The notes: generated by a model from the sequence alone, not told the origin. DNA of 49,495 bases from Bacteroidota bacterium (GCA_023251555.1 JAHEYN010000003.1:107014-156508); one strand, 5' to 3'; shown: positions 1-49,495, counted from the first letter of the stretch. Made by a program: numbers and translations.

Positions 1-1098
1 ACTGGTCCACACCTGCATTGGCAGTGGGAGCATCAGTAATGGTGATGACCATGTTATCAGAAACAGCGGAGCAGGTACCATTGCCTGTGGTGGTAAGGGT
101 AAGAGTTACAGAGCCTGCAGTGGTATCAGCGTTGCTTGGGGTATAGGTGGCATTAAGGATATTAGCATTGGGGGAGAAAGTACCGGATCCGGAGGAAGTC
201 CATGTACCGCCGCCTGCATTGGTAATGACCCCGGCAAGAGTAACGACAGAATTATTGGCACAGACGGACTGGTCCACACCTGCATTGGCAGTGGGAGCAT
301 CAGTAATGGTGATGACCATGTTATCAGAAACAGCGGAGCAGGTACCATTGCCTGTGGTGGTAAGGGTAAGAGTTACAGAGCCTGCAGTAGTATCAGCATT
401 GCTTGGGGTATAGGTGGCATTGAGGGTATTGGCATTAGGGGAGAAAGTTCCGGATCCGGAGGAAGTCCATGTACCGCCGCCTGCATTGGTAACGGTCCCG
501 GCAAGAGTAACGACAGAATTATTGGCGCAAACGGACTGATTCACTCCTGCATTGACAGTGGGAGCATCGGTAATGGTGATGACCATGTTATCAGAAACAG
601 CGGAGCAGGTACCATTGCCTGTGGTGGTAAGGGTAAGTGTTACAGAGCCTGCGGTGGTATCAGCGTTGCTTGGAGTATAGGTGGCGTTGAGGGTATTGGC
701 ATTGGGAGAAAAAGTACCTGTACCGTTGGAAGTCCATGTGCCGCCTGAAGCGATAGTCACAGAACCATTAAGCCCTACCACGGCATTATTGGCGCAAACA
801 GTTTGGTCCACACCGGCCGATACGGTAGGAGCATTAGTAATAGTGATAACCATGTTATCAGAAACAGCGGAGCAGGTACCATTGCCGGTGGTGGTAAGGG
901 TAAGAATTACAGAGCCTGCAGTGGTATCAGCGTTGCTTGGAGTATAGGTTGCGTTGAGAGTGTTAGCGCCGGGGGAGAAAGTACCGGATCCGGAGGAAGT
1001 CCATGTACCGCCGCCTGCATTGGTAATGACCCCGGCAAGAGTAACCACAGAATTATTTCCGCAAACTGTTTGGTCTGGTCCGGCATCAGAAGTTGGCA
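1..1098 (-). repeat. 267-bp tandem repeats coding for Ig-like domains
   Basis: Four full periods of exactly 267 bp (89 codons) are visible: equivalent bases fall at 1, 268, 535, 802 and 1069. Three units are nearly identical in DNA, including synonymous positions. The unit around 535-801 has a diverged middle (GLNGSVTIASGG in place of TLAGVITNAGGG). Each unit codes for an Ig/PKD-like beta-sandwich with two Cys. The array continues past the left edge. Confidence 0.95.
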
Positions 1099-2927
1099 TG
1101 GGATCAATAGTCACAGATCCTGTTATGGTATCTGAGCAGCCTGAAGTACTTCCAACTATGAGCGTTACTGTATAGGTTCCGGGCGAACTATAAGCATGCG
1201 TGGGATTTTGCAGGGAAGAGCTGCCGGCATCCCCGAAGTCCCAGCTCCATGAATTAATAGTATTGTTGTTGGATTTTGTGGAAGCATCTGTAAAAGTAAC
1301 ATTTGATGCGACGCACTGAGGTCCGTTGCTCGTGAAGGCTGCAGTGGCCCATGCCACAAATACGGTGTCGTATGCAGTATCAGCGCATGATGTTCCCTTG
1401 TTAATGATAAGAGTTACAATATAGGTTCCGGTGTCAGGATATGAGTAGGAAGGGAACTCTACTATTGAGGTGTCTGCAAGGGTTGTAGGATCCCCGAAAT
1501 TCCACCACCAGTTATCTGCAATGGTATCACTGTTGTTGGGGAAAGTGAGCGAGGTTGCAGTACATACGCTTTGGTTCGGGCCTATATCAGCCTGGGCCGG
1601 AGGAGGGCATACTACTACATTGAACTGGAAGTCTCTCACGGTTTCACTCATCAGTTGCCCGCTGCGGTATTCAGATACTTTTATCCCTACAATAAACTGC
1701 CCTGTGGTATTGGGTGTTCCGGAGAGCATGCCCGTGGCGGGGTCAATGGTAAGTGCCGGCCCTCCTGAGTTCAGCGGGCTGGAATTGCTATAGCCTGCAA
1801 GGTAAATGATCGGGGTGAAAGTCATCTGGTTCCCCGGAAAAGTAGGAGCTGCATCGGTGTAAGGGGTGTAGAAAGAGTAAACGAGGGAATCCCCGTCGGG
1901 ATCAGCGGCCGAGTGGTCAAAAGTGAAAGCTTTTCCCTGGCAGAGAAACAGGGGGGGGAAAAGGCTGAATACAGGGTCGCTGTTGGATTTGAAGTCTTTG
2001 GCAGCCACGCTTACATTGTCAATATGGTATTCTTCGCTCGAAGGAGAAGATCCTTCGTAATGCACCTGTACAACAAACTGTATACTGTCTGCAACAAGGT
2101 TAGAGTCGCTTGCAGTAGCTGTTCCAAAGTCGTCGGCACGGAAGGGGTTATATGTGAATGGCACGAGTGGTCCGTTATTAAGCTTGTAGAATGCAAGGAT
2201 AGAATCGTTGGGCTCAAGGGTTCCCACCTCTGCCATATCAATGCCCACATTAACCCCGCCGGGATAGGCAGATATGTTAATCCATTGGGAAGTCCAGGTG
2301 GCCTGACCGTTATTTGCTCCGGTAAACCTGAAATTATTATTGTTCACTGCAGCCGAGGCGGGGGGTGTTCCTCCCAGGGTACGGGACCATGCTGTAGTTC
2401 CATTGTCCACCGTAGTTCCATTGGCGAGATTAAAATACTCAACCCAGATGGGAGTGGTACCGGGGATGTAAGCAGAGAAACTTTCCCCGATGCAATTACA
2501 CGACATGTTGGCATTAGTGGTAGTGAGGTTCCGGCAGCAGAGCCCGTAGTAAAGGTTATATCCTCCGGGGTTGGGAGGAAGTGTTACTGTAGCTGTGTAA
2601 GTAGCCTCCTGTACACATGGAACCGGGTTGGGCGGAATTGCGCAGGTGTCTAAGTTGGAGGCAAGGTTTGTAACCGTTCCCAGCGGCATGGTAAAATCCC
2701 GCGTAGGGTTGAAGTCTGAACCATCCGGCAATTGAACATTCACAGTCGCATTGGCCGGCAGGTTTGCGCAGCTGGGGCAGCAGTCACGGTAAAGTTTCAG
2801 TGTGACTGTATAACTGTTATTACCGTTATAAACATAGGTTAATGCTCCGCCTACGATATGAGTAGCACTGGATTGCATGAAAGAGCCAATAAAGAGCAGT
2901 AATACTATAGTAAACTTTCTCAACATT
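1..2927 (-). CDS. Large PKD/Ig-repeat surface protein, 5' part, with frame break after the signal peptide
   Basis: The gene leaves the window at position 1. ATG at 2927 opens a good signal peptide (MLRKFTIVLLLFIGSF), but that frame meets a stop about 20 codons later. The long open frame starts right at the change: ATG 2878 gives MQSSATHIVGGALTYVY and then about 959 codons without a stop. Removing one A from the A4 run at 2880-2883 joins the frames into a typical Bacteroidota exported protein beginning ATHIVGG. In order, the mature part has a Cys-rich N-terminal domain (DCCPSC, GLCCRN), two PKD domains (WWNFGD near 1500, WSWDFGD near 1235), and four 89-residue Ig-like repeats (AGVDQSVCANNSVVTLAG type) below 1098. 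The missing C terminus should carry a gliding/T9SS sorting domain. Family: secreted adhesin or SprB-like protein. Product type is clear; the partner is unknown. Confidence 0.85.
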
Positions 2928-2951
2928 TGTTTTGGGTTGTAAAGATTTGGT

Positions 2952-2959
2952 GCAAATGT
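2952..2959 (-). promoter_or_regulatory. Bacteroidota-type -7 box (TACATTTG) of the surface protein gene
   Basis: On the minus strand TACATTTG matches the TAnnTTTG consensus and lies 25 bp before the ATG at 2927. That gives a leader of about 18 nt, like other genes in this window. It supports 2927, not 2878, as the intended start. No clear TTG -33 element is visible. Confidence 0.5.
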
Positions 2960-3145
2960 AATTAATTACATTATAAGGCTGACATAGCCATGAATCTGGT
3001 ACTTTTTAACACTTTCCCTGGTACCTTAATAGTATATGTAAACGTCCATGAGTTGATACACACCATTCCTGCTTCTTCAGGGTATCTGGCATAACTGCAG
3101 CAAAGGCCGTTTTTCCTGCGTTTGTAACAAATTAATGATGTAATT

Positions 3146-4045
3146 TTATATATTAAATCCTGCATGGGTCCGGTATCTCCCGAAAACTCCGAGAGGGAGC
3201 CTGTTTCCTTGTGTTGATTGCAGGAGAAGTTCCCCGCTCTCGAGGTTGGTTGGGTTTTTCAGCAGATTCCCGATAACGACGGAAGATAATCCGAGAGAAT
3301 AAGCATTAAGAATAAGAAAGTGATTGCCGGGGTCAAGCAACAGGAGCACATTTTGCACCATCTCATTGATATTCTCTTCCAGTTTCCATTTTTCGCCCCC
3401 CGGCCCGTGTCCGTAAGCGGGAGGGTCGAGGATTATGCCGTTATAGGTATTTCCCCGCTTAACTTCCCGTTTCACAAACTTCAGCGCATCTTCAATCACC
3501 CATCGTATGTCATCCAGTTGAGACAGCTCCATATTTTCACGTGCCCATGAGATCACCTGTTTAACCGAATCGAGATGGGTTACCGTGGCTCCCGCAGCCT
3601 TGGCGGCGAGGGATGCTCCTCCCGTATAAGCAAAAAGGTTGAGCACCTTCGGGGGAGTGCCGGTTTTTTCTCTTATTATTGAAGTGCTCTCCGCAATGTA
3701 ATCCCAGTTTACAGCCTGTTCCGGGAATATCCCCACATGCTTGAATGAGGTGAGGCCAAGCCGAAAGCGGAGCAGTGTATTGCCGGTAGTTTTATAACTG
3801 ATTTGCCACTGGTCTGGCATTGCCTTCAGCTTTTCCCATGTTCCCGCTGAACTGGACTTCGGGATGAATTTCACATGCGCTCTTTTTTCCCATTCGCCGG
3901 GGGGAAGCTGCTTATCCCATACTGCCTGTGGTTCCGGGCGGATGGTGATATACTCTCCGAAGCGCTCCAGCTTTTCAAATCCGCCGGTGTCTATCAGCTC
4001 ATAATCGGGCCAGCTGCGGGGAGTAAAAAAGAAATTGTTATTCAT
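3146..4045 (-). CDS. Class I SAM-dependent methyltransferase, RlmI/RlmK-like
   Basis: Predicted 299 aa. The SAM site is visible as LNLFAYTGGASLAAKAAGA (motif I), followed by an acidic residue ending the next strand (HLDSV) and the catalytic-type motif ILDPPAYG (motif IV). This order is that of the Methyltrans_SAM family that modifies bases in 23S rRNA; a PUA domain is not evident, so the substrate is open. The start is ATG 4045 (MNNNFFFTPRSWPDYELIDTG). The frame stays open further upstream, but that stretch lies in the gltX promoter and antisense to gltX and does not look coding. It is divergent from gltX, about 90 bp apart. It acts in the cytoplasm, probably on RNA. Confidence 0.8.
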   Translation of the reverse strand: MNNNFFFTPRSWPDYELIDTGGFEKLERFGEYITIRPEPQAVWDKQLPPGEWEKRAHVKFIPKSSSAGTWEKLKAMPDQWQISYKTTGNTLLRFRLGLTSFKHVGIFPEQAVNWDYIAESTSIIREKTGTPPKVLNLFAYTGGASLAAKAAGATVTHLDSVKQVISWARENMELSQLDDIRWVIEDALKFVKREVKRGNTYNGIILDPPAYGHGPGGEKWKLEENINEMVQNVLLLLDPGNHFLILNAYSLGLSSVVIGNLLKNPTNLESGELLLQSTQGNRLPLGVFGRYRTHAGFNI

Positions 4046-4080
4046 GCCGAAAGCGAATGTACAAAAGGAAACAGATACAA

Positions 4081-4113
4081 TTGCAAGGAAGGCTTGTAAA
4101 ACACATATCTTTG
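4081..4113 (+). promoter_or_regulatory. Promoter of gltX (TTG-N22-TATCTTTG)
   Basis: TTG at 4081-4083 and TATCTTTG at 4106-4113 fit the Bacteroidota -33/-7 pattern with a 22-bp spacer. The predicted transcript starts near 4120, about 16 nt before the gltX ATG. Confidence 0.65.
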
Positions 4114-4135
4114 TAATCCTGGTTTCGACAATAGA

Positions 4136-5686
4136 ATGACAGAAAATAAAAAAGTAAGGGTGCGTTATGCTCCCAGCCCTACGGGTCCCCTGCACATGGG
4201 AGGAGTACGTACTGCCCTGTACAATTATCTCTTTGCCAGGAAACACGGGGGCGATTTTGTCCTGAGGATTGAAGATACTGACCAGGGACGTTTTGTCCCC
4301 GGGGCGGAAAAATATATCATTGAGTCCCTTAAGTGGTGCGGGATATGCCCTGGCGAGGGCATCGGCTTTGGCGAAGGCCCTTATGCTCCATACCGCCAGT
4401 CGGAACGCAAACCTTTCTACCGGCAGTATGCTGATCAGCTCGTCAGAAGCGGTCATGCCTATTATGCTTTTGACACCCCTGAAGAACTTGAAGCCATGAG
4501 AAAGCGCATGGAAGCCGCAAAGGTCACCGCGCCTGCTTACAATGCCGTTACCCGCGAACACATGAAAAACGCTCTTACCCTTTCTGAAGATGAGATCAAC
4601 AGGAGAATATCGGGCGGAGAACATTATGTGATCAGGATAAAGATCCCACGGAACGAGGAAATCAGGCTTCATGACATTATCCGGGGCTGGGTGGTGGTAC
4701 ATTCCTCCAGCCTTGACGACAAGGTTCTTTTTAAATCCGACGGTATGCCCACCTATCACCTCGCCAACGTCGTGGATGATTACCTCATGAAAATCTCCCA
4801 CGTGATAAGGGGTGAAGAGTGGCTTCCCTCCGCACCGCTTCATGTGTTGTTGTACCGTTATCTGGGGTGGGAGGATGTGATGCCTCAGTTTGCACATCTT
4901 CCGCTGGTTCTGCGTCCTGACGGGAATGGTAAGCTGAGCAAGCGCGACGGCGACCGCCTTGGATTCCCTGTTTTCCCCCTCGAATGGCAAGATCCTTTTA
5001 CAAAGGAAGTATCATCCGGGTACAGGGAGAGAGGATACATCCCCGAAGGCTTTATGAATATGCTTGCCCTGCTGGGATGGCACCCAAGCGGGAATAATGA
5101 AATCTTTTCCATGGATGAGTTGGTCCGGGAGTTTTCACTTGACCGGGTGAGTAAGGCAGGGGCGAAGTTTGATCCTGAAAAAGCGAAGTGGTTCAACCAG
5201 CAATACCTGCGCATGAAAAGCGATGAAGAACTAGCTTCCGTATTTGTCCGGGAACTGGAGAAACAATCAGTATCCCATGGCTTTGCCCTTCCGGGGAGTG
5301 ATTACATACAAAGAGTATGCGGTCTCATAAAAGAAAAGGCTGCCTTTATAGGAGAATTCTGGAACCTTGGCAGCTATTTCTTTATGCCTCCTGCTGCATA
5401 TGACGAAGAAGTCATAAAGAAGAGATGGACCCCTGCCGCTCGCGCATTTTTTTCTCTCCTCAGGGATAATTACGCTTCGGCTATGGAATTCACTGCTCCC
5501 GTGGCGGAAAATATTTTTAAATCCTCTGCCGGTCAGGCAGGTATAAACCCCGGCCAGGTAATGCAGCTTTTCAGGGTGATTATCAGCGGAATAGTGGGGG
5601 GCCCTGCCTTGTTTGACACAGCCGAACTGCTTGGGAAAGAAGCAGTAGTTACAAGAATCGAAGCAGCGCTTCAGAAATTTACTTAA
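4136..5686 (+). CDS. gltX: Glutamyl-tRNA synthetase
   Basis: 516 aa, normal length for the family. It charges tRNA-Glu with glutamate in the cytoplasm, so it also supplies the substrate for the HemA glutamyl-tRNA reductase encoded at 17965. The N terminus has the class I ATP site (RYAPSPTGPLHMGG, the HIGH motif, residues 8-21). The KMSKS equivalent GKLSKRDGDR is near residue 265. The C-terminal anticodon-binding helical domain is present. It starts at ATG 4136 just downstream of a clear promoter. folB follows after 2 bp, so the two are probably co-transcribed. Confidence 0.97.
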   Translation: MTENKKVRVRYAPSPTGPLHMGGVRTALYNYLFARKHGGDFVLRIEDTDQGRFVPGAEKYIIESLKWCGICPGEGIGFGEGPYAPYRQSERKPFYRQYADQLVRSGHAYYAFDTPEELEAMRKRMEAAKVTAPAYNAVTREHMKNALTLSEDEINRRISGGEHYVIRIKIPRNEEIRLHDIIRGWVVVHSSSLDDKVLFKSDGMPTYHLANVVDDYLMKISHVIRGEEWLPSAPLHVLLYRYLGWEDVMPQFAHLPLVLRPDGNGKLSKRDGDRLGFPVFPLEWQDPFTKEVSSGYRERGYIPEGFMNMLALLGWHPSGNNEIFSMDELVREFSLDRVSKAGAKFDPEKAKWFNQQYLRMKSDEELASVFVRELEKQSVSHGFALPGSDYIQRVCGLIKEKAAFIGEFWNLGSYFFMPPAAYDEEVIKKRWTPAARAFFSLLRDNYASAMEFTAPVAENIFKSSAGQAGINPGQVMQLFRVIISGIVGGPALFDTAELLGKEAVVTRIEAALQKFT

Positions 5687-5688
5687 AA

Positions 5689-6039
5689 ATGGGAATAATT
5701 TCAGCAGAAGGAATCCGTATCTATGCATACCACGGGTGTATGGAGGAAGAAGCAAAAACAGGCAGAGCCTTTATAGTGGATGTTTCGGTAGAAACAGACC
5801 TTGAAAAGGCTGCCGCATCGGATGCGATCGCAGACACCATTGACTATGTGAAGCTGTACGAAATCGTGAAATCGGAGATGGCCGTTCGCTCAAAGCTTAT
5901 AGAACATGCAGGGCAGCGGATCATTAATAGTATCCGTAAAAAGTTTCCGCAGGCGAAAGGTGTCAGGGTTAAGGTTAGTAAGCTTAATCCCCCGGTAAAC
6001 GGGAATCTTGAAAGCGTGAGTGTGCTGATGGAAGGCTGA
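5689..6039 (+). CDS. folB: Dihydroneopterin aldolase
   Basis: 116 aa, usual length. In folate synthesis it converts dihydroneopterin to 6-hydroxymethyl-dihydropterin and glycolaldehyde. Family marks are the N-terminal AEGIRIYAYHGCMEEE stretch, the pterin-contact segment DTIDYVKLYEIV, the conserved Glu in KLIEHAGQRI, and VRVKVSKLNPPVNG, which holds the catalytic Lys of the family. The ATG lies 2 bp after the gltX stop, so translation is probably coupled. The rimP promoter follows in the next gap. Confidence 0.95.
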   Translation: MGIISAEGIRIYAYHGCMEEEAKTGRAFIVDVSVETDLEKAAASDAIADTIDYVKLYEIVKSEMAVRSKLIEHAGQRIINSIRKKFPQAKGVRVKVSKLNPPVNGNLESVSVLMEG

Positions 6040-6065
6040 GAGAGGATTAAGAAAACGCTGCTATT

Positions 6066-6095
6066 TTGTTTTCTCGATCTCAATTAGTACTTTTG
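6066..6095 (+). promoter_or_regulatory. Promoter of the rimP-nusA-infB operon (TTG-N19-TACTTTTG)
   Basis: TTG at 6066-6068 and TACTTTTG at 6088-6095 have a 19-bp spacer. This places the transcript start near 6102, giving a leader of about 47 nt that holds the hairpin at 6122-6142. Confidence 0.65.
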
Positions 6096-6121
6096 CAGGC
6101 ATAAATATTATTTATAAGGAT

Positions 6122-6142
6122 GAGGGGACACGCAGTCCCCTC
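6122..6142 (+). promoter_or_regulatory. Perfect 8-bp hairpin in the rimP leader
   Basis: GAGGGGAC (6122-6129) pairs perfectly with GTCCCCTC (6135-6142) around a 5-nt ACGCA loop. It ends 6 nt before the rimP start and no U tract follows (TGTTATTTG), so it is not a standard terminator. It could affect rimP initiation, bind a protein or protect the 5' end. Confidence 0.6.
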
Positions 6143-6148
6143 TGTTAT

Positions 6149-6649
6149 TTGACAAGGATACCAGTGCAACAGATCAGCGACATTAGTGTTTTACGTGTAC
6201 CTGCCGAGGATAAAATCCATTCAATGGGAGGATTTCTCGTGGATATTAAAGTATTGCCCCGGAAGAAAATCATCATTCATTTTGATAAACTCCAGGGTGG
6301 TGTTGAGGTGGGTGACTGCATTGAAATCAGCCGTTATATCAATGTGCAATTTGAGAATTCAGGGCTTTGGGAGCAATACGAACTGGAGGTTTCTTCGCCC
6401 GGGCTGGATCAGCCGTTCAGAGTTGTGCAGCAATACCATAAAGCCGTGGGAAAAGAAATAAGGATTATCGCCACTGACGGGCAGGCGGTATCCGGGAAGC
6501 TCATCTCTGCAGGAGAAGAAGGCATTGAGATACTTGAAAATATCCCCGGCAGAAAAAACAGGCAGCAGGCAGAAGAAGAAAGCCGGAAAGAATTTTTCCC
6601 CTACAGCGGTATCAAAGAGGCAAAATGTATCATATCATTCAGAAATTAA
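6149..6649 (+). CDS. rimP: Ribosome maturation factor RimP
   Basis: 166 aa from a TTG start. RimP is a cytoplasmic factor for 30S subunit maturation. Family features seen are GGFLVDIKVL, the acidic GVEVGDCIEISRYI segment, the hallmark YELEVSSPGLDQPF, and a C-terminal SH3-like part (KEIRIIATDGQAVSGKLISA). No upstream ATG is in frame, so TTG 6149, just past the leader hairpin, is the likely start. A shorter form from the ATG inside SMGGFLVD would lose the first strand of the N domain. nusA begins 10 bp after the stop. Position at the head of rimP-nusA-infB is the common bacterial order. Confidence 0.92.
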   Translation: MTRIPVQQISDISVLRVPAEDKIHSMGGFLVDIKVLPRKKIIIHFDKLQGGVEVGDCIEISRYINVQFENSGLWEQYELEVSSPGLDQPFRVVQQYHKAVGKEIRIIATDGQAVSGKLISAGEEGIEILENIPGRKNRQQAEEESRKEFFPYSGIKEAKCIISFRN

Positions 6650-6659
6650 ATTCAAAACC

Positions 6660-7895
6660 ATGGACAACACAGCACTTATTGAATCATTTGCAGAGTTTAA
6701 GGACCTGAAAAACATTGACAGGGCTACCATGATGAACATTCTTGAAGATGTTTTCAAAGGCCTGCTCCGCAAGAAATACGAGTCGGCAGACAACTTCGAC
6801 ATCATCATCAACATTGACAAGGGCGATCTCGAGGCATGGAGAAACCGGGTAATCGTGGAAGATGATAAAATAGAAGATCCCGCCACCCAGATAGCATACT
6901 CCGAAGCCATCAAGATCGAACCCGATTTCCAGATTGGCGAAGAAGTATCGGAAGAGGTCAGGTTTTCTGACTTTGGCCGCAGGGCAGTGCTTTCAGCCCG
7001 CCAGAACCTTGTTGCCAAAGTCCTCGAACTCCAGAAAAACGATATTTTTAAAAAATACAAAGACCGCGTGGGTGAAATCATCGCAGGAGAAGTTTACCAG
7101 ATGTGGAAAAAAGAAACCCTTATTATTGATGACGAAGGCAATGAGTTGATTCTCCCTAAGATAGAGCAGATTCCTTCAGACTTTTTCAAGAAGGGAGATA
7201 CTGTAAGGGCGGTGGTTCTCAGGGTTGAAATGATTAATGGCAACCCCAAAATAACATTGTCCCGCACCTCGCCTCTTTTCCTTGAACGCCTCTTTGCGCA
7301 GGAAGTTCCGGAGGTATATGACGGGCTGATTACTATCAAGAATATTGTCCGCGAACCGGGGGAGAGAGCGAAGGTAGCAGTGGAATCCTATGATGATCGC
7401 ATTGACCCTGTGGGTGCATGCGTGGGAATGAAAGGCTCCAGGATACACGGAATCGTGCGCGAACTCCGGAATGAAAACATTGATGTTATCAATTATACGA
7501 CCAACACTTCTCTTTATATAACGCGCGCGCTGAGCCCCGCCAAGATCGTTTCTATTAAGCTTGATGAAGAGAATAAGAGGGCCTCTGTTTTTCTTAAGCC
7601 CGATCAGGTCTCCCTTGCCATCGGGAAGGGCGGGCATAACATCCGGCTTGCCGGTAAACTCACGGGTTATGAGATAGATGTATACAGGGATGTGGAAGAA
7701 GAAGCCGAAGATGTGGACCTTGATGAATTTGCAGATGAGATTGACGAGTGGATTATTGACGAGTTTAAGTCCATTGGCTGCGATACCGCCAGAAGTGTTC
7801 TTGATCTCAGTATCGAAGAACTCGTAAAACGCACTGACCTCGAAGAGGAAACAGTCAAAGAAGTGATACGTATCCTCAAGGCGGAATTCGAATAA
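6660..7895 (+). CDS. nusA: Transcription termination/antitermination factor NusA
   Basis: 411 aa. NusA binds RNA polymerase and nascent RNA to control pausing and termination. From the N terminus: the polymerase-binding NusA_N domain (residues 1 to about 125), an S1 domain (about 130-205), and two KH domains, with GMKGSRIHGIVREL and SLAIGKGGHNIRLAGKLTG carrying GxxG loops. A short acidic C-terminal helical domain ends VKEVIRILKAEFE. The start is ATG 6660 (MDNTALIESFAEFK), in the usual position 10 bp after rimP. The frame is open further upstream, but that part overlaps rimP and is unlike NusA. There is no second acidic repeat as in E. coli, usual for this phylum. Confidence 0.96.
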   Translation: MDNTALIESFAEFKDLKNIDRATMMNILEDVFKGLLRKKYESADNFDIIINIDKGDLEAWRNRVIVEDDKIEDPATQIAYSEAIKIEPDFQIGEEVSEEVRFSDFGRRAVLSARQNLVAKVLELQKNDIFKKYKDRVGEIIAGEVYQMWKKETLIIDDEGNELILPKIEQIPSDFFKKGDTVRAVVLRVEMINGNPKITLSRTSPLFLERLFAQEVPEVYDGLITIKNIVREPGERAKVAVESYDDRIDPVGACVGMKGSRIHGIVRELRNENIDVINYTTNTSLYITRALSPAKIVSIKLDEENKRASVFLKPDQVSLAIGKGGHNIRLAGKLTGYEIDVYRDVEEEAEDVDLDEFADEIDEWIIDEFKSIGCDTARSVLDLSIEELVKRTDLEEETVKEVIRILKAEFE

Positions 7896-7944
7896 ATAAT
7901 ACACTTGTGAAAAGGGAGAGAAAAGACCCAGACTGGATTAAAAT

Positions 7945-10635
7945 ATGTCAGAAGAAAAAAACATAAGGCTCAGTAAAATAGCCCGGGAGTTAAATATCGG
8001 TATCCATACCATCACCGATTTTCTTGCATCCAAAGGGAATAAGATAGATCATAATCCCAATACGAAGATTGGTGACGATCTTTACCGTCTTCTTCTGAAG
8101 GAATTCCAGCCTGATAAGTTTGCCAAGGAAGAGTCCCAGATGGTGGCAAAAAGTGCTGCTGTTAAGAAGGATAGCATTGTCCTTGAAGCCCAGCCGGATC
8201 TCAATAAGGTGCCCGGCAGGAAGGATAGTGAGCAGGATGAGATCCTGATTAAAAATATCGGTGCACATCCTTTTTCAGGAACACCGGAAGACGGCCCCCG
8301 GGAAGAGGTGATCAAAGCCAAAGCGGATAAGCTTGAAGGATTGAAGGTGGTTGGAAGTATCAATGTTGAACCTCCTGTCACCAAGGGAAAAAAGGGTGCT
8401 TCGAAAAAAACCGCGCCTCCCGTCCCGGAAGAAACGCCCCCGGCTTCTCCTGCGCCACCTTCTGAAAATCTTCCCCCTCAGGAAGAGGAACCCTTTCGCC
8501 TTGAGCGGGAAAAACTGCAGGGCCCTGTTATTGTCGGCAAAATGGATCTTCCATCCGAGCCGCCCAAGCGGAAACCTGTGGCTTCTTCCTCCGGTGTTGA
8601 CAGGGATCAGTCGGGCCGGAAAAAGAAACGGAAACGGAAAGAACGCCCTGTTAATTCCGGTTACTCTCAGGGTGAGCGCGGGCTCAGAGAAAAAGGACAT
8701 GAAAAAAATCCGGCCCGTGAAGAGGTCAGTGATAAGGAGATACAGGACCAGATTAAAGCAACACTTGCAAAACTCAGCGGACCCGGCAAATCCAGGAGCG
8801 CAAAATACCGCAGGCAGAAAAGGGATGAAGCCAGCCAGGTTGCACAGGAGGCTGTGGCAGAACAGGAAGCGCAAAAGAATATTTTAAAAGTTACGGAGTT
8901 TGTGTCGGCAAGTGAACTGGCAAAAATGATGAACCTGCCCGTTAATGATATTATCTCAAGCTGCCTGAGCCTGGGACTTTTCGTTTCAATCAACCAGCGC
9001 CTCGACGCTGAAACCATCTCCGTGGTGGCTGAAGAGTTCGGTCATAAGGTTGAATTTGTAACCGCAGACATACAGGAAGATACCGCTGAAGAAGATGAAG
9101 ACAACGGGAATCCGGAAGATATGGTTCCAAGGCCTCCTATCGTTACGGTGATGGGACATGTGGATCATGGGAAAACATCTCTCCTCGACTATATCAGGAA
9201 AGCCAATGTGATAGCGGGAGAGGCTGGCGGAATCACACAGCACATAGGGGCATACGAGGTGACCCTTGAGAACAATAAACAGATTACCTTTCTTGATACT
9301 CCTGGTCACGAAGCATTCACCGCCATGCGCGCCAGGGGTGCTAAAATAACGGATGTTGCGATTATTGTCGTTGCTGCGGACGACAGCGTTATGCCACAGA
9401 CAGTAGAGGCGATTAACCATGCCCAGGCTGCAGGAGTGCCGCTGATTTTTGCCATCAATAAGATAGACAAGCCCGGTGCTAACGCGGAAAAGATACGTGA
9501 ACAGCTTTCCAAGATGAATATCCTGGTGGAGGAGTGGGGCGGCAAATACCAGTGCCAGGAAATCTCTGCCAAGAAAGGGGAAAAGATTGACCTTCTCCTC
9601 GAAAAAGTATTGCTGGAGTCTGACCTGCTTGAACTAAAAGCCAATCCGAAAGGTCCGGCGAAAGGCACCGTGATAGAATCTTCTCTTGATAAAGGAAGGG
9701 GATATATCATGACAGTGCTTGTTCAGTCTGGCACCCTCAGGCTGGGGGATATTGTCCTTGCGGGAAGCTACAGCGGCCGTGTGAAAGCACTGTTCAATGA
9801 AAGAGGCAACAAGGCAGAAGAAGCAGGGCCCGCCACACCCGTGCTTGTGCTCGGAATGGACGGGGCCCCTCAGGCAGGAGACACTTTTAAAGTCATGTAC
9901 GATGAACGAAAAGCCAGGGATATCGCCAACAGGCGCATGCAGCTTATCCGCGAACAGGGCATACGCACCCATAAGCATATTACGCTTGAAGAAGTCGGCA
10001 GAAGGCTTGCAATCGGCAATTTTAAAGAGCTGAACATTATTGTGAAAGGCGACGTGGACGGCTCTGTTGAGGCATTGTCTGATGCCCTCCTTAAACTCTC
10101 CACTTCAGAGATCCAGGTGAATGTCATACATAAGTCGGTAGGACAGATAAGCGAATCTGATGTGCTGCTCGCTTCCGCTTCTAATGCCGTAATCGTGGGC
10201 TTCCAGGTGAGACCTTCACTGAATGCAAGAAAAATTGCCGAGCAGGAACAGATTGATATCCGCCTTTATTCCATTATCTATGATGCCATCAATGAAGTGA
10301 AAATGGCTATGGAGGGAATGCTGACCCCAGAATTCCAGGAAAAAATTGTCTGCAACATTGAAGTACGTGAAGTGTTTAAAATCACGAAGGTGGGAACCAT
10401 TGCCGGCTGTATGGTGAAAGACGGGAAAATAACACGCCAGACGAAGGTCCGCGTGATCCGCGATGGCATTGTGGTTTATACCGGAGAACTCTCTTCCCTG
10501 AAACGCTTTAAGGATGATGTGAAAGAAGTGGCGTCAGGCTATGAATGTGGCTTGGGGATTAATAACTTCAATGATATGAAAGTGGGGGATATCGTGGAAG
10601 GATACGAGCAGGTTGCTGTGAAACGGACTATCTGA
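7945..10635 (+). CDS. infB: Translation initiation factor IF-2
   Basis: 896 aa. IF-2 is the GTPase that delivers initiator tRNA to the 30S subunit. It begins with an IF2_N helix ([21 protein letters not shown]), then about 300 residues of low-complexity Lys/Glu/Pro-rich linker, then a second IF2_N-like segment ([20 protein letters not shown]). The G domain follows from residue about 395: G1 [10 protein letters not shown]3 DTPGHEAF, G4 NKID. Domains II, III and the C-terminal fMet-tRNA-binding domain are complete. It is the third gene of the operon, 49 bp after nusA, and is convergent with the SPOR gene. Confidence 0.97.
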
Positions 10636-10656
10636 TTTCCCGGTTTCAAGGCGTTT

Positions 10657-11076
10657 TTATTCGCCTGGCTTTATATCATCTTTTACAATAAACGCTCCCC
10701 CGAAATCAGCCGCAATCCGGTGATAAAAATTAAATGCATCTGAACGCGTCCTGAAATCACCTACGCGCACTTTGTAGTCCGGCTGCCGGTAAACGAGATA
10801 AGCGTTTACATCAGGATATTGTTTCAGGAAATCAGATTTGATGGTGTTGGCTTTCTTTTTTTCCGTTCCGAAGAACAATTGTACCCTGTACCCCGGGATG
10901 GTCTGCTTTTCTTCATTTACCTGCTTATGAATGTCAAGCAGGGAGTCTATGCGGTGGTCCCGGTGAATCTCTATTTTCCCTTCTTTGGCTTTCTTCCCCG
11001 GATCCGAAGCCTGGCCTGCTGCAGCAAAAATGCTCCCGGCTGTAAATAGTATTATAAGATAAAGAGAAGGAGGCAT
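10657..11076 (-). CDS. Exported SPOR-domain protein
   Basis: 139 aa. The N terminus is a signal peptide (LYLIILFTAGSIFAAAGQ). After a charged linker comes a SPOR domain of about 75 residues (PGYRVQLFFG to GAFIVKDD), with the family-type YKVRVGDFRTRSDAFNFY segment. SPOR domains bind denuded peptidoglycan glycan strands, so the protein probably acts in the periplasm at division or remodelling sites. No catalytic domain is attached. It is a single gene, convergent with infB (21 bp apart). A minus-strand TATTTTTG box lies just upstream. Confidence 0.85.
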   Translation of the reverse strand: MPPSLYLIILFTAGSIFAAAGQASDPGKKAKEGKIEIHRDHRIDSLLDIHKQVNEEKQTIPGYRVQLFFGTEKKKANTIKSDFLKQYPDVNAYLVYRQPDYKVRVGDFRTRSDAFNFYHRIAADFGGAFIVKDDIKPGE

Positions 11077-11095
11077 GCAGGATAAATAATCTTTT

Positions 11096-11103
11096 CAAAA
11101 ATA
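11096..11103 (-). promoter_or_regulatory. -7 box (TATTTTTG) of the SPOR gene
   Basis: It matches TAnnTTTG on the minus strand, 19 bp before the ATG at 11076. No convincing -33 TTG is visible, so confidence is moderate. Confidence 0.4.
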
Positions 11104-11154
11104 AAGAAAATTATTTGGTTGAGGAGATAAAAAATAAAAGTACAACAGGTTTTT

Positions 11155-11265
11155 ATGCCAGGGTGAACTATTTGCAAAGTTATGACACTATTCCCCCGGG
11201 CACTGGGCCTGCCGAAGTGCTGAATGATATCTCAAAACTGTCCGGGTGTTCTTTATTTCTGTAAA
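11155..11265 (+). CDS. Possible 36-residue small ORF
   Basis: The 294-bp gap between the SPOR gene and the glycogen synthase-like gene holds one short frame: ATG 11155, ending KLSGCSLFL. Its codon choice resembles the neighbours. It has no promoter or ribosome-binding signal that I can see, and I recognise no family. It may be a chance ORF or a remnant. The rest of the gap holds the SPOR and glgA-like promoters. Confidence 0.2.
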
Positions 11266-11294
11266 GGCACACTCGGCAAAGGGCTGATGTTTAA

Positions 11295-11326
11295 TTGAAT
11301 TTTTATTAATATATTTTGTATCTTTG
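11295..11326 (+). promoter_or_regulatory. Promoter of the glycogen synthase-like/DUF4270/glmS group (TTG-N21-TATCTTTG)
   Basis: TTG at 11295-11297 and TATCTTTG at 11319-11326 have a 21-bp spacer. Predicted start is near 11333, about 38 nt before the ATG at 11371. Confidence 0.65.
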
Positions 11327-11370
11327 CATAACTTTTCATATACCTCAAACCAAGTCTAAATCCATATATC

Positions 11371-12198
11371 ATGAAAAAGGCCAAAATTTTGTTTGTTTCG
11401 CAGGAAATTGTCCCCTATCTTGAAGAAACCCCTACGGCACGCATCGCGCGAAGCTTACCGCAGGGAATCCAGGAAAGAGGCAAGGAGATACGGACGTTCA
11501 TGCCCCGTTTCGGCCTTATCAATGAGAGAAGAAACCAATTGCACGAAGTCATACGTTTATCAGGAATGAACCTGATTATTGATGATACTGACCATCCTCT
11601 TATAATTAAAGTGGCTTCCATACAGGCAGCAAGAATGCAGGTTTATTTCATTGACAACGAAGAATACTTCAGCCGCAAGAACGTTTTCAGAGATGCCGGG
11701 AACAAATTCCATAAGGATAATGACGACAGGGCGATATTCTTCTGCCGGGGTGTGCTTGAAACTGTTAAAAAATTAGGATGGAACCCGGATATTATTCATT
11801 GCCACGGCTGGATGACAGCTCTTATACCTCTGTACATCAAAACGAGCTACAGGGAAGACCCTGTATACAGGAACACAAAAGTGGTCTATTCTTTTTATGA
11901 CCATGCCTTTACGGAAAAGTTCAGTGACAACTTCAGCACAAAGCTGAAGCTGGAAGGCATCACAAATGAAGATGTCAAACATCTTAAAGAACCGAATTAC
12001 GTAAACCTTAACATGCTTGCCGCGAAGTTTTCTGACGGTATTATCAAAGGAAGCGAGAAAATTCATCCCCAGCTCGATGCCTTGCTGAAAAAACGCGACA
12101 AACCTTCTTTAACATACCAGCAGCCGGATGAATTCATTGATGCCTATTCTGATTTTTATGATGACCTGCTGGTGGAGGATTCTGTGCTGGCAGACTAA
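11371..12198 (+). CDS. Glycogen/starch synthase N-terminal (GT5) domain protein
   Basis: 275 aa, about 60% of a full GlgA. It has the GT5 N-terminal Rossmann half: KILFVSQEIVPYLEET in place of the usual E.xP..K.GGL.DV region, then DDRAIFFCRGVLETVKKL and DIIHCHGWMTALIPLYIK. The second GT-B domain with the nucleotide-sugar site is absent, and the KxGGL ADP-glucose loop looks degenerate. A stand-alone form like this is recurrent in Bacteroidota, usually beside DUF4270 and glmS genes. Catalysis is therefore doubtful; a binding or regulatory role in envelope glycan supply is an inference. DUF4270 starts 2 bp downstream. Confidence 0.85.
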   Translation: MKKAKILFVSQEIVPYLEETPTARIARSLPQGIQERGKEIRTFMPRFGLINERRNQLHEVIRLSGMNLIIDDTDHPLIIKVASIQAARMQVYFIDNEEYFSRKNVFRDAGNKFHKDNDDRAIFFCRGVLETVKKLGWNPDIIHCHGWMTALIPLYIKTSYREDPVYRNTKVVYSFYDHAFTEKFSDNFSTKLKLEGITNEDVKHLKEPNYVNLNMLAAKFSDGIIKGSEKIHPQLDALLKKRDKPSLTYQQPDEFIDAYSDFYDDLLVEDSVLAD

Positions 12199-12200
12199 TC

Positions 12201-13505
12201 ATGACATTCGGTTCTCCTGATAAAAAAATAATTTCCCGGTATATTGCCTGTACCGGGATATTTTTTTCCGTCCTGCTTGTTTCGTGCAGCGAGCCGAGCA
12301 TTGTGGGTATGGATGTTCAGCCCAAAAATGATTTGCTCCAGGCCTCTTTCAGCGATACCCTGTCTCTTGTTACTTATTCCGTAAGGGAAGATTCAGTACC
12401 GACTGATGAAACCCTCCTCAACCTGCTTGGCAGCTACAGGGATCCTGTATTCGGAAGAACCACAGCCAGCTTCTATTCTCAGTTTCTGCTTTCGAGCGAA
12501 AATGTGAATTTCGGCAACACTCCCAAATACGATTCCATTGTGCTTTCTCTTACCTTTAAAGGGTATTATGGAGACACCTCGGCTATTCAGAATGTAAGAG
12601 TGTATGAGTTGAAAGAAAGCATAAGCAAGTTGTCCCGTTATTATTCCACTAATACATTTAATGCCAGTCCCCAACTGGGAGCGCTGAGCTTTTTGCCCCG
12701 CCCTTCCGACAGTGTGACTGTAGGAGGCCGCATGGAAGCGCCCCAGGTCAGAATCCGGCTGGACGATGCCTTGGGCATCAGGCTCTTGGCACAGTCCGGG
12801 ACCGACCAACTGATCAATAATGCGAACTTCCTGGAGTACTTCAAGGGCATTTATGTTTTTGCGGATGATGTCAATATTCCCGGCCAGGGGGCTATCATGT
12901 ACTTTGACATGTTATCTTCTTCCTCAAGGATTACGCTTTACTACAATGACTCCCTCCACTTTGATTTTGTCTGTAACCAGAACAATGCCAGGATTAATCA
13001 CTTTACCCATGACTACTCCGGTACTCCTCCCCTGGAACAGTTTGCAGGAACAGCGTCTGATACAAACCTTGTTTATCTGCAGAGCATGGCGGGTTCCAGG
13101 GCACGGATATTAATGCCGTTCCTGAAAAATTTCGCCTCCTCCGGTGCTGTGGCTGTACACAAAGCAGAACTGCTTATTACAGTTGACAGTGCAGCTACGG
13201 GGAGCTATGCACCCATACCAAGGCTGGCACTCACAAAAACAGATGCTGCAGCTACCGCAGTTCAGTTCCTGGATGATGAGTTTGAAGGAGATTCTTATTT
13301 CGGAGGTACTTATGACGCTGCGTCCCGAACATACAAATTCAACGTCGGGAAATATATTCAGGAAGTGCTGAATGGCAGCCTCCCCGACTACGGGTTATAT
13401 TTGTTACCTTCGGGATCGGCTACCGGTGCGGGCAGGTCAGTAATCTGCGGCGGAAGGAATCCATTGCACAGGATGAAACTAAACCTGGTATATACAAAGC
13501 TATAG
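12201..13505 (+). CDS. DUF4270 family lipoprotein
   Basis: 434 aa. The N terminus is a lipoprotein signal with lipobox VLLVSC (Cys29), followed by SEPS, an acidic residue near the +2 position as in exported Bacteroidota lipoproteins. The mature part is beta-rich with the family pattern: VGMDVQPKNDLL, repeated YDSIVLSL / VRVYEL strands, and a C-terminal YGLYLLPSG segment. It is probably an outer-membrane lipoprotein; the family has no proven biochemical role. It lies 2 bp after the GT5-like gene and 5 bp before glmS, so the three are probably one transcript. Confidence 0.88.
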   Translation: MTFGSPDKKIISRYIACTGIFFSVLLVSCSEPSIVGMDVQPKNDLLQASFSDTLSLVTYSVREDSVPTDETLLNLLGSYRDPVFGRTTASFYSQFLLSSENVNFGNTPKYDSIVLSLTFKGYYGDTSAIQNVRVYELKESISKLSRYYSTNTFNASPQLGALSFLPRPSDSVTVGGRMEAPQVRIRLDDALGIRLLAQSGTDQLINNANFLEYFKGIYVFADDVNIPGQGAIMYFDMLSSSSRITLYYNDSLHFDFVCNQNNARINHFTHDYSGTPPLEQFAGTASDTNLVYLQSMAGSRARILMPFLKNFASSGAVAVHKAELLITVDSAATGSYAPIPRLALTKTDAAATAVQFLDDEFEGDSYFGGTYDAASRTYKFNVGKYIQEVLNGSLPDYGLYLLPSGSATGAGRSVICGGRNPLHRMKLNLVYTKL

Positions 13506-13510
13506 CAACC

Positions 13511-15346
13511 ATGTGCGGTATTGTGGCATATATAGGAAAGAGGGAAGCCTACCCTATTCTTATCAAAGGCCTCCAGCGGCTTGAATACCGCGGGTATGAC
13601 AGTGCAGGCATCGCCCTGCTGAACGGGGCTCTCAGCGTCTATAAAAAAGCAGGAAAGGTCAGTGATCTGGCGGAATTTGTAAAAGACAAAAACCTTACAG
13701 GCACTGTCGGAATGGGCCACACCCGCTGGGCCACCCACGGGGAACCGAATGACCGCAACGCCCATCCCCACTACTCCGAATCAGAAACCCTTGCTATCAT
13801 TCATAACGGCATCATTGAAAATTACGCCTCCATCAAAGAAGAGTTAATGAAAAGGGGGCACACTTTCCGCAGTGACACCGATACCGAGGTTCTTATCCAC
13901 CTGATAGAGGACATATACAAACATGAGCAGGTAGAACTGGAGGAGGCGGTCAGGCTTGCTCTTGCCGAAGTGGTTGGTGCCTATGCAATTGTAATTCTTT
14001 CGAAGGAAAGCCCCAATGAGCTCATTGCAGCCCGCAAAGGCAGCCCCATTGTGGTGGGTGTTGGCAAAGATGAATACTTTATAGCCTCCGATGCCACGCC
14101 TATCGTGGAATATACCAAGAATGTGATCTACCTTAATGATGGAGAGGTCGCTATTGTAAAGGATAGCCAGCTTGTCATCAAGACAATAGAGAACAAGATA
14201 AAAACTCCTTATATACAGGAACTGGAGATACACCTTGAGATGCTTGAAAAAGGCGGGTATGCTCATTTCATGCTGAAAGAAATTTACGAACAGCCCCGTT
14301 CTATATGGGACAGCATGCGTGGCCGTATTGATGCCAAGAGGGGACGCCTTAAACTTGGCGGTATCGGCGAATATGAAAAAAAGTTTGTGCAGGCCGACCG
14401 TATTATTATCGTTGCATGCGGGACTTCATGGCATGCCGGCCTGGTTGCAGAATATCTTTTTGAAGACCTGGCAAGAATACCCGTAGAGGTGGAATACGCT
14501 TCGGAGTTCCGCTACCGAAATCCCGTGATTCATGAAAGCGATATCGTAATCGCTATTTCCCAGTCAGGGGAAACAGCCGACACCCTTGCTGCCATTGAAC
14601 TTGCAAAAGCCCGGGGTGCAACTATTTTCGGAGTTTGCAATGTCGTTGGATCTTCCATACCCAGGGCTACGCATGCAGGTTCATACACTCATGCAGGCCC
14701 GGAGATAGGCGTAGCATCTACAAAAGCTTTTACCGCACAGGTAACGGTACTTACGCTTATGGCCCTGGAACTTGCCGGCAGAAAAGGAACCGTTGCCGAA
14801 TCAAGGCTGCATGCACTCCTGAACGAATTAGACAGTATTCCCGGAAAAGTTGAACAGACACTTAAAGTGAACGATGCCGTAAAGCAGATTGCCGGGAAAT
14901 TCAAGGATGCAAGAAATTTTCTTTACCTCGGCAGAGGTTACGGTTTTCCCGTTGCACTTGAAGGAGCGTTAAAACTTAAAGAGATCTCCTATATACATGC
15001 AGAAGGATACCCTGCGGCGGAAATGAAACACGGCCCCATCGCTCTTATTGACGAGGCCATGCCCGTAGTAGTAATCGCCACCAGGCATAGTTCCTACGAA
15101 AAAGTGGTAAGCAACATCCAGGAGGTAAAGGCAAGAAAAGGAAAAATCATTGCCATTGTAACCGAAGGAGATGAGATTGTGAGGAAGATGGCCGACTATG
15201 TGATCGAGATTCCTGATACCGATGAAGTGCTCGTTCCCCTTGTATCGGTTATCCCCCTTCAGCTTCTTGCATACCATATCGCGGTAATGCGCGGTTGCAA
15301 CGTGGACCAGCCCAGAAACCTTGCAAAATCGGTAACTGTCGAGTAA
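13511..15346 (+). CDS. glmS: Glutamine-fructose-6-phosphate aminotransferase (isomerizing)
   Basis: 611 aa, normal length. It makes glucosamine-6-phosphate, the first step towards UDP-GlcNAc for peptidoglycan and LPS. The N-terminal glutaminase has the nucleophile Cys2 (MCGIVAYIG) and substrate-binding RYRGYDSAG- and GHTRWATHG-type motifs. Two SIS domains follow (ACGTSWHAG and SQSGETADT in the first; LGRGYGFPVALEGALKLKE in the second). The conserved C terminus ends DQPRNLAKSVTVE. No glmS ribozyme is present in the 5-bp gap upstream. It is convergent with hemB. Confidence 0.97.
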   Translation: MCGIVAYIGKREAYPILIKGLQRLEYRGYDSAGIALLNGALSVYKKAGKVSDLAEFVKDKNLTGTVGMGHTRWATHGEPNDRNAHPHYSESETLAIIHNGIIENYASIKEELMKRGHTFRSDTDTEVLIHLIEDIYKHEQVELEEAVRLALAEVVGAYAIVILSKESPNELIAARKGSPIVVGVGKDEYFIASDATPIVEYTKNVIYLNDGEVAIVKDSQLVIKTIENKIKTPYIQELEIHLEMLEKGGYAHFMLKEIYEQPRSIWDSMRGRIDAKRGRLKLGGIGEYEKKFVQADRIIIVACGTSWHAGLVAEYLFEDLARIPVEVEYASEFRYRNPVIHESDIVIAISQSGETADTLAAIELAKARGATIFGVCNVVGSSIPRATHAGSYTHAGPEIGVASTKAFTAQVTVLTLMALELAGRKGTVAESRLHALLNELDSIPGKVEQTLKVNDAVKQIAGKFKDARNFLYLGRGYGFPVALEGALKLKEISYIHAEGYPAAEMKHGPIALIDEAMPVVVIATRHSSYEKVVSNIQEVKARKGKIIAIVTEGDEIVRKMADYVIEIPDTDEVLVPLVSVIPLQLLAYHIAVMRGCNVDQPRNLAKSVTVE

Positions 15347-15367
15347 GCACGGAAGCAGCTTATATTT

Positions 15368-16336
15368 TCAGAGCCACTTTTTTTCCAGCAAATCCTTTAC
15401 GTGATAACTGATTATGATATCAGCTCCGGCGCGGGCAAAGGCGTACATGTTCTCCATTACAATTGATCTCTCATCCACCAGTCCTTGCCGGGCAGCGGCT
15501 TTCACCATTGAGTATTCTCCCGAAACATTATAACATGCAACAGGCAGAAGACTTTCCCGCCTCAGGCGGGCAATCACATCAAGATAAGCAAGCGCTGGCT
15601 TTACCATTAAAATATCCGCCCCTTCATATTCATCGGCAAGAGCTTCCTTAACTGCCTCCCTGCCATTGCGGAAATCCATCTGGTAGGTCTTCCTGTCTCC
15701 ATGCTGAGGTGCAGAGGAGGCTGCCTCGCGGAAAGGCCCGTAGTAAGCAGAGGCAAACTTTGCAGCATAAGACATTACAGGGATGTTTTCAAACCCATTG
15801 TTGTCAAGAATGTTGCGGATAGCCCTCACCCTCCCGTCCATCATGTCTGACGGCGCCACCATGTCCACTCCTGACCGTGCATGTGACAGCGCCATCTTTG
15901 CCAGTATATCTACGGATTTATCATTGTGTACGATGCCGTGTTCAACAATTCCGCAATGCCCGTGATCTGTATAAGCACAAAGGCAGATGTCCGATATGAT
16001 ATACAACTCATTTCCGAAATATTTCTTAAGGCTTTTGATTGCGGTTGCGGCAACGGAACCGTGACTATAAGAAGCCTGCGCACCACGCGTTTTTTTCTCT
16101 CCCGTTCCGAATATTAAGATCTTGTTTATCCCCAGTTTCATTCCCTTTTCTGCCTCTCTGACGAGCTCATCCGGGGAGAAACGGCAGATGCCCGGCATGG
16201 CTGCTATGGGGGAAATCACTTTTTTCCCCGGCACAACAAAGCAGGGGTAGATAAACATGTCTTTCGAAAGCCTTGTTTCTGCAACAGCTTCACGGAATAT
16301 GGGATGGCTCCTTAATCTTCTGTACCTGTATTGCAT
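15368..16336 (-). CDS. hemB: Delta-aminolevulinic acid dehydratase (porphobilinogen synthase)
   Basis: 322 aa. It condenses two aminolevulinate molecules to porphobilinogen. The two Schiff-base lysines are present: K193 in SYAAKFASAYYGPFREAA and K246 in DILMVKPALAYLD. The Cys triad C118, C120 and C128 (DICLCAYTDHGHCG) marks the zinc-dependent type. ATG 16336 (MQYRYRRLR) is the family start; the frame is open further upstream but overlaps the hemCD end. It is the last gene of hemA-hemCD-hemB, 19 bp after hemCD. Confidence 0.97.
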   Translation of the reverse strand: MQYRYRRLRSHPIFREAVAETRLSKDMFIYPCFVVPGKKVISPIAAMPGICRFSPDELVREAEKGMKLGINKILIFGTGEKKTRGAQASYSHGSVAATAIKSLKKYFGNELYIISDICLCAYTDHGHCGIVEHGIVHNDKSVDILAKMALSHARSGVDMVAPSDMMDGRVRAIRNILDNNGFENIPVMSYAAKFASAYYGPFREAASSAPQHGDRKTYQMDFRNGREAVKEALADEYEGADILMVKPALAYLDVIARLRRESLLPVACYNVSGEYSMVKAAARQGLVDERSIVMENMYAFARAGADIIISYHVKDLLEKKWL

Positions 16337-16355
16337 GATATTGTTGTTTTGTACG

Positions 16356-17936
16356 TCATAAACTGAATACTGCCTGCAACAGACCCATGTCGTCAAAGGA
16401 AGGAGGTTCTTTACTGACCCTTGCGCCTGTCTTCCTGAGGGTGTGGGCAGTAGCACCGCCCATGGCAATGACCTTCTGCTGGGGAGATATCTTATTTTTC
16501 CCGTTTCTGAAAAAAGCTTCCACGTTGGACGGACTGGTAAAAACTAATATTCCTGTATCCGGCGGAAGAATAAAATTCTCTCCCTGGTAAATGGTTTCGT
16601 AAACCGGGATGTCAAATACTTTTTCTTTTTTCGGGAACTGCTGCTGTATGCTCCGCATACTTTCTTTTGCCTGGGGGAAAAGCACTGTTTTATTTCCTGC
16701 CACGGATGCAAACTGTTTTCCTGTAAGCCTGGTATCGGCAGAATATCCGATAAAATCAGCTCTGACACCATGGCTGCGGAGTTCGGCTGCTGTGGATTTT
16801 CCTACGGCCCCGAATTTTTTACCGTCAATATCCGGCTTAAGTTCAAAAAAATATTTTACCGCATGCTTACTGGAAAAGAAAACCCATTCCGTTTGAGGAA
16901 TATTTTTTACGGGAAGGGGCTTGATTTCAATAAGTGTCTTGCATGTAACCCTGTATCCGTGGCCTGAAAGAATATCCGCGAAAAGGTCGTGTTTCCTTGG
17001 ATTGCGTGTGATAAACACAGGCGATGGTTTTACATTTTTAATTTTTTCCGCTATTTTTTCCGCTAAGCCATCGGCCTGTTTTGATTCAAAGTAAAAATAC
17101 TTCGGGAGGCTTGTTCCGGTCTCAGCTTTTGCAGCCCACACTTTAAACAGAATTTTTCCACCTTCATCTTCATCTTTTTCGCAATACACCCCGAGCGGGA
17201 GCTGGCACCCACCGTCAAAAAGGTTCAACACTTTCCGTTCAATACTTATTGCCTCCGAAACGGAAACGTCATTAAGTTCTGACAGGAGAGCAGCAAGTTC
17301 TTTTTCGCCCGCTCTCATCTCAAGGGCAAGCACTCCCTGGGCCGGAGCGGGGATAAATTCTTTCGGGGAAAGCTTTTCATTAATAAATTCTGCAAGATCT
17401 ATTTCCAGGCGGTTCACGCCCGCGGCGGCGATAAGAATAGCGTCATATTGTTTTTCCCGCAGTTTCCTTATCCTCGTCGGGACATTGCCTCTCAGTTCTT
17501 TAATCACTACGTCGCTGCGTAATGCAAGAAGCTGTGACTTTCTTCTTACCGATGAAGTACCCACAACAGCGCCGGTTCTGAGAGAAAATTTTTTCCGTTC
17601 ATCTGCAGCCTCTTTATTTATGAGCAAAAGTTCTGAAGGGTCCTCTCTTCCGGAGACAGCAGCAATCATGAGCCCATCCGGAAGGGATGTGGGGAGGTCT
17701 TTGTGAGAGTGGACGGCAAGGTCAATCTCTTTCTTCAGCAGTGCATCTTCTATTTCTTTGGTAAAAAAACCTTTGCCTTCCATCTTGTCAAACCCTGTAT
17801 CCGGGATCAAATCGCCTCTGGTTTTGATAGTTTTCAGCTGTGCATCTGCTCCAAGCTCCCGGAGCTTTGCAAGTATATAATTAGCCTGCCATAATGCAAG
17901 TTCGCTGCCGCGTGAACCTATGATTACCTTTTTCAA
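16356..17936 (-). CDS. hemCD: Hydroxymethylbilane synthase / uroporphyrinogen-III synthase fusion
   Basis: 526 aa. Residues 1 to about 300 are HemC: IIGSRGSELALWQA at the N terminus, KTRGD, HSHKDLP, and GGCQLPLGVYC with the Cys that carries the dipyrromethane cofactor. Residues about 305-526 are HemD: SPVFITRNP, VFFSSKHAVKYF, GAVGKSTAAEL, LVFTSPSNVEAFF, and AMGGATAHTLRKTG near the end. So one protein makes hydroxymethylbilane and closes it to uroporphyrinogen III. The start is TTG 17936, since no ATG precedes the conserved KVIIGSRGS. No stop or frame change lies between the halves. It is the middle gene of the heme operon. Confidence 0.93.
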   Translation of the reverse strand: MKKVIIGSRGSELALWQANYILAKLRELGADAQLKTIKTRGDLIPDTGFDKMEGKGFFTKEIEDALLKKEIDLAVHSHKDLPTSLPDGLMIAAVSGREDPSELLLINKEAADERKKFSLRTGAVVGTSSVRRKSQLLALRSDVVIKELRGNVPTRIRKLREKQYDAILIAAAGVNRLEIDLAEFINEKLSPKEFIPAPAQGVLALEMRAGEKELAALLSELNDVSVSEAISIERKVLNLFDGGCQLPLGVYCEKDEDEGGKILFKVWAAKAETGTSLPKYFYFESKQADGLAEKIAEKIKNVKPSPVFITRNPRKHDLFADILSGHGYRVTCKTLIEIKPLPVKNIPQTEWVFFSSKHAVKYFFELKPDIDGKKFGAVGKSTAAELRSHGVRADFIGYSADTRLTGKQFASVAGNKTVLFPQAKESMRSIQQQFPKKEKVFDIPVYETIYQGENFILPPDTGILVFTSPSNVEAFFRNGKNKISPQQKVIAMGGATAHTLRKTGARVSKEPPSFDDMGLLQAVFSL

Positions 17937-17964
17937 TTGTATGATTCTGGGAAAGCAAACGCTT

Positions 17965-19200
17965 TCAGTTCTGCTGATGGTTATCCATCATAATCTCCCG
18001 GGCCATCCTCATTGGCATGCTGATATATTTCTTTTCAAAATAGGAGATTACCTTTTCAAGTATTTCTTTTGACTGCCCGTCGAGCTGCCCGATTTCTTTT
18101 GCAAAGACCTCGTTGAGAGCCGTGTTTTTAATTTCTTTAATTTTCTCGGGGACTATACTCATCGCAAGTTCTACCTTCCTTGCCTTAAGTTCTTCCATAA
18201 AGACGCGGATGTTATTTACAATAATCTCCCTGCATGCACCCAGTTCGCTTTCGCGCTCGAGCAGGTTTTGCCGTGCTATTTCTTTTAAATCATCCACCGC
18301 AATATATTTCACATCATGGGACTTGCGGATACCGGGATCGAGGTCATTGGGAATTGCCAGGTCCACAACGACCTTCCTGTTTGTATCGGCCCCAAGAAGG
18401 GATTTGTATATGGCAGGAGTTATCACAGGCTCATGCGAGCCGGTGCAGGTAATGATTACGTCAAAACCTTTTTTGTATTCAGAAAGGGCAGAAAGAGGAT
18501 AGGCCGTACCCCCAAGGTCGGAAGCGAGGACAGCAGCTTTAGCAAGGGTACGGTTAAAAACCGCAAAATCAGAGAAGCCGTGTTTCTTTAAGTATTTTGC
18601 CATGGCGGTATTGGATACTCCCGCACCTACAATGAGAAAACGGGTATGCGTATCTGTTTTCAGTTCGCGAAGCCGCCTGTAGGCGAGTGAAACAACAGAG
18701 ACGGGTTTGCGGGCAATCTGTGTATGAGTATAAACCGCCTTGGCGGTTTCAACCGTCTTCTTAAGAATGAGGCGCAGCAGGTCGCCCGTCAGGTTCCAGG
18801 AACGGCACAGGTCATAAGCTTTTCTTACCTGTGTGATAATTTCCCTCTCTCCCACAACAAGGGAATCAAGTGAAGAGGCCACACTAAAAAGATGGTGCAG
18901 TGCTTCTTCCCCGCTTAACAGGACGGCAGCAGAAACTTCTTCCCCAGGCATACCGGGGTAAAGAATGTTAAAGAACCTGTGCATAAAGGCTCCGTCGGTA
19001 CTCCCCGGAAACACACATAAAAACTCAATACGGTTGCAGGTAGAAAGATACATTAACTCTTTCAGCTCCAGTTTGCTTTTAAGGATTTCCAGTTTTTCCT
19101 GCAGGGAGGATTCGTCAAGATGAAACTTCGCCAGCCTGCTTAAGCCCAGTGTCTTGTGAGAAAATAATATGATCTTAAAGTCTTTCAATTCAATCCGCAT
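17965..19200 (-). CDS. hemA: Glutamyl-tRNA reductase
   Basis: 411 aa from ATG 19200 (MRIELKDFKIILF); an in-frame TTG at 19221 would add 7 residues. It reduces Glu-tRNA to glutamate-1-semialdehyde, the first step of the C5 heme pathway. The catalytic Cys is in LSTCNRIEFLCV. Also present are GEREIITQVRKAY, the NADPH fold FLIVGAGVSNTAMAKYL, and the C-terminal dimerization helix. hemL (the next enzyme) is not in the window. It is the first gene of the heme operon, 28 bp before hemCD. Upstream, CACTTTTG and CATTTTTG are near-matches to a -7 box. Confidence 0.96.
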   Translation of the reverse strand: MRIELKDFKIILFSHKTLGLSRLAKFHLDESSLQEKLEILKSKLELKELMYLSTCNRIEFLCVFPGSTDGAFMHRFFNILYPGMPGEEVSAAVLLSGEEALHHLFSVASSLDSLVVGEREIITQVRKAYDLCRSWNLTGDLLRLILKKTVETAKAVYTHTQIARKPVSVVSLAYRRLRELKTDTHTRFLIVGAGVSNTAMAKYLKKHGFSDFAVFNRTLAKAAVLASDLGGTAYPLSALSEYKKGFDVIITCTGSHEPVITPAIYKSLLGADTNRKVVVDLAIPNDLDPGIRKSHDVKYIAVDDLKEIARQNLLERESELGACREIIVNNIRVFMEELKARKVELAMSIVPEKIKEIKNTALNEVFAKEIGQLDGQSKEILEKVISYFEKKYISMPMRMAREIMMDNHQQN

Positions 19201-19279
19201 ATACTTTTTCAACCCATGCAAAAATGCAAAAGTGCCTCCTGGAAATTGTCATGGTATTGTCAGAAGTTGAGTCTATAAG

Positions 19280-19295
19280 CATGATTTTAATCATG
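19280..19295. promoter_or_regulatory. 16-bp interrupted palindrome in the hemA upstream region
   Basis: CATGATT-TT-AATCATG is a perfect 7+7 inverted repeat about 80 bp upstream of hemA, in a divergent region. It has the shape of a dimeric-regulator operator. Only one copy is seen, so this is tentative. Confidence 0.3.
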
Positions 19296-19343
19296 ATATC
19301 TTAATCCTGACTATACTGCATAAGTTTATTTTTGCGTATCGAA

Positions 19344-19414
19344 TAAATTAGTATCAACCCCGGGGCAGGCTCCGGACGCTCTTGTCCGCCGTAGTGAAAT
19401 GCGAAGGCGGATTA
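19344..19414 (-). repeat. Dispersed intergenic palindromic repeat, copy A
   Basis: On the minus strand it reads TAATCCGCCTTCGCATTTC, continuing to GGCGGACAAGAGCGTCCGG and CCGGGGTTGATACTAATTTA. It shares the whole layout with copies B (26488-26600) and C (45213-45274). TCCGCC and GGCGGA pair around a 15-nt loop. It lies between the divergent hemA and the 19597 gene. The rest of this 396-bp gap is an AT-rich stretch (19415-19596). Confidence 0.85.
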
Positions 19415-19555
19415 ACATTTAACTAATCAGGAATTGTAGAAATTATATTTTAAAAGTGGTTAAAAAATTAAAAATTTAAAAAAATTACAAAATTTATAAA
19501 TTTCTCGATACATAAATTTTTTCAAAAAATAATTTTATCTTGAATCTCAATAGAA

Positions 19556-19563
19556 TATTTTTG
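19556..19563 (+). promoter_or_regulatory. -7 box (TATTTTTG) of the beta-propeller protein gene
   Basis: It matches TAnnTTTG, 33 bp before ATG 19597, within an AT-rich tract. A second match (TATTTTTG, 19327-19334) lies upstream of repeat copy A. No well-spaced -33 TTG is seen for either. Confidence 0.4.
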
Positions 19564-19596
19564 ACGAAATCAACATCTGAAAAAAATATTTCTGCC

Positions 19597-22500
19597 ATGA
19601 AAACAGTATACAAACCTTCCTGCCGCAAGACGCAAAGATGGATTAAAAATTCGTTTGCCACCCTGTTGCTCTGTGCCATTATCTCCGTGGCCAGCGTGCT
19701 TTTTGCAGGAGAGCCCGTCTTTTTCACGCGCGGGGAAGGCAACTTATTATTTGTTGAAAACAAAGGGCAGGTGGCAGACGCCAACGGGCAGTTGAGGCCT
19801 GATATTTTATTTTCCGGCAGATCGGGGGCTATGCAGATTTTTCTCCGGAAAGGAGGGTTAAGCTATGTGCTGGCCGATTTCAGTAGTACTGAAGAAGATG
19901 AGGATGATGAGAAAAGCGAAGTAAAATCAATGGGCGCTCATGTCCCACAGGTAAAAACCGGCAAAGTGGACATTGAGTTCGAAGGATCGGATCCCTTAGC
20001 AAACGTAAAGGCAGAGCAGCCGGACGATGGTATCTGCAATTACTATCTCCCCCAGTGCCCGGGAGGCGTGATTTCTTCGAAGGCATACGGGCGTGTTTCC
20101 TATGCCGGCCTGTACCCGGGAATTGATGTGAGTTTTTACAGCATACAGAAAGAAAGCTTTGAGTACGATTTCATTGTCGGGCCGGGAGCGGACCCCCTGA
20201 AAATCCGGATGAAATACAGTGGTGCGAACCAGTTAACCCTTTCCGGGGGCAGGCTGAAAATGATTACCTCAGCCGGGGAGATAGAAGAGGTAATTCCGTC
20301 TGCATATCAGGTCATAGCCGGGGAGAAGCGTGCGGTTACAGCGTTTTATGAGCTTGAGGGCAATACCGTTAGTATAAAAACGGGAGATTATGTCACTTCC
20401 TTTCCTCTTGTCATTGACCCTTTTACTACCTGGAGTACTTACTATGGAGGCAGCAGCAACTGGGATTTGTCATACGCCACTGCTGCAGACCCTTCCGGGA
20501 ATATATTCATCACCGGATGGACATATTCCACGAATTTTCCGGTTCTTACTACTGCCGGTGGCTATAATCAAACCGTCAATGCGGGCATACTTGGGAGTTC
20601 CAATTCTTTTGTGGTGAAATTCAACAGCGCGGGCACCCGGCAGTGGGCTACCTATTACGGCGGAAGTCTCAATACCCAGGCATATGGGGCGGCAGCCGAT
20701 GCTTCAGGGAATGTCATTATCACTGGTTCCACTTCTGCCAATGACATGCCAATTTATAACCAGTCTGCGAACTGGGCAGGAACCACTGCGAATGCTACTG
20801 GTGTGGGATCCGTTTCATGGTCAGGGACAGTCACCAACGCCCAGGGTGCAAACAACAGTGCCTTTGCTTCAACAGGCAACATGGCACTATCAAATGTTTC
20901 CAACTATTTAAAGGCAACCAACTTCGGTTTTTTGCTTCCTGCCTCTGCGGTTGTTTGCGGCGTAGGAGTTATGTTTTACTGGAAGTCGAGCAGTGCTACG
21001 CTTCCCATTTATGACAACGAAGTGGATCTCGTGGTTGGAGGCGTGGTTCAGGCGTCGAGCAACAAAGCAACGGGCAGCAACCTTATCCCGTCTTCGGCTT
21101 CCCTCAAGACATACGGGGGGGGTGCCGACCTTTGGGGTCTGAGCCTTACCAAGACCGATGTGGAGAATGCAGGTTTCGGAGTAGCACTTTCGGTAAAGAG
21201 GGCCACTTCCGGCACATCGGGCAATGCAACTGCCTCCGTCGATGCAGTTTCAATAACAGTTTTTTATACGCTCCCCGGCAACCCCGCTGTTTTCCAGGCC
21301 GGCTATGCAGGAAACGGGGATGCATTTGTGCTGAAGCTTGATGGTGCAGGTGCACGCCAGTGGGCCACGTATTACGGGGGTTCTGATGCAGACCAGGGAA
21401 GCGAAGTATCTGCAGACCCGGCCGGTAATATATTTCTCACGGGCATCACTTATTCCACGAACTTTCCGGTCTTGTCTGCTTTCCAGTCAGGTAATGCAGG
21501 TACGGGATATGATGACGCCTTCCTCGTGAAATTTGACAGCGGCGGTAACAGACTGTGGGCAACCTATTTTGGTGGCAATGACGACGACAGGGGGCTTGGC
21601 GTTGCAGCTGACCCTTCCGGTAATGTCTTTATAACGGGGCAGACCCGTTCCACCAATCTGCCGGTGCTCGGAGGAACACAGATGAGCAACGCCAGTGCAG
21701 GTGGAAATGATGTGTTTCTTGCCAAATTCAGCGGTGCCGGAGCACGCATATGGGCGACTTATTACGGGGGCAGCACGGGCGATGATTATGGGTTCGGGGT
21801 GGCGACTGATGTTTCCGGGAATGTGGCGATTACGGGCAGGACATACTCCAATGACTTCCCGGTACTCGCTGCATATCAGACGACTTTTGCAGGCGTTTAT
21901 GATGCCTTTGCAGCGAGGTTCAACGCTTCAGGTACACCGCAATGGTCCACTTATTACGGGGGAAGCGACGATGAAAACACAGAAGGCGGAAGCATTGCCA
22001 TAGACCAGGCAACTGGTAATGTATTCATCTCGGGAGGAACCTACAGTGCGGATTTTCCTGTTACCGTTGCCACAGCCTGCCAGACTGCGCTTGGCCCGCC
22101 CGAAGACCAGTTCCTTGTGTCGTTTGACCCGGCGGGGAATCGCCTCTGCGCCACTTATGTGGGAGGCGGCAGCCATGACGAAGAAGCCGACGGGGGGCTT
22201 GCCATCTCCGGCTCCTATGCTTACCTGACAGGTTATTCCATGGGATCCTTTCCCACTACCGCAGGGGCTTTCCAGACAGCCTTTGCAGGAGGATTCTATG
22301 ATGCCTTTGCAGCCCAGATTCCTACCAATTGCGCCTGCTCTGTAGTACTTGGAACAGACCTTTTGTCTTTTGAGGGAGAGAACAAAGGAGCAGACAACCT
22401 GCTTCATTGGATCACCGCCTCAGAGGTAAATACTGATTATTTTGAAATAGAACGCAGCTACGGGGGAGATGACTTTGACCCCGTCGGAAAAGTTAAAGCG

Positions 22501-22893
22501 GCCGGGAGCAGCAGCATGAAACAATACTACTCTTTCCTGGACGGACACATACAAAACAGTGCTGCATACCGCTTAAGGCAGGTTGGGTATAATGGGACGT
22601 ATACTTACTCAAATACAATTGTAATTTCTGTTAGCCGGGGAGTGCTGCCTGCCACCCTTTCTCCCAACCCTGTGAACGGAATCATAGAATGTACATTTTA
22701 TACTGAAGATATTTCCCCTGCGGAGATTATGGTGATGGATATCACAGGCAACACTCTGGTAGCGGAAGAAAAGAAAATTGTGCGGGGGAAAAATATTTTC
22801 CGGGCGGACCTCAGCAGGCTTGCAGGGGGGATGTATTTCATCAGTATCCGCTCTGGCAGCCGCCAGGAACAGCTTAAGTTTGTGAAGGAGTGA
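19597..22893 (+). CDS. T9SS-secreted SBBP beta-propeller protein with DUF7948-type N domain
   Basis: 1098 aa from ATG 19597; a TTG at 19540 is in frame but lies at the promoter. A signal peptide (SFATLLLCAIISVASVLFAG) is followed by a DUF7948-like domain (LLFVENKGQVADANGQ to FPLVIDP). Next come seven SBBP-type blades (DPSGNIFITGWTYSTNFPV pattern, with WATYYGG strands). A domain of about 170 residues (388-560) is inserted in the second blade. A linker (LHWITASEVNTDYFEIERS) precedes a type A T9SS sorting domain (LSPNPVNG to QEQLKFVKE). It is probably exported through the outer membrane and cell-attached or released. Ligand unknown. Its 3' end overlaps the GT2 gene by 20 bp. Confidence 0.88.
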   Translation: MKTVYKPSCRKTQRWIKNSFATLLLCAIISVASVLFAGEPVFFTRGEGNLLFVENKGQVADANGQLRPDILFSGRSGAMQIFLRKGGLSYVLADFSSTEEDEDDEKSEVKSMGAHVPQVKTGKVDIEFEGSDPLANVKAEQPDDGICNYYLPQCPGGVISSKAYGRVSYAGLYPGIDVSFYSIQKESFEYDFIVGPGADPLKIRMKYSGANQLTLSGGRLKMITSAGEIEEVIPSAYQVIAGEKRAVTAFYELEGNTVSIKTGDYVTSFPLVIDPFTTWSTYYGGSSNWDLSYATAADPSGNIFITGWTYSTNFPVLTTAGGYNQTVNAGILGSSNSFVVKFNSAGTRQWATYYGGSLNTQAYGAAADASGNVIITGSTSANDMPIYNQSANWAGTTANATGVGSVSWSGTVTNAQGANNSAFASTGNMALSNVSNYLKATNFGFLLPASAVVCGVGVMFYWKSSSATLPIYDNEVDLVVGGVVQASSNKATGSNLIPSSASLKTYGGGADLWGLSLTKTDVENAGFGVALSVKRATSGTSGNATASVDAVSITVFYTLPGNPAVFQAGYAGNGDAFVLKLDGAGARQWATYYGGSDADQGSEVSADPAGNIFLTGITYSTNFPVLSAFQSGNAGTGYDDAFLVKFDSGGNRLWATYFGGNDDDRGLGVAADPSGNVFITGQTRSTNLPVLGGTQMSNASAGGNDVFLAKFSGAGARIWATYYGGSTGDDYGFGVATDVSGNVAITGRTYSNDFPVLAAYQTTFAGVYDAFAARFNASGTPQWSTYYGGSDDENTEGGSIAIDQATGNVFISGGTYSADFPVTVATACQTALGPPEDQFLVSFDPAGNRLCATYVGGGSHDEEADGGLAISGSYAYLTGYSMGSFPTTAGAFQTAFAGGFYDAFAAQIPTNCACSVVLGTDLLSFEGENKGADNLLHWITASEVNTDYFEIERSYGGDDFDPVGKVKAAGSSSMKQYYSFLDGHIQNSAAYRLRQVGYNGTYTYSNTIVISVSRGVLPATLSPNPVNGIIECTFYTEDISPAEIMVMDITGNTLVAEEKKIVRGKNIFRADLSRLAGGMYFISIRSGSRQEQLKFVKE

Positions 22894-23869
22894 TCCCATC
22901 CCGTTCATGATCTGCCGCCAGGCCGGGGGCATCTTCAAAATTAATGCTCTCCTTTTCCACCACGAGAGGGCGTTTCAGTACCTGGGTATGAATGGAACCT
23001 ATGTACTCCCCGATAATCCCGATAAAGAAGAGCTGGACTGCTGAGAAAAAGAATAACCCGATTACAAGCGGGGCAAGGCCCACCGTAAAGCTATCCCAGA
23101 AAATAAGTTTATAAATAAAGTATACAGATGCAACCAGCAGGCTGAGAATAGCCATCAGGAACCCAATCATGGCCGCAAGCCTCAGAGGTATCTTCGAGTG
23201 GTTGGTTATGCCGAGCATGGCAATATCATAAAGTGTAAAAAAATTATTTTTTGAAACTCCTTTTTTCCGCTTCGGCTGTATATATTTCACCTGTGCAATC
23301 TCAAAACCTATGTCACATATCAATCCCCTGAAATAAGGATAGGGATCGTCAATCCGGCGCAGAATCTCTATGACTTTTTTATCGTACAGTCCGAATCCTG
23401 TGAAATTTTTGATCAAAGGGGTATCGGAGAGTTTTGCAATTAAATTATAATATGCCTTCCTGATAAGAAAAGGCAGGCGGGATTCCTCACTTTCACTTTT
23501 CACCCCGATGACAACTTTGTAACCTTCTTCCCATTTATTGATGAAGTCCACGATCAGGGATGGAGGATCCTGGAGGTCCGCCACAATATGAATTACCGCA
23601 TCCCCGCTGGTTTTCATCAGGGCATAATGGGGAGAACGGATATGACCGAAGTTCCTCGTATTGATAATGACCTTAACATGCCTGTCCTGCGAGGCAATCT
23701 GTTTAAGTATAGCCGCGGTATTGTCTGTGGAAGCATTATCGATAAACAGATGCTCATAGTCATACTGCGGCAGGTGTGTAAGCACCTCTTTTACCTGCCT
23801 GTACAGCTCCCCTATATTTTCTTCTTCATTGTAACATGGAGTCACAATGCTTATCTTTTTACCAGGCAT
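22874..23869 (-). CDS. GT2 glycosyltransferase, polyprenyl-phosphate sugar transferase type
   Basis: 331 aa from ATG 23869; a TTG two codons earlier is possible. The N-terminal GT-A fold has SIVTPCYNEEENI and the metal-binding-type motif HIVADLQDPP, then NFTGFGLYDKKVI, the pattern of the DPM1/GtrB/ArnC-like group that loads a sugar on a polyprenyl phosphate at the inner face of the membrane. Two C-terminal membrane helices (MIGFLMAILSLLVASVYFIY; PLVIGLFFFSAVQLFFIGII) anchor it. It is last in the aldolase-SDR-cyclase cassette, 31 bp after the cyclase, so its donor may be derived from that pathway (inference). Confidence 0.9.
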   Translation of the reverse strand: MPGKKISIVTPCYNEEENIGELYRQVKEVLTHLPQYDYEHLFIDNASTDNTAAILKQIASQDRHVKVIINTRNFGHIRSPHYALMKTSGDAVIHIVADLQDPPSLIVDFINKWEEGYKVVIGVKSESEESRLPFLIRKAYYNLIAKLSDTPLIKNFTGFGLYDKKVIEILRRIDDPYPYFRGLICDIGFEIAQVKYIQPKRKKGVSKNNFFTLYDIAMLGITNHSKIPLRLAAMIGFLMAILSLLVASVYFIYKLIFWDSFTVGLAPLVIGLFFFSAVQLFFIGIIGEYIGSIHTQVLKRPLVVEKESINFEDAPGLAADHERDGITPSQT

Positions 23870-23900
23870 GGACAATAGTTTTACAGCTCAATGTTAGCAA

Positions 23901-24983
23901 TTATTTTTTTACTTCCAGGTCCTTGTATTCTTTCAGGAATCCATTCAATGTTGATTGTGCCTGTGAATGGGAAAGATTCACGGTTTTGTGCATGTGGTAG
24001 TTATCATCTGTCATGATGAGCGCAAGATTCCCGGTTTCTCTTTTCTTGTCTTTTTCCATGGCCGCCATAATCTTTGGAACAGATAAAGACAGTATCTCCC
24101 GCTTATTCACCTTCAGTATGGCCCGGAGCAAAAGCATGTTAAAAGAATTATCCCTGAGCAGGCCGTACTTTACCGCATCCCTGCCGGCGAGCATCATCCC
24201 CAGCACAACAGCCTGTCCGTGCGGGATCCTGAACCCGCTTGCGGCTTCAATGGCATGGCCATAACAATGACCGAAGTTGAGCATATTGCGCTTTCCCCTG
24301 TCAAACTCGTCTCCTGAGATAAAAGATTTTTTTATACGAAGGGAACGGGAAATATGCTTTTCAAGTGTTGCGGGATCGCGCTTATCAAGCATGGAAAGAT
24401 CTGCATAAAGTTCCGCAGCATATTTTTTTCCTCCCATGATTGCCAGCTTGGCAACCTCGCCCATCCCGCTGTAATAATCCTGGACAGAGAGTGTTCCTGT
24501 TAATCCAGGGCAGATTAATATTTTATCGGGAGGATAAAATGTGCCCAGGAGATTTTTATAGGTCTTATAATTCAGGGACGTTTTGCTCCCCATACAGCTG
24601 TCGGCCTGGGCCAGCAGGGTGGTGGGGATATAGAACCATTTTATTCCGCGGAAGATGGTGGATGCCGCAAATCCTGTGACATCCTGGGTAATGCCTCCCC
24701 CTATGCTTACAAGGACAGAATTTTTTTTCACCCCGCGTCTCATGACTTCATCGTATATTCGGTTCACCGAGTCCAGGTTTTTCATTTTCTCACTGATTTT
24801 CAGCAGGACGGGATTATCTTTCGCAGTAAGCCCGAGCGCACTCCCGTGTAAATCAAAAACCCTGGCATCGGCAACACAGATTGTGCCGGGAGTATTCCTG
24901 AGCAGGTCTTTTATTTCCCTTAAAGAAGAAAAGCAGATGGAATAATTCTTTATACCTGATCTGATATGCAGTTCGTCTGCCAT
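23901..24983 (-). CDS. 3-dehydroquinate synthase-like sugar-phosphate cyclase
   Basis: 360 aa. The NAD site is SIGGGITQDVTGFAAST and the metal/phosphate region IPTTLLAQADSCMGSKTSLN. Candidate metal ligands are Glu in GMGEVAKL and His in LNFGHCYGHAIE and IPHGQAVVLGM. The late DKK of the family is present (MEKDKKRETG). Differences from housekeeping AroB include SCMGSKTSLN for the usual S-VGGKTGIN and GEVAKLAI for AEVIK-G. That fits a secondary-metabolite or surface-polysaccharide paralogue (DOIS/EEVS/AHBA-type superfamily); the substrate cannot be read from sequence. The ATG lies just after the SDR stop. If no other aroB exists in the genome it could still be the shikimate enzyme. Confidence 0.82.
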   Translation of the reverse strand: MADELHIRSGIKNYSICFSSLREIKDLLRNTPGTICVADARVFDLHGSALGLTAKDNPVLLKISEKMKNLDSVNRIYDEVMRRGVKKNSVLVSIGGGITQDVTGFAASTIFRGIKWFYIPTTLLAQADSCMGSKTSLNYKTYKNLLGTFYPPDKILICPGLTGTLSVQDYYSGMGEVAKLAIMGGKKYAAELYADLSMLDKRDPATLEKHISRSLRIKKSFISGDEFDRGKRNMLNFGHCYGHAIEAASGFRIPHGQAVVLGMMLAGRDAVKYGLLRDNSFNMLLLRAILKVNKREILSLSVPKIMAAMEKDKKRETGNLALIMTDDNYHMHKTVNLSHSQAQSTLNGFLKEYKDLEVKK

Positions 24984-24984
24984 C

Positions 24985-25680
24985 TTAAACAGAGATGTAG
25001 CCCCCGTCAATGAAGACCGTCTGCCCGGTGATATAGGTATTGGAGGGTGAAGAAAGGAACCACACCAGTTCGGCAATTTCACGGGGTTCTGCCAGCCGGC
25101 CTAGGGGTATCTGCGTCCTGATCGCTTCCAGTTCAGCGGGGGAATTATTACGGACGGTGAGATCAGTATTGGTATAGCCCGGGGCAACGGCATTTACGAG
25201 TATGTTATGGGGAGCAAGTTCCACGGCCGCGGAGCGCGTCATCGCGTTGATGCCGGCCTTGGCAGCAGAATAAATAATCCTGTTATTTTTTGCCGCCGCA
25301 CTCCATATTGAGCTGATGTTGACTATTTTTCCGGACTTATTTTTTTTCATTTGCCCTGCCACCGCCTGCATCAGCATCAGAGGTGCAAGGAGATTGACCT
25401 GGACTGTGGCGTCAATCTCGGCATCGGTAAGCGACTCCAGTCCTGCAACGGGATTGATGCCGGCATTGTTTACAAGTATATGCACAGGGTAGGTGAGGCG
25501 TGCTGTGAACGCACGGATGGAGGCAGGATTGGACAAATCAAGATCTTCCCGGCGCGGGGCGATCACATGTATGCCCTTCTCTGCAAAAAGACTGCATATG
25601 GCCTTGCCTATACCCTTTGATCCGCCGGTAACGAGGGCATTCAGTGTTTGAGAATCAGTATTTGCCACCGGCTTTTTCAA
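24985..25680 (-). CDS. Short-chain dehydrogenase/reductase (FabG-like)
   Basis: 231 aa. Classical SDR: cofactor loop VTGGSKGIGKAI, NNAG at about residue 88, catalytic Ser in NISSIW, YSAAKAG (Tyr/Lys), and the C-terminal ITGQTVFIDGGY. After the first strand the sequence HVIAPRRED has a basic residue pair, as in NADP(H) enzymes. Start appears to be TTG 25680, overlapping the end of the aldolase gene by 26 bp; GTG 25668 is the alternative. Tight packing between aldolase and cyclase suggests it oxidizes or reduces their intermediate. Confidence 0.88.
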   Translation of the reverse strand: MKKPVANTDSQTLNALVTGGSKGIGKAICSLFAEKGIHVIAPRREDLDLSNPASIRAFTARLTYPVHILVNNAGINPVAGLESLTDAEIDATVQVNLLAPLMLMQAVAGQMKKNKSGKIVNISSIWSAAAKNNRIIYSAAKAGINAMTRSAAVELAPHNILVNAVAPGYTNTDLTVRNNSPAELEAIRTQIPLGRLAEPREIAELVWFLSSPSNTYITGQTVFIDGGYISV

Positions 25681-26473
25681 TTAGTTTGTCGTATCGTTCC
25701 TGGAGCATGTTGATACGTGCTTCGTCTTCCTTATAGATCATGCCGTAAAAATTACGCTTGTTCTTGAGCCACATCAGCTCAAAGCCTACGGCTTTTAGAA
25801 TGCCGTTTCCGGCTTTGTTTTTCATGGCTTCGGGGGCATTGAAAAGTACCTTTCTTGTTTCGTACTTATCCAGTAATCCGGCAGGAATTTTTTCAAAGAA
25901 AGGCAGTGAAGCGGCCGAAACACCTCCTCCAATCACACATTCCATAAAAGGGTTGAAGGCTTTTGCCGAAGTCATTACTTTTTTACAGGTTTCAAAAACG
26001 GGCTCCGAGTTGATATCTTCCCTCGACATATCCATGGAGCCGGTCAGGTCCACCCTCCCGAGCACTATGCCCTTTAACTCCTTTATGTTCGGAAGCGCCA
26101 GCATGGCATCAAAATTTTTAACCGCGGTAATGGTTTCAATGTTAATGAGGAAATCCACCTCACTGCGCTCATCCGGGGGAAAGGCCAGACTGGCTGACGC
26201 AAGAAATTTTTTCAGGGCATACGGGGTTTCTATCATCGGCCCCACGATCCTGGTTACTCCAATGGAGCGGGAGTCGTAGATATCCTTGAGCGCTTCGCAT
26301 CCTCCTATCTTAATGGTAAGATCAAGACCGGCTTTTGTAACTACCTCTTTGAGGCGGAGAGCTTCTTCCATGCGGGTTCCTTCGGCCTCAAACTCTGCTT
26401 TGATGCCTGTGGCAGCGTGGTTCTCTTTCAGGTCCTCGAGTACCCCGACCATCTGTTTTTCGATGCTGTTCAA
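25655..26473 (-). CDS. HpcH/HpaI aldolase / citrate lyase beta-like protein
   Basis: 272 aa from TTG 26473, or 265 aa from ATG 26452. TIM-barrel features of the HpcH/CitE superfamily are seen: LTIKIGGCEAL, VGPMIETPYALKKFL, FLINIETITAVKNFDAML (metal-binding Glu), and LKGIVLGRVDLTGSM (metal/substrate Asp region). The family cleaves or forms C-C bonds using pyruvate or acetyl-CoA-type enolates. As first gene of a cassette with an SDR and a DHQ-synthase-like cyclase, it may build a 2-keto-3-deoxy acid that is then cyclized (inference). It is divergent from rseP. Confidence 0.82.
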   Translation of the reverse strand: MNSIEKQMVGVLEDLKENHAATGIKAEFEAEGTRMEEALRLKEVVTKAGLDLTIKIGGCEALKDIYDSRSIGVTRIVGPMIETPYALKKFLASASLAFPPDERSEVDFLINIETITAVKNFDAMLALPNIKELKGIVLGRVDLTGSMDMSREDINSEPVFETCKKVMTSAKAFNPFMECVIGGGVSAASLPFFEKIPAGLLDKYETRKVLFNAPEAMKNKAGNGILKAVGFELMWLKNKRNFYGMIYKEDEARINMLQERYDKLIEKAGGKY

Positions 26474-26487
26474 GAGAGTCTTTTTTT

Positions 26488-26600
26488 AATCCGCCTTCGC
26501 GTTCCGCTACGGCGGACGAGAAGGCCTGGTTTAATTCCCTGCAGCAAGCTGCAGAAATCTGAGTCCGGACACTTGTTCCGGGGTTAATACCAATTTATTT
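26488..26600 (+). repeat. Dispersed intergenic palindromic repeat, copy B (with internal insert)
   Basis: It begins TAATCCGCCTTCGCGTTCC and has GGCGGACGAGA, as in copies A and C. It then carries about 40 extra bases including CTGCAG-CAAG-CTGCAG (26539-26554) before GTCCGGAC and CCGGGGTTAATACCAATTTA. It sits between the aldolase start and its predicted minus-strand promoter, so it should be transcribed in that leader. The rest of the gap up to rseP (26623-26809) shows only weak promoter-like sequence. Confidence 0.85.
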
Positions 26601-26614
26601 TCAGGCTGGTGCTG

Positions 26615-26622
26615 CAAAGATA
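26615..26622 (-). promoter_or_regulatory. -7 box (TATCTTTG) of the aldolase-SDR-cyclase-GT2 cassette
   Basis: Exact match to TAnnTTTG on the minus strand, about 140 bp before the aldolase start. A transcript from here would have a leader of roughly 130 nt made mostly of repeat copy B. No clear -33 TTG. Confidence 0.45.
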
Positions 26623-26809
26623 TTCAAATAAGTAAAACACGGGGGTGTGCAGGGTAGGTACGACAAATTCCTGATCCGGAATAAAAGCCCATTGTACTTT
26701 TTCTGGCGTACTTAATGTGGGCATTTGACTTGCTGCAATTTATAGCATACCAAATAACATTGCGTACTTATTCATATCTTTCGGAAAAATTAAATCTGGC
26801 GGGGAAATC

Positions 26810-28129
26810 ATGGAGGTTTTGATCAAAGCGGCACAACTGGTTCTGAGCCTGTCAATACTTGTGGTGTTGCATGAACTTGGGCACTTCATCCCCGCGCGCT
26901 TTTTCGGTACCCGAGTCGAAAAATTTTACCTGTTCTTTGACCCCTGGTTTTCCCTTTTCAGGTTCAAGAGAAAAGATACCGAATACGGCATCGGCTGGCT
27001 TCCCCTCGGGGGATATGTGAAAATTTCCGGGATGATTGACGAATCCATGGACAAAACCCAGATGCAGCAGCCTCCCCAGCCCTGGGAATTCCGTTCGAAA
27101 AAAACATGGCAGCGCCTTATCATCATGGTAGGGGGTGTGACGGTTAATGTGCTTCTTGGAATTTTTATCTATGCCCTTGTCATGTTTGCATGGGGAAAAG
27201 AATATCTCCCCTCCTCCAGCGTCAAATACGGCATTGCCTGCGACTCCCTCGCACTTGATATGGGATTAAGAGACGGCGACAGGATTCTGTCTGTGGATTA
27301 TAATACCGTGGGCAATTTCAGTAAGATCCCCGCCCGGATTATTCTTGATAAAGCAAAATCCATACAGGTGGATAGGGGAGGCACCACCATTGATATTCCT
27401 GTAAGCAGTGACAATATCAGCAAGCTTATCAAATCACAGAAAGGTTTTATTGCACCAAGGATTCCTGCAGAGGTGGATTCCATTCTTCCCGGTAAGCCTG
27501 CTGAAAAAGCAGGGCTGAAAAAAGGCGATAAAATCATTGAAATAAACGGAGCCCCGGCCACATTCTTCCATGACGTCGTAAAAAATCTCCAGAAGTACAA
27601 AGGTTTGTCGGTAATTATACGTGTGGAAAGAGCCGGGCAGAAAATGCTCATCTTCAGCAAGGTAACCGAAGAAGGCTTTATCGGGTTTGTCCCCAAAAGC
27701 CCGGAAAAATTTCTCGAATATCAGCGGCTTAACTTTGGCTTCTGGGAATCTTTCCCTGCCGGCATCCGGGAAGCATATGAGGCTATTACCATGCAGGTGA
27801 AGCAGCTCTCGGTTCTTTTTACAGTCAAAGATGCGCACCGCTCCCTCGGCGGCTTCATTTCCATAGGAAAAGCCTACGATGCTCAGTGGGACTGGCAGAA
27901 GTTCTGGTCATTCACAGCGTTCCTCTCTATCATGCTGGCGTTTATGAATATATTGCCTATCCCCGCCTTGGACGGAGGCCACGTGATTTTTCTTCTTTAT
28001 GAAATTTTTACCGGGAAAAAACCCCATGAGAAAGTGCTCGAATATGCCCAGTACGCCGGCATGATTCTCTTACTTTCCCTTCTGCTCTATGCCAACGGGA
28101 ATGATATCATAAGGCTGGTTTTCAAATGA
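26810..28129 (+). CDS. rseP: RseP-type site-2 intramembrane zinc metalloprotease
   Basis: 439 aa. The first membrane helix holds the zinc site HELGH (residues 21-25); a later helix carries the third-ligand region LPIPALDGGHVIF. Between them are two PDZ-like segments (GIACDSLALDMGLRDGDRI and VDSILPGKPAEKAGLKKGDKI), the usual RseP plan. It cuts transmembrane anti-sigma factors or signal-peptide remnants in the inner membrane. In Bacteroidota it often sits with dxr; here dxr is absent and dxs is 10 kb away. The next gene overlaps by 4 bp (ATGA), so the two are coupled. Confidence 0.95.
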   Translation: MEVLIKAAQLVLSLSILVVLHELGHFIPARFFGTRVEKFYLFFDPWFSLFRFKRKDTEYGIGWLPLGGYVKISGMIDESMDKTQMQQPPQPWEFRSKKTWQRLIIMVGGVTVNVLLGIFIYALVMFAWGKEYLPSSSVKYGIACDSLALDMGLRDGDRILSVDYNTVGNFSKIPARIILDKAKSIQVDRGGTTIDIPVSSDNISKLIKSQKGFIAPRIPAEVDSILPGKPAEKAGLKKGDKIIEINGAPATFFHDVVKNLQKYKGLSVIIRVERAGQKMLIFSKVTEEGFIGFVPKSPEKFLEYQRLNFGFWESFPAGIREAYEAITMQVKQLSVLFTVKDAHRSLGGFISIGKAYDAQWDWQKFWSFTAFLSIMLAFMNILPIPALDGGHVIFLLYEIFTGKKPHEKVLEYAQYAGMILLLSLLLYANGNDIIRLVFK

Positions 28130-28926
28130 AAATATATATGAAATGCAGGGCCGCCGCATTTGCTCTTTTGATGAGCAGCGCCTCTGGCTTTTCCCAGGAC
28201 AGCACTTCCGTCAACCCCGCTCCTGATACCCTTGTTCATGTGCTGATCATCCCCTTTAACAGCAGGATGTACGACTCTGACGCAAACAATGAAATTATCT
28301 CCGCCTCAAAGGTGAGTTATGACCAACTGGTGGAATCTTTCCGCCATGGAATATGCATCAGTATAAGGGAAAAGATACCGCACACTTATGAACCGAAGAT
28401 TCTCTTTGAAGACGATTCCCTCCGTGAACTGGAAATGATTTACGGTGCAACGGTTTACCAATACCTGTCTCTCCCGGGGGTGCTTCCTGCAAAAGGTAAT
28501 AACTCCCCGGCAGGAGACGGCGAACCGAAAATTAAAAACGGGCAGCTGGTGGTTAAAGAAAACCACATCCCGAAATTTACAGGCATATCCGTGGCTGATA
28601 CAGGACTTCTCCCTTACTTTAACAGGCGTTACGGCACCAGGCTTTTTATCTTTATCAATGAACTGGATATAAAAAATGACCTGTCCGATTACACTGCTGT
28701 AGGCAGTAATAACTACTCCCGTGAGGCCCGCATACATTACACTGTTCTGGATCAATATGGGAAGCAACTTTGCGCAGGCATCGCTTCTTCCCGTTTTCCT
28801 TCCGCAGCCTGCAGCAAGGAAGAGATTATCAATAAATATTTCCCCCCTGCTGCCGGGAAAATTGTTACGGATATGCAGCAGCACCTTGCGGTATCCGGCC
28901 CGGCCGGAACGAAACCGGGCAAATAG
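28126..28926 (+). CDS. Exported protein of unknown function coupled to rseP
   Basis: 266 aa. A signal peptide (AAAFALLMSSASGFSQ) is followed by a mature region starting LVHVLIIPFNSRMYDSDANNEI. That is a strand-rich pattern like proteins that form a parallel beta core, with FNRRYGTRLFIFINELDI later. I recognise no named family. It has a Pro/Ala/Gly-rich tail and no membrane anchor or lipobox. The ATGA overlap with rseP suggests a shared role in envelope homeostasis, for example an RseP substrate or partner; that is inference only. Confidence 0.75.
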   Translation: MKIYMKCRAAAFALLMSSASGFSQDSTSVNPAPDTLVHVLIIPFNSRMYDSDANNEIISASKVSYDQLVESFRHGICISIREKIPHTYEPKILFEDDSLRELEMIYGATVYQYLSLPGVLPAKGNNSPAGDGEPKIKNGQLVVKENHIPKFTGISVADTGLLPYFNRRYGTRLFIFINELDIKNDLSDYTAVGSNNYSREARIHYTVLDQYGKQLCAGIASSRFPSAACSKEEIINKYFPPAAGKIVTDMQQHLAVSGPAGTKPGK

Positions 28927-28931
28927 ATGTT

Positions 28932-30476
28932 ATGGCAACTTACAGTATAAAAAATATTCTGTCCGGTTTAGGAATTGATCCCCTTTCTGCCGGCGCCTGT
29001 ACGGGAACAAAGTGGCTGCGCACTTCCGGTGATGTCAATACCTCCTGTTCCCCTGCCGATGGAAAAGCTATCGGGAAAATACGGCTTGCCTCCGGTGCCG
29101 ACTACGAAAAAGTTATGGCAGCGGCACAGGGAGCCTTTGAACAATGGAGAATGGTGCCGGCCCCCCGGCGCGGAGAGATTGTCCGCCAAATAGGAAACAT
29201 GCTGAGGAAGTATAAAGAACCGCTGGGCATGCTCGTCTCCATGGAGATGGGTAAAATATACCAGGAAGGCCTCGGAGAGGTCCAGGAGATGATTGACATC
29301 TGCGACTTTGCCGTGGGGCAGTCACGCCAGCTCTATGGATTTACTATGCACTCCGAACGTCCGGGGCACAGAATGTATGAACAGTACCACCCCCTCGGAG
29401 TGGTTGGAGTGATCTCCGCCTTTAATTTTCCCGTGGCGGTGTGGGCATGGAATGCCATGCTGGCATTGATTTGTGGGAATACCGTAATATGGAAGCCCTC
29501 TTCAAAAACGATGCTTTGCGCAGTGGCGGTTCATAAGATCATTGCCGGGGTATTAAAAGAAAATAATCTGCCGGAAGGCGTTCTGAACCTTGTTGCGGGA
29601 AGTTCGGGGGATGCCGGGGAGAAGCTTCTGCGTGACAGGCGCGTTCCCCTCATCTCAGCCACCGGATCTACCCGCATGGGCAGGCACGTTGCGCAGGTGG
29701 TGGGAGAGCGCCTGGGCCGCACCCTGCTTGAACTCGGCGGAAACAACGCCGTTATCATTACAAAAAATGCCGACCCGGAACTTGCTTTGAGAGCTGTTCT
29801 CTTTGGAGCCGTGGGTACCTGCGGGCAGCGATGCACCTCTACACGCCGGCTGATTATCCACAAGGATGTTTACGAAACATTCAGACAGCAGCTCGTTAAA
29901 GCATATGCCCAGATAAGAACAGGTCACCCCCTTGACACCAGAACGCTTGTGGGTCCTATGATTGACAAAGAAGCTGTTGCGGGATTTCTCTCCGCCATCA
30001 GGGCAATAAAAAAAGAAGGAGGCCACATCCTGTACGGAGGAAGCGTACTTAGTGGTAAAGGTTATGAGTCGGGATGTTATGTCGTTCCCTGTATTGCAGA
30101 AGCAGAAAATCATCTTAAAATTGTGCAGGAAGAAACATTTGCCCCTATCCTCTACCTCATGAAGTATGGAACTATAGAAGAGGCTATTTCCATGCAGAAT
30201 GCCGTGCCACAAGGTCTTTCCTCCTCTATTTTCTCCGCTGACCTGGCTGAAACGGAAAGATTTCTCTCCCAGGCAGGTTCCGACTGCGGCATTGCAAACG
30301 TGAACATAGGCACTTCCGGTGCCGAAATAGGAGGAGCCTTCGGGGGCGAAAAAGATACAGGAGGAGGAAGAGAATCCGGGTCCGACTCATGGAAAGCATA
30401 CATGAGAAGGCAAACAAACACGATCAATTACACTTCCGAGCTTCCGCTTGCACAGGGGATTTCATTTGATGTTTAG
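28932..30476 (+). CDS. ALDH7-type aldehyde dehydrogenase (aminoadipate-semialdehyde type)
   Basis: 514 aa. Strong likeness to the ALDH7A1/antiquitin group: FNFPVAVWAWN, LLELGGNNAVII with the general-base Glu, the nucleophile Cys in TCGQRCTSTRR, and the long signature GTSGAEIGGAFGGEK followed by TGGGRESGSDSWK. The C terminus ends LPLAQGISFDV, as in that family. These NAD-dependent enzymes oxidize alpha-aminoadipate semialdehyde in lysine breakdown, or betaine aldehyde. No other lysine-pathway gene is nearby, so the substrate is inferred from family only. It lies 5 bp after the unknown exported protein and overlaps the lipoprotein gene by 8 bp. Confidence 0.92.
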   Translation: MATYSIKNILSGLGIDPLSAGACTGTKWLRTSGDVNTSCSPADGKAIGKIRLASGADYEKVMAAAQGAFEQWRMVPAPRRGEIVRQIGNMLRKYKEPLGMLVSMEMGKIYQEGLGEVQEMIDICDFAVGQSRQLYGFTMHSERPGHRMYEQYHPLGVVGVISAFNFPVAVWAWNAMLALICGNTVIWKPSSKTMLCAVAVHKIIAGVLKENNLPEGVLNLVAGSSGDAGEKLLRDRRVPLISATGSTRMGRHVAQVVGERLGRTLLELGGNNAVIITKNADPELALRAVLFGAVGTCGQRCTSTRRLIIHKDVYETFRQQLVKAYAQIRTGHPLDTRTLVGPMIDKEAVAGFLSAIRAIKKEGGHILYGGSVLSGKGYESGCYVVPCIAEAENHLKIVQEETFAPILYLMKYGTIEEAISMQNAVPQGLSSSIFSADLAETERFLSQAGSDCGIANVNIGTSGAEIGGAFGGEKDTGGGRESGSDSWKAYMRRQTNTINYTSELPLAQGISFDV

Positions 30477-31017
30477 GCGTACTCCATACCTGCTTCTTGC
30501 ACTTTTTCTGTATTCGTGTGCAGGTAAAAAAGATGGTGCAAACACTTCCGCCGCGTTCTTCGATATCTCCGGTTTCATGAATGAACAAGCCTCTCTGCTT
30601 GAGTTCCTCCAGCCTGCTATCCGCAAGACCGTTATTGCTAACGGCATAACAGAAACTTTAAAACTTCACACCACCGACTGGCACAGGGAATTTGCCCCTT
30701 TCAGGGAGTGCGACATCAGCAATCCCCTCTGGAAAGAAAGCTATGCCATTGATACTGTTGCCGGGGCACAGGATGAAGCTTATACAATAACCTACACAGC
30801 AAAAGACTCTTCCTTCCCGGTCAGGAATGTGAAGATTTATTACGGGTCAAATGAAAAAATATCCCGCTTCCACATAGAGCAAAGAATAAAAAACGGGTTC
30901 TGTTTTTCCTCCAGGGAATTGGACTATATCCCTCTGCGCGGATACCTGCTGACCAGCTCCAGGCATATTGCGATAGCCGGGGAAAGCCGTTATGAAATAA
31001 GAGCGGAGCTGGAGTGA
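30469..31017 (+). CDS. Lipoprotein of unknown function
   Basis: 182 aa from ATG 30469, inside the ALDH stop region (8-bp overlap). The lipobox ends LFLYSC (Cys17), followed by AGKKDG, a sequence without Asp at +2. The mature part (FMNEQASLLEFLQPAIRKTV, then NVKIYYGSNEKISRFHIEQR) is a compact alpha/beta domain common in hypothetical Bacteroidota lipoproteins. I do not recognise a named family. It ends the rseP-ALDH group. The 189-bp gap after it holds only the rplM promoter. Confidence 0.78.
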   Translation: MFRRTPYLLLALFLYSCAGKKDGANTSAAFFDISGFMNEQASLLEFLQPAIRKTVIANGITETLKLHTTDWHREFAPFRECDISNPLWKESYAIDTVAGAQDEAYTITYTAKDSSFPVRNVKIYYGSNEKISRFHIEQRIKNGFCFSSRELDYIPLRGYLLTSSRHIAIAGESRYEIRAELE

Positions 31018-31131
31018 CCATACTCTCACCACAAACCAATAAAACGTATCTAAACCTTCTGTATCCTTTTCTTCCATACTGTGCTTTGATGACACCCTGT
31101 TATATGCAGGAAAATGTGTCGCATCCGGTAC

Positions 31132-31162
31132 TTGTTCGTTTGAAAAATAAATAATACATTTG
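31132..31162 (+). promoter_or_regulatory. Promoter of the rplM-rpsI-rpsB-tsf operon (TTG-N20-TACATTTG)
   Basis: TTG at 31132-31134 and TACATTTG at 31155-31162 have a 20-bp spacer. Predicted start near 31169 leaves a leader of about 38 nt, too short for a large autoregulatory structure. Confidence 0.65.
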
Positions 31163-31206
31163 CAACCCTTTTAAAAACGGGAATAATAACGTAATAAAAT
31201 ACAGTT

Positions 31207-31650
31207 GTGGATACTCTTAGCTATAAAACAATCTCTGCAAAAAAGGAGACTCTGAAAAAGGAATGGCTTCTCGTGGATGCCGAAAACCAGGTTCTGGGAA
31301 GATTTTCTTCCAATGTAGCCAAAATTCTCAGGGGTAAAACCCGTACGGATTTTACTCCCCACGTGGATACCGGCGATAATGTGATCGTTATCAATGCGTC
31401 AAAGATCAGGCTTACAGGCAAGAAAATGACGGACAAAGAATATATTACCTATACCGGTTATCCGGGAGGGCAGCGTTTTACCAACCCCAAAGCTTTGCTT
31501 GCCAAAGCACCTGATCGTGTTATTGAGAAAGCTGTGAAGGGGATGCTCCCCAAAACCAAGCTCGGTGATGCCATCATGCGCCACCTGTTCATTTATGCAG
31601 GCTCCGAGCACCCCCACCAGGCACAAAATCCCAAAGTGATAAAATTTTAA
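31207..31650 (+). CDS. rplM: 50S ribosomal protein L13
   Basis: 147 aa from a GTG start (TTG/ATG are absent at that point). Family marks: EWLLVDAENQVLGRFSS near the N terminus, GDNVIVINASKIRLTGKK, YTGYPGGQ and VKGMLPKTKLGDAIMRHL. Assembly protein of the large subunit. First gene of the operon, followed by rpsI after 14 bp. Confidence 0.96.
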   Translation: MDTLSYKTISAKKETLKKEWLLVDAENQVLGRFSSNVAKILRGKTRTDFTPHVDTGDNVIVINASKIRLTGKKMTDKEYITYTGYPGGQRFTNPKALLAKAPDRVIEKAVKGMLPKTKLGDAIMRHLFIYAGSEHPHQAQNPKVIKF

Positions 31651-31664
31651 CCTGATACCTCAAC

Positions 31665-32051
31665 ATGGAAAAAATTCATTCTATCGGAAGACGGAAAACA
31701 GCTATAGCCCGGGTTTACCTCAAAGAAGGCAAAGGCAAAATTACCGTAAACAACAAGGACTATAAAAAATATTTTCCTTCCCTTCCCCTGCAGTACGCTG
31801 TAAACCAGCCTCTTGAGAAGGTAAACCTGAAAGAGGCTTATGACATAGCCGTTAAGGTTGAGGGTGGTGGCTTCAGAGGACAGGCAGAAGCCGTAAGGCT
31901 CGCTATTGCCCGCGCCCTGTGCAAGGTCAGTGCAGAACATAAACCCGCCCTCAGGTCCGAAGGCCTGCTTACCAGGGACCCCCGCATGGTCGAAAGGAAG
32001 AAATCCGGACAGAAAAAGGCACGGAAGAGATTCCAGTTCAGCAAACGATAA
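31665..32051 (+). CDS. rpsI: 30S ribosomal protein S9
   Basis: 128 aa. HSIGRRKTAIARVYLKEGKG at the N terminus, GGGFRGQAEAVRLAIARAL in the middle, and the basic C-terminal tail GQKKARKRFQFSKR, whose last Arg contacts P-site tRNA in the family. The order rplM-rpsI is conserved across bacteria. Confidence 0.97.
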   Translation: MEKIHSIGRRKTAIARVYLKEGKGKITVNNKDYKKYFPSLPLQYAVNQPLEKVNLKEAYDIAVKVEGGGFRGQAEAVRLAIARALCKVSAEHKPALRSEGLLTRDPRMVERKKSGQKKARKRFQFSKR

Positions 32052-32082
32052 ACAATCATTTAATAATATTCAAATACACAAG

Positions 32083-32967
32083 ATGGCAAGAATTACCCAC
32101 CAGGAATTACTGGACGCAGGTGTTCACTTCGGACACCTCAAGAGAAAGTGGAACCCTAAAATGGCTCCTTATATTTTCATGGAGAAAAACGGGATTCACT
32201 TGATTGACCTGAACAAAACGGCTGTAAAGATGGAGGAAGCTGCCTCCGCCCTCAAGCAGGTTGCCAAATCAGGGAAGAAGATATTATTCGTAGCTACAAA
32301 AAAACAAGCCAAAGAAATTGTGGCAACCGAAGCAAAAAGGCTCAACATGCCCTATATAACGGAACGCTGGCCCGGCGGCATGCTCACTAACTTTGCCACT
32401 GTGCGCAAATCTATCAAGAAAATGGGTAACTTCGAAAGAATGGCCACTGACGGCACTTTCGAGACCATCTCTAAAAAAGAGCGCCTCCAGATCAACAGGC
32501 AGAAAGGCAAGCTGCAGAAACTCCTCGGGAGCATTTCAGATCTCTCCCGTCTCCCTGCAGCGATATTCATCGTAGATATCATGAAGGAACATATCGCTGT
32601 GAGCGAAGCACAGAAACTGAATATTCCCACCTTCGGAATGGTGGACACCAACAGCGACCCTTCTACGGTGGACTTCCCTATTCCTGCGAATGACGATGCG
32701 TCTTCCTCCGTTGCCCTGACCCTGAAAGTGATTGGGACAGCGATTGAAGAAGGCTTATCTGAAAGAAAAGCCGAGAAGGAAGTGGACAAGGATGTTGCAC
32801 AGGTCACCGAAGGAGAGGATGAGGAAACAAGCGGGGAAAACAATATTGATGGTCTGGGGGGAGAGGAAGATGTTTCAATAATTGCAGCAGGAAAAAAACT
32901 GAAAGCAGAAAAACCCGAGACTCACCTTGCCCGGACCAAGAAGCCGAGAAAGTCGTTAAAAAAATAA
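32083..32967 (+). CDS. rpsB: 30S ribosomal protein S2
   Basis: 294 aa from ATG 32083 (MARITHQELLDAGVHFGH); the frame is open into rpsI but that part is not S2. Typical motifs are ERWPGGMLTNFATVRKS and NIPTFGMVDTNSDP. After the conserved core (about residue 230) comes a roughly 60-residue charged tail, first acidic (EGEDEETSGENN), then basic (RTKKPRKSLKK), longer than in E. coli. tsf follows 13 bp later. Confidence 0.96.
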   Translation: MARITHQELLDAGVHFGHLKRKWNPKMAPYIFMEKNGIHLIDLNKTAVKMEEAASALKQVAKSGKKILFVATKKQAKEIVATEAKRLNMPYITERWPGGMLTNFATVRKSIKKMGNFERMATDGTFETISKKERLQINRQKGKLQKLLGSISDLSRLPAAIFIVDIMKEHIAVSEAQKLNIPTFGMVDTNSDPSTVDFPIPANDDASSSVALTLKVIGTAIEEGLSERKAEKEVDKDVAQVTEGEDEETSGENNIDGLGGEEDVSIIAAGKKLKAEKPETHLARTKKPRKSLKK

Positions 32968-32980
32968 TTGTAATAATAAT

Positions 32981-33826
32981 ATGTCAACCATCGCGATCAC
33001 AGCAGCAGATGTTAACAAACTGAGACAGCAGACAGGCGCCGGGATGATGGACTGCAAGAAAGCCCTGACCGAAGCCAGCGGAGATTTTGAGGCCGCTGTT
33101 GATTACCTGAGAAAGAAAGGGCAGAAGATTGCCGTGAACCGTTCCGATAAGGAGGCCAACGAAGGTGTGATCATTGCAAAAACCACCCCCGACGGGAAAC
33201 GCGGGGTGATGATTGCCGTAAACTGCGAAACGGATTTCGTGGCAAAGAACGGGGATTTTATCTCCAGCGTTACTTCTTTCCTTGACCTTGCTGTGGCAAA
33301 AAATCCGGGATCCCTTGAGGAACTGCAAACGCTGCAGCTCCCTTCTTCCCTTTCAGTGAATGATGCCCTGCTTGATATGATGGCGAAAATAGGTGAGAAG
33401 ATAACCCTCTCCCGCTACGAGGTTGTTGAAGCGCCTCATGTAACTGTTTATAATCATCCCGGGTATAAGCTTGCCTCTATGGCAGGCCTGAGCAGCGAAG
33501 GGAGTTCCGGTATTGCAGAGGCAGGAAAAGAAATAGCCATGCAGATCGCCGCTATGGGTCCCGTAGCCATTGACCGCACTGATGTTGATCCCCGGATGCT
33601 TGAAAGAGAATTGGAAATTGCAAGGGAACAGGCCCGCCAGGAAGGTAAACCTGCCGAGATGCTCGAAAAAATTGCTCAGGGCAAGCTCAATAAATTTTAC
33701 AAGGAAAATACCCTCCTTAACCAATCCTATATTAAAGATGAAAAGAAAACGGTTGCACAATACCTTGACTCCGTTCATAAGGGGCTGACCGTTACGGCAT
33801 TCCGGCGCATGAGGCTCGGAGCATAA
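32981..33826 (+). CDS. tsf: Elongation factor Ts
   Basis: 281 aa. Exchanges GDP for GTP on EF-Tu. The N domain has VNKLRQQTGAGMMDCKKALTE with the conserved TGAGMMDCK, and the core has the TDFVAKN motif (NCETDFVAKNGDF). The usual coiled-coil and C-terminal module is complete. Last gene before the strong terminator at 33836. Confidence 0.97.
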   Translation: MSTIAITAADVNKLRQQTGAGMMDCKKALTEASGDFEAAVDYLRKKGQKIAVNRSDKEANEGVIIAKTTPDGKRGVMIAVNCETDFVAKNGDFISSVTSFLDLAVAKNPGSLEELQTLQLPSSLSVNDALLDMMAKIGEKITLSRYEVVEAPHVTVYNHPGYKLASMAGLSSEGSSGIAEAGKEIAMQIAAMGPVAIDRTDVDPRMLERELEIAREQARQEGKPAEMLEKIAQGKLNKFYKENTLLNQSYIKDEKKTVAQYLDSVHKGLTVTAFRRMRLGA

Positions 33827-33835
33827 CACCCCGAT

Positions 33836-33869
33836 AAAAAAGAGAGAACAATTTGTTCTCTCTTTTTTT
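33836..33869 (+). terminator. Rho-independent terminator after tsf
   Basis: A long stem (AAAAAAGAGAGAACAA against TTGTTCTCTCTTTTTT) is followed by a T run. The A-rich left arm means it could also stop minus-strand transcripts. It separates tsf from pyrH. Confidence 0.85.
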
Positions 33870-33898
33870 ATACATTTACCTGTCAAACGACCCGGCCA

Positions 33899-34606
33899 TT
33901 GAAATACAAACGAATACTCCTTAAACTCAGCGGGGAATCTCTCGTGGGAGAAAAAAAAACCGGCATTGACCACCAGATGGTTAAGCAATATGCCGGAGAG
34001 ATCAAAACCATTGCCGACAAAGGAATACAGATTGCCATCGTGATAGGGGGCGGAAATATTTTCAGGGGAGAAGAAGCCACTGCCGGGGGCATTGACCGTG
34101 TGCACGGGGATTACATGGGGATGCTTGCCACCGTGATCAACAGTATGGCCCTGCAGGCTGCTCTTGAGAATGCCGGGCTCGACACTCGTCTTCTTTCAGC
34201 CATTAAAATGGAACAGATTTGCGAACCCTTCATCCGGAGAAGGGCAGTGCGCCATCTTGAAAAAGGACGTGTTGTGATCTTTGGCGCCGGCACAGGAAAT
34301 CCTTATTTTACAACCGATACAGCCGCATCACTTCGTGCAATCGAGATAGAGGCAGATGTTATACTCAAGGGTACCAGGGTGGACGGCATCTATACAGCTG
34401 ACCCTGAGAAAGATAAAAATGCCGTTAAATATAACACGGTGTCTTTTGCTGAAGTGTATGAAAAAGGGCTTAACGTGATGGACCTTACAGCTTTTACCCT
34501 ATGCAATGAGAACAAGGTACCCATCATCGTTTTTGATATGAACAGAAAAGGAAACCTCCTGAAGATTGTGCAGGGTGAGCCTGTGGGAACACTTGTAGAG
34601 TTCTGA
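33899..34606 (+). CDS. pyrH: Uridylate kinase
   Basis: 235 aa from a TTG start ([14 protein letters not shown] is the family N terminus and no ATG precedes it). Phosphorylates UMP to UDP. Amino-acid-kinase fold: [63 protein letters not shown] weak -7-like TACATTTA just after the terminator suggests its own transcript start. frr lies 34 bp downstream, the usual pair. Confidence 0.96.
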
Positions 34607-34640
34607 AGTTTCGCGACACCAACTGTTAAAAATACAGACC

Positions 34641-35204
34641 ATGAATGACGATGTAACATTATGCCTTGATGAGACCAGGGATGCCATGGAGAAAGCGCTT
34701 GTTCACCTGGAAGGCGAACTTGCAAAAATACGCGCAGGGAAAGCATCTCCCCAAATGCTTGAAAAAGTGCACGTTGATTATTACGGAACCAGTACTCCTC
34801 TATACCAGGTTGCAAACATCAACACTCCCGATCCGCGGAGTCTCCTCATACAGCCATGGGAAAAATCCATGATTCATCCCATAGAGAAAGCCATACAGGC
34901 AGCCAATCTCGGGCTTAATCCCCAGAACGATGGAACCATTATCAGGATTAACATTCCCCCCCTTACAGAGGAGCGCAGGAAGGAATTGGTAAAAAAAGCC
35001 AAAGCGGATGCTGAAAATACCCGTGTTGCCATCAGGAATCTCCGCAAAGACGGCAATGAATTTATCAAAGATCTTCTCAAGAAAGGATTACCCGAAGATG
35101 AGGGTAAAGAAGCCGAAGTAAAAATCCAGCACCTCACCGACAATTATACCGAGAGGGTAGAAAAACATCTCGGTATAAAGGAGAAAGAAATAATGACTGT
35201 TTGA
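34641..35204 (+). CDS. frr: Ribosome recycling factor
   Basis: 187 aa, normal length. Splits post-termination ribosomes with EF-G. Family marks: LAKIRAGKASPQMLEKV, YYGTSTPLYQVANI, PPLTEERRKELVKKAK and the C-terminal KHLGIKEKEIMTV. It is convergent with the membrane protein gene. Confidence 0.97.
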   Translation: MNDDVTLCLDETRDAMEKALVHLEGELAKIRAGKASPQMLEKVHVDYYGTSTPLYQVANINTPDPRSLLIQPWEKSMIHPIEKAIQAANLGLNPQNDGTIIRINIPPLTEERRKELVKKAKADAENTRVAIRNLRKDGNEFIKDLLKKGLPEDEGKEAEVKIQHLTDNYTERVEKHLGIKEKEIMTV

Positions 35205-35213
35205 TTTCCTTTT

Positions 35214-35256
35214 AGCGGGGAGCACCAGGTAAATAAATATTTTTCGCACCCCCGCT
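35214..35256. terminator. Possible bidirectional stem between frr and the membrane protein gene
   Basis: AGCGGGG (35214-35220) is complementary to CCCCGCT (35250-35256), with a 29-nt AT-rich loop. The long loop and lack of a T run make this weak. Confidence 0.25.
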
Positions 35257-35302
35257 GCTTTTACTGACTTATTTCGCCATGTATAACAGGCGCTATCCTG
35301 CA

Positions 35303-35935
35303 TCAGGAAAGAAAAGCCGCCCATTTAACGGGTACAAGCATGAAAAACTCGCTGGCAAAGCCGGTGAGAAACCCGGCATACACCTGGGCCGGGCTGTGTG
35401 AATAAAGTTTAAGCCTGGCTGTCCCAAGAAGGCCTGCCAGCAGGAGAATGGCAATGAAAGGCATGTGCAGATCGAGTCCAAAACGGACTGCCAGTCCTGC
35501 CATAAGTCCCGCCACACCACCTATGCCGATCATGTGAATGCTTATTTTCCAGCGCAGGTTAATGAGCACCGAAGCCAGCACGGAAACGGCGGCCCCGAGT
35601 ACAATAACATTAAAGACAGGCGGGATATGAATTTTTTTCAGAACATAATACCCGATAAGATAATATACTGCAGTGGAAAGGAAGGGCAGGCGTCTTTCCG
35701 TTATTGTTTCCATCTCAAGAGAGGAGATCAGACCTCTCTGCAAAAGAGTAAATGCAGTAGCCCCAGGGAAGATGAAAGTAGTTATAAACACAATTCCATA
35801 AACAATATTCTGACCATGGGGTGTTATAAGCGCCGAAAGAAGAGGCAAATAATAAAACACGATGGCAATGCCATAAGTGGGCATGAGAAGGGGGTGAAAG
35901 ATATATGAAAGCAGTTTTGCAAGGTTCTTTCCCAT
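35303..35935 (-). CDS. Multi-pass membrane protein, PAP2-like with degenerate active site
   Basis: 210 aa with about six hydrophobic helices. The C-terminal half resembles the PAP2 phosphatase layout (SIHMIGIGG, then ARLKLYSHSPAQVYAGFLTGF, like the R-x5-H-x3-D-x3-G motif), but the catalytic Asp position is Gln (SHSPAQVYAG) and the PSGH motif reads SIHMIG. It may therefore be a non-catalytic or altered lipid-phosphatase relative in the inner membrane. It starts 7 bp after the rpoN stop, in the asnS-rpoN transcript. Confidence 0.7.
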   Translation of the reverse strand: MGKNLAKLLSYIFHPLLMPTYGIAIVFYYLPLLSALITPHGQNIVYGIVFITTFIFPGATAFTLLQRGLISSLEMETITERRLPFLSTAVYYLIGYYVLKKIHIPPVFNVIVLGAAVSVLASVLINLRWKISIHMIGIGGVAGLMAGLAVRFGLDLHMPFIAILLLAGLLGTARLKLYSHSPAQVYAGFLTGFASEFFMLVPVKWAAFLS

Positions 35936-35942
35936 AAGCAGT

Positions 35943-37403
35943 CTATATTTTTTTTCTCAGGCGGGCTACGGGAATATTAAGCTGTTCGCGGTATTTGGCC
36001 ACGGTGCGCCGCGCAATATTATATCCTTTTTCTTTCAGAATTGCCATCAGCTTTTCATCAGGCAGGGGCTTTTTCTTGTCTTCAGCTTCTATACAATCGC
36101 TCAGTATTTTTTTCACCTCACGGCTTGAGACCTCTTCCCCGCTTTGTGTCTGCAGGCTTTCGGAGAAGAAACTCTTGAGAAGAAAAGTTCCGAAGTGAGT
36201 CTGTATATATTTGCTGTTGGCCACTCTCGATATAGTGGAGATATCCATCTTCACGATTTCAGCAATATCCTTTAGAATCATAGGCCTGAGCTTTGTTTCA
36301 TCTCCTTCAATAAAATACTCACGCTGGTATTCCATGATGGCACTCATCACCGTGAGAAGCGTCTGCTGGCGCTGGTTTATGGCATCAATGAACCATTGGG
36401 CGGAATCCAGTTTTTGTTTGATGAACTGTATGGCTTCCCGGTTTCCGGGTTTGTTTTTCTTTTCTTTCGAGTAGCTTTCCAGCATGCGGAGATAAGAGCC
36501 GCTGAGTTTCAGCTCAGGGGTGTTTCTCGAATTAAGGGAGAGTTCCAGTATCCCGTCGTTATTGGTCATGATGAAATCGGGGATGAGATGCTGCTGTGAA
36601 CGCTGGTTGTCGGCAAAGGTGTTGCCCGGCCTGGGATTCAGTTTCAGTATTTCATGAATGGCCTCTTTCAGATGTTCTTCGTCTACAGAAAAATGTTTTG
36701 CAATTTTATCATAATGCTTTCTGGAGAAGGCCTCCATCTGTTCACTCACAATCTTTAAAGCGAGCACATTTGTATGATCCTGTTGGTTCTTTCTTTTAAG
36801 CTGCAGGATGAGGCATTCCCTGAGATCTCTTGCGCCTGTGCCGGGGGGATCAAAAGTCTGTATCTCCGAGAGGATTAGCTCCAGCTCATGCTCATCTGTT
36901 GTAAGATTGTAAGAAACGGCAAGGTCATTGACAATAGAAGGGAGCGGCCTGCGGAGGTAGCCGTCTTCGTCAATATTTCCCGTAAGATATTCTGCTATCC
37001 TGTACTGGCGGTCATCAAAGTGGCACATCCCCAGCTGGGAGAGGAGTGTTTCCTGGAACGACTGGCTTGCCGCAAAGGGGATCTCCCGCTTCTCTTCATC
37101 AGGGCCGGTGTTGCGGACAGAGGTCTTGTATGAAGGATCGTCATCCTCATCGAAGTAATCACCAATATCAAAATCATCATCCCCGGGTTCTTCTTCGGGG
37201 CCGGTTTCTTCGCCAGCGGAGTCCTCGTCTTCTGTCTCCGGGGTATTTTCCTCTCCTTCTTCTTCGAGGGCAGGATTGTTTTGTATCTCTTCTTTAATAC
37301 GCTGCTCCAGTGAGGCCGTGGGCACCTGCAGGAGTTTCATAAGCTGTATCTGCTGGGGGGAAAGCTTCTGGAGGAGTTTCTGTTGCAGGGCCTGCTTCAT
37401 CAT
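35943..37403 (-). CDS. rpoN: RNA polymerase sigma-54 factor
   Basis: 486 aa. Region I is Gln/Leu-rich (QKLSPQQIQLMKLLQVPTAS), followed by an acidic region II (about residues 50-100), the core-binding domain (CHFDDRQYRIAEYLTGNIDEDGYL), the promoter-binding HTH, and the C-terminal RpoN box ARRTVAKYREQLNIP that reads the -24 element. ATG ATG start at 37403. No bacterial enhancer-binding activator is in the window. It lies 6 bp after the asnS stop and is co-transcribed with it. Confidence 0.97.
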   Translation of the reverse strand: MMKQALQQKLLQKLSPQQIQLMKLLQVPTASLEQRIKEEIQNNPALEEEGEENTPETEDEDSAGEETGPEEEPGDDDFDIGDYFDEDDDPSYKTSVRNTGPDEEKREIPFAASQSFQETLLSQLGMCHFDDRQYRIAEYLTGNIDEDGYLRRPLPSIVNDLAVSYNLTTDEHELELILSEIQTFDPPGTGARDLRECLILQLKRKNQQDHTNVLALKIVSEQMEAFSRKHYDKIAKHFSVDEEHLKEAIHEILKLNPRPGNTFADNQRSQQHLIPDFIMTNNDGILELSLNSRNTPELKLSGSYLRMLESYSKEKKNKPGNREAIQFIKQKLDSAQWFIDAINQRQQTLLTVMSAIMEYQREYFIEGDETKLRPMILKDIAEIVKMDISTISRVANSKYIQTHFGTFLLKSFFSESLQTQSGEEVSSREVKKILSDCIEAEDKKKPLPDEKLMAILKEKGYNIARRTVAKYREQLNIPVARLRKKI

Positions 37404-37409
37404 AGGACA

Positions 37410-38804
37410 TCAGAATTCTGCATTTTTAGGGGTCCGGGGGAAGGGTATGACATCCCGGATATTGCTCATGCCGGTAATGAACAGGATAAGCCTCTCAAAA
37501 CCCAGGCCAAACCCGCTGTGCGGGGCGGTACCATACTTCCTGGTTTCCAGGTACCACCACAGATCTTTTTCTTTTATGCCAAATTCTTTGACCCGTGCAT
37601 ACAAACTGTCGTAATTTTCTTCCCGCTGCGACCCCCCGATAATTTCTCCTATCCCAGGGAAGAGCACATCCATCGCACGGACTGTTTTCCCATCATCATT
37701 CTGTTTCATATAGAAAGCCTTTATCGCACGGGGGTAGTCTGTAAGGATAACGGGTTTTTTAAAATGTTTTTCCACGAGGTAGCGTTCATGTTCGCTTTGC
37801 AGGTCACTGCCCCAGGAAACAGGGAATTCGAAACCTTCCCCGGACTTAAGAAGAATATCTATAGCATTGGAATAACTGATTCTTTCAAACGTGGCATCCT
37901 TTACAGATTGCAGCCTTTCTGTCAGCCGGTTGTCATACATTTTATTCAGGAAATCAATATCATCCGCACAATGCTCAAGAGCATAAACTGTAAGATACTT
38001 AAGGAAATCCTCGGCCAGGTCCATATTATCGTAAATATCATAAAAGGCCATCTCCGGTTCAATCATCCAGAACTCTGCAAGATGGCGGGGTGTATTGGAG
38101 TTTTCGGCACGAAAGGTAGGGCCAAATGTATATACTCCGGAAAGCGCAAGGGCGGCAAGCTCTCCTTCAAGCTGCCCGGAAACGGTGAGGCTTGTCTCTC
38201 TGCCGAAAAAATCCTCAGCGTAATTCACTTTGCCGTCCCCGGTTCTGGGAGGGGTTTCGGGGTCGAGAGTGGTTACGCGGAACATAGCGCCTGCGCCTTC
38301 GGCATCCGAACCGGTGATGATGGGAGAATGGAGATAAAAAAATCCCTTGTCATTAAAATATTTATGGATGGCGTAAGCCATGGCATGACGTATTCTGAGT
38401 ACCGCCCCGAAGGTGTTGGTGCGGGGACGCAGGTGTGCAATCTCCCTGAGAAACTCGAGGGTATGGCCTTTTTTCTGGAGAGGATAGGTAAGAGGGTCTG
38501 CTGTCCCGTACAGATCAATGCTCTCTGCCTGGATTTCCACGGACTGGCCTTTCCCTGCAGACTGTACCAGCTTCCCGCTGACAGCGACACAGCTTCCCGT
38601 GGTGATGGATTTAAGAAATTCCTCTCCAAACTTCTGTAAATCCGCAACCGCCTGTATATTGTGAATCACAGAGCCGTCATTAATGGCAATGAAATTAATG
38701 CTCTTGCTTTCCCGTTTGGTCCGTACCCATCCTTTCACGGTAACATTTTCTCCCAGGGGGGGGGTCTTCAGCAGGTCAATAATTTTTTTTCTTCCGGTTT
38801 TCAT
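37410..38804 (-). CDS. asnS: Asparaginyl-tRNA synthetase
   Basis: 464 aa from ATG 38804 ([12 protein letters not shown]); a TTG at 38816 is in frame. The N-terminal OB fold ([21 protein letters not shown]) binds the anticodon. The class II core has motif 2 ([22 protein letters not shown]) and motif 3 ([10 protein letters not shown]). Ala/Pro/Asn-type ending TPKNAEF is typical. Length and [14 protein letters not shown] support Asn rather than Asp specificity. First gene of asnS-rpoN-PAP2-like. Confidence 0.95.
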
Positions 38805-38846
38805 TTTCCTAATCAATATTTATACAAAAAAACGATATTTTATTTT

Positions 38847-38872
38847 CACCCGCAATGAGTGGGTGCTCATTG
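38847..38872 (-). promoter_or_regulatory. Two overlapping hairpins upstream of asnS
   Basis: On the minus strand CAATGAG-CACCCA-CTCATTG is a perfect 7-bp stem, and its loop CACCC can instead pair with the following GGGTG. The two folds exclude each other. They lie 40-70 nt upstream of the asnS ATG. Also in the 199-bp divergent gap to dxs. Confidence 0.35.
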
Positions 38873-38972
38873 TTTGTTCCTCTTCCGTGAATTGATTCCG
38901 GAAGCCCGGGTTACAGTCTGAATATTACACACCCTGGCGTGCTTTCCACTCCATTCGTTCCGGAATTGTTAC

Positions 38973-38980
38973 TATCTTTG
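38973..38980 (+). promoter_or_regulatory. -7 box (TATCTTTG) of dxs
   Basis: Exact TAnnTTTG match, 24 bp before ATG 39004. No clear TTG at the -33 distance. Confidence 0.5.
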
Positions 38981-39003
38981 TTATCCTTGCATTTCAGCGT
39001 ATT

Positions 39004-40926
39004 ATGGAATTCAAAGCGGGTCCGCTCCTTGAGCGGATCACATATCCTCCGGACCTCAGGAAACTGAAAGAATCCGAACTTAAACAGGTTTGTGATGAGC
39101 TGCGCAGGTTCATCATTGAAGTTGTGTCTGTTAACGGTGGGCATTTTGGTGCCAGTCTCGGTGTGGTGGAGCTTACGGTGGCCCTTCACTATGTGTTTAA
39201 CACTCCTGAAGATCTTTTAGTGTGGGATGTGGGGCACCAGGCATACGGACACAAGATACTTACGGGGCGGAGAAAAATATTTCATACCAACCGCATATAC
39301 AAAGGCATCAGCGGGTTTCCCAAACGGAGCGAGAGTGAATATGATACCTTCGGGGTAGGGCATTCTTCCACCTCGGTATCGGCAGCCCTCGGAATGGCTG
39401 TTGCTTCACGCCATAACAAAGCCAAAAACAGGCAGCACATAGCTGTAATAGGAGACGGGGCCATGACGGCCGGCATGGCTTTCGAGGCACTGAACCATGC
39501 AGGAGTGGAAAATACCAACCTGCTGGTGGTTCTCAATGACAATTGTATGTCCATAGACCCTAACGTGGGAGCGCTTAAGGAATACCTGACGGACATTACC
39601 ACCTCACATACCTACAACAAAATAAAGGATGAAACCTGGAAACTGCTCGGGAAAGTGAGCAAGTTTGGACCCAATGCCCAGGAGATTGCAGCCAAGATAG
39701 AAAACAGTATCAAGGGAGTTCTGCTCAAGCAGAGCAATCTTTTTGAGTCACTCCGTTTCCGTTATTTCGGACCCATTGACGGGCACGATGTAAACCACCT
39801 TGTCAAAGTGCTGCGGGACCTGAAGGACATCCCCGGTCCCAAGATTCTGCACTGTATAACCGTGAAAGGAAAAGGGTTCAAGGCATCGGAAGAAGGCGAT
39901 GCCACCCTTTGGCATGCGCCCGGAGTGCAGTTTGACAAAATCACCGGGGAGCTCTTTAAGAAAAAGACAGATATCCCCCGCCCGCCGAAGTACCAGGATG
40001 TATTCGGGCATACGCTGCTTGAACTTGCCGGGAAAAATGAAAAGATTATGGGCGTCACCCCTGCAATGCCTACAGGGAGCTCCATGAATATTCTGATGAA
40101 ATCCATGCCTGACCGGGCTTTTGACGTAGGTATTGCCGAGCAGCATGCTGTTACTTTTTCTGCAGGCCTTGCCACCCAGGGATTGATTCCATTCTGCAAT
40201 ATTTATTCTTCTTTCATGCAGAGGGCCTACGATCAGGTGATTCATGATGTGGCGTTGCAGAAGCTGCATGTGGTCTTTTGCCTTGACAGGGCAGGCGTTG
40301 CAGGTGTGGATGGGCCCACCCATCACGGTGCTTATGACCTTGCATATATGCGCTGTATTCCCAACATGATTATTTCCGCACCTATGAATGAAGAGGAGCT
40401 CCGCAACCTGATGTACACCGCACAGGCCGGGGATACGGGCCCTTTCTGTATCAGGTACCCGCGGGGAGAGGGCGTGATGACTGAATGGCGCACCCCTATG
40501 CAGGCCATTGAACCCGGGAAAGGACGAAAAATACAGGATGGTGAAGAGATTGCAATTCTTAGCTTGGGACATGTGGGAAATTATGCCGTAAGTGCATGCA
40601 GGGATCTCTCAGGCGAAGGATTGTGCCCCGCCCACTATGACATGCGCTTTGTAAAGCCTCTGGATGCAGGGCTGCTGCATGAGGTGTTTAAAAAATTCAG
40701 CAAGATAGTAACCGTGGAAGATGGATGTATCATGGGAGGATTCGGAAGCGCGATAGCCGAATTCATGATTGACAACGGGTATGCTGCTTCGATAAAAAGG
40801 CTGGGGATACCTGACCGCATTATAGAACACGGGGAACAACCCCAGCTGCACCGGGAATGCGGCTACGATAAGGATGCCATTATAAATGCAGTGCGGGAAT
40901 TCGCCTCTTCTCCGGTTACCGCCTGA
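39004..40926 (+). CDS. dxs: 1-Deoxy-D-xylulose-5-phosphate synthase
   Basis: 640 aa, normal length. First enzyme of the MEP isoprenoid pathway: pyruvate plus glyceraldehyde-3-phosphate to DXP, with thiamine diphosphate. Seen: the N-terminal HFGASLGVVELTVALHYVF and VWDVGHQAYGHKILTGR, the cofactor motif GDGAMTAGMAFEALNHAG...NDN, the central AEQHAVTFSAGLA with the proton-transfer Glu region, and the transketolase C domain. A single gene, divergent from asnS. Confidence 0.97.
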   Translation: MEFKAGPLLERITYPPDLRKLKESELKQVCDELRRFIIEVVSVNGGHFGASLGVVELTVALHYVFNTPEDLLVWDVGHQAYGHKILTGRRKIFHTNRIYKGISGFPKRSESEYDTFGVGHSSTSVSAALGMAVASRHNKAKNRQHIAVIGDGAMTAGMAFEALNHAGVENTNLLVVLNDNCMSIDPNVGALKEYLTDITTSHTYNKIKDETWKLLGKVSKFGPNAQEIAAKIENSIKGVLLKQSNLFESLRFRYFGPIDGHDVNHLVKVLRDLKDIPGPKILHCITVKGKGFKASEEGDATLWHAPGVQFDKITGELFKKKTDIPRPPKYQDVFGHTLLELAGKNEKIMGVTPAMPTGSSMNILMKSMPDRAFDVGIAEQHAVTFSAGLATQGLIPFCNIYSSFMQRAYDQVIHDVALQKLHVVFCLDRAGVAGVDGPTHHGAYDLAYMRCIPNMIISAPMNEEELRNLMYTAQAGDTGPFCIRYPRGEGVMTEWRTPMQAIEPGKGRKIQDGEEIAILSLGHVGNYAVSACRDLSGEGLCPAHYDMRFVKPLDAGLLHEVFKKFSKIVTVEDGCIMGGFGSAIAEFMIDNGYAASIKRLGIPDRIIEHGEQPQLHRECGYDKDAIINAVREFASSPVTA

Positions 40927-40938
40927 AGGACCGGCTGT

Positions 40939-41973
40939 TTACAATACCTTCTGAACACTGATAGACCCAAGGAATTTTCCGCCCTCATCAAAAAGAGGTG
41001 TGGCGCTTACCGATGACCTGAGCTGCTCACCGGATTTCTTGCGGAGCATGATTTCATACTTTTCGGATTTCCCCTCCCGGCGTTGCCGCATTCTTTCTTC
41101 GAGAGCCGGGCGCTCTTTCTCGTCCAGCAAAGTACCGAAAACATTCTTGCCGGCCAGATCATCTTTGGTATAGCCAAGCGAGTGACAGAAATAGTCGTTG
41201 GCATACTGGATAACATTATTTGAGTCAAGATAAACGAGGCCTTCATTCATAGTCTCCACCAGTTTCCGGTATTTTTCTTCACTTTCCCGGAAGAGCCTTT
41301 CAGCCCTGATTTTCGCGGTAATGTCATTGGCAAGGATAAGGCGGGCCTTCCTTTTTTTGAACGTGGTGGGGTAACTGGTGATCTCCACATCCATCATGCT
41401 GCCGTCCTTTTTAATGTGTTTCCATGAACCTGCATAATGCATACCCTTTTGGGACGCAGACTGGGCAGTACTTTTCGTTCCTGTTTTATCTTCCCGGGGG
41501 CGTATATCAAGAATCGTCATTGACAGGAATTCCGTTTCGGAATACCCGTATGCACTGACAGCCGCATTATTCACAGTCATAAAGTGCAGCGTCTCGGAAT
41601 CGTAGATCCACATAGGCATGGGATTGTGCTCGAAAAGATAACGGTACCTCTCTTCGGATTCACGCAAAGCCTTTTCATGATTCTGCATGGAAATAAAAAC
41701 AGGAGCAAGCTTTATCATTCCCAGCAGAAAAAAGAGCGATATAAAAAGAACAGCGAGTTCGGTAACGGTATTATGAAGAGATGCCTGGTAGCTCACGCTT
41801 GAGTAATAAAGTATTACATACTCCCTTGCCTGCGTGAGAATGAGCGCGAGAGAGATGAGTATCCACGGCTTGTATTTCTTGGTGAGGCTGATCATCCTCA
41901 GCACCATCACGATGGTGAAGACCTGCAGAATGATAGCGCAAAGAGTAATGAAAAGAAATAATGTAATGTTCAT
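40939..41973 (-). CDS. Membrane-anchored double-PAS protein without output domain
   Basis: 344 aa. About three N-terminal membrane helices (LFLFITLCAIILQVFTIVMVL; LISLALILTQAREYVILYY; ELAVLFISLFFLLGMI), a short coil (EKALRESEERYRYLFEHNPMP), a first PAS domain (to IRAERLFRES) and a second PAS domain (EEKYRKLVETMNEGLVYLDSN to SISVQKVL), each with the PAC-type ending. The protein stops there: no HisKA, HATPase, GGDEF or methyltransferase domain. It may sense and pass a signal to a partner, or be a truncated kinase. The next gene on this strand is not a kinase. Confidence 0.85.
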   Translation of the reverse strand: MNITLFLFITLCAIILQVFTIVMVLRMISLTKKYKPWILISLALILTQAREYVILYYSSVSYQASLHNTVTELAVLFISLFFLLGMIKLAPVFISMQNHEKALRESEERYRYLFEHNPMPMWIYDSETLHFMTVNNAAVSAYGYSETEFLSMTILDIRPREDKTGTKSTAQSASQKGMHYAGSWKHIKKDGSMMDVEITSYPTTFKKRKARLILANDITAKIRAERLFRESEEKYRKLVETMNEGLVYLDSNNVIQYANDYFCHSLGYTKDDLAGKNVFGTLLDEKERPALEERMRQRREGKSEKYEIMLRKKSGEQLRSSVSATPLFDEGGKFLGSISVQKVL

Positions 41974-42041
41974 ACAAAGTAAAGGTAGTATATTTTGATA
42001 TTATCACGCAAGGGTGTAAGGCAAAATACACTTCCGCGCAA

Positions 42042-42074
42042 TTGCGAATCTTTCTGTCTTTAGTGTTACTTTTG
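42042..42074 (+). promoter_or_regulatory. Promoter of the second beta-propeller gene (TTG-N22-TACTTTTG)
   Basis: TTG at 42042-42044 and TACTTTTG at 42067-42074 have a 22-bp spacer; ATG follows at 42096. Predicted leader about 15 nt. Confidence 0.65.
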
Positions 42075-42095
42075 CAGAACCTTAAATCATAAAAA

Positions 42096-43712
42096 ATGAA
42101 AAAAGTAATTATTCTTATCGTGCCCTTTATACTTACTCTTGTTTCTCATGCGCAGCAGGTTACACAGGAATGGGTTGCTTCTTATCTTGACAGCGCCATC
42201 GACGAAGGCGATTTTATAGGGCTGGATGCTGCGCAAAATGTATACGTGACAGGGTATTCCATCAATGTGTCAAAGGCTGTGACGGTAACGCTGAAATACA
42301 ACCCTGCTGCCCAGCAGTTGTGGGTTGCGCGTTATGACAGTGGTGCCGGTACGCAGGTATTGCCCATGGACATGGTAACGGACCAGAACGGCAATGTATA
42401 CATCGCTGCTCATTTCCAGAATACTTCGGGATCCGATGATTTTCTTACGTTAAAATATGACTCCTCAGGGATCCTCCTCTGGCAAAAGCGTTACGACAAC
42501 GGGTATCAGGACATCCCGCATGCGATTAAAAGTGATGCTGCAGGGAATGTCTATGTGACCGGTGAAAGCGCAAACAGTATAGTGGGGTTCGGACTTACCG
42601 GCGATTATATTACCATCAAATACAGTTCTTCCGGACAGGAACTGTGGAGCGAGCGTTACGACACCCAGTTTGGCACGCCTGCTTCACATTATGATGAAAC
42701 AGCATACGGTCTTACCCTTGACCCGTGGGGAGGCGTATATGTGACCGGGAGAGGATTCTACCCTCTTACACAAACAAACGGCTCAGCCGTCAACTTTATG
42801 ACTTTACGCTACGACAGCAGCGGGGCGCAGCAATGGATACAGACTTTTGATGCGGGGAACAACGACATTGCACAGCAGATTGTGACCGACAAGGATGGGA
42901 ATATTTTTGTGTCGGGGACCAGCAACATGTCGCCCGACAACGGCATCAGCGTGGTAAAATATGACTCCAGCGGGCAGCAGCTCTGGGCGCAGTCTTTTGA
43001 TACGTCAGGTGCTGTGAGCCATAAGGTGGCAGGGATGGTTTCGGATGATGCCGGGAGTGTGTACCTGCTTGATGAAACATATACTTCCTATGGCTATTAC
43101 AAATTTCTTCTGGTGAAATACAGTGCCGGAGGGCAATTCCGGTGGATACAGCTTTACGACAGCCTTGCAAGTTTCGGCGGGTTCCAGGCGGCGGCCCTTT
43201 CTGCCGATCACAGCGGCGGCATATACGTGACGGGATACTGGGGGCTGGGCTCAGGCGATTATATTACCGTCAGGTACGATACATCCGGGACGTTTGTCTG
43301 GAAAGCAATGTATAATGGAACTTTTTCCAATACTGATATTGCCATGGATGTTGCCGTGGACGGGAGCGGCAATGTATACGTTACAGGCAGCAGCCTCACG
43401 GCAGGTTATTACCAGTCCATTGCCACTGTGAAGTACTCACAGCCCTCCGGAGTAGATGAAGTTAAAAATACCGGCCCGGAGGTTACGGTATTTCCCAGTC
43501 CTTCCCAGGGCAGCAGCATATACCTTTCTCTCCGCGGAAAATGGGATGCCCGTTTCCGAATCTTTGACCTGCCGGGTAACATGGTTTATGAGCAGGCTGT
43601 CAGCCCGGGATTGAATAAAATCAATACCTGCCTTGCCGGTGGAATGTATGTGTACTGTGTGACTGATGGGGTACATGTCCCGTCAGCAGGAAAAATCCTG
43701 ATCATCAACTGA
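42096..43712 (+). CDS. T9SS-secreted beta-propeller protein (SBBP/YVTN-like)
   Basis: 538 aa. Signal peptide VIILIVPFILTLVSHAQ. Eight blade-like repeats follow the pattern D-GNVYVTG ... DYITIKYSSSGQELW..RYD (for example DAAGNVYVTGES, DGSGNVYVTGSS), a 7- or 8-bladed propeller. The end is a type A T9SS sorting domain: VTVFPSPSQGSSIYLSL, then FDLPGNMV and AGGMYVYCV. It has no N-terminal DUF7948-like part, so it is a smaller cousin of the 19597 protein. Predicted surface or extracellular; ligand unknown. prfB follows 46 bp after the stop with its own -7 box. Confidence 0.88.
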   Translation: MKKVIILIVPFILTLVSHAQQVTQEWVASYLDSAIDEGDFIGLDAAQNVYVTGYSINVSKAVTVTLKYNPAAQQLWVARYDSGAGTQVLPMDMVTDQNGNVYIAAHFQNTSGSDDFLTLKYDSSGILLWQKRYDNGYQDIPHAIKSDAAGNVYVTGESANSIVGFGLTGDYITIKYSSSGQELWSERYDTQFGTPASHYDETAYGLTLDPWGGVYVTGRGFYPLTQTNGSAVNFMTLRYDSSGAQQWIQTFDAGNNDIAQQIVTDKDGNIFVSGTSNMSPDNGISVVKYDSSGQQLWAQSFDTSGAVSHKVAGMVSDDAGSVYLLDETYTSYGYYKFLLVKYSAGGQFRWIQLYDSLASFGGFQAAALSADHSGGIYVTGYWGLGSGDYITVRYDTSGTFVWKAMYNGTFSNTDIAMDVAVDGSGNVYVTGSSLTAGYYQSIATVKYSQPSGVDEVKNTGPEVTVFPSPSQGSSIYLSLRGKWDARFRIFDLPGNMVYEQAVSPGLNKINTCLAGGMYVYCVTDGVHVPSAGKILIIN

Positions 43713-43720
43713 AGCCTGCA

Positions 43721-43728
43721 TATCTTTG
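43721..43728 (+). promoter_or_regulatory. -7 box (TATCTTTG) of prfB
   Basis: Exact TAnnTTTG match in the short gap, 30 bp before ATG 43759. No clear -33 TTG. Confidence 0.5.
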
Positions 43729-43758
43729 CCTGTATTTTAAACTATATACCTTCACACC

Positions 43759-44848
43759 ATGACATCAGAACAGCTAAAAGACATTAAAGAAAGAGTCGGA
43801 GCGCTGAGGAGGCATCTTTGACATTGACAAAAAGACGGAAATCATCCGCGAGGAAGAACAACTTTCGCTTGCTCCCGGTTTCTGGGATGACCCTAAGAAG
43901 GCAGAGTCTGTACTTAAGTCCATCCAGGTAAAGAAACGCTGGACGGCATCTTATGCTGAAGTCAGCCGGCTCTCGGATGACCTTGGCGTGCTTTATGATT
44001 TTATGAAGTCGGGTGATGCTTCTGAAGCTGAGGTGGAAACTCATTACAACCACACGCTTAAAGCTATTGAGGAACTGGAATTCAAAAACATGATGCGCAG
44101 CGAGGAAGACGGGCTGAGCGCCATGATCACCATTAACTCGGGGGCAGGAGGCACTGAAAGCCAGGACTGGGCCGAGATGCTGATGCGCATGTATATTTTA
44201 TGGGGAGAAAAGAATGGTTATAAAGTCTCTCAGGTTGATATACAGAAAGGTGATGTGGCCGGGATTAAATCCGCCACACTTGAATTTGAAGGTGACTTTG
44301 CATACGGTTACCTGAAAGGAGAAAATGGGGTGCATCGTCTTGTCCGCATTTCTCCATTCGATTCCAATGCCAAGCGCCATACGTCTTTTGCCTCCGTGTT
44401 TGCCTTCCCGGTGGTGGATGACACCATCAACATAGAAATCAGCCCCGCCGATATCACGTGGGAAACCTACCGTTCAGGCGGCAAGGGAGGGCAAAATGTC
44501 AATAAGGTGGAAACCGCTGTGCGCCTGCGTCATGCGCCTTCGGGGATTATTATAGAATGCCAGCAGGAGCGTTCCCAGCTCCAGAATAAAGATAAAGCCA
44601 TAAAGATGCTGAAGTCTCAGTTGTATGAACTTGAGATCAGGAAAAGAAATGAAGCAAGGGATGCCGTGGAGGCAGGCAAGAAAAAAATTGAATGGGGCTC
44701 TCAGATACGCAGCTACGTAATGCATCCTTACAAGATGGTGAAGGATATCCGCACCAATTACGAGACATCCAATGTGCAGGCAGTGATGGACGGAGACCTC
44801 AATGATTTCATCAAATCCTATCTCATGGAATTCGGGAATAAAAATTAA
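43759..44848 (+). CDS. prfB: Peptide chain release factor 2, made by programmed +1 frameshift
   Basis: 362 aa in two frames. Frame 0 runs from ATG 43759 ([20 protein letters not shown]) to an in-frame TGA at 43819-43821. After CTT (43816-43818) the ribosome shifts +1 and reads GAC ATT GAC on to 44848. RF2 recognises UGA and UAA, so low RF2 favours the shift. RF2 identity: the SPF tripeptide in [16 protein letters not shown] and the GGQ loop in [19 protein letters not shown]. The shift site has AGGAGG three bases upstream of CTT TGA C. Annotation as a late start at 43988 would lose the N-terminal domain. Confidence 0.96.
43807..43822 (+). promoter_or_regulatory. RF2 programmed frameshift site
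   Basis: AGGAGG (43807-43812) CAT CTT TGA C: Shine-Dalgarno-like sequence, slippery CTT, stop and following C, the classic arrangement of prfB autoregulation. Confidence 0.93.
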
Positions 44849-44858
44849 AGAATGCCAG

Positions 44859-45215
44859 ATGACATTAATTATCTATCATAATCCCCGCTGTTCCACCAGC
44901 CGCAAAACACTTGATATCCTGAAAAAAGAAAAAGCAGATTTCCGGGTGGTGGAATATCTTAAGCACCCTCTTTCTGCAGCGGAACTGAAAGACCTGTTGC
45001 AAAAACTGCGGATGAACCCCGCGCAGCTTGTAAGAAAAAAAGAACCCCTGTACAAAGAAAAATATGCCGGCAGGGTTTTATCCGATGACGAATGGCTGCG
45101 GGTTCTGTCCGCGAATCCGGTACTGATAGAGCGCCCCGTCGTGGTTAAGGGCAGCAGGGCTGTGCTCGGAAGGCCTCCGGAAAATGTTTGCATTCTGCTG
45201 GAAGGCGGGATTTAA
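44859..45215 (+). CDS. ArsC/Spx-family arsenate reductase-like protein
   Basis: 118 aa from ATG 44859. Thioredoxin-fold protein of the glutaredoxin-linked ArsC (YfgD-type) family: the redox Cys is in YHNPRCSTSRKTLDIL (Cys11), followed by VEYLKHPLSAAELKDLL, and the substrate-binding region VLIERPVVVKGSRAVLGRPPENV with the conserved RP and GRP motifs. It may reduce arsenate with glutathione/glutaredoxin-like donors, or serve another redox role; no ars operon genes are nearby. 10 bp after prfB, so probably on its transcript. Confidence 0.88.
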   Translation: MTLIIYHNPRCSTSRKTLDILKKEKADFRVVEYLKHPLSAAELKDLLQKLRMNPAQLVRKKEPLYKEKYAGRVLSDDEWLRVLSANPVLIERPVVVKGSRAVLGRPPENVCILLEGGI

Positions 45216-45274
45216 TTTGCCTTCGCATTCCGCTACGGCGGACAAGAGTGTCCGGGGCTTAATACCAGTTTATT
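45213..45274 (+). repeat. Dispersed intergenic palindromic repeat, copy C
   Basis: It reads TAATTTGCCTTCGCATTCC, then GGCGGACAAGAGTGTCCGGGG and CTTAATACCAGTTTATT. The first stem is weakened by TT for CC compared with copies A and B. It fills the gap between the convergent ArsC-like and FkbM genes and touches the FkbM stop. Confidence 0.85.
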
Positions 45275-46013
45275 CTCCAGGCAGAAAAATAAAGTTATTT
45301 TTTCTTTGCCCTGTAAAGGGAACAGATTTTCCTTTTACCGCCACCGCAATGGTATAACCGAGAGATTGTATCATCCGGAAGCAGGTTTCCCTGTTATTGT
45401 TATCCCAGAGCTCGCAATAAATCAAAGGCCTGTGTTTTTTAATGGTTTCAACAGCCCCCCGGAGGACAAAGGGCTCGAAGTTTTCCACATCAATTTTTAT
45501 CGCACTGATCTTTCTGCCGGCCGACTGTATTTCGGGGAGATCATCAAGGCGCCTTATAGGTACGGAGAATCGTTCTCCTTTTGTGCCGCTTTCTGTATCG
45601 TTTTCCACATGGCTTAACCCCTGCATGCGCACCCATCCTGACACCGGCATCAGCATGGATGCAGTCCCTTGTTCATTGCCCAGGGCGCATTCCATAACCG
45701 TTATATTCCCGAGACGAAAAAATGCTGCGACTCTTCTCAGCGCTTTTGCATTGGGGGGCACCGGTTCGAATGCCATCACGGTACTGCTTCTGTCAGCCCG
45801 TGCCGCAAGCACTGACATAATACCGATATTGGCGCCCAGATCAAGAAAGATACCGCCGGGAGGAACCATCCCAAGGAAGCAGAGAAAGTCCCGCTCCTGG
45901 CGGTCCCAGCGAAGGGTGAGTATCTTGAAAACGGAAAAAACAAAAAGATAATTTTTAAATCCGAGTAAAAGCTGAAGGATGAGTTTAAAAGGTTTTTTGA
46001 GCATCTCTTTCAT
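45270..46013 (-). CDS. FkbM family methyltransferase
   Basis: 247 aa. SAM motif I is FLDLGANIGIMSVLAARA, followed by AFEPVPPNAKALRRV; the FkbM-type core continues with VPIRRLDDLPEI, KIDVENFEPFVLRGA and YCELWD. This family O-methylates sugars in surface glycans or polyketides. A short hydrophobic N terminus (LILQLLLGFKNYLFVFSVFKIL) may attach it to the membrane. Convergent with ArsC-like, divergent from the GT4 gene, so it may act with it on the same glycan (inference). Confidence 0.88.
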   Translation of the reverse strand: MKEMLKKPFKLILQLLLGFKNYLFVFSVFKILTLRWDRQERDFLCFLGMVPPGGIFLDLGANIGIMSVLAARADRSSTVMAFEPVPPNAKALRRVAAFFRLGNITVMECALGNEQGTASMLMPVSGWVRMQGLSHVENDTESGTKGERFSVPIRRLDDLPEIQSAGRKISAIKIDVENFEPFVLRGAVETIKKHRPLIYCELWDNNNRETCFRMIQSLGYTIAVAVKGKSVPFTGQRKNNFIFLPGE

Positions 46014-46020
46014 GGTGCTG

Positions 46021-46028
46021 CAAACTTA
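46021..46028 (-). promoter_or_regulatory. -7 box (TAAGTTTG) right at the FkbM start
   Basis: Exact TAnnTTTG match, only 7 bp before the ATG at 46013. If used, the mRNA would be leaderless or nearly so. No -33 TTG is evident. Confidence 0.35.
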
Positions 46029-46146
46029 GCAACTATAGTGGAGATAAGAAACCCGGAAGTTTTATGAAATCTCCGTGAAGATGAACGGCGGCAGGAGGCT
46101 TTGGGCATCACCCTGTTTATTCATAAATTCACCGTCCCGGAAATAT

Positions 46147-47277
46147 ATGCGTATCGCCGTCAATACCCGCCTGCTGCTGAAAGACAAACTCGAAGGGATA
46201 GGTGTGTTCTCTCTGGAAACACTGCAGCGCATCACCAGGCAACACCCCGAACACCAGTTCATTTTCTTTTTCGACAGGGACTATGATCCGGAATTTATTT
46301 TTTCAGGGAACATCACCCCCGTTAAACTTTTCCCCCAGGCAAGGCATCCGTTACTCTTCTACTGGTGGTTTGAATACGCTGTCGCGCGTGCCCTGAAAAA
46401 ATTCAAAGCAGACCTTTTCCTTTCGCCCGACGGCTATATCCCGCTCTCTTCGCCCGTAACATCAGTGGCGGTGATACACGATCTTAACTTTGAGCATCAC
46501 CCGGAAAATCTGCCTTTTGCCGCGAGGAATTACTACCGTTATTTTTTTCCGAAGTTTGCCCGCAGGGCTGATCGTATTGCTACTGTTTCGGCTTTTTCGA
46601 AGCAGGATATCATGACACACTACGGTATCCCCGCCGAAAAGATTGACGTGGTGTATAACGGCGCAGGAGATAAATTCAGGCCGCTTGATTTAAATGAGAA
46701 ACAGGCGGTGCGGATAAAATACAGCGGGGGAGCGGAATATTTTGTTTTTGTGGGTTCGCTCCAGCCCCGAAAAAATATTGCAAGACTGCTGGAGGCTTAC
46801 GAGCAGTTCCGGGAAGCTGAAGGGAAAGAAATAAAGCTTCTCCTTGCGGGAGAAAAGAGGTGGTGGACCTCTGAAATGGAATCGGTATATGAACATATGC
46901 ATTACCGGAAAGATGTGGTTTTTACCGGGCGGCTTCCTGCAGCGGAGGTTGCAGGAGTGCTTGGCGCCGCTTCCGTCCTGATATATGTGCCCTGCTTTGA
47001 AGGGTTCGGAATTCCAATACTTGAGGCCATGGCGTGTGATGTGCCTGTGATTACTTCGGGCATCACATCGATGCCCGAGGTGGCAGGAGATGCCGCACTT
47101 TATGCAGATCCCTTCTCCGCCTCATCCATCACCGCTGCCTTGCATAAACTTGTCTCTGACGAAAAACTCAGGGAAACGCTGGTGAGCAAGGGGCGCCTGA
47201 GGAGAGCGCATTTCTCATGGCAGAAAACTTCAGATGCACTTTGGAATTGCCTGATGAAGGCAGCGGGAAAAGAATAA
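46147..47277 (+). CDS. GT4-family glycosyltransferase
   Basis: 376 aa from ATG 46147 (MRIAVNTRLLLKDKLEGIGVF). GT-B fold: the N-terminal half has the acceptor domain (VAVIHDLNFEHHPENLPF, ADRIATVSAFSKQDIM), and the C-terminal half the nucleotide-sugar domain (YFVFVGSLQPRKNIARLLEA, FTGRLPAAEVAGVLGAA and CFEGFGIPILEAMACDVPVITS with the E-x7-E motif). Probably adds a hexose or mannose to a surface glycan. It is divergent from FkbM and convergent with DUF5723. Confidence 0.93.
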   Translation: MRIAVNTRLLLKDKLEGIGVFSLETLQRITRQHPEHQFIFFFDRDYDPEFIFSGNITPVKLFPQARHPLLFYWWFEYAVARALKKFKADLFLSPDGYIPLSSPVTSVAVIHDLNFEHHPENLPFAARNYYRYFFPKFARRADRIATVSAFSKQDIMTHYGIPAEKIDVVYNGAGDKFRPLDLNEKQAVRIKYSGGAEYFVFVGSLQPRKNIARLLEAYEQFREAEGKEIKLLLAGEKRWWTSEMESVYEHMHYRKDVVFTGRLPAAEVAGVLGAASVLIYVPCFEGFGIPILEAMACDVPVITSGITSMPEVAGDAALYADPFSASSITAALHKLVSDEKLRETLVSKGRLRRAHFSWQKTSDALWNCLMKAAGKE

Positions 47278-47323
47278 TACCGGTTCTCTCTCATCTGTCA
47301 GGTACAGTGGAGAATCCGTTAAG

Positions 47324-48748
47324 TTACTTCTTCTGGAAAGGCCGTATCACCTTAATCAGTGATTTGGAGTACGCTCCTTCGTCTTTCAGCCCTTTTCTTT
47401 CTTTGAAGGCACTGATCTTAAGTCCGAAATAGAGGCTGATGCCGTTCAGGTCACTTGCGCCTATGAGGGGGCCGATCTGATCCGTGCCTATGTAAAAGCT
47501 GTGTATTCTTATGGCAGCGCCAATCATCACGCGGGTATAATCATAATAAGTAACAGGCATGGCAACCTCTATCCATTTGGACTCAAAGCGTGGCGTAAAG
47601 GAGATAAAGTTAGGTCTGAGGAGGGCAGAGCTCTTGCCCGTTAGGCGCTGCACAATGGCAAGATTCAGGTAAACACGGTCCTTATAGAAATTATAATCAC
47701 ACTGCAGGCTGAAGGCAGGAGGAATTCTCATTTTAAAATTGTCCGAAGAATCACCGGCAGAGTAATGGAAGAATTTTGTATTCAGCAGAGAATCCACAGT
47801 CCCTGCATTTTTCCGTGCAATAGGGATAATGCTGTCAATAATGGGAGTATCGCCTGCACCCACTATCATCTGCATAGCATTATTATGGAGGTTGACAGAG
47901 CCGAGTATATCAAGCAGAGAAGCACCGATCCTGTACTCGTATGTTCTGAGGGGTTTGGATTTATATATGGAGATCCATCCTGCATTTTTCTTTCTTCTCT
48001 CATAGGTTGCGCCCAGATCAGCGCCTATTCCTCCTCCCGCGAACACGGCGAATGCCCTGCCATATTCGCCGTTGACATTGTAATATACTGTGGAGTCGTA
48101 TGCGGCAGGGACGGTGCCTACCTGGCGGTTAGCCATGTACATCCCCATGACTGCCCTGAGCCAGCTGAGCGTGGCGCCGGCAGCAAAAAAATCCTGGCCT
48201 CTGTCCTTGAGCACCGTTGAATAACTGCCGCTGAACTCCATCCACCCGAGCGTTCCGAGGCGGATAACATCACCAACATAATCGGCACTTGTATTGTAAT
48301 CGGCCCCGGGACTGATAAACTTCATGATGTAAAACGGAACCTGCCCGCTGGCCATCGCCCTGAAATTAGTGCTGAATGCAAAAGAGTGCTTCGGCAGTTT
48401 CGGGAGGTTAAGCATAAGCGAAGGCAGCTTGGTAAACACATCTGCGAAAGCATAAACATCAGCAACATTACTGCCGAAATGAAGATTAACACCCGAGGTA
48501 TCCCCCGAGGTAAGTGATGAGAAATTCAGGCTCCCGGCCGGGATGGAAAGAAAATTATTCTGTGCAAAAGCCGAAAGAGATATTACGTTGGCATCCCATC
48601 GCAGCCGGCTGTCGGACATGGAACTCGGGTTGATCTTGATCCCCCCAAGGCCTGCGTAGTTGCTGTTGCAAAGGCCAAACATGATCTGGGCATACACAGC
48701 GGAGTCCATCATCAGCAATATCAAAATCAAATAAGAAAATTTTCTCAT
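47324..48748 (-). CDS. DUF5723 family outer-membrane protein
   Basis: 474 aa from ATG 48748. Signal peptide FSYLILILLMMDSAVYAQ. The mature start MFGLCNSNYAGLGGIKINPSSMSDSRLRWD is the family pattern (short strands around NPSS). The rest is beta-rich with alternating hydrophobic strands (RVYLNLAIVQRLTGKSSALL, EVAMPVTYYDYTRVMIGAA), as in outer-membrane beta-barrels. Function is unknown for the family. It follows the GlcD gene by 16 bp on the same strand. Confidence 0.82.
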   Translation of the reverse strand: MRKFSYLILILLMMDSAVYAQIMFGLCNSNYAGLGGIKINPSSMSDSRLRWDANVISLSAFAQNNFLSIPAGSLNFSSLTSGDTSGVNLHFGSNVADVYAFADVFTKLPSLMLNLPKLPKHSFAFSTNFRAMASGQVPFYIMKFISPGADYNTSADYVGDVIRLGTLGWMEFSGSYSTVLKDRGQDFFAAGATLSWLRAVMGMYMANRQVGTVPAAYDSTVYYNVNGEYGRAFAVFAGGGIGADLGATYERRKKNAGWISIYKSKPLRTYEYRIGASLLDILGSVNLHNNAMQMIVGAGDTPIIDSIIPIARKNAGTVDSLLNTKFFHYSAGDSSDNFKMRIPPAFSLQCDYNFYKDRVYLNLAIVQRLTGKSSALLRPNFISFTPRFESKWIEVAMPVTYYDYTRVMIGAAIRIHSFYIGTDQIGPLIGASDLNGISLYFGLKISAFKERKGLKDEGAYSKSLIKVIRPFQKK

Positions 48749-48764
48749 GGAATAGTATCGGGTA

Positions 48765-49495
48765 TTATGCAAATATTTTCCCGGGATTGAGGATATGATT
48801 GGGGTCAAAAAGGGTTTTAATGCCTTTCTGAAGATTAATCTGTACCTCGTTAAAGGGAATGTCCATATAAGGTTTTTGTACAAGTCCTATGCCGTGTTCT
48901 CCGGAAATTGTTCCCCCCAAACTTATACACAATTTAAATATTTCCCTTATTCCGGAGGGAATTTTATTCTGCCAGGCTTCCTCGCTCATCTCTCCCCTGA
49001 TAATATTGACATGCAGGTTCCCGTCTCCTGCATGCCCGTAGCATACGGAGGAGAACCCGTATTTTTTCCCTATCTCCTTCACGCCTTTGAGCAGGCGGGG
49101 GAGTTCGGCGCGGGGCACTACTGTATCTTCTTCTTTGTAAACAGAATGAGACTTTACCGCTTCTCCCACAGCCCTGCGCATCTTCCACAGCTTGTTTTTC
49201 TGTTCGGGCGTGTCGGCAAAAAGAATCTCATCACATTCAAACTGCCCCATCACTTCCGCTATTTTTTCACATTCTTTCATCAGCACATCCGGGTCATTTC
49301 CGTCCACTTCGATGAGCAGGTGCGCCTGCACTCCGTCTTTCACAGGGAGGTTTGTTTCAACATACCTGGATACCCATTCAATAGCATCTCTTTCCATGAA
49401 CTCCATCGCCGAGGGGATGATCCCCGCCCTGAATACTGCCGGGACTGCCTCACAGGCTTTTTCTGCAGAGAAAAACGGAACAAGCATGAGTAAAT
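48765..49495 (-). CDS. FAD-linked oxidase, GlcD-like C-terminal part (cut by window end)
   Basis: About 243 residues visible, open to the right edge; the frame continues past ATG 49487 (TTA CTC precedes it), so that ATG is internal. The FAD-linked oxidase C domain is clear: AGIIPSAMEFMERDAIEW, LLIEVDGND, WKMRRAVGEAVK, CYGHAGDGNLHVNII and GGTISGEHGIGLVQKPYM, and the C terminus LFDPNHILNPGKIFA. Family: D-lactate or glycolate dehydrogenases. The FAD-binding half lies outside the window. Confidence 0.93.
   Translation of the reverse strand, partial: LLMLVPFFSAEKACEAVPAVFRAGIIPSAMEFMERDAIEWVSRYVETNLPVKDGVQAHLLIEVDGNDPDVLMKECEKIAEVMGQFECDEILFADTPEQKNKLWKMRRAVGEAVKSHSVYKEEDTVVPRAELPRLLKGVKEIGKKYGFSSVCYGHAGDGNLHVNIIRGEMSEEAWQNKIPSGIREIFKLCISLGGTISGEHGIGLVQKPYMDIPFNEVQINLQKGIKTLFDPNHILNPGKIFA

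Follow-up and report, generated by a model that had tools for sequence, protein, structure and literature searches.

Within a 49,495-nucleotide stretch of a Bacteroidota bacterium genome (GCA_023251555.1, JAHEYN010000003.1:107014-156508), here called the window, a gene encoding an AroB-like protein lies packed among genes for an aldolase, a dehydrogenase and a glycosyltransferase. The question is what such a set of enzymes would make. The first-pass annotation had proposed that a keto-deoxy sugar acid is formed by aldol addition, adjusted by redox, closed to a carbocycle and transferred through a lipid carrier to a surface glycan. The most likely answer from the present analysis is that the cassette produces a 2-keto acid, edited for use as donor in the making of a branched sugar of the caryophyllose type, by a chemistry that we infer.

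The four genes and the AroB-like protein

Four genes are tightly packed on the minus strand from 26473 to 22874, in the order ALD, SDR, CYC and GT2, and the Pfam support obtained for all of them rules out chance ORFs. ALD (25655..26473, 272 aa), of the HpcH/HpaI-type class II (pyruvate) aldolases, begins with a TTG start that agrees with its homologues and overlaps the gene of a short-chain dehydrogenase/reductase (SDR, 24985..25680, 231 aa; PF13561, E 2e-46). The stop of the latter (24987-24985) is separated by a 1 nt gap from the ATG at 24983 of CYC (23901..24983, 360 aa), an AroB-like sugar-phosphate lyase/cyclase of TIGR04425 type whose start was moved to this codon by homologue alignment. 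The last gene, GT2 (22874..23869), encodes a polyprenyl-phosphate glycosyltransferase of the GtrB/ArnC/PgfS type (PF00535, E 2e-24; PgfS model, 192 bits); its corrected start is probably the ATG at 23869, and it is spaced about 25-31 nt from CYC. Apart from these two starts, the packing, coordinates and families first annotated were all borne out.

The ALD protein was matched weakly by PF03328 (E 2e-8; 34.2 bits), although above the gathering cut-off of 25, and the PDB entry that came closest to its AlphaFold model (pLDDT 92) was 7et9, a pyruvate aldolase of the HpaI type (E 3e-7 with Foldseek). The motifs NIET and GRVD were invariant in the family alignment, and the E and D motifs resemble the metal-binding ones of HpaI. 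Although ALD has in common with the HpaI/HpcH/YfaU class II pyruvate aldolases the fold and two metal-ligand-type motifs, it shows only 11-14% identity to them in structural alignment and constitutes a distinct subfamily without NCBIfam match. The PF03328 score and the HpaI fold predict a pyruvate-type aldolase. The SDR gene always adjoins CYC in Bacteroidota-type loci and an AroB-like gene in most related loci, with 42-58% identity in the aldolase-linked ones; its product would reduce the ketone left by CYC.

CYC was matched by PF01761 (E 1e-32) and PF24621 (E 1e-31). Its best profile was TIGR04425 from NCBIfam, with 367.6 bits over the whole length, below the curated cut-off of 400; the second-best, the aroB model TIGR01357, gave 252 bits and its cut-off of 305 was not passed. 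A curated name therefore already existed for proteins of this type, 'AroB-related putative sugar phosphate phospholyase (cyclizing)', and a literature search gave no pathway assignment for the family. In the numbering of the A. nidulans DHQ synthase, CYC keeps the equivalents of R130, D146, K152, N162, E194, K197, K250, R264, N268, H271, H275, H287 and K356. The altered motifs attributed to it earlier are real as far as HGE is changed to HGQ and a Gly-type position before the conserved Asp to Gln, but every catalytic residue checked is kept. The solved folds nearest to its AlphaFold model are DHQ synthases and not sedoheptulose or glucose cyclases. Its profile gave up to 251 bits with DHQ synthases, 183 with DOI synthase and 144 with ValA, so that CYC is not closer to the 2-epi-5-epi-valiolone and 2-deoxy-scyllo-inosose synthases than to 3-dehydroquinate synthase (AroB). 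The retention of K250 and R264 fits a keto-acid phosphate as substrate. Residues and folds together favour such a substrate, and taken alone they would also favour ring closure.

Having the AroB fold and a complete active site, CYC might be thought an ordinary second aroB paralogue with unrelated neighbours. However, a canonical aroB of 352 aa, the object of a check suggested in the first-pass annotation, was found on another contig of the same genome. This rules out that CYC is the only aroB, and means that CYC is not needed for the shikimate pathway of this genome. In addition, CYC has a much higher score with TIGR04425 than with the aroB model, is 27% identical to the AroB of its own genome (from which it also differs by the HGQ motif and the Gln before the conserved Asp), lies, unlike AroB, always within carbohydrate clusters in the loci studied, and has neighbours that are co-conserved across phyla. 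An ordinary second paralogue is therefore highly improbable.

Distribution and the carboligase partner

Proteins of the TIGR04425 type are sporadic, being found above 360 bits in 11 of 395 genomes of the same phylum, and in the 60 nearest-relative genomes no match to CYC was obtained beyond what ordinary AroB would give; both observations are as expected for horizontal spread. A T9SS domain that adjoins the cassette in the window suggests that this phylum is probably Bacteroidota. The ALD-SDR-CYC trio was found in nine other loci from several phyla, five of them in the same phylum (L060, L063, L064, L067 and L069) and the others in Wirthbacteria (L003), Alphaproteobacteria (L004) and Syntrophobacterales (L005 and L006); the association of these genes is thus retained in distantly related genomes.

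Conserved neighbours in the related loci are RfbF, RfbG and RfbH, which convert CDP-glucose to CDP-3,6-dideoxy-4-keto-glucose, NAD-dependent reductases and a ThDP enzyme of about 600 aa. The closest solved relative of the latter is 8rph, titled 'thiamine pyrophosphate-binding protein', which we take to be the YerE-like carboligase JanthE. Several of these loci also carry a GtrA flippase and a GT2 like that of the window, and the conservation of the set in clusters with glycosyltransferases, GtrA flippases and O-unit-type genes upholds the glycan setting originally proposed. TIGR04425-type proteins could be split here into a group A, with carboligase, and a group B, without it (L061, L062, L065 and L066), in which K197 is replaced by His and the neighbours are GmhA-like, IolG-like and CMP-transferase-like genes.

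At a threshold of E <= 1e-120, 13 of the 395 genomes carried the carboligase. All seven genomes with a group-A CYC were among these 13 (hypergeometric p 6e-12), as were all eight genomes with a strong ALD match (p 9e-14), counts that are not all independent because most of them come from linked clusters. Linkage of cassette and carboligase was seen in at least 10 related loci. In the genome of the window the two are unlinked and the pathway is spread over three contigs, with adjacent genes for carboligase, reductase and RfbH on C39 (locus L075) and with RfbF and RfbG on C49 (L072). The carboligase of this genome falls in a clade (support 100/99) whose other members, from L003, L004, L005, L063 and L067, are all linked to CYC. 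In the genome of L006, a MAG, the cassette is present and no carboligase was found; the locus has the arrangement ALD-ALD-SDR-CYC plus a NUDIX gene that also occurs in carboligase clusters. A plasmid search gave only an AroB-like match from Streptococcus suis and aldolase paralogues outside such clusters, and a search of E. coli gave no match. That the four genes of the window make a complete set is not supported, since a YerE-type carboligase and CDP-sugar enzymes are needed too.

Gene exchanges, the donor acid and the question of ring closure

The carboligase ErwE does not use pyruvate and prefers 4-hydroxy-2-oxo acids, which it adds to CDP-4-keto-3,6-dideoxyglucose; MMAR_2332, from the caryophyllose pathway, has a similar donor preference, and the number of predicted YerE-like carboligases exceeds 200, the majority with unknown products (PMC12247030). 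Natural exchanges of genes bear on which donor the present cassette would supply. In L091 and L092 the cluster core is the same, but SDR and CYC give way to a single HAD phosphatase gene, which lies between those of the carboligase and ALD. In the tree the carboligase of L091 nests beside that of L060, with which it shares 86% identity, so this is a real swap. ALD, in turn, has different substitutes: L007 and L008 carry an HMGL-like aldolase in its place, and L068 a NeuB-family enzyme. Among the carboligase clusters without ALD and CYC, L109 has NeuB-cupin and HAD genes, L108 NeuB-cupin and a HAD-like gene identified only on visual inspection, L110, on a small contig, NeuB, and L111 a DmpG aldolase with an acetaldehyde dehydrogenase, a pair that makes 4-hydroxy-2-oxovalerate. 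Every complete carboligase cluster examined thus has an enzyme able to make a 4-hydroxy-2-oxo acid, and where this acid is likely phosphorylated the cluster has either a phosphatase or SDR plus CYC. Together with the co-occurrence and the known donors, these exchanges lead to the reading that the cassette builds the donor acid for the carboligase, which we consider probable whatever happens about the ring. The earlier idea that a pyruvate-type aldolase, a redox enzyme and an AroB-superfamily step would act on a keto-deoxy sugar acid apart from aromatic synthesis is supported.

In the proposed route, ALD would join pyruvate and a sugar-aldehyde phosphate, for which erythrose 4-phosphate is the best fit and the chain length a guess, to give a phosphorylated 3-deoxy-2-keto acid. 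CYC would take this acid through the early steps of the DHQ-synthase cycle, oxidation, elimination of phosphate and re-reduction, and the enol would be protonated without formation of a ring to yield a terminal methyl ketone; in an alternative order CYC may precede ALD and act on the aldehyde phosphate. The SDR would reduce the methyl ketone, which gives an acid that resembles 3,7-dideoxyheptulosonate and still has its 2-keto group. The YerE-like ThDP enzyme of the other contig would then decarboxylate the acid and attach the resulting acyl unit at C4 of CDP-3,6-dideoxy-4-keto-glucose, an epimerase-type reductase would reduce the new side-chain ketone, and GT2 would transfer the sugar, which would be caryophyllose-like, to polyprenyl phosphate. 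That the cassette in this way builds the donor for a YerE/ErwE-type pathway, with a non-cyclising CYC and a higher-carbon surface sugar branched at C4 as product, has in our estimation almost an even chance. The particular reaction assigned to CYC, elimination of phosphate without ring closure to convert a heptulosonate phosphate into the terminal deoxy form for the carboligase, is put forward tentatively, as somewhat less than an even chance. The enol made by DHQ synthase closes readily. With an intact DHQ-synthase site non-closure would therefore need a special feature, and none was identified in CYC.

According to the opposite possibility, ALD would give a DAHP-like acid that CYC closes to a dehydroquinate-like carbocycle and the SDR converts to a quinate-like unit on the glycan, and the ThDP enzyme would use pyruvate for a separate, yersiniose-type sugar. 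Every DHQ-synthase residue checked is kept in CYC, its nearest folds are true DHQ synthases and a pyruvate aldolase adjoins it, all of which would suit this reaction. However, ALD and group-A CYC occur only in carboligase genomes within the sampled phylum, the phosphatase exchange took place beside a near-identical carboligase, and no gene for activating such an acid for transfer was seen, which makes this possibility unlikely. Ring closure is disfavoured because a DHQ-type closure would consume the free 2-keto acid that the carboligase requires, because the carboligases of phosphatase and CYC clusters are so similar, and because both versions of the cluster retain the reductase for the side-chain ketone. 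The carbocycle first proposed as end product is accordingly not supported.

CYC could also act after carboligation and close the phosphorylated acyl chain at C4 of the CDP-sugar onto the side-chain ketone, giving a cyclitol-branched hexose whose ring ketone the SDR would reduce. The intact active site is consistent with this, the carboligase product would keep the DAHP pattern with the sugar replacing the carboxylate, and a step after carboligation would be open to the phosphatase too. On the other hand, CYC has not lost the carboxylate-site residues K250 and R264, the side-chain ketone reductase persists in the CYC clusters although closure would consume that ketone, and to our knowledge no such sugar has been described. 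We regard closure at this stage as likewise unlikely.

Comparison with known branched sugars and the assignment of GT2

The preferred reading, a donor acid edited by a non-cyclising CYC, can be compared with the erwiniose, caryophyllose and yersiniose pathways, in which YerE, ErwE and MMAR_2332 act (PMC12247030). RfbF, RfbG, RfbH, a YerE-like carboligase and a side-chain reductase are present in the related clusters as well, and parts of this kind are scattered over contigs in the genome of the window. The likeness extends to an aldolase able to supply a hydroxy-2-keto acid donor. In contrast, in the accessible literature an SDR plus AroB-like pair in the donor arm was found described for none of the three, and the accessible part of the M. 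marinum LOS literature does not describe an AroB-like gene.

Caryophyllose is 3,6-dideoxy-4-C-(D-altro-1,3,4,5-tetrahydroxyhexyl)-D-xylo-hexopyranose according to PMC5706390. As named there, its branch has no oxygen at 2' and 6', the very positions expected from the proposed route, and corresponds to a decarboxylated 3,7-dideoxyheptulosonate: pyruvate joined to a tetrose whose terminal CH2O-phosphate has become CH3. A DHQ-synthase-type elimination of phosphate followed by reduction of the ketone by an SDR would give exactly this end of the branch. Fischer projections suggest that the branch is the C4 epimer of DAHP, a relation that would give a reason for the use of a dedicated aldolase. Two other sugars were considered and set aside. 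For bradyrhizose, a C10 bicyclic sugar with a candidate cluster of 11 genes, neither an AroB-like nor an aldolase gene is mentioned in the text (PMC4743980). Caryose, considered as the ring product, has an oxygen pattern that does not fit a DHQ-type closure.

If the preferred reading is true, the DHQ-synthase reaction would have a second use, providing the missing step for the terminal methyl group of caryophyllose-type sugars, and a superfamily thought of as cyclases would contain a non-cyclising member with a chemistry new for the family. The orphan family TIGR04425 would gain a pathway and a testable reaction. Moreover, the aldol enzyme (HpcH/HpaI, HMGL-like or NeuB) and the phosphate handling (HAD or SDR plus AroB-like) would define the donor acid, and hence the sugar would become predictable from the genes.

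Finally, copies of GT2 that are 55-58% identical were found in six carboligase clusters. Its membership of the pathway is probable but not certain, and weaker than that of the other genes because in one genome (G399) a GT2 71% identical to that of the window stands alone, outside such a cluster.

AroB-like loci without the carboligase

The SDR and AroB-like genes are present, and the YerE-type carboligase absent, in four of the related loci compared (L061, L062, L065 and L066; group B), where their neighbours encode a GmhA-like isomerase, IolG-like and PGDH-like dehydrogenases, a CMP-transferase-like protein and a YhcH-like protein. The AroB-like proteins of this group have His at the position of DHQ-synthase K197 (Aspergillus nidulans numbering). 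Group B is a putative second AroB-like glycan pathway, distinct from the carboligase-linked one.

Aldolase relatives

At L006 (299-3662), the aldolase was duplicated in tandem and followed by the SDR and AroB-like genes; a search of this genome for the carboligase did not find it. An aldolase relative (39% identical) was identified on an Ilyobacter polytropus plasmid (L118, 14001-14774), in a catabolic-looking operon that also encodes an aconitase and a 2-hydroxyacid dehydrogenase. This setting is consistent with the family acting as keto-acid aldolases.

Other genes of the clusters and the window

NeuB-cupin domain fusions were located inside the carboligase clusters of L108 (6032-7570) and L109 (8754-10340), the latter also containing a radical SAM gene. 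A metallo-beta-lactamase-fold protein (RNase Z-like) was kept within the sugar clusters of L060 (3326-4093), L064 (8426-9172) and L091 (13979-14731).

In the window, the gene at 19540-22893 is convergent with the GT2 gene, whose end it overlaps; it encodes a large beta-propeller protein of the SBBP type that carries DUF7948 and one T9SS sorting domain. An aldehyde dehydrogenase (28932-30476), adjoined by an RseP-type protease gene, scored 810 bits with the L-piperidine-6-carboxylate dehydrogenase model (cut-off, 730).
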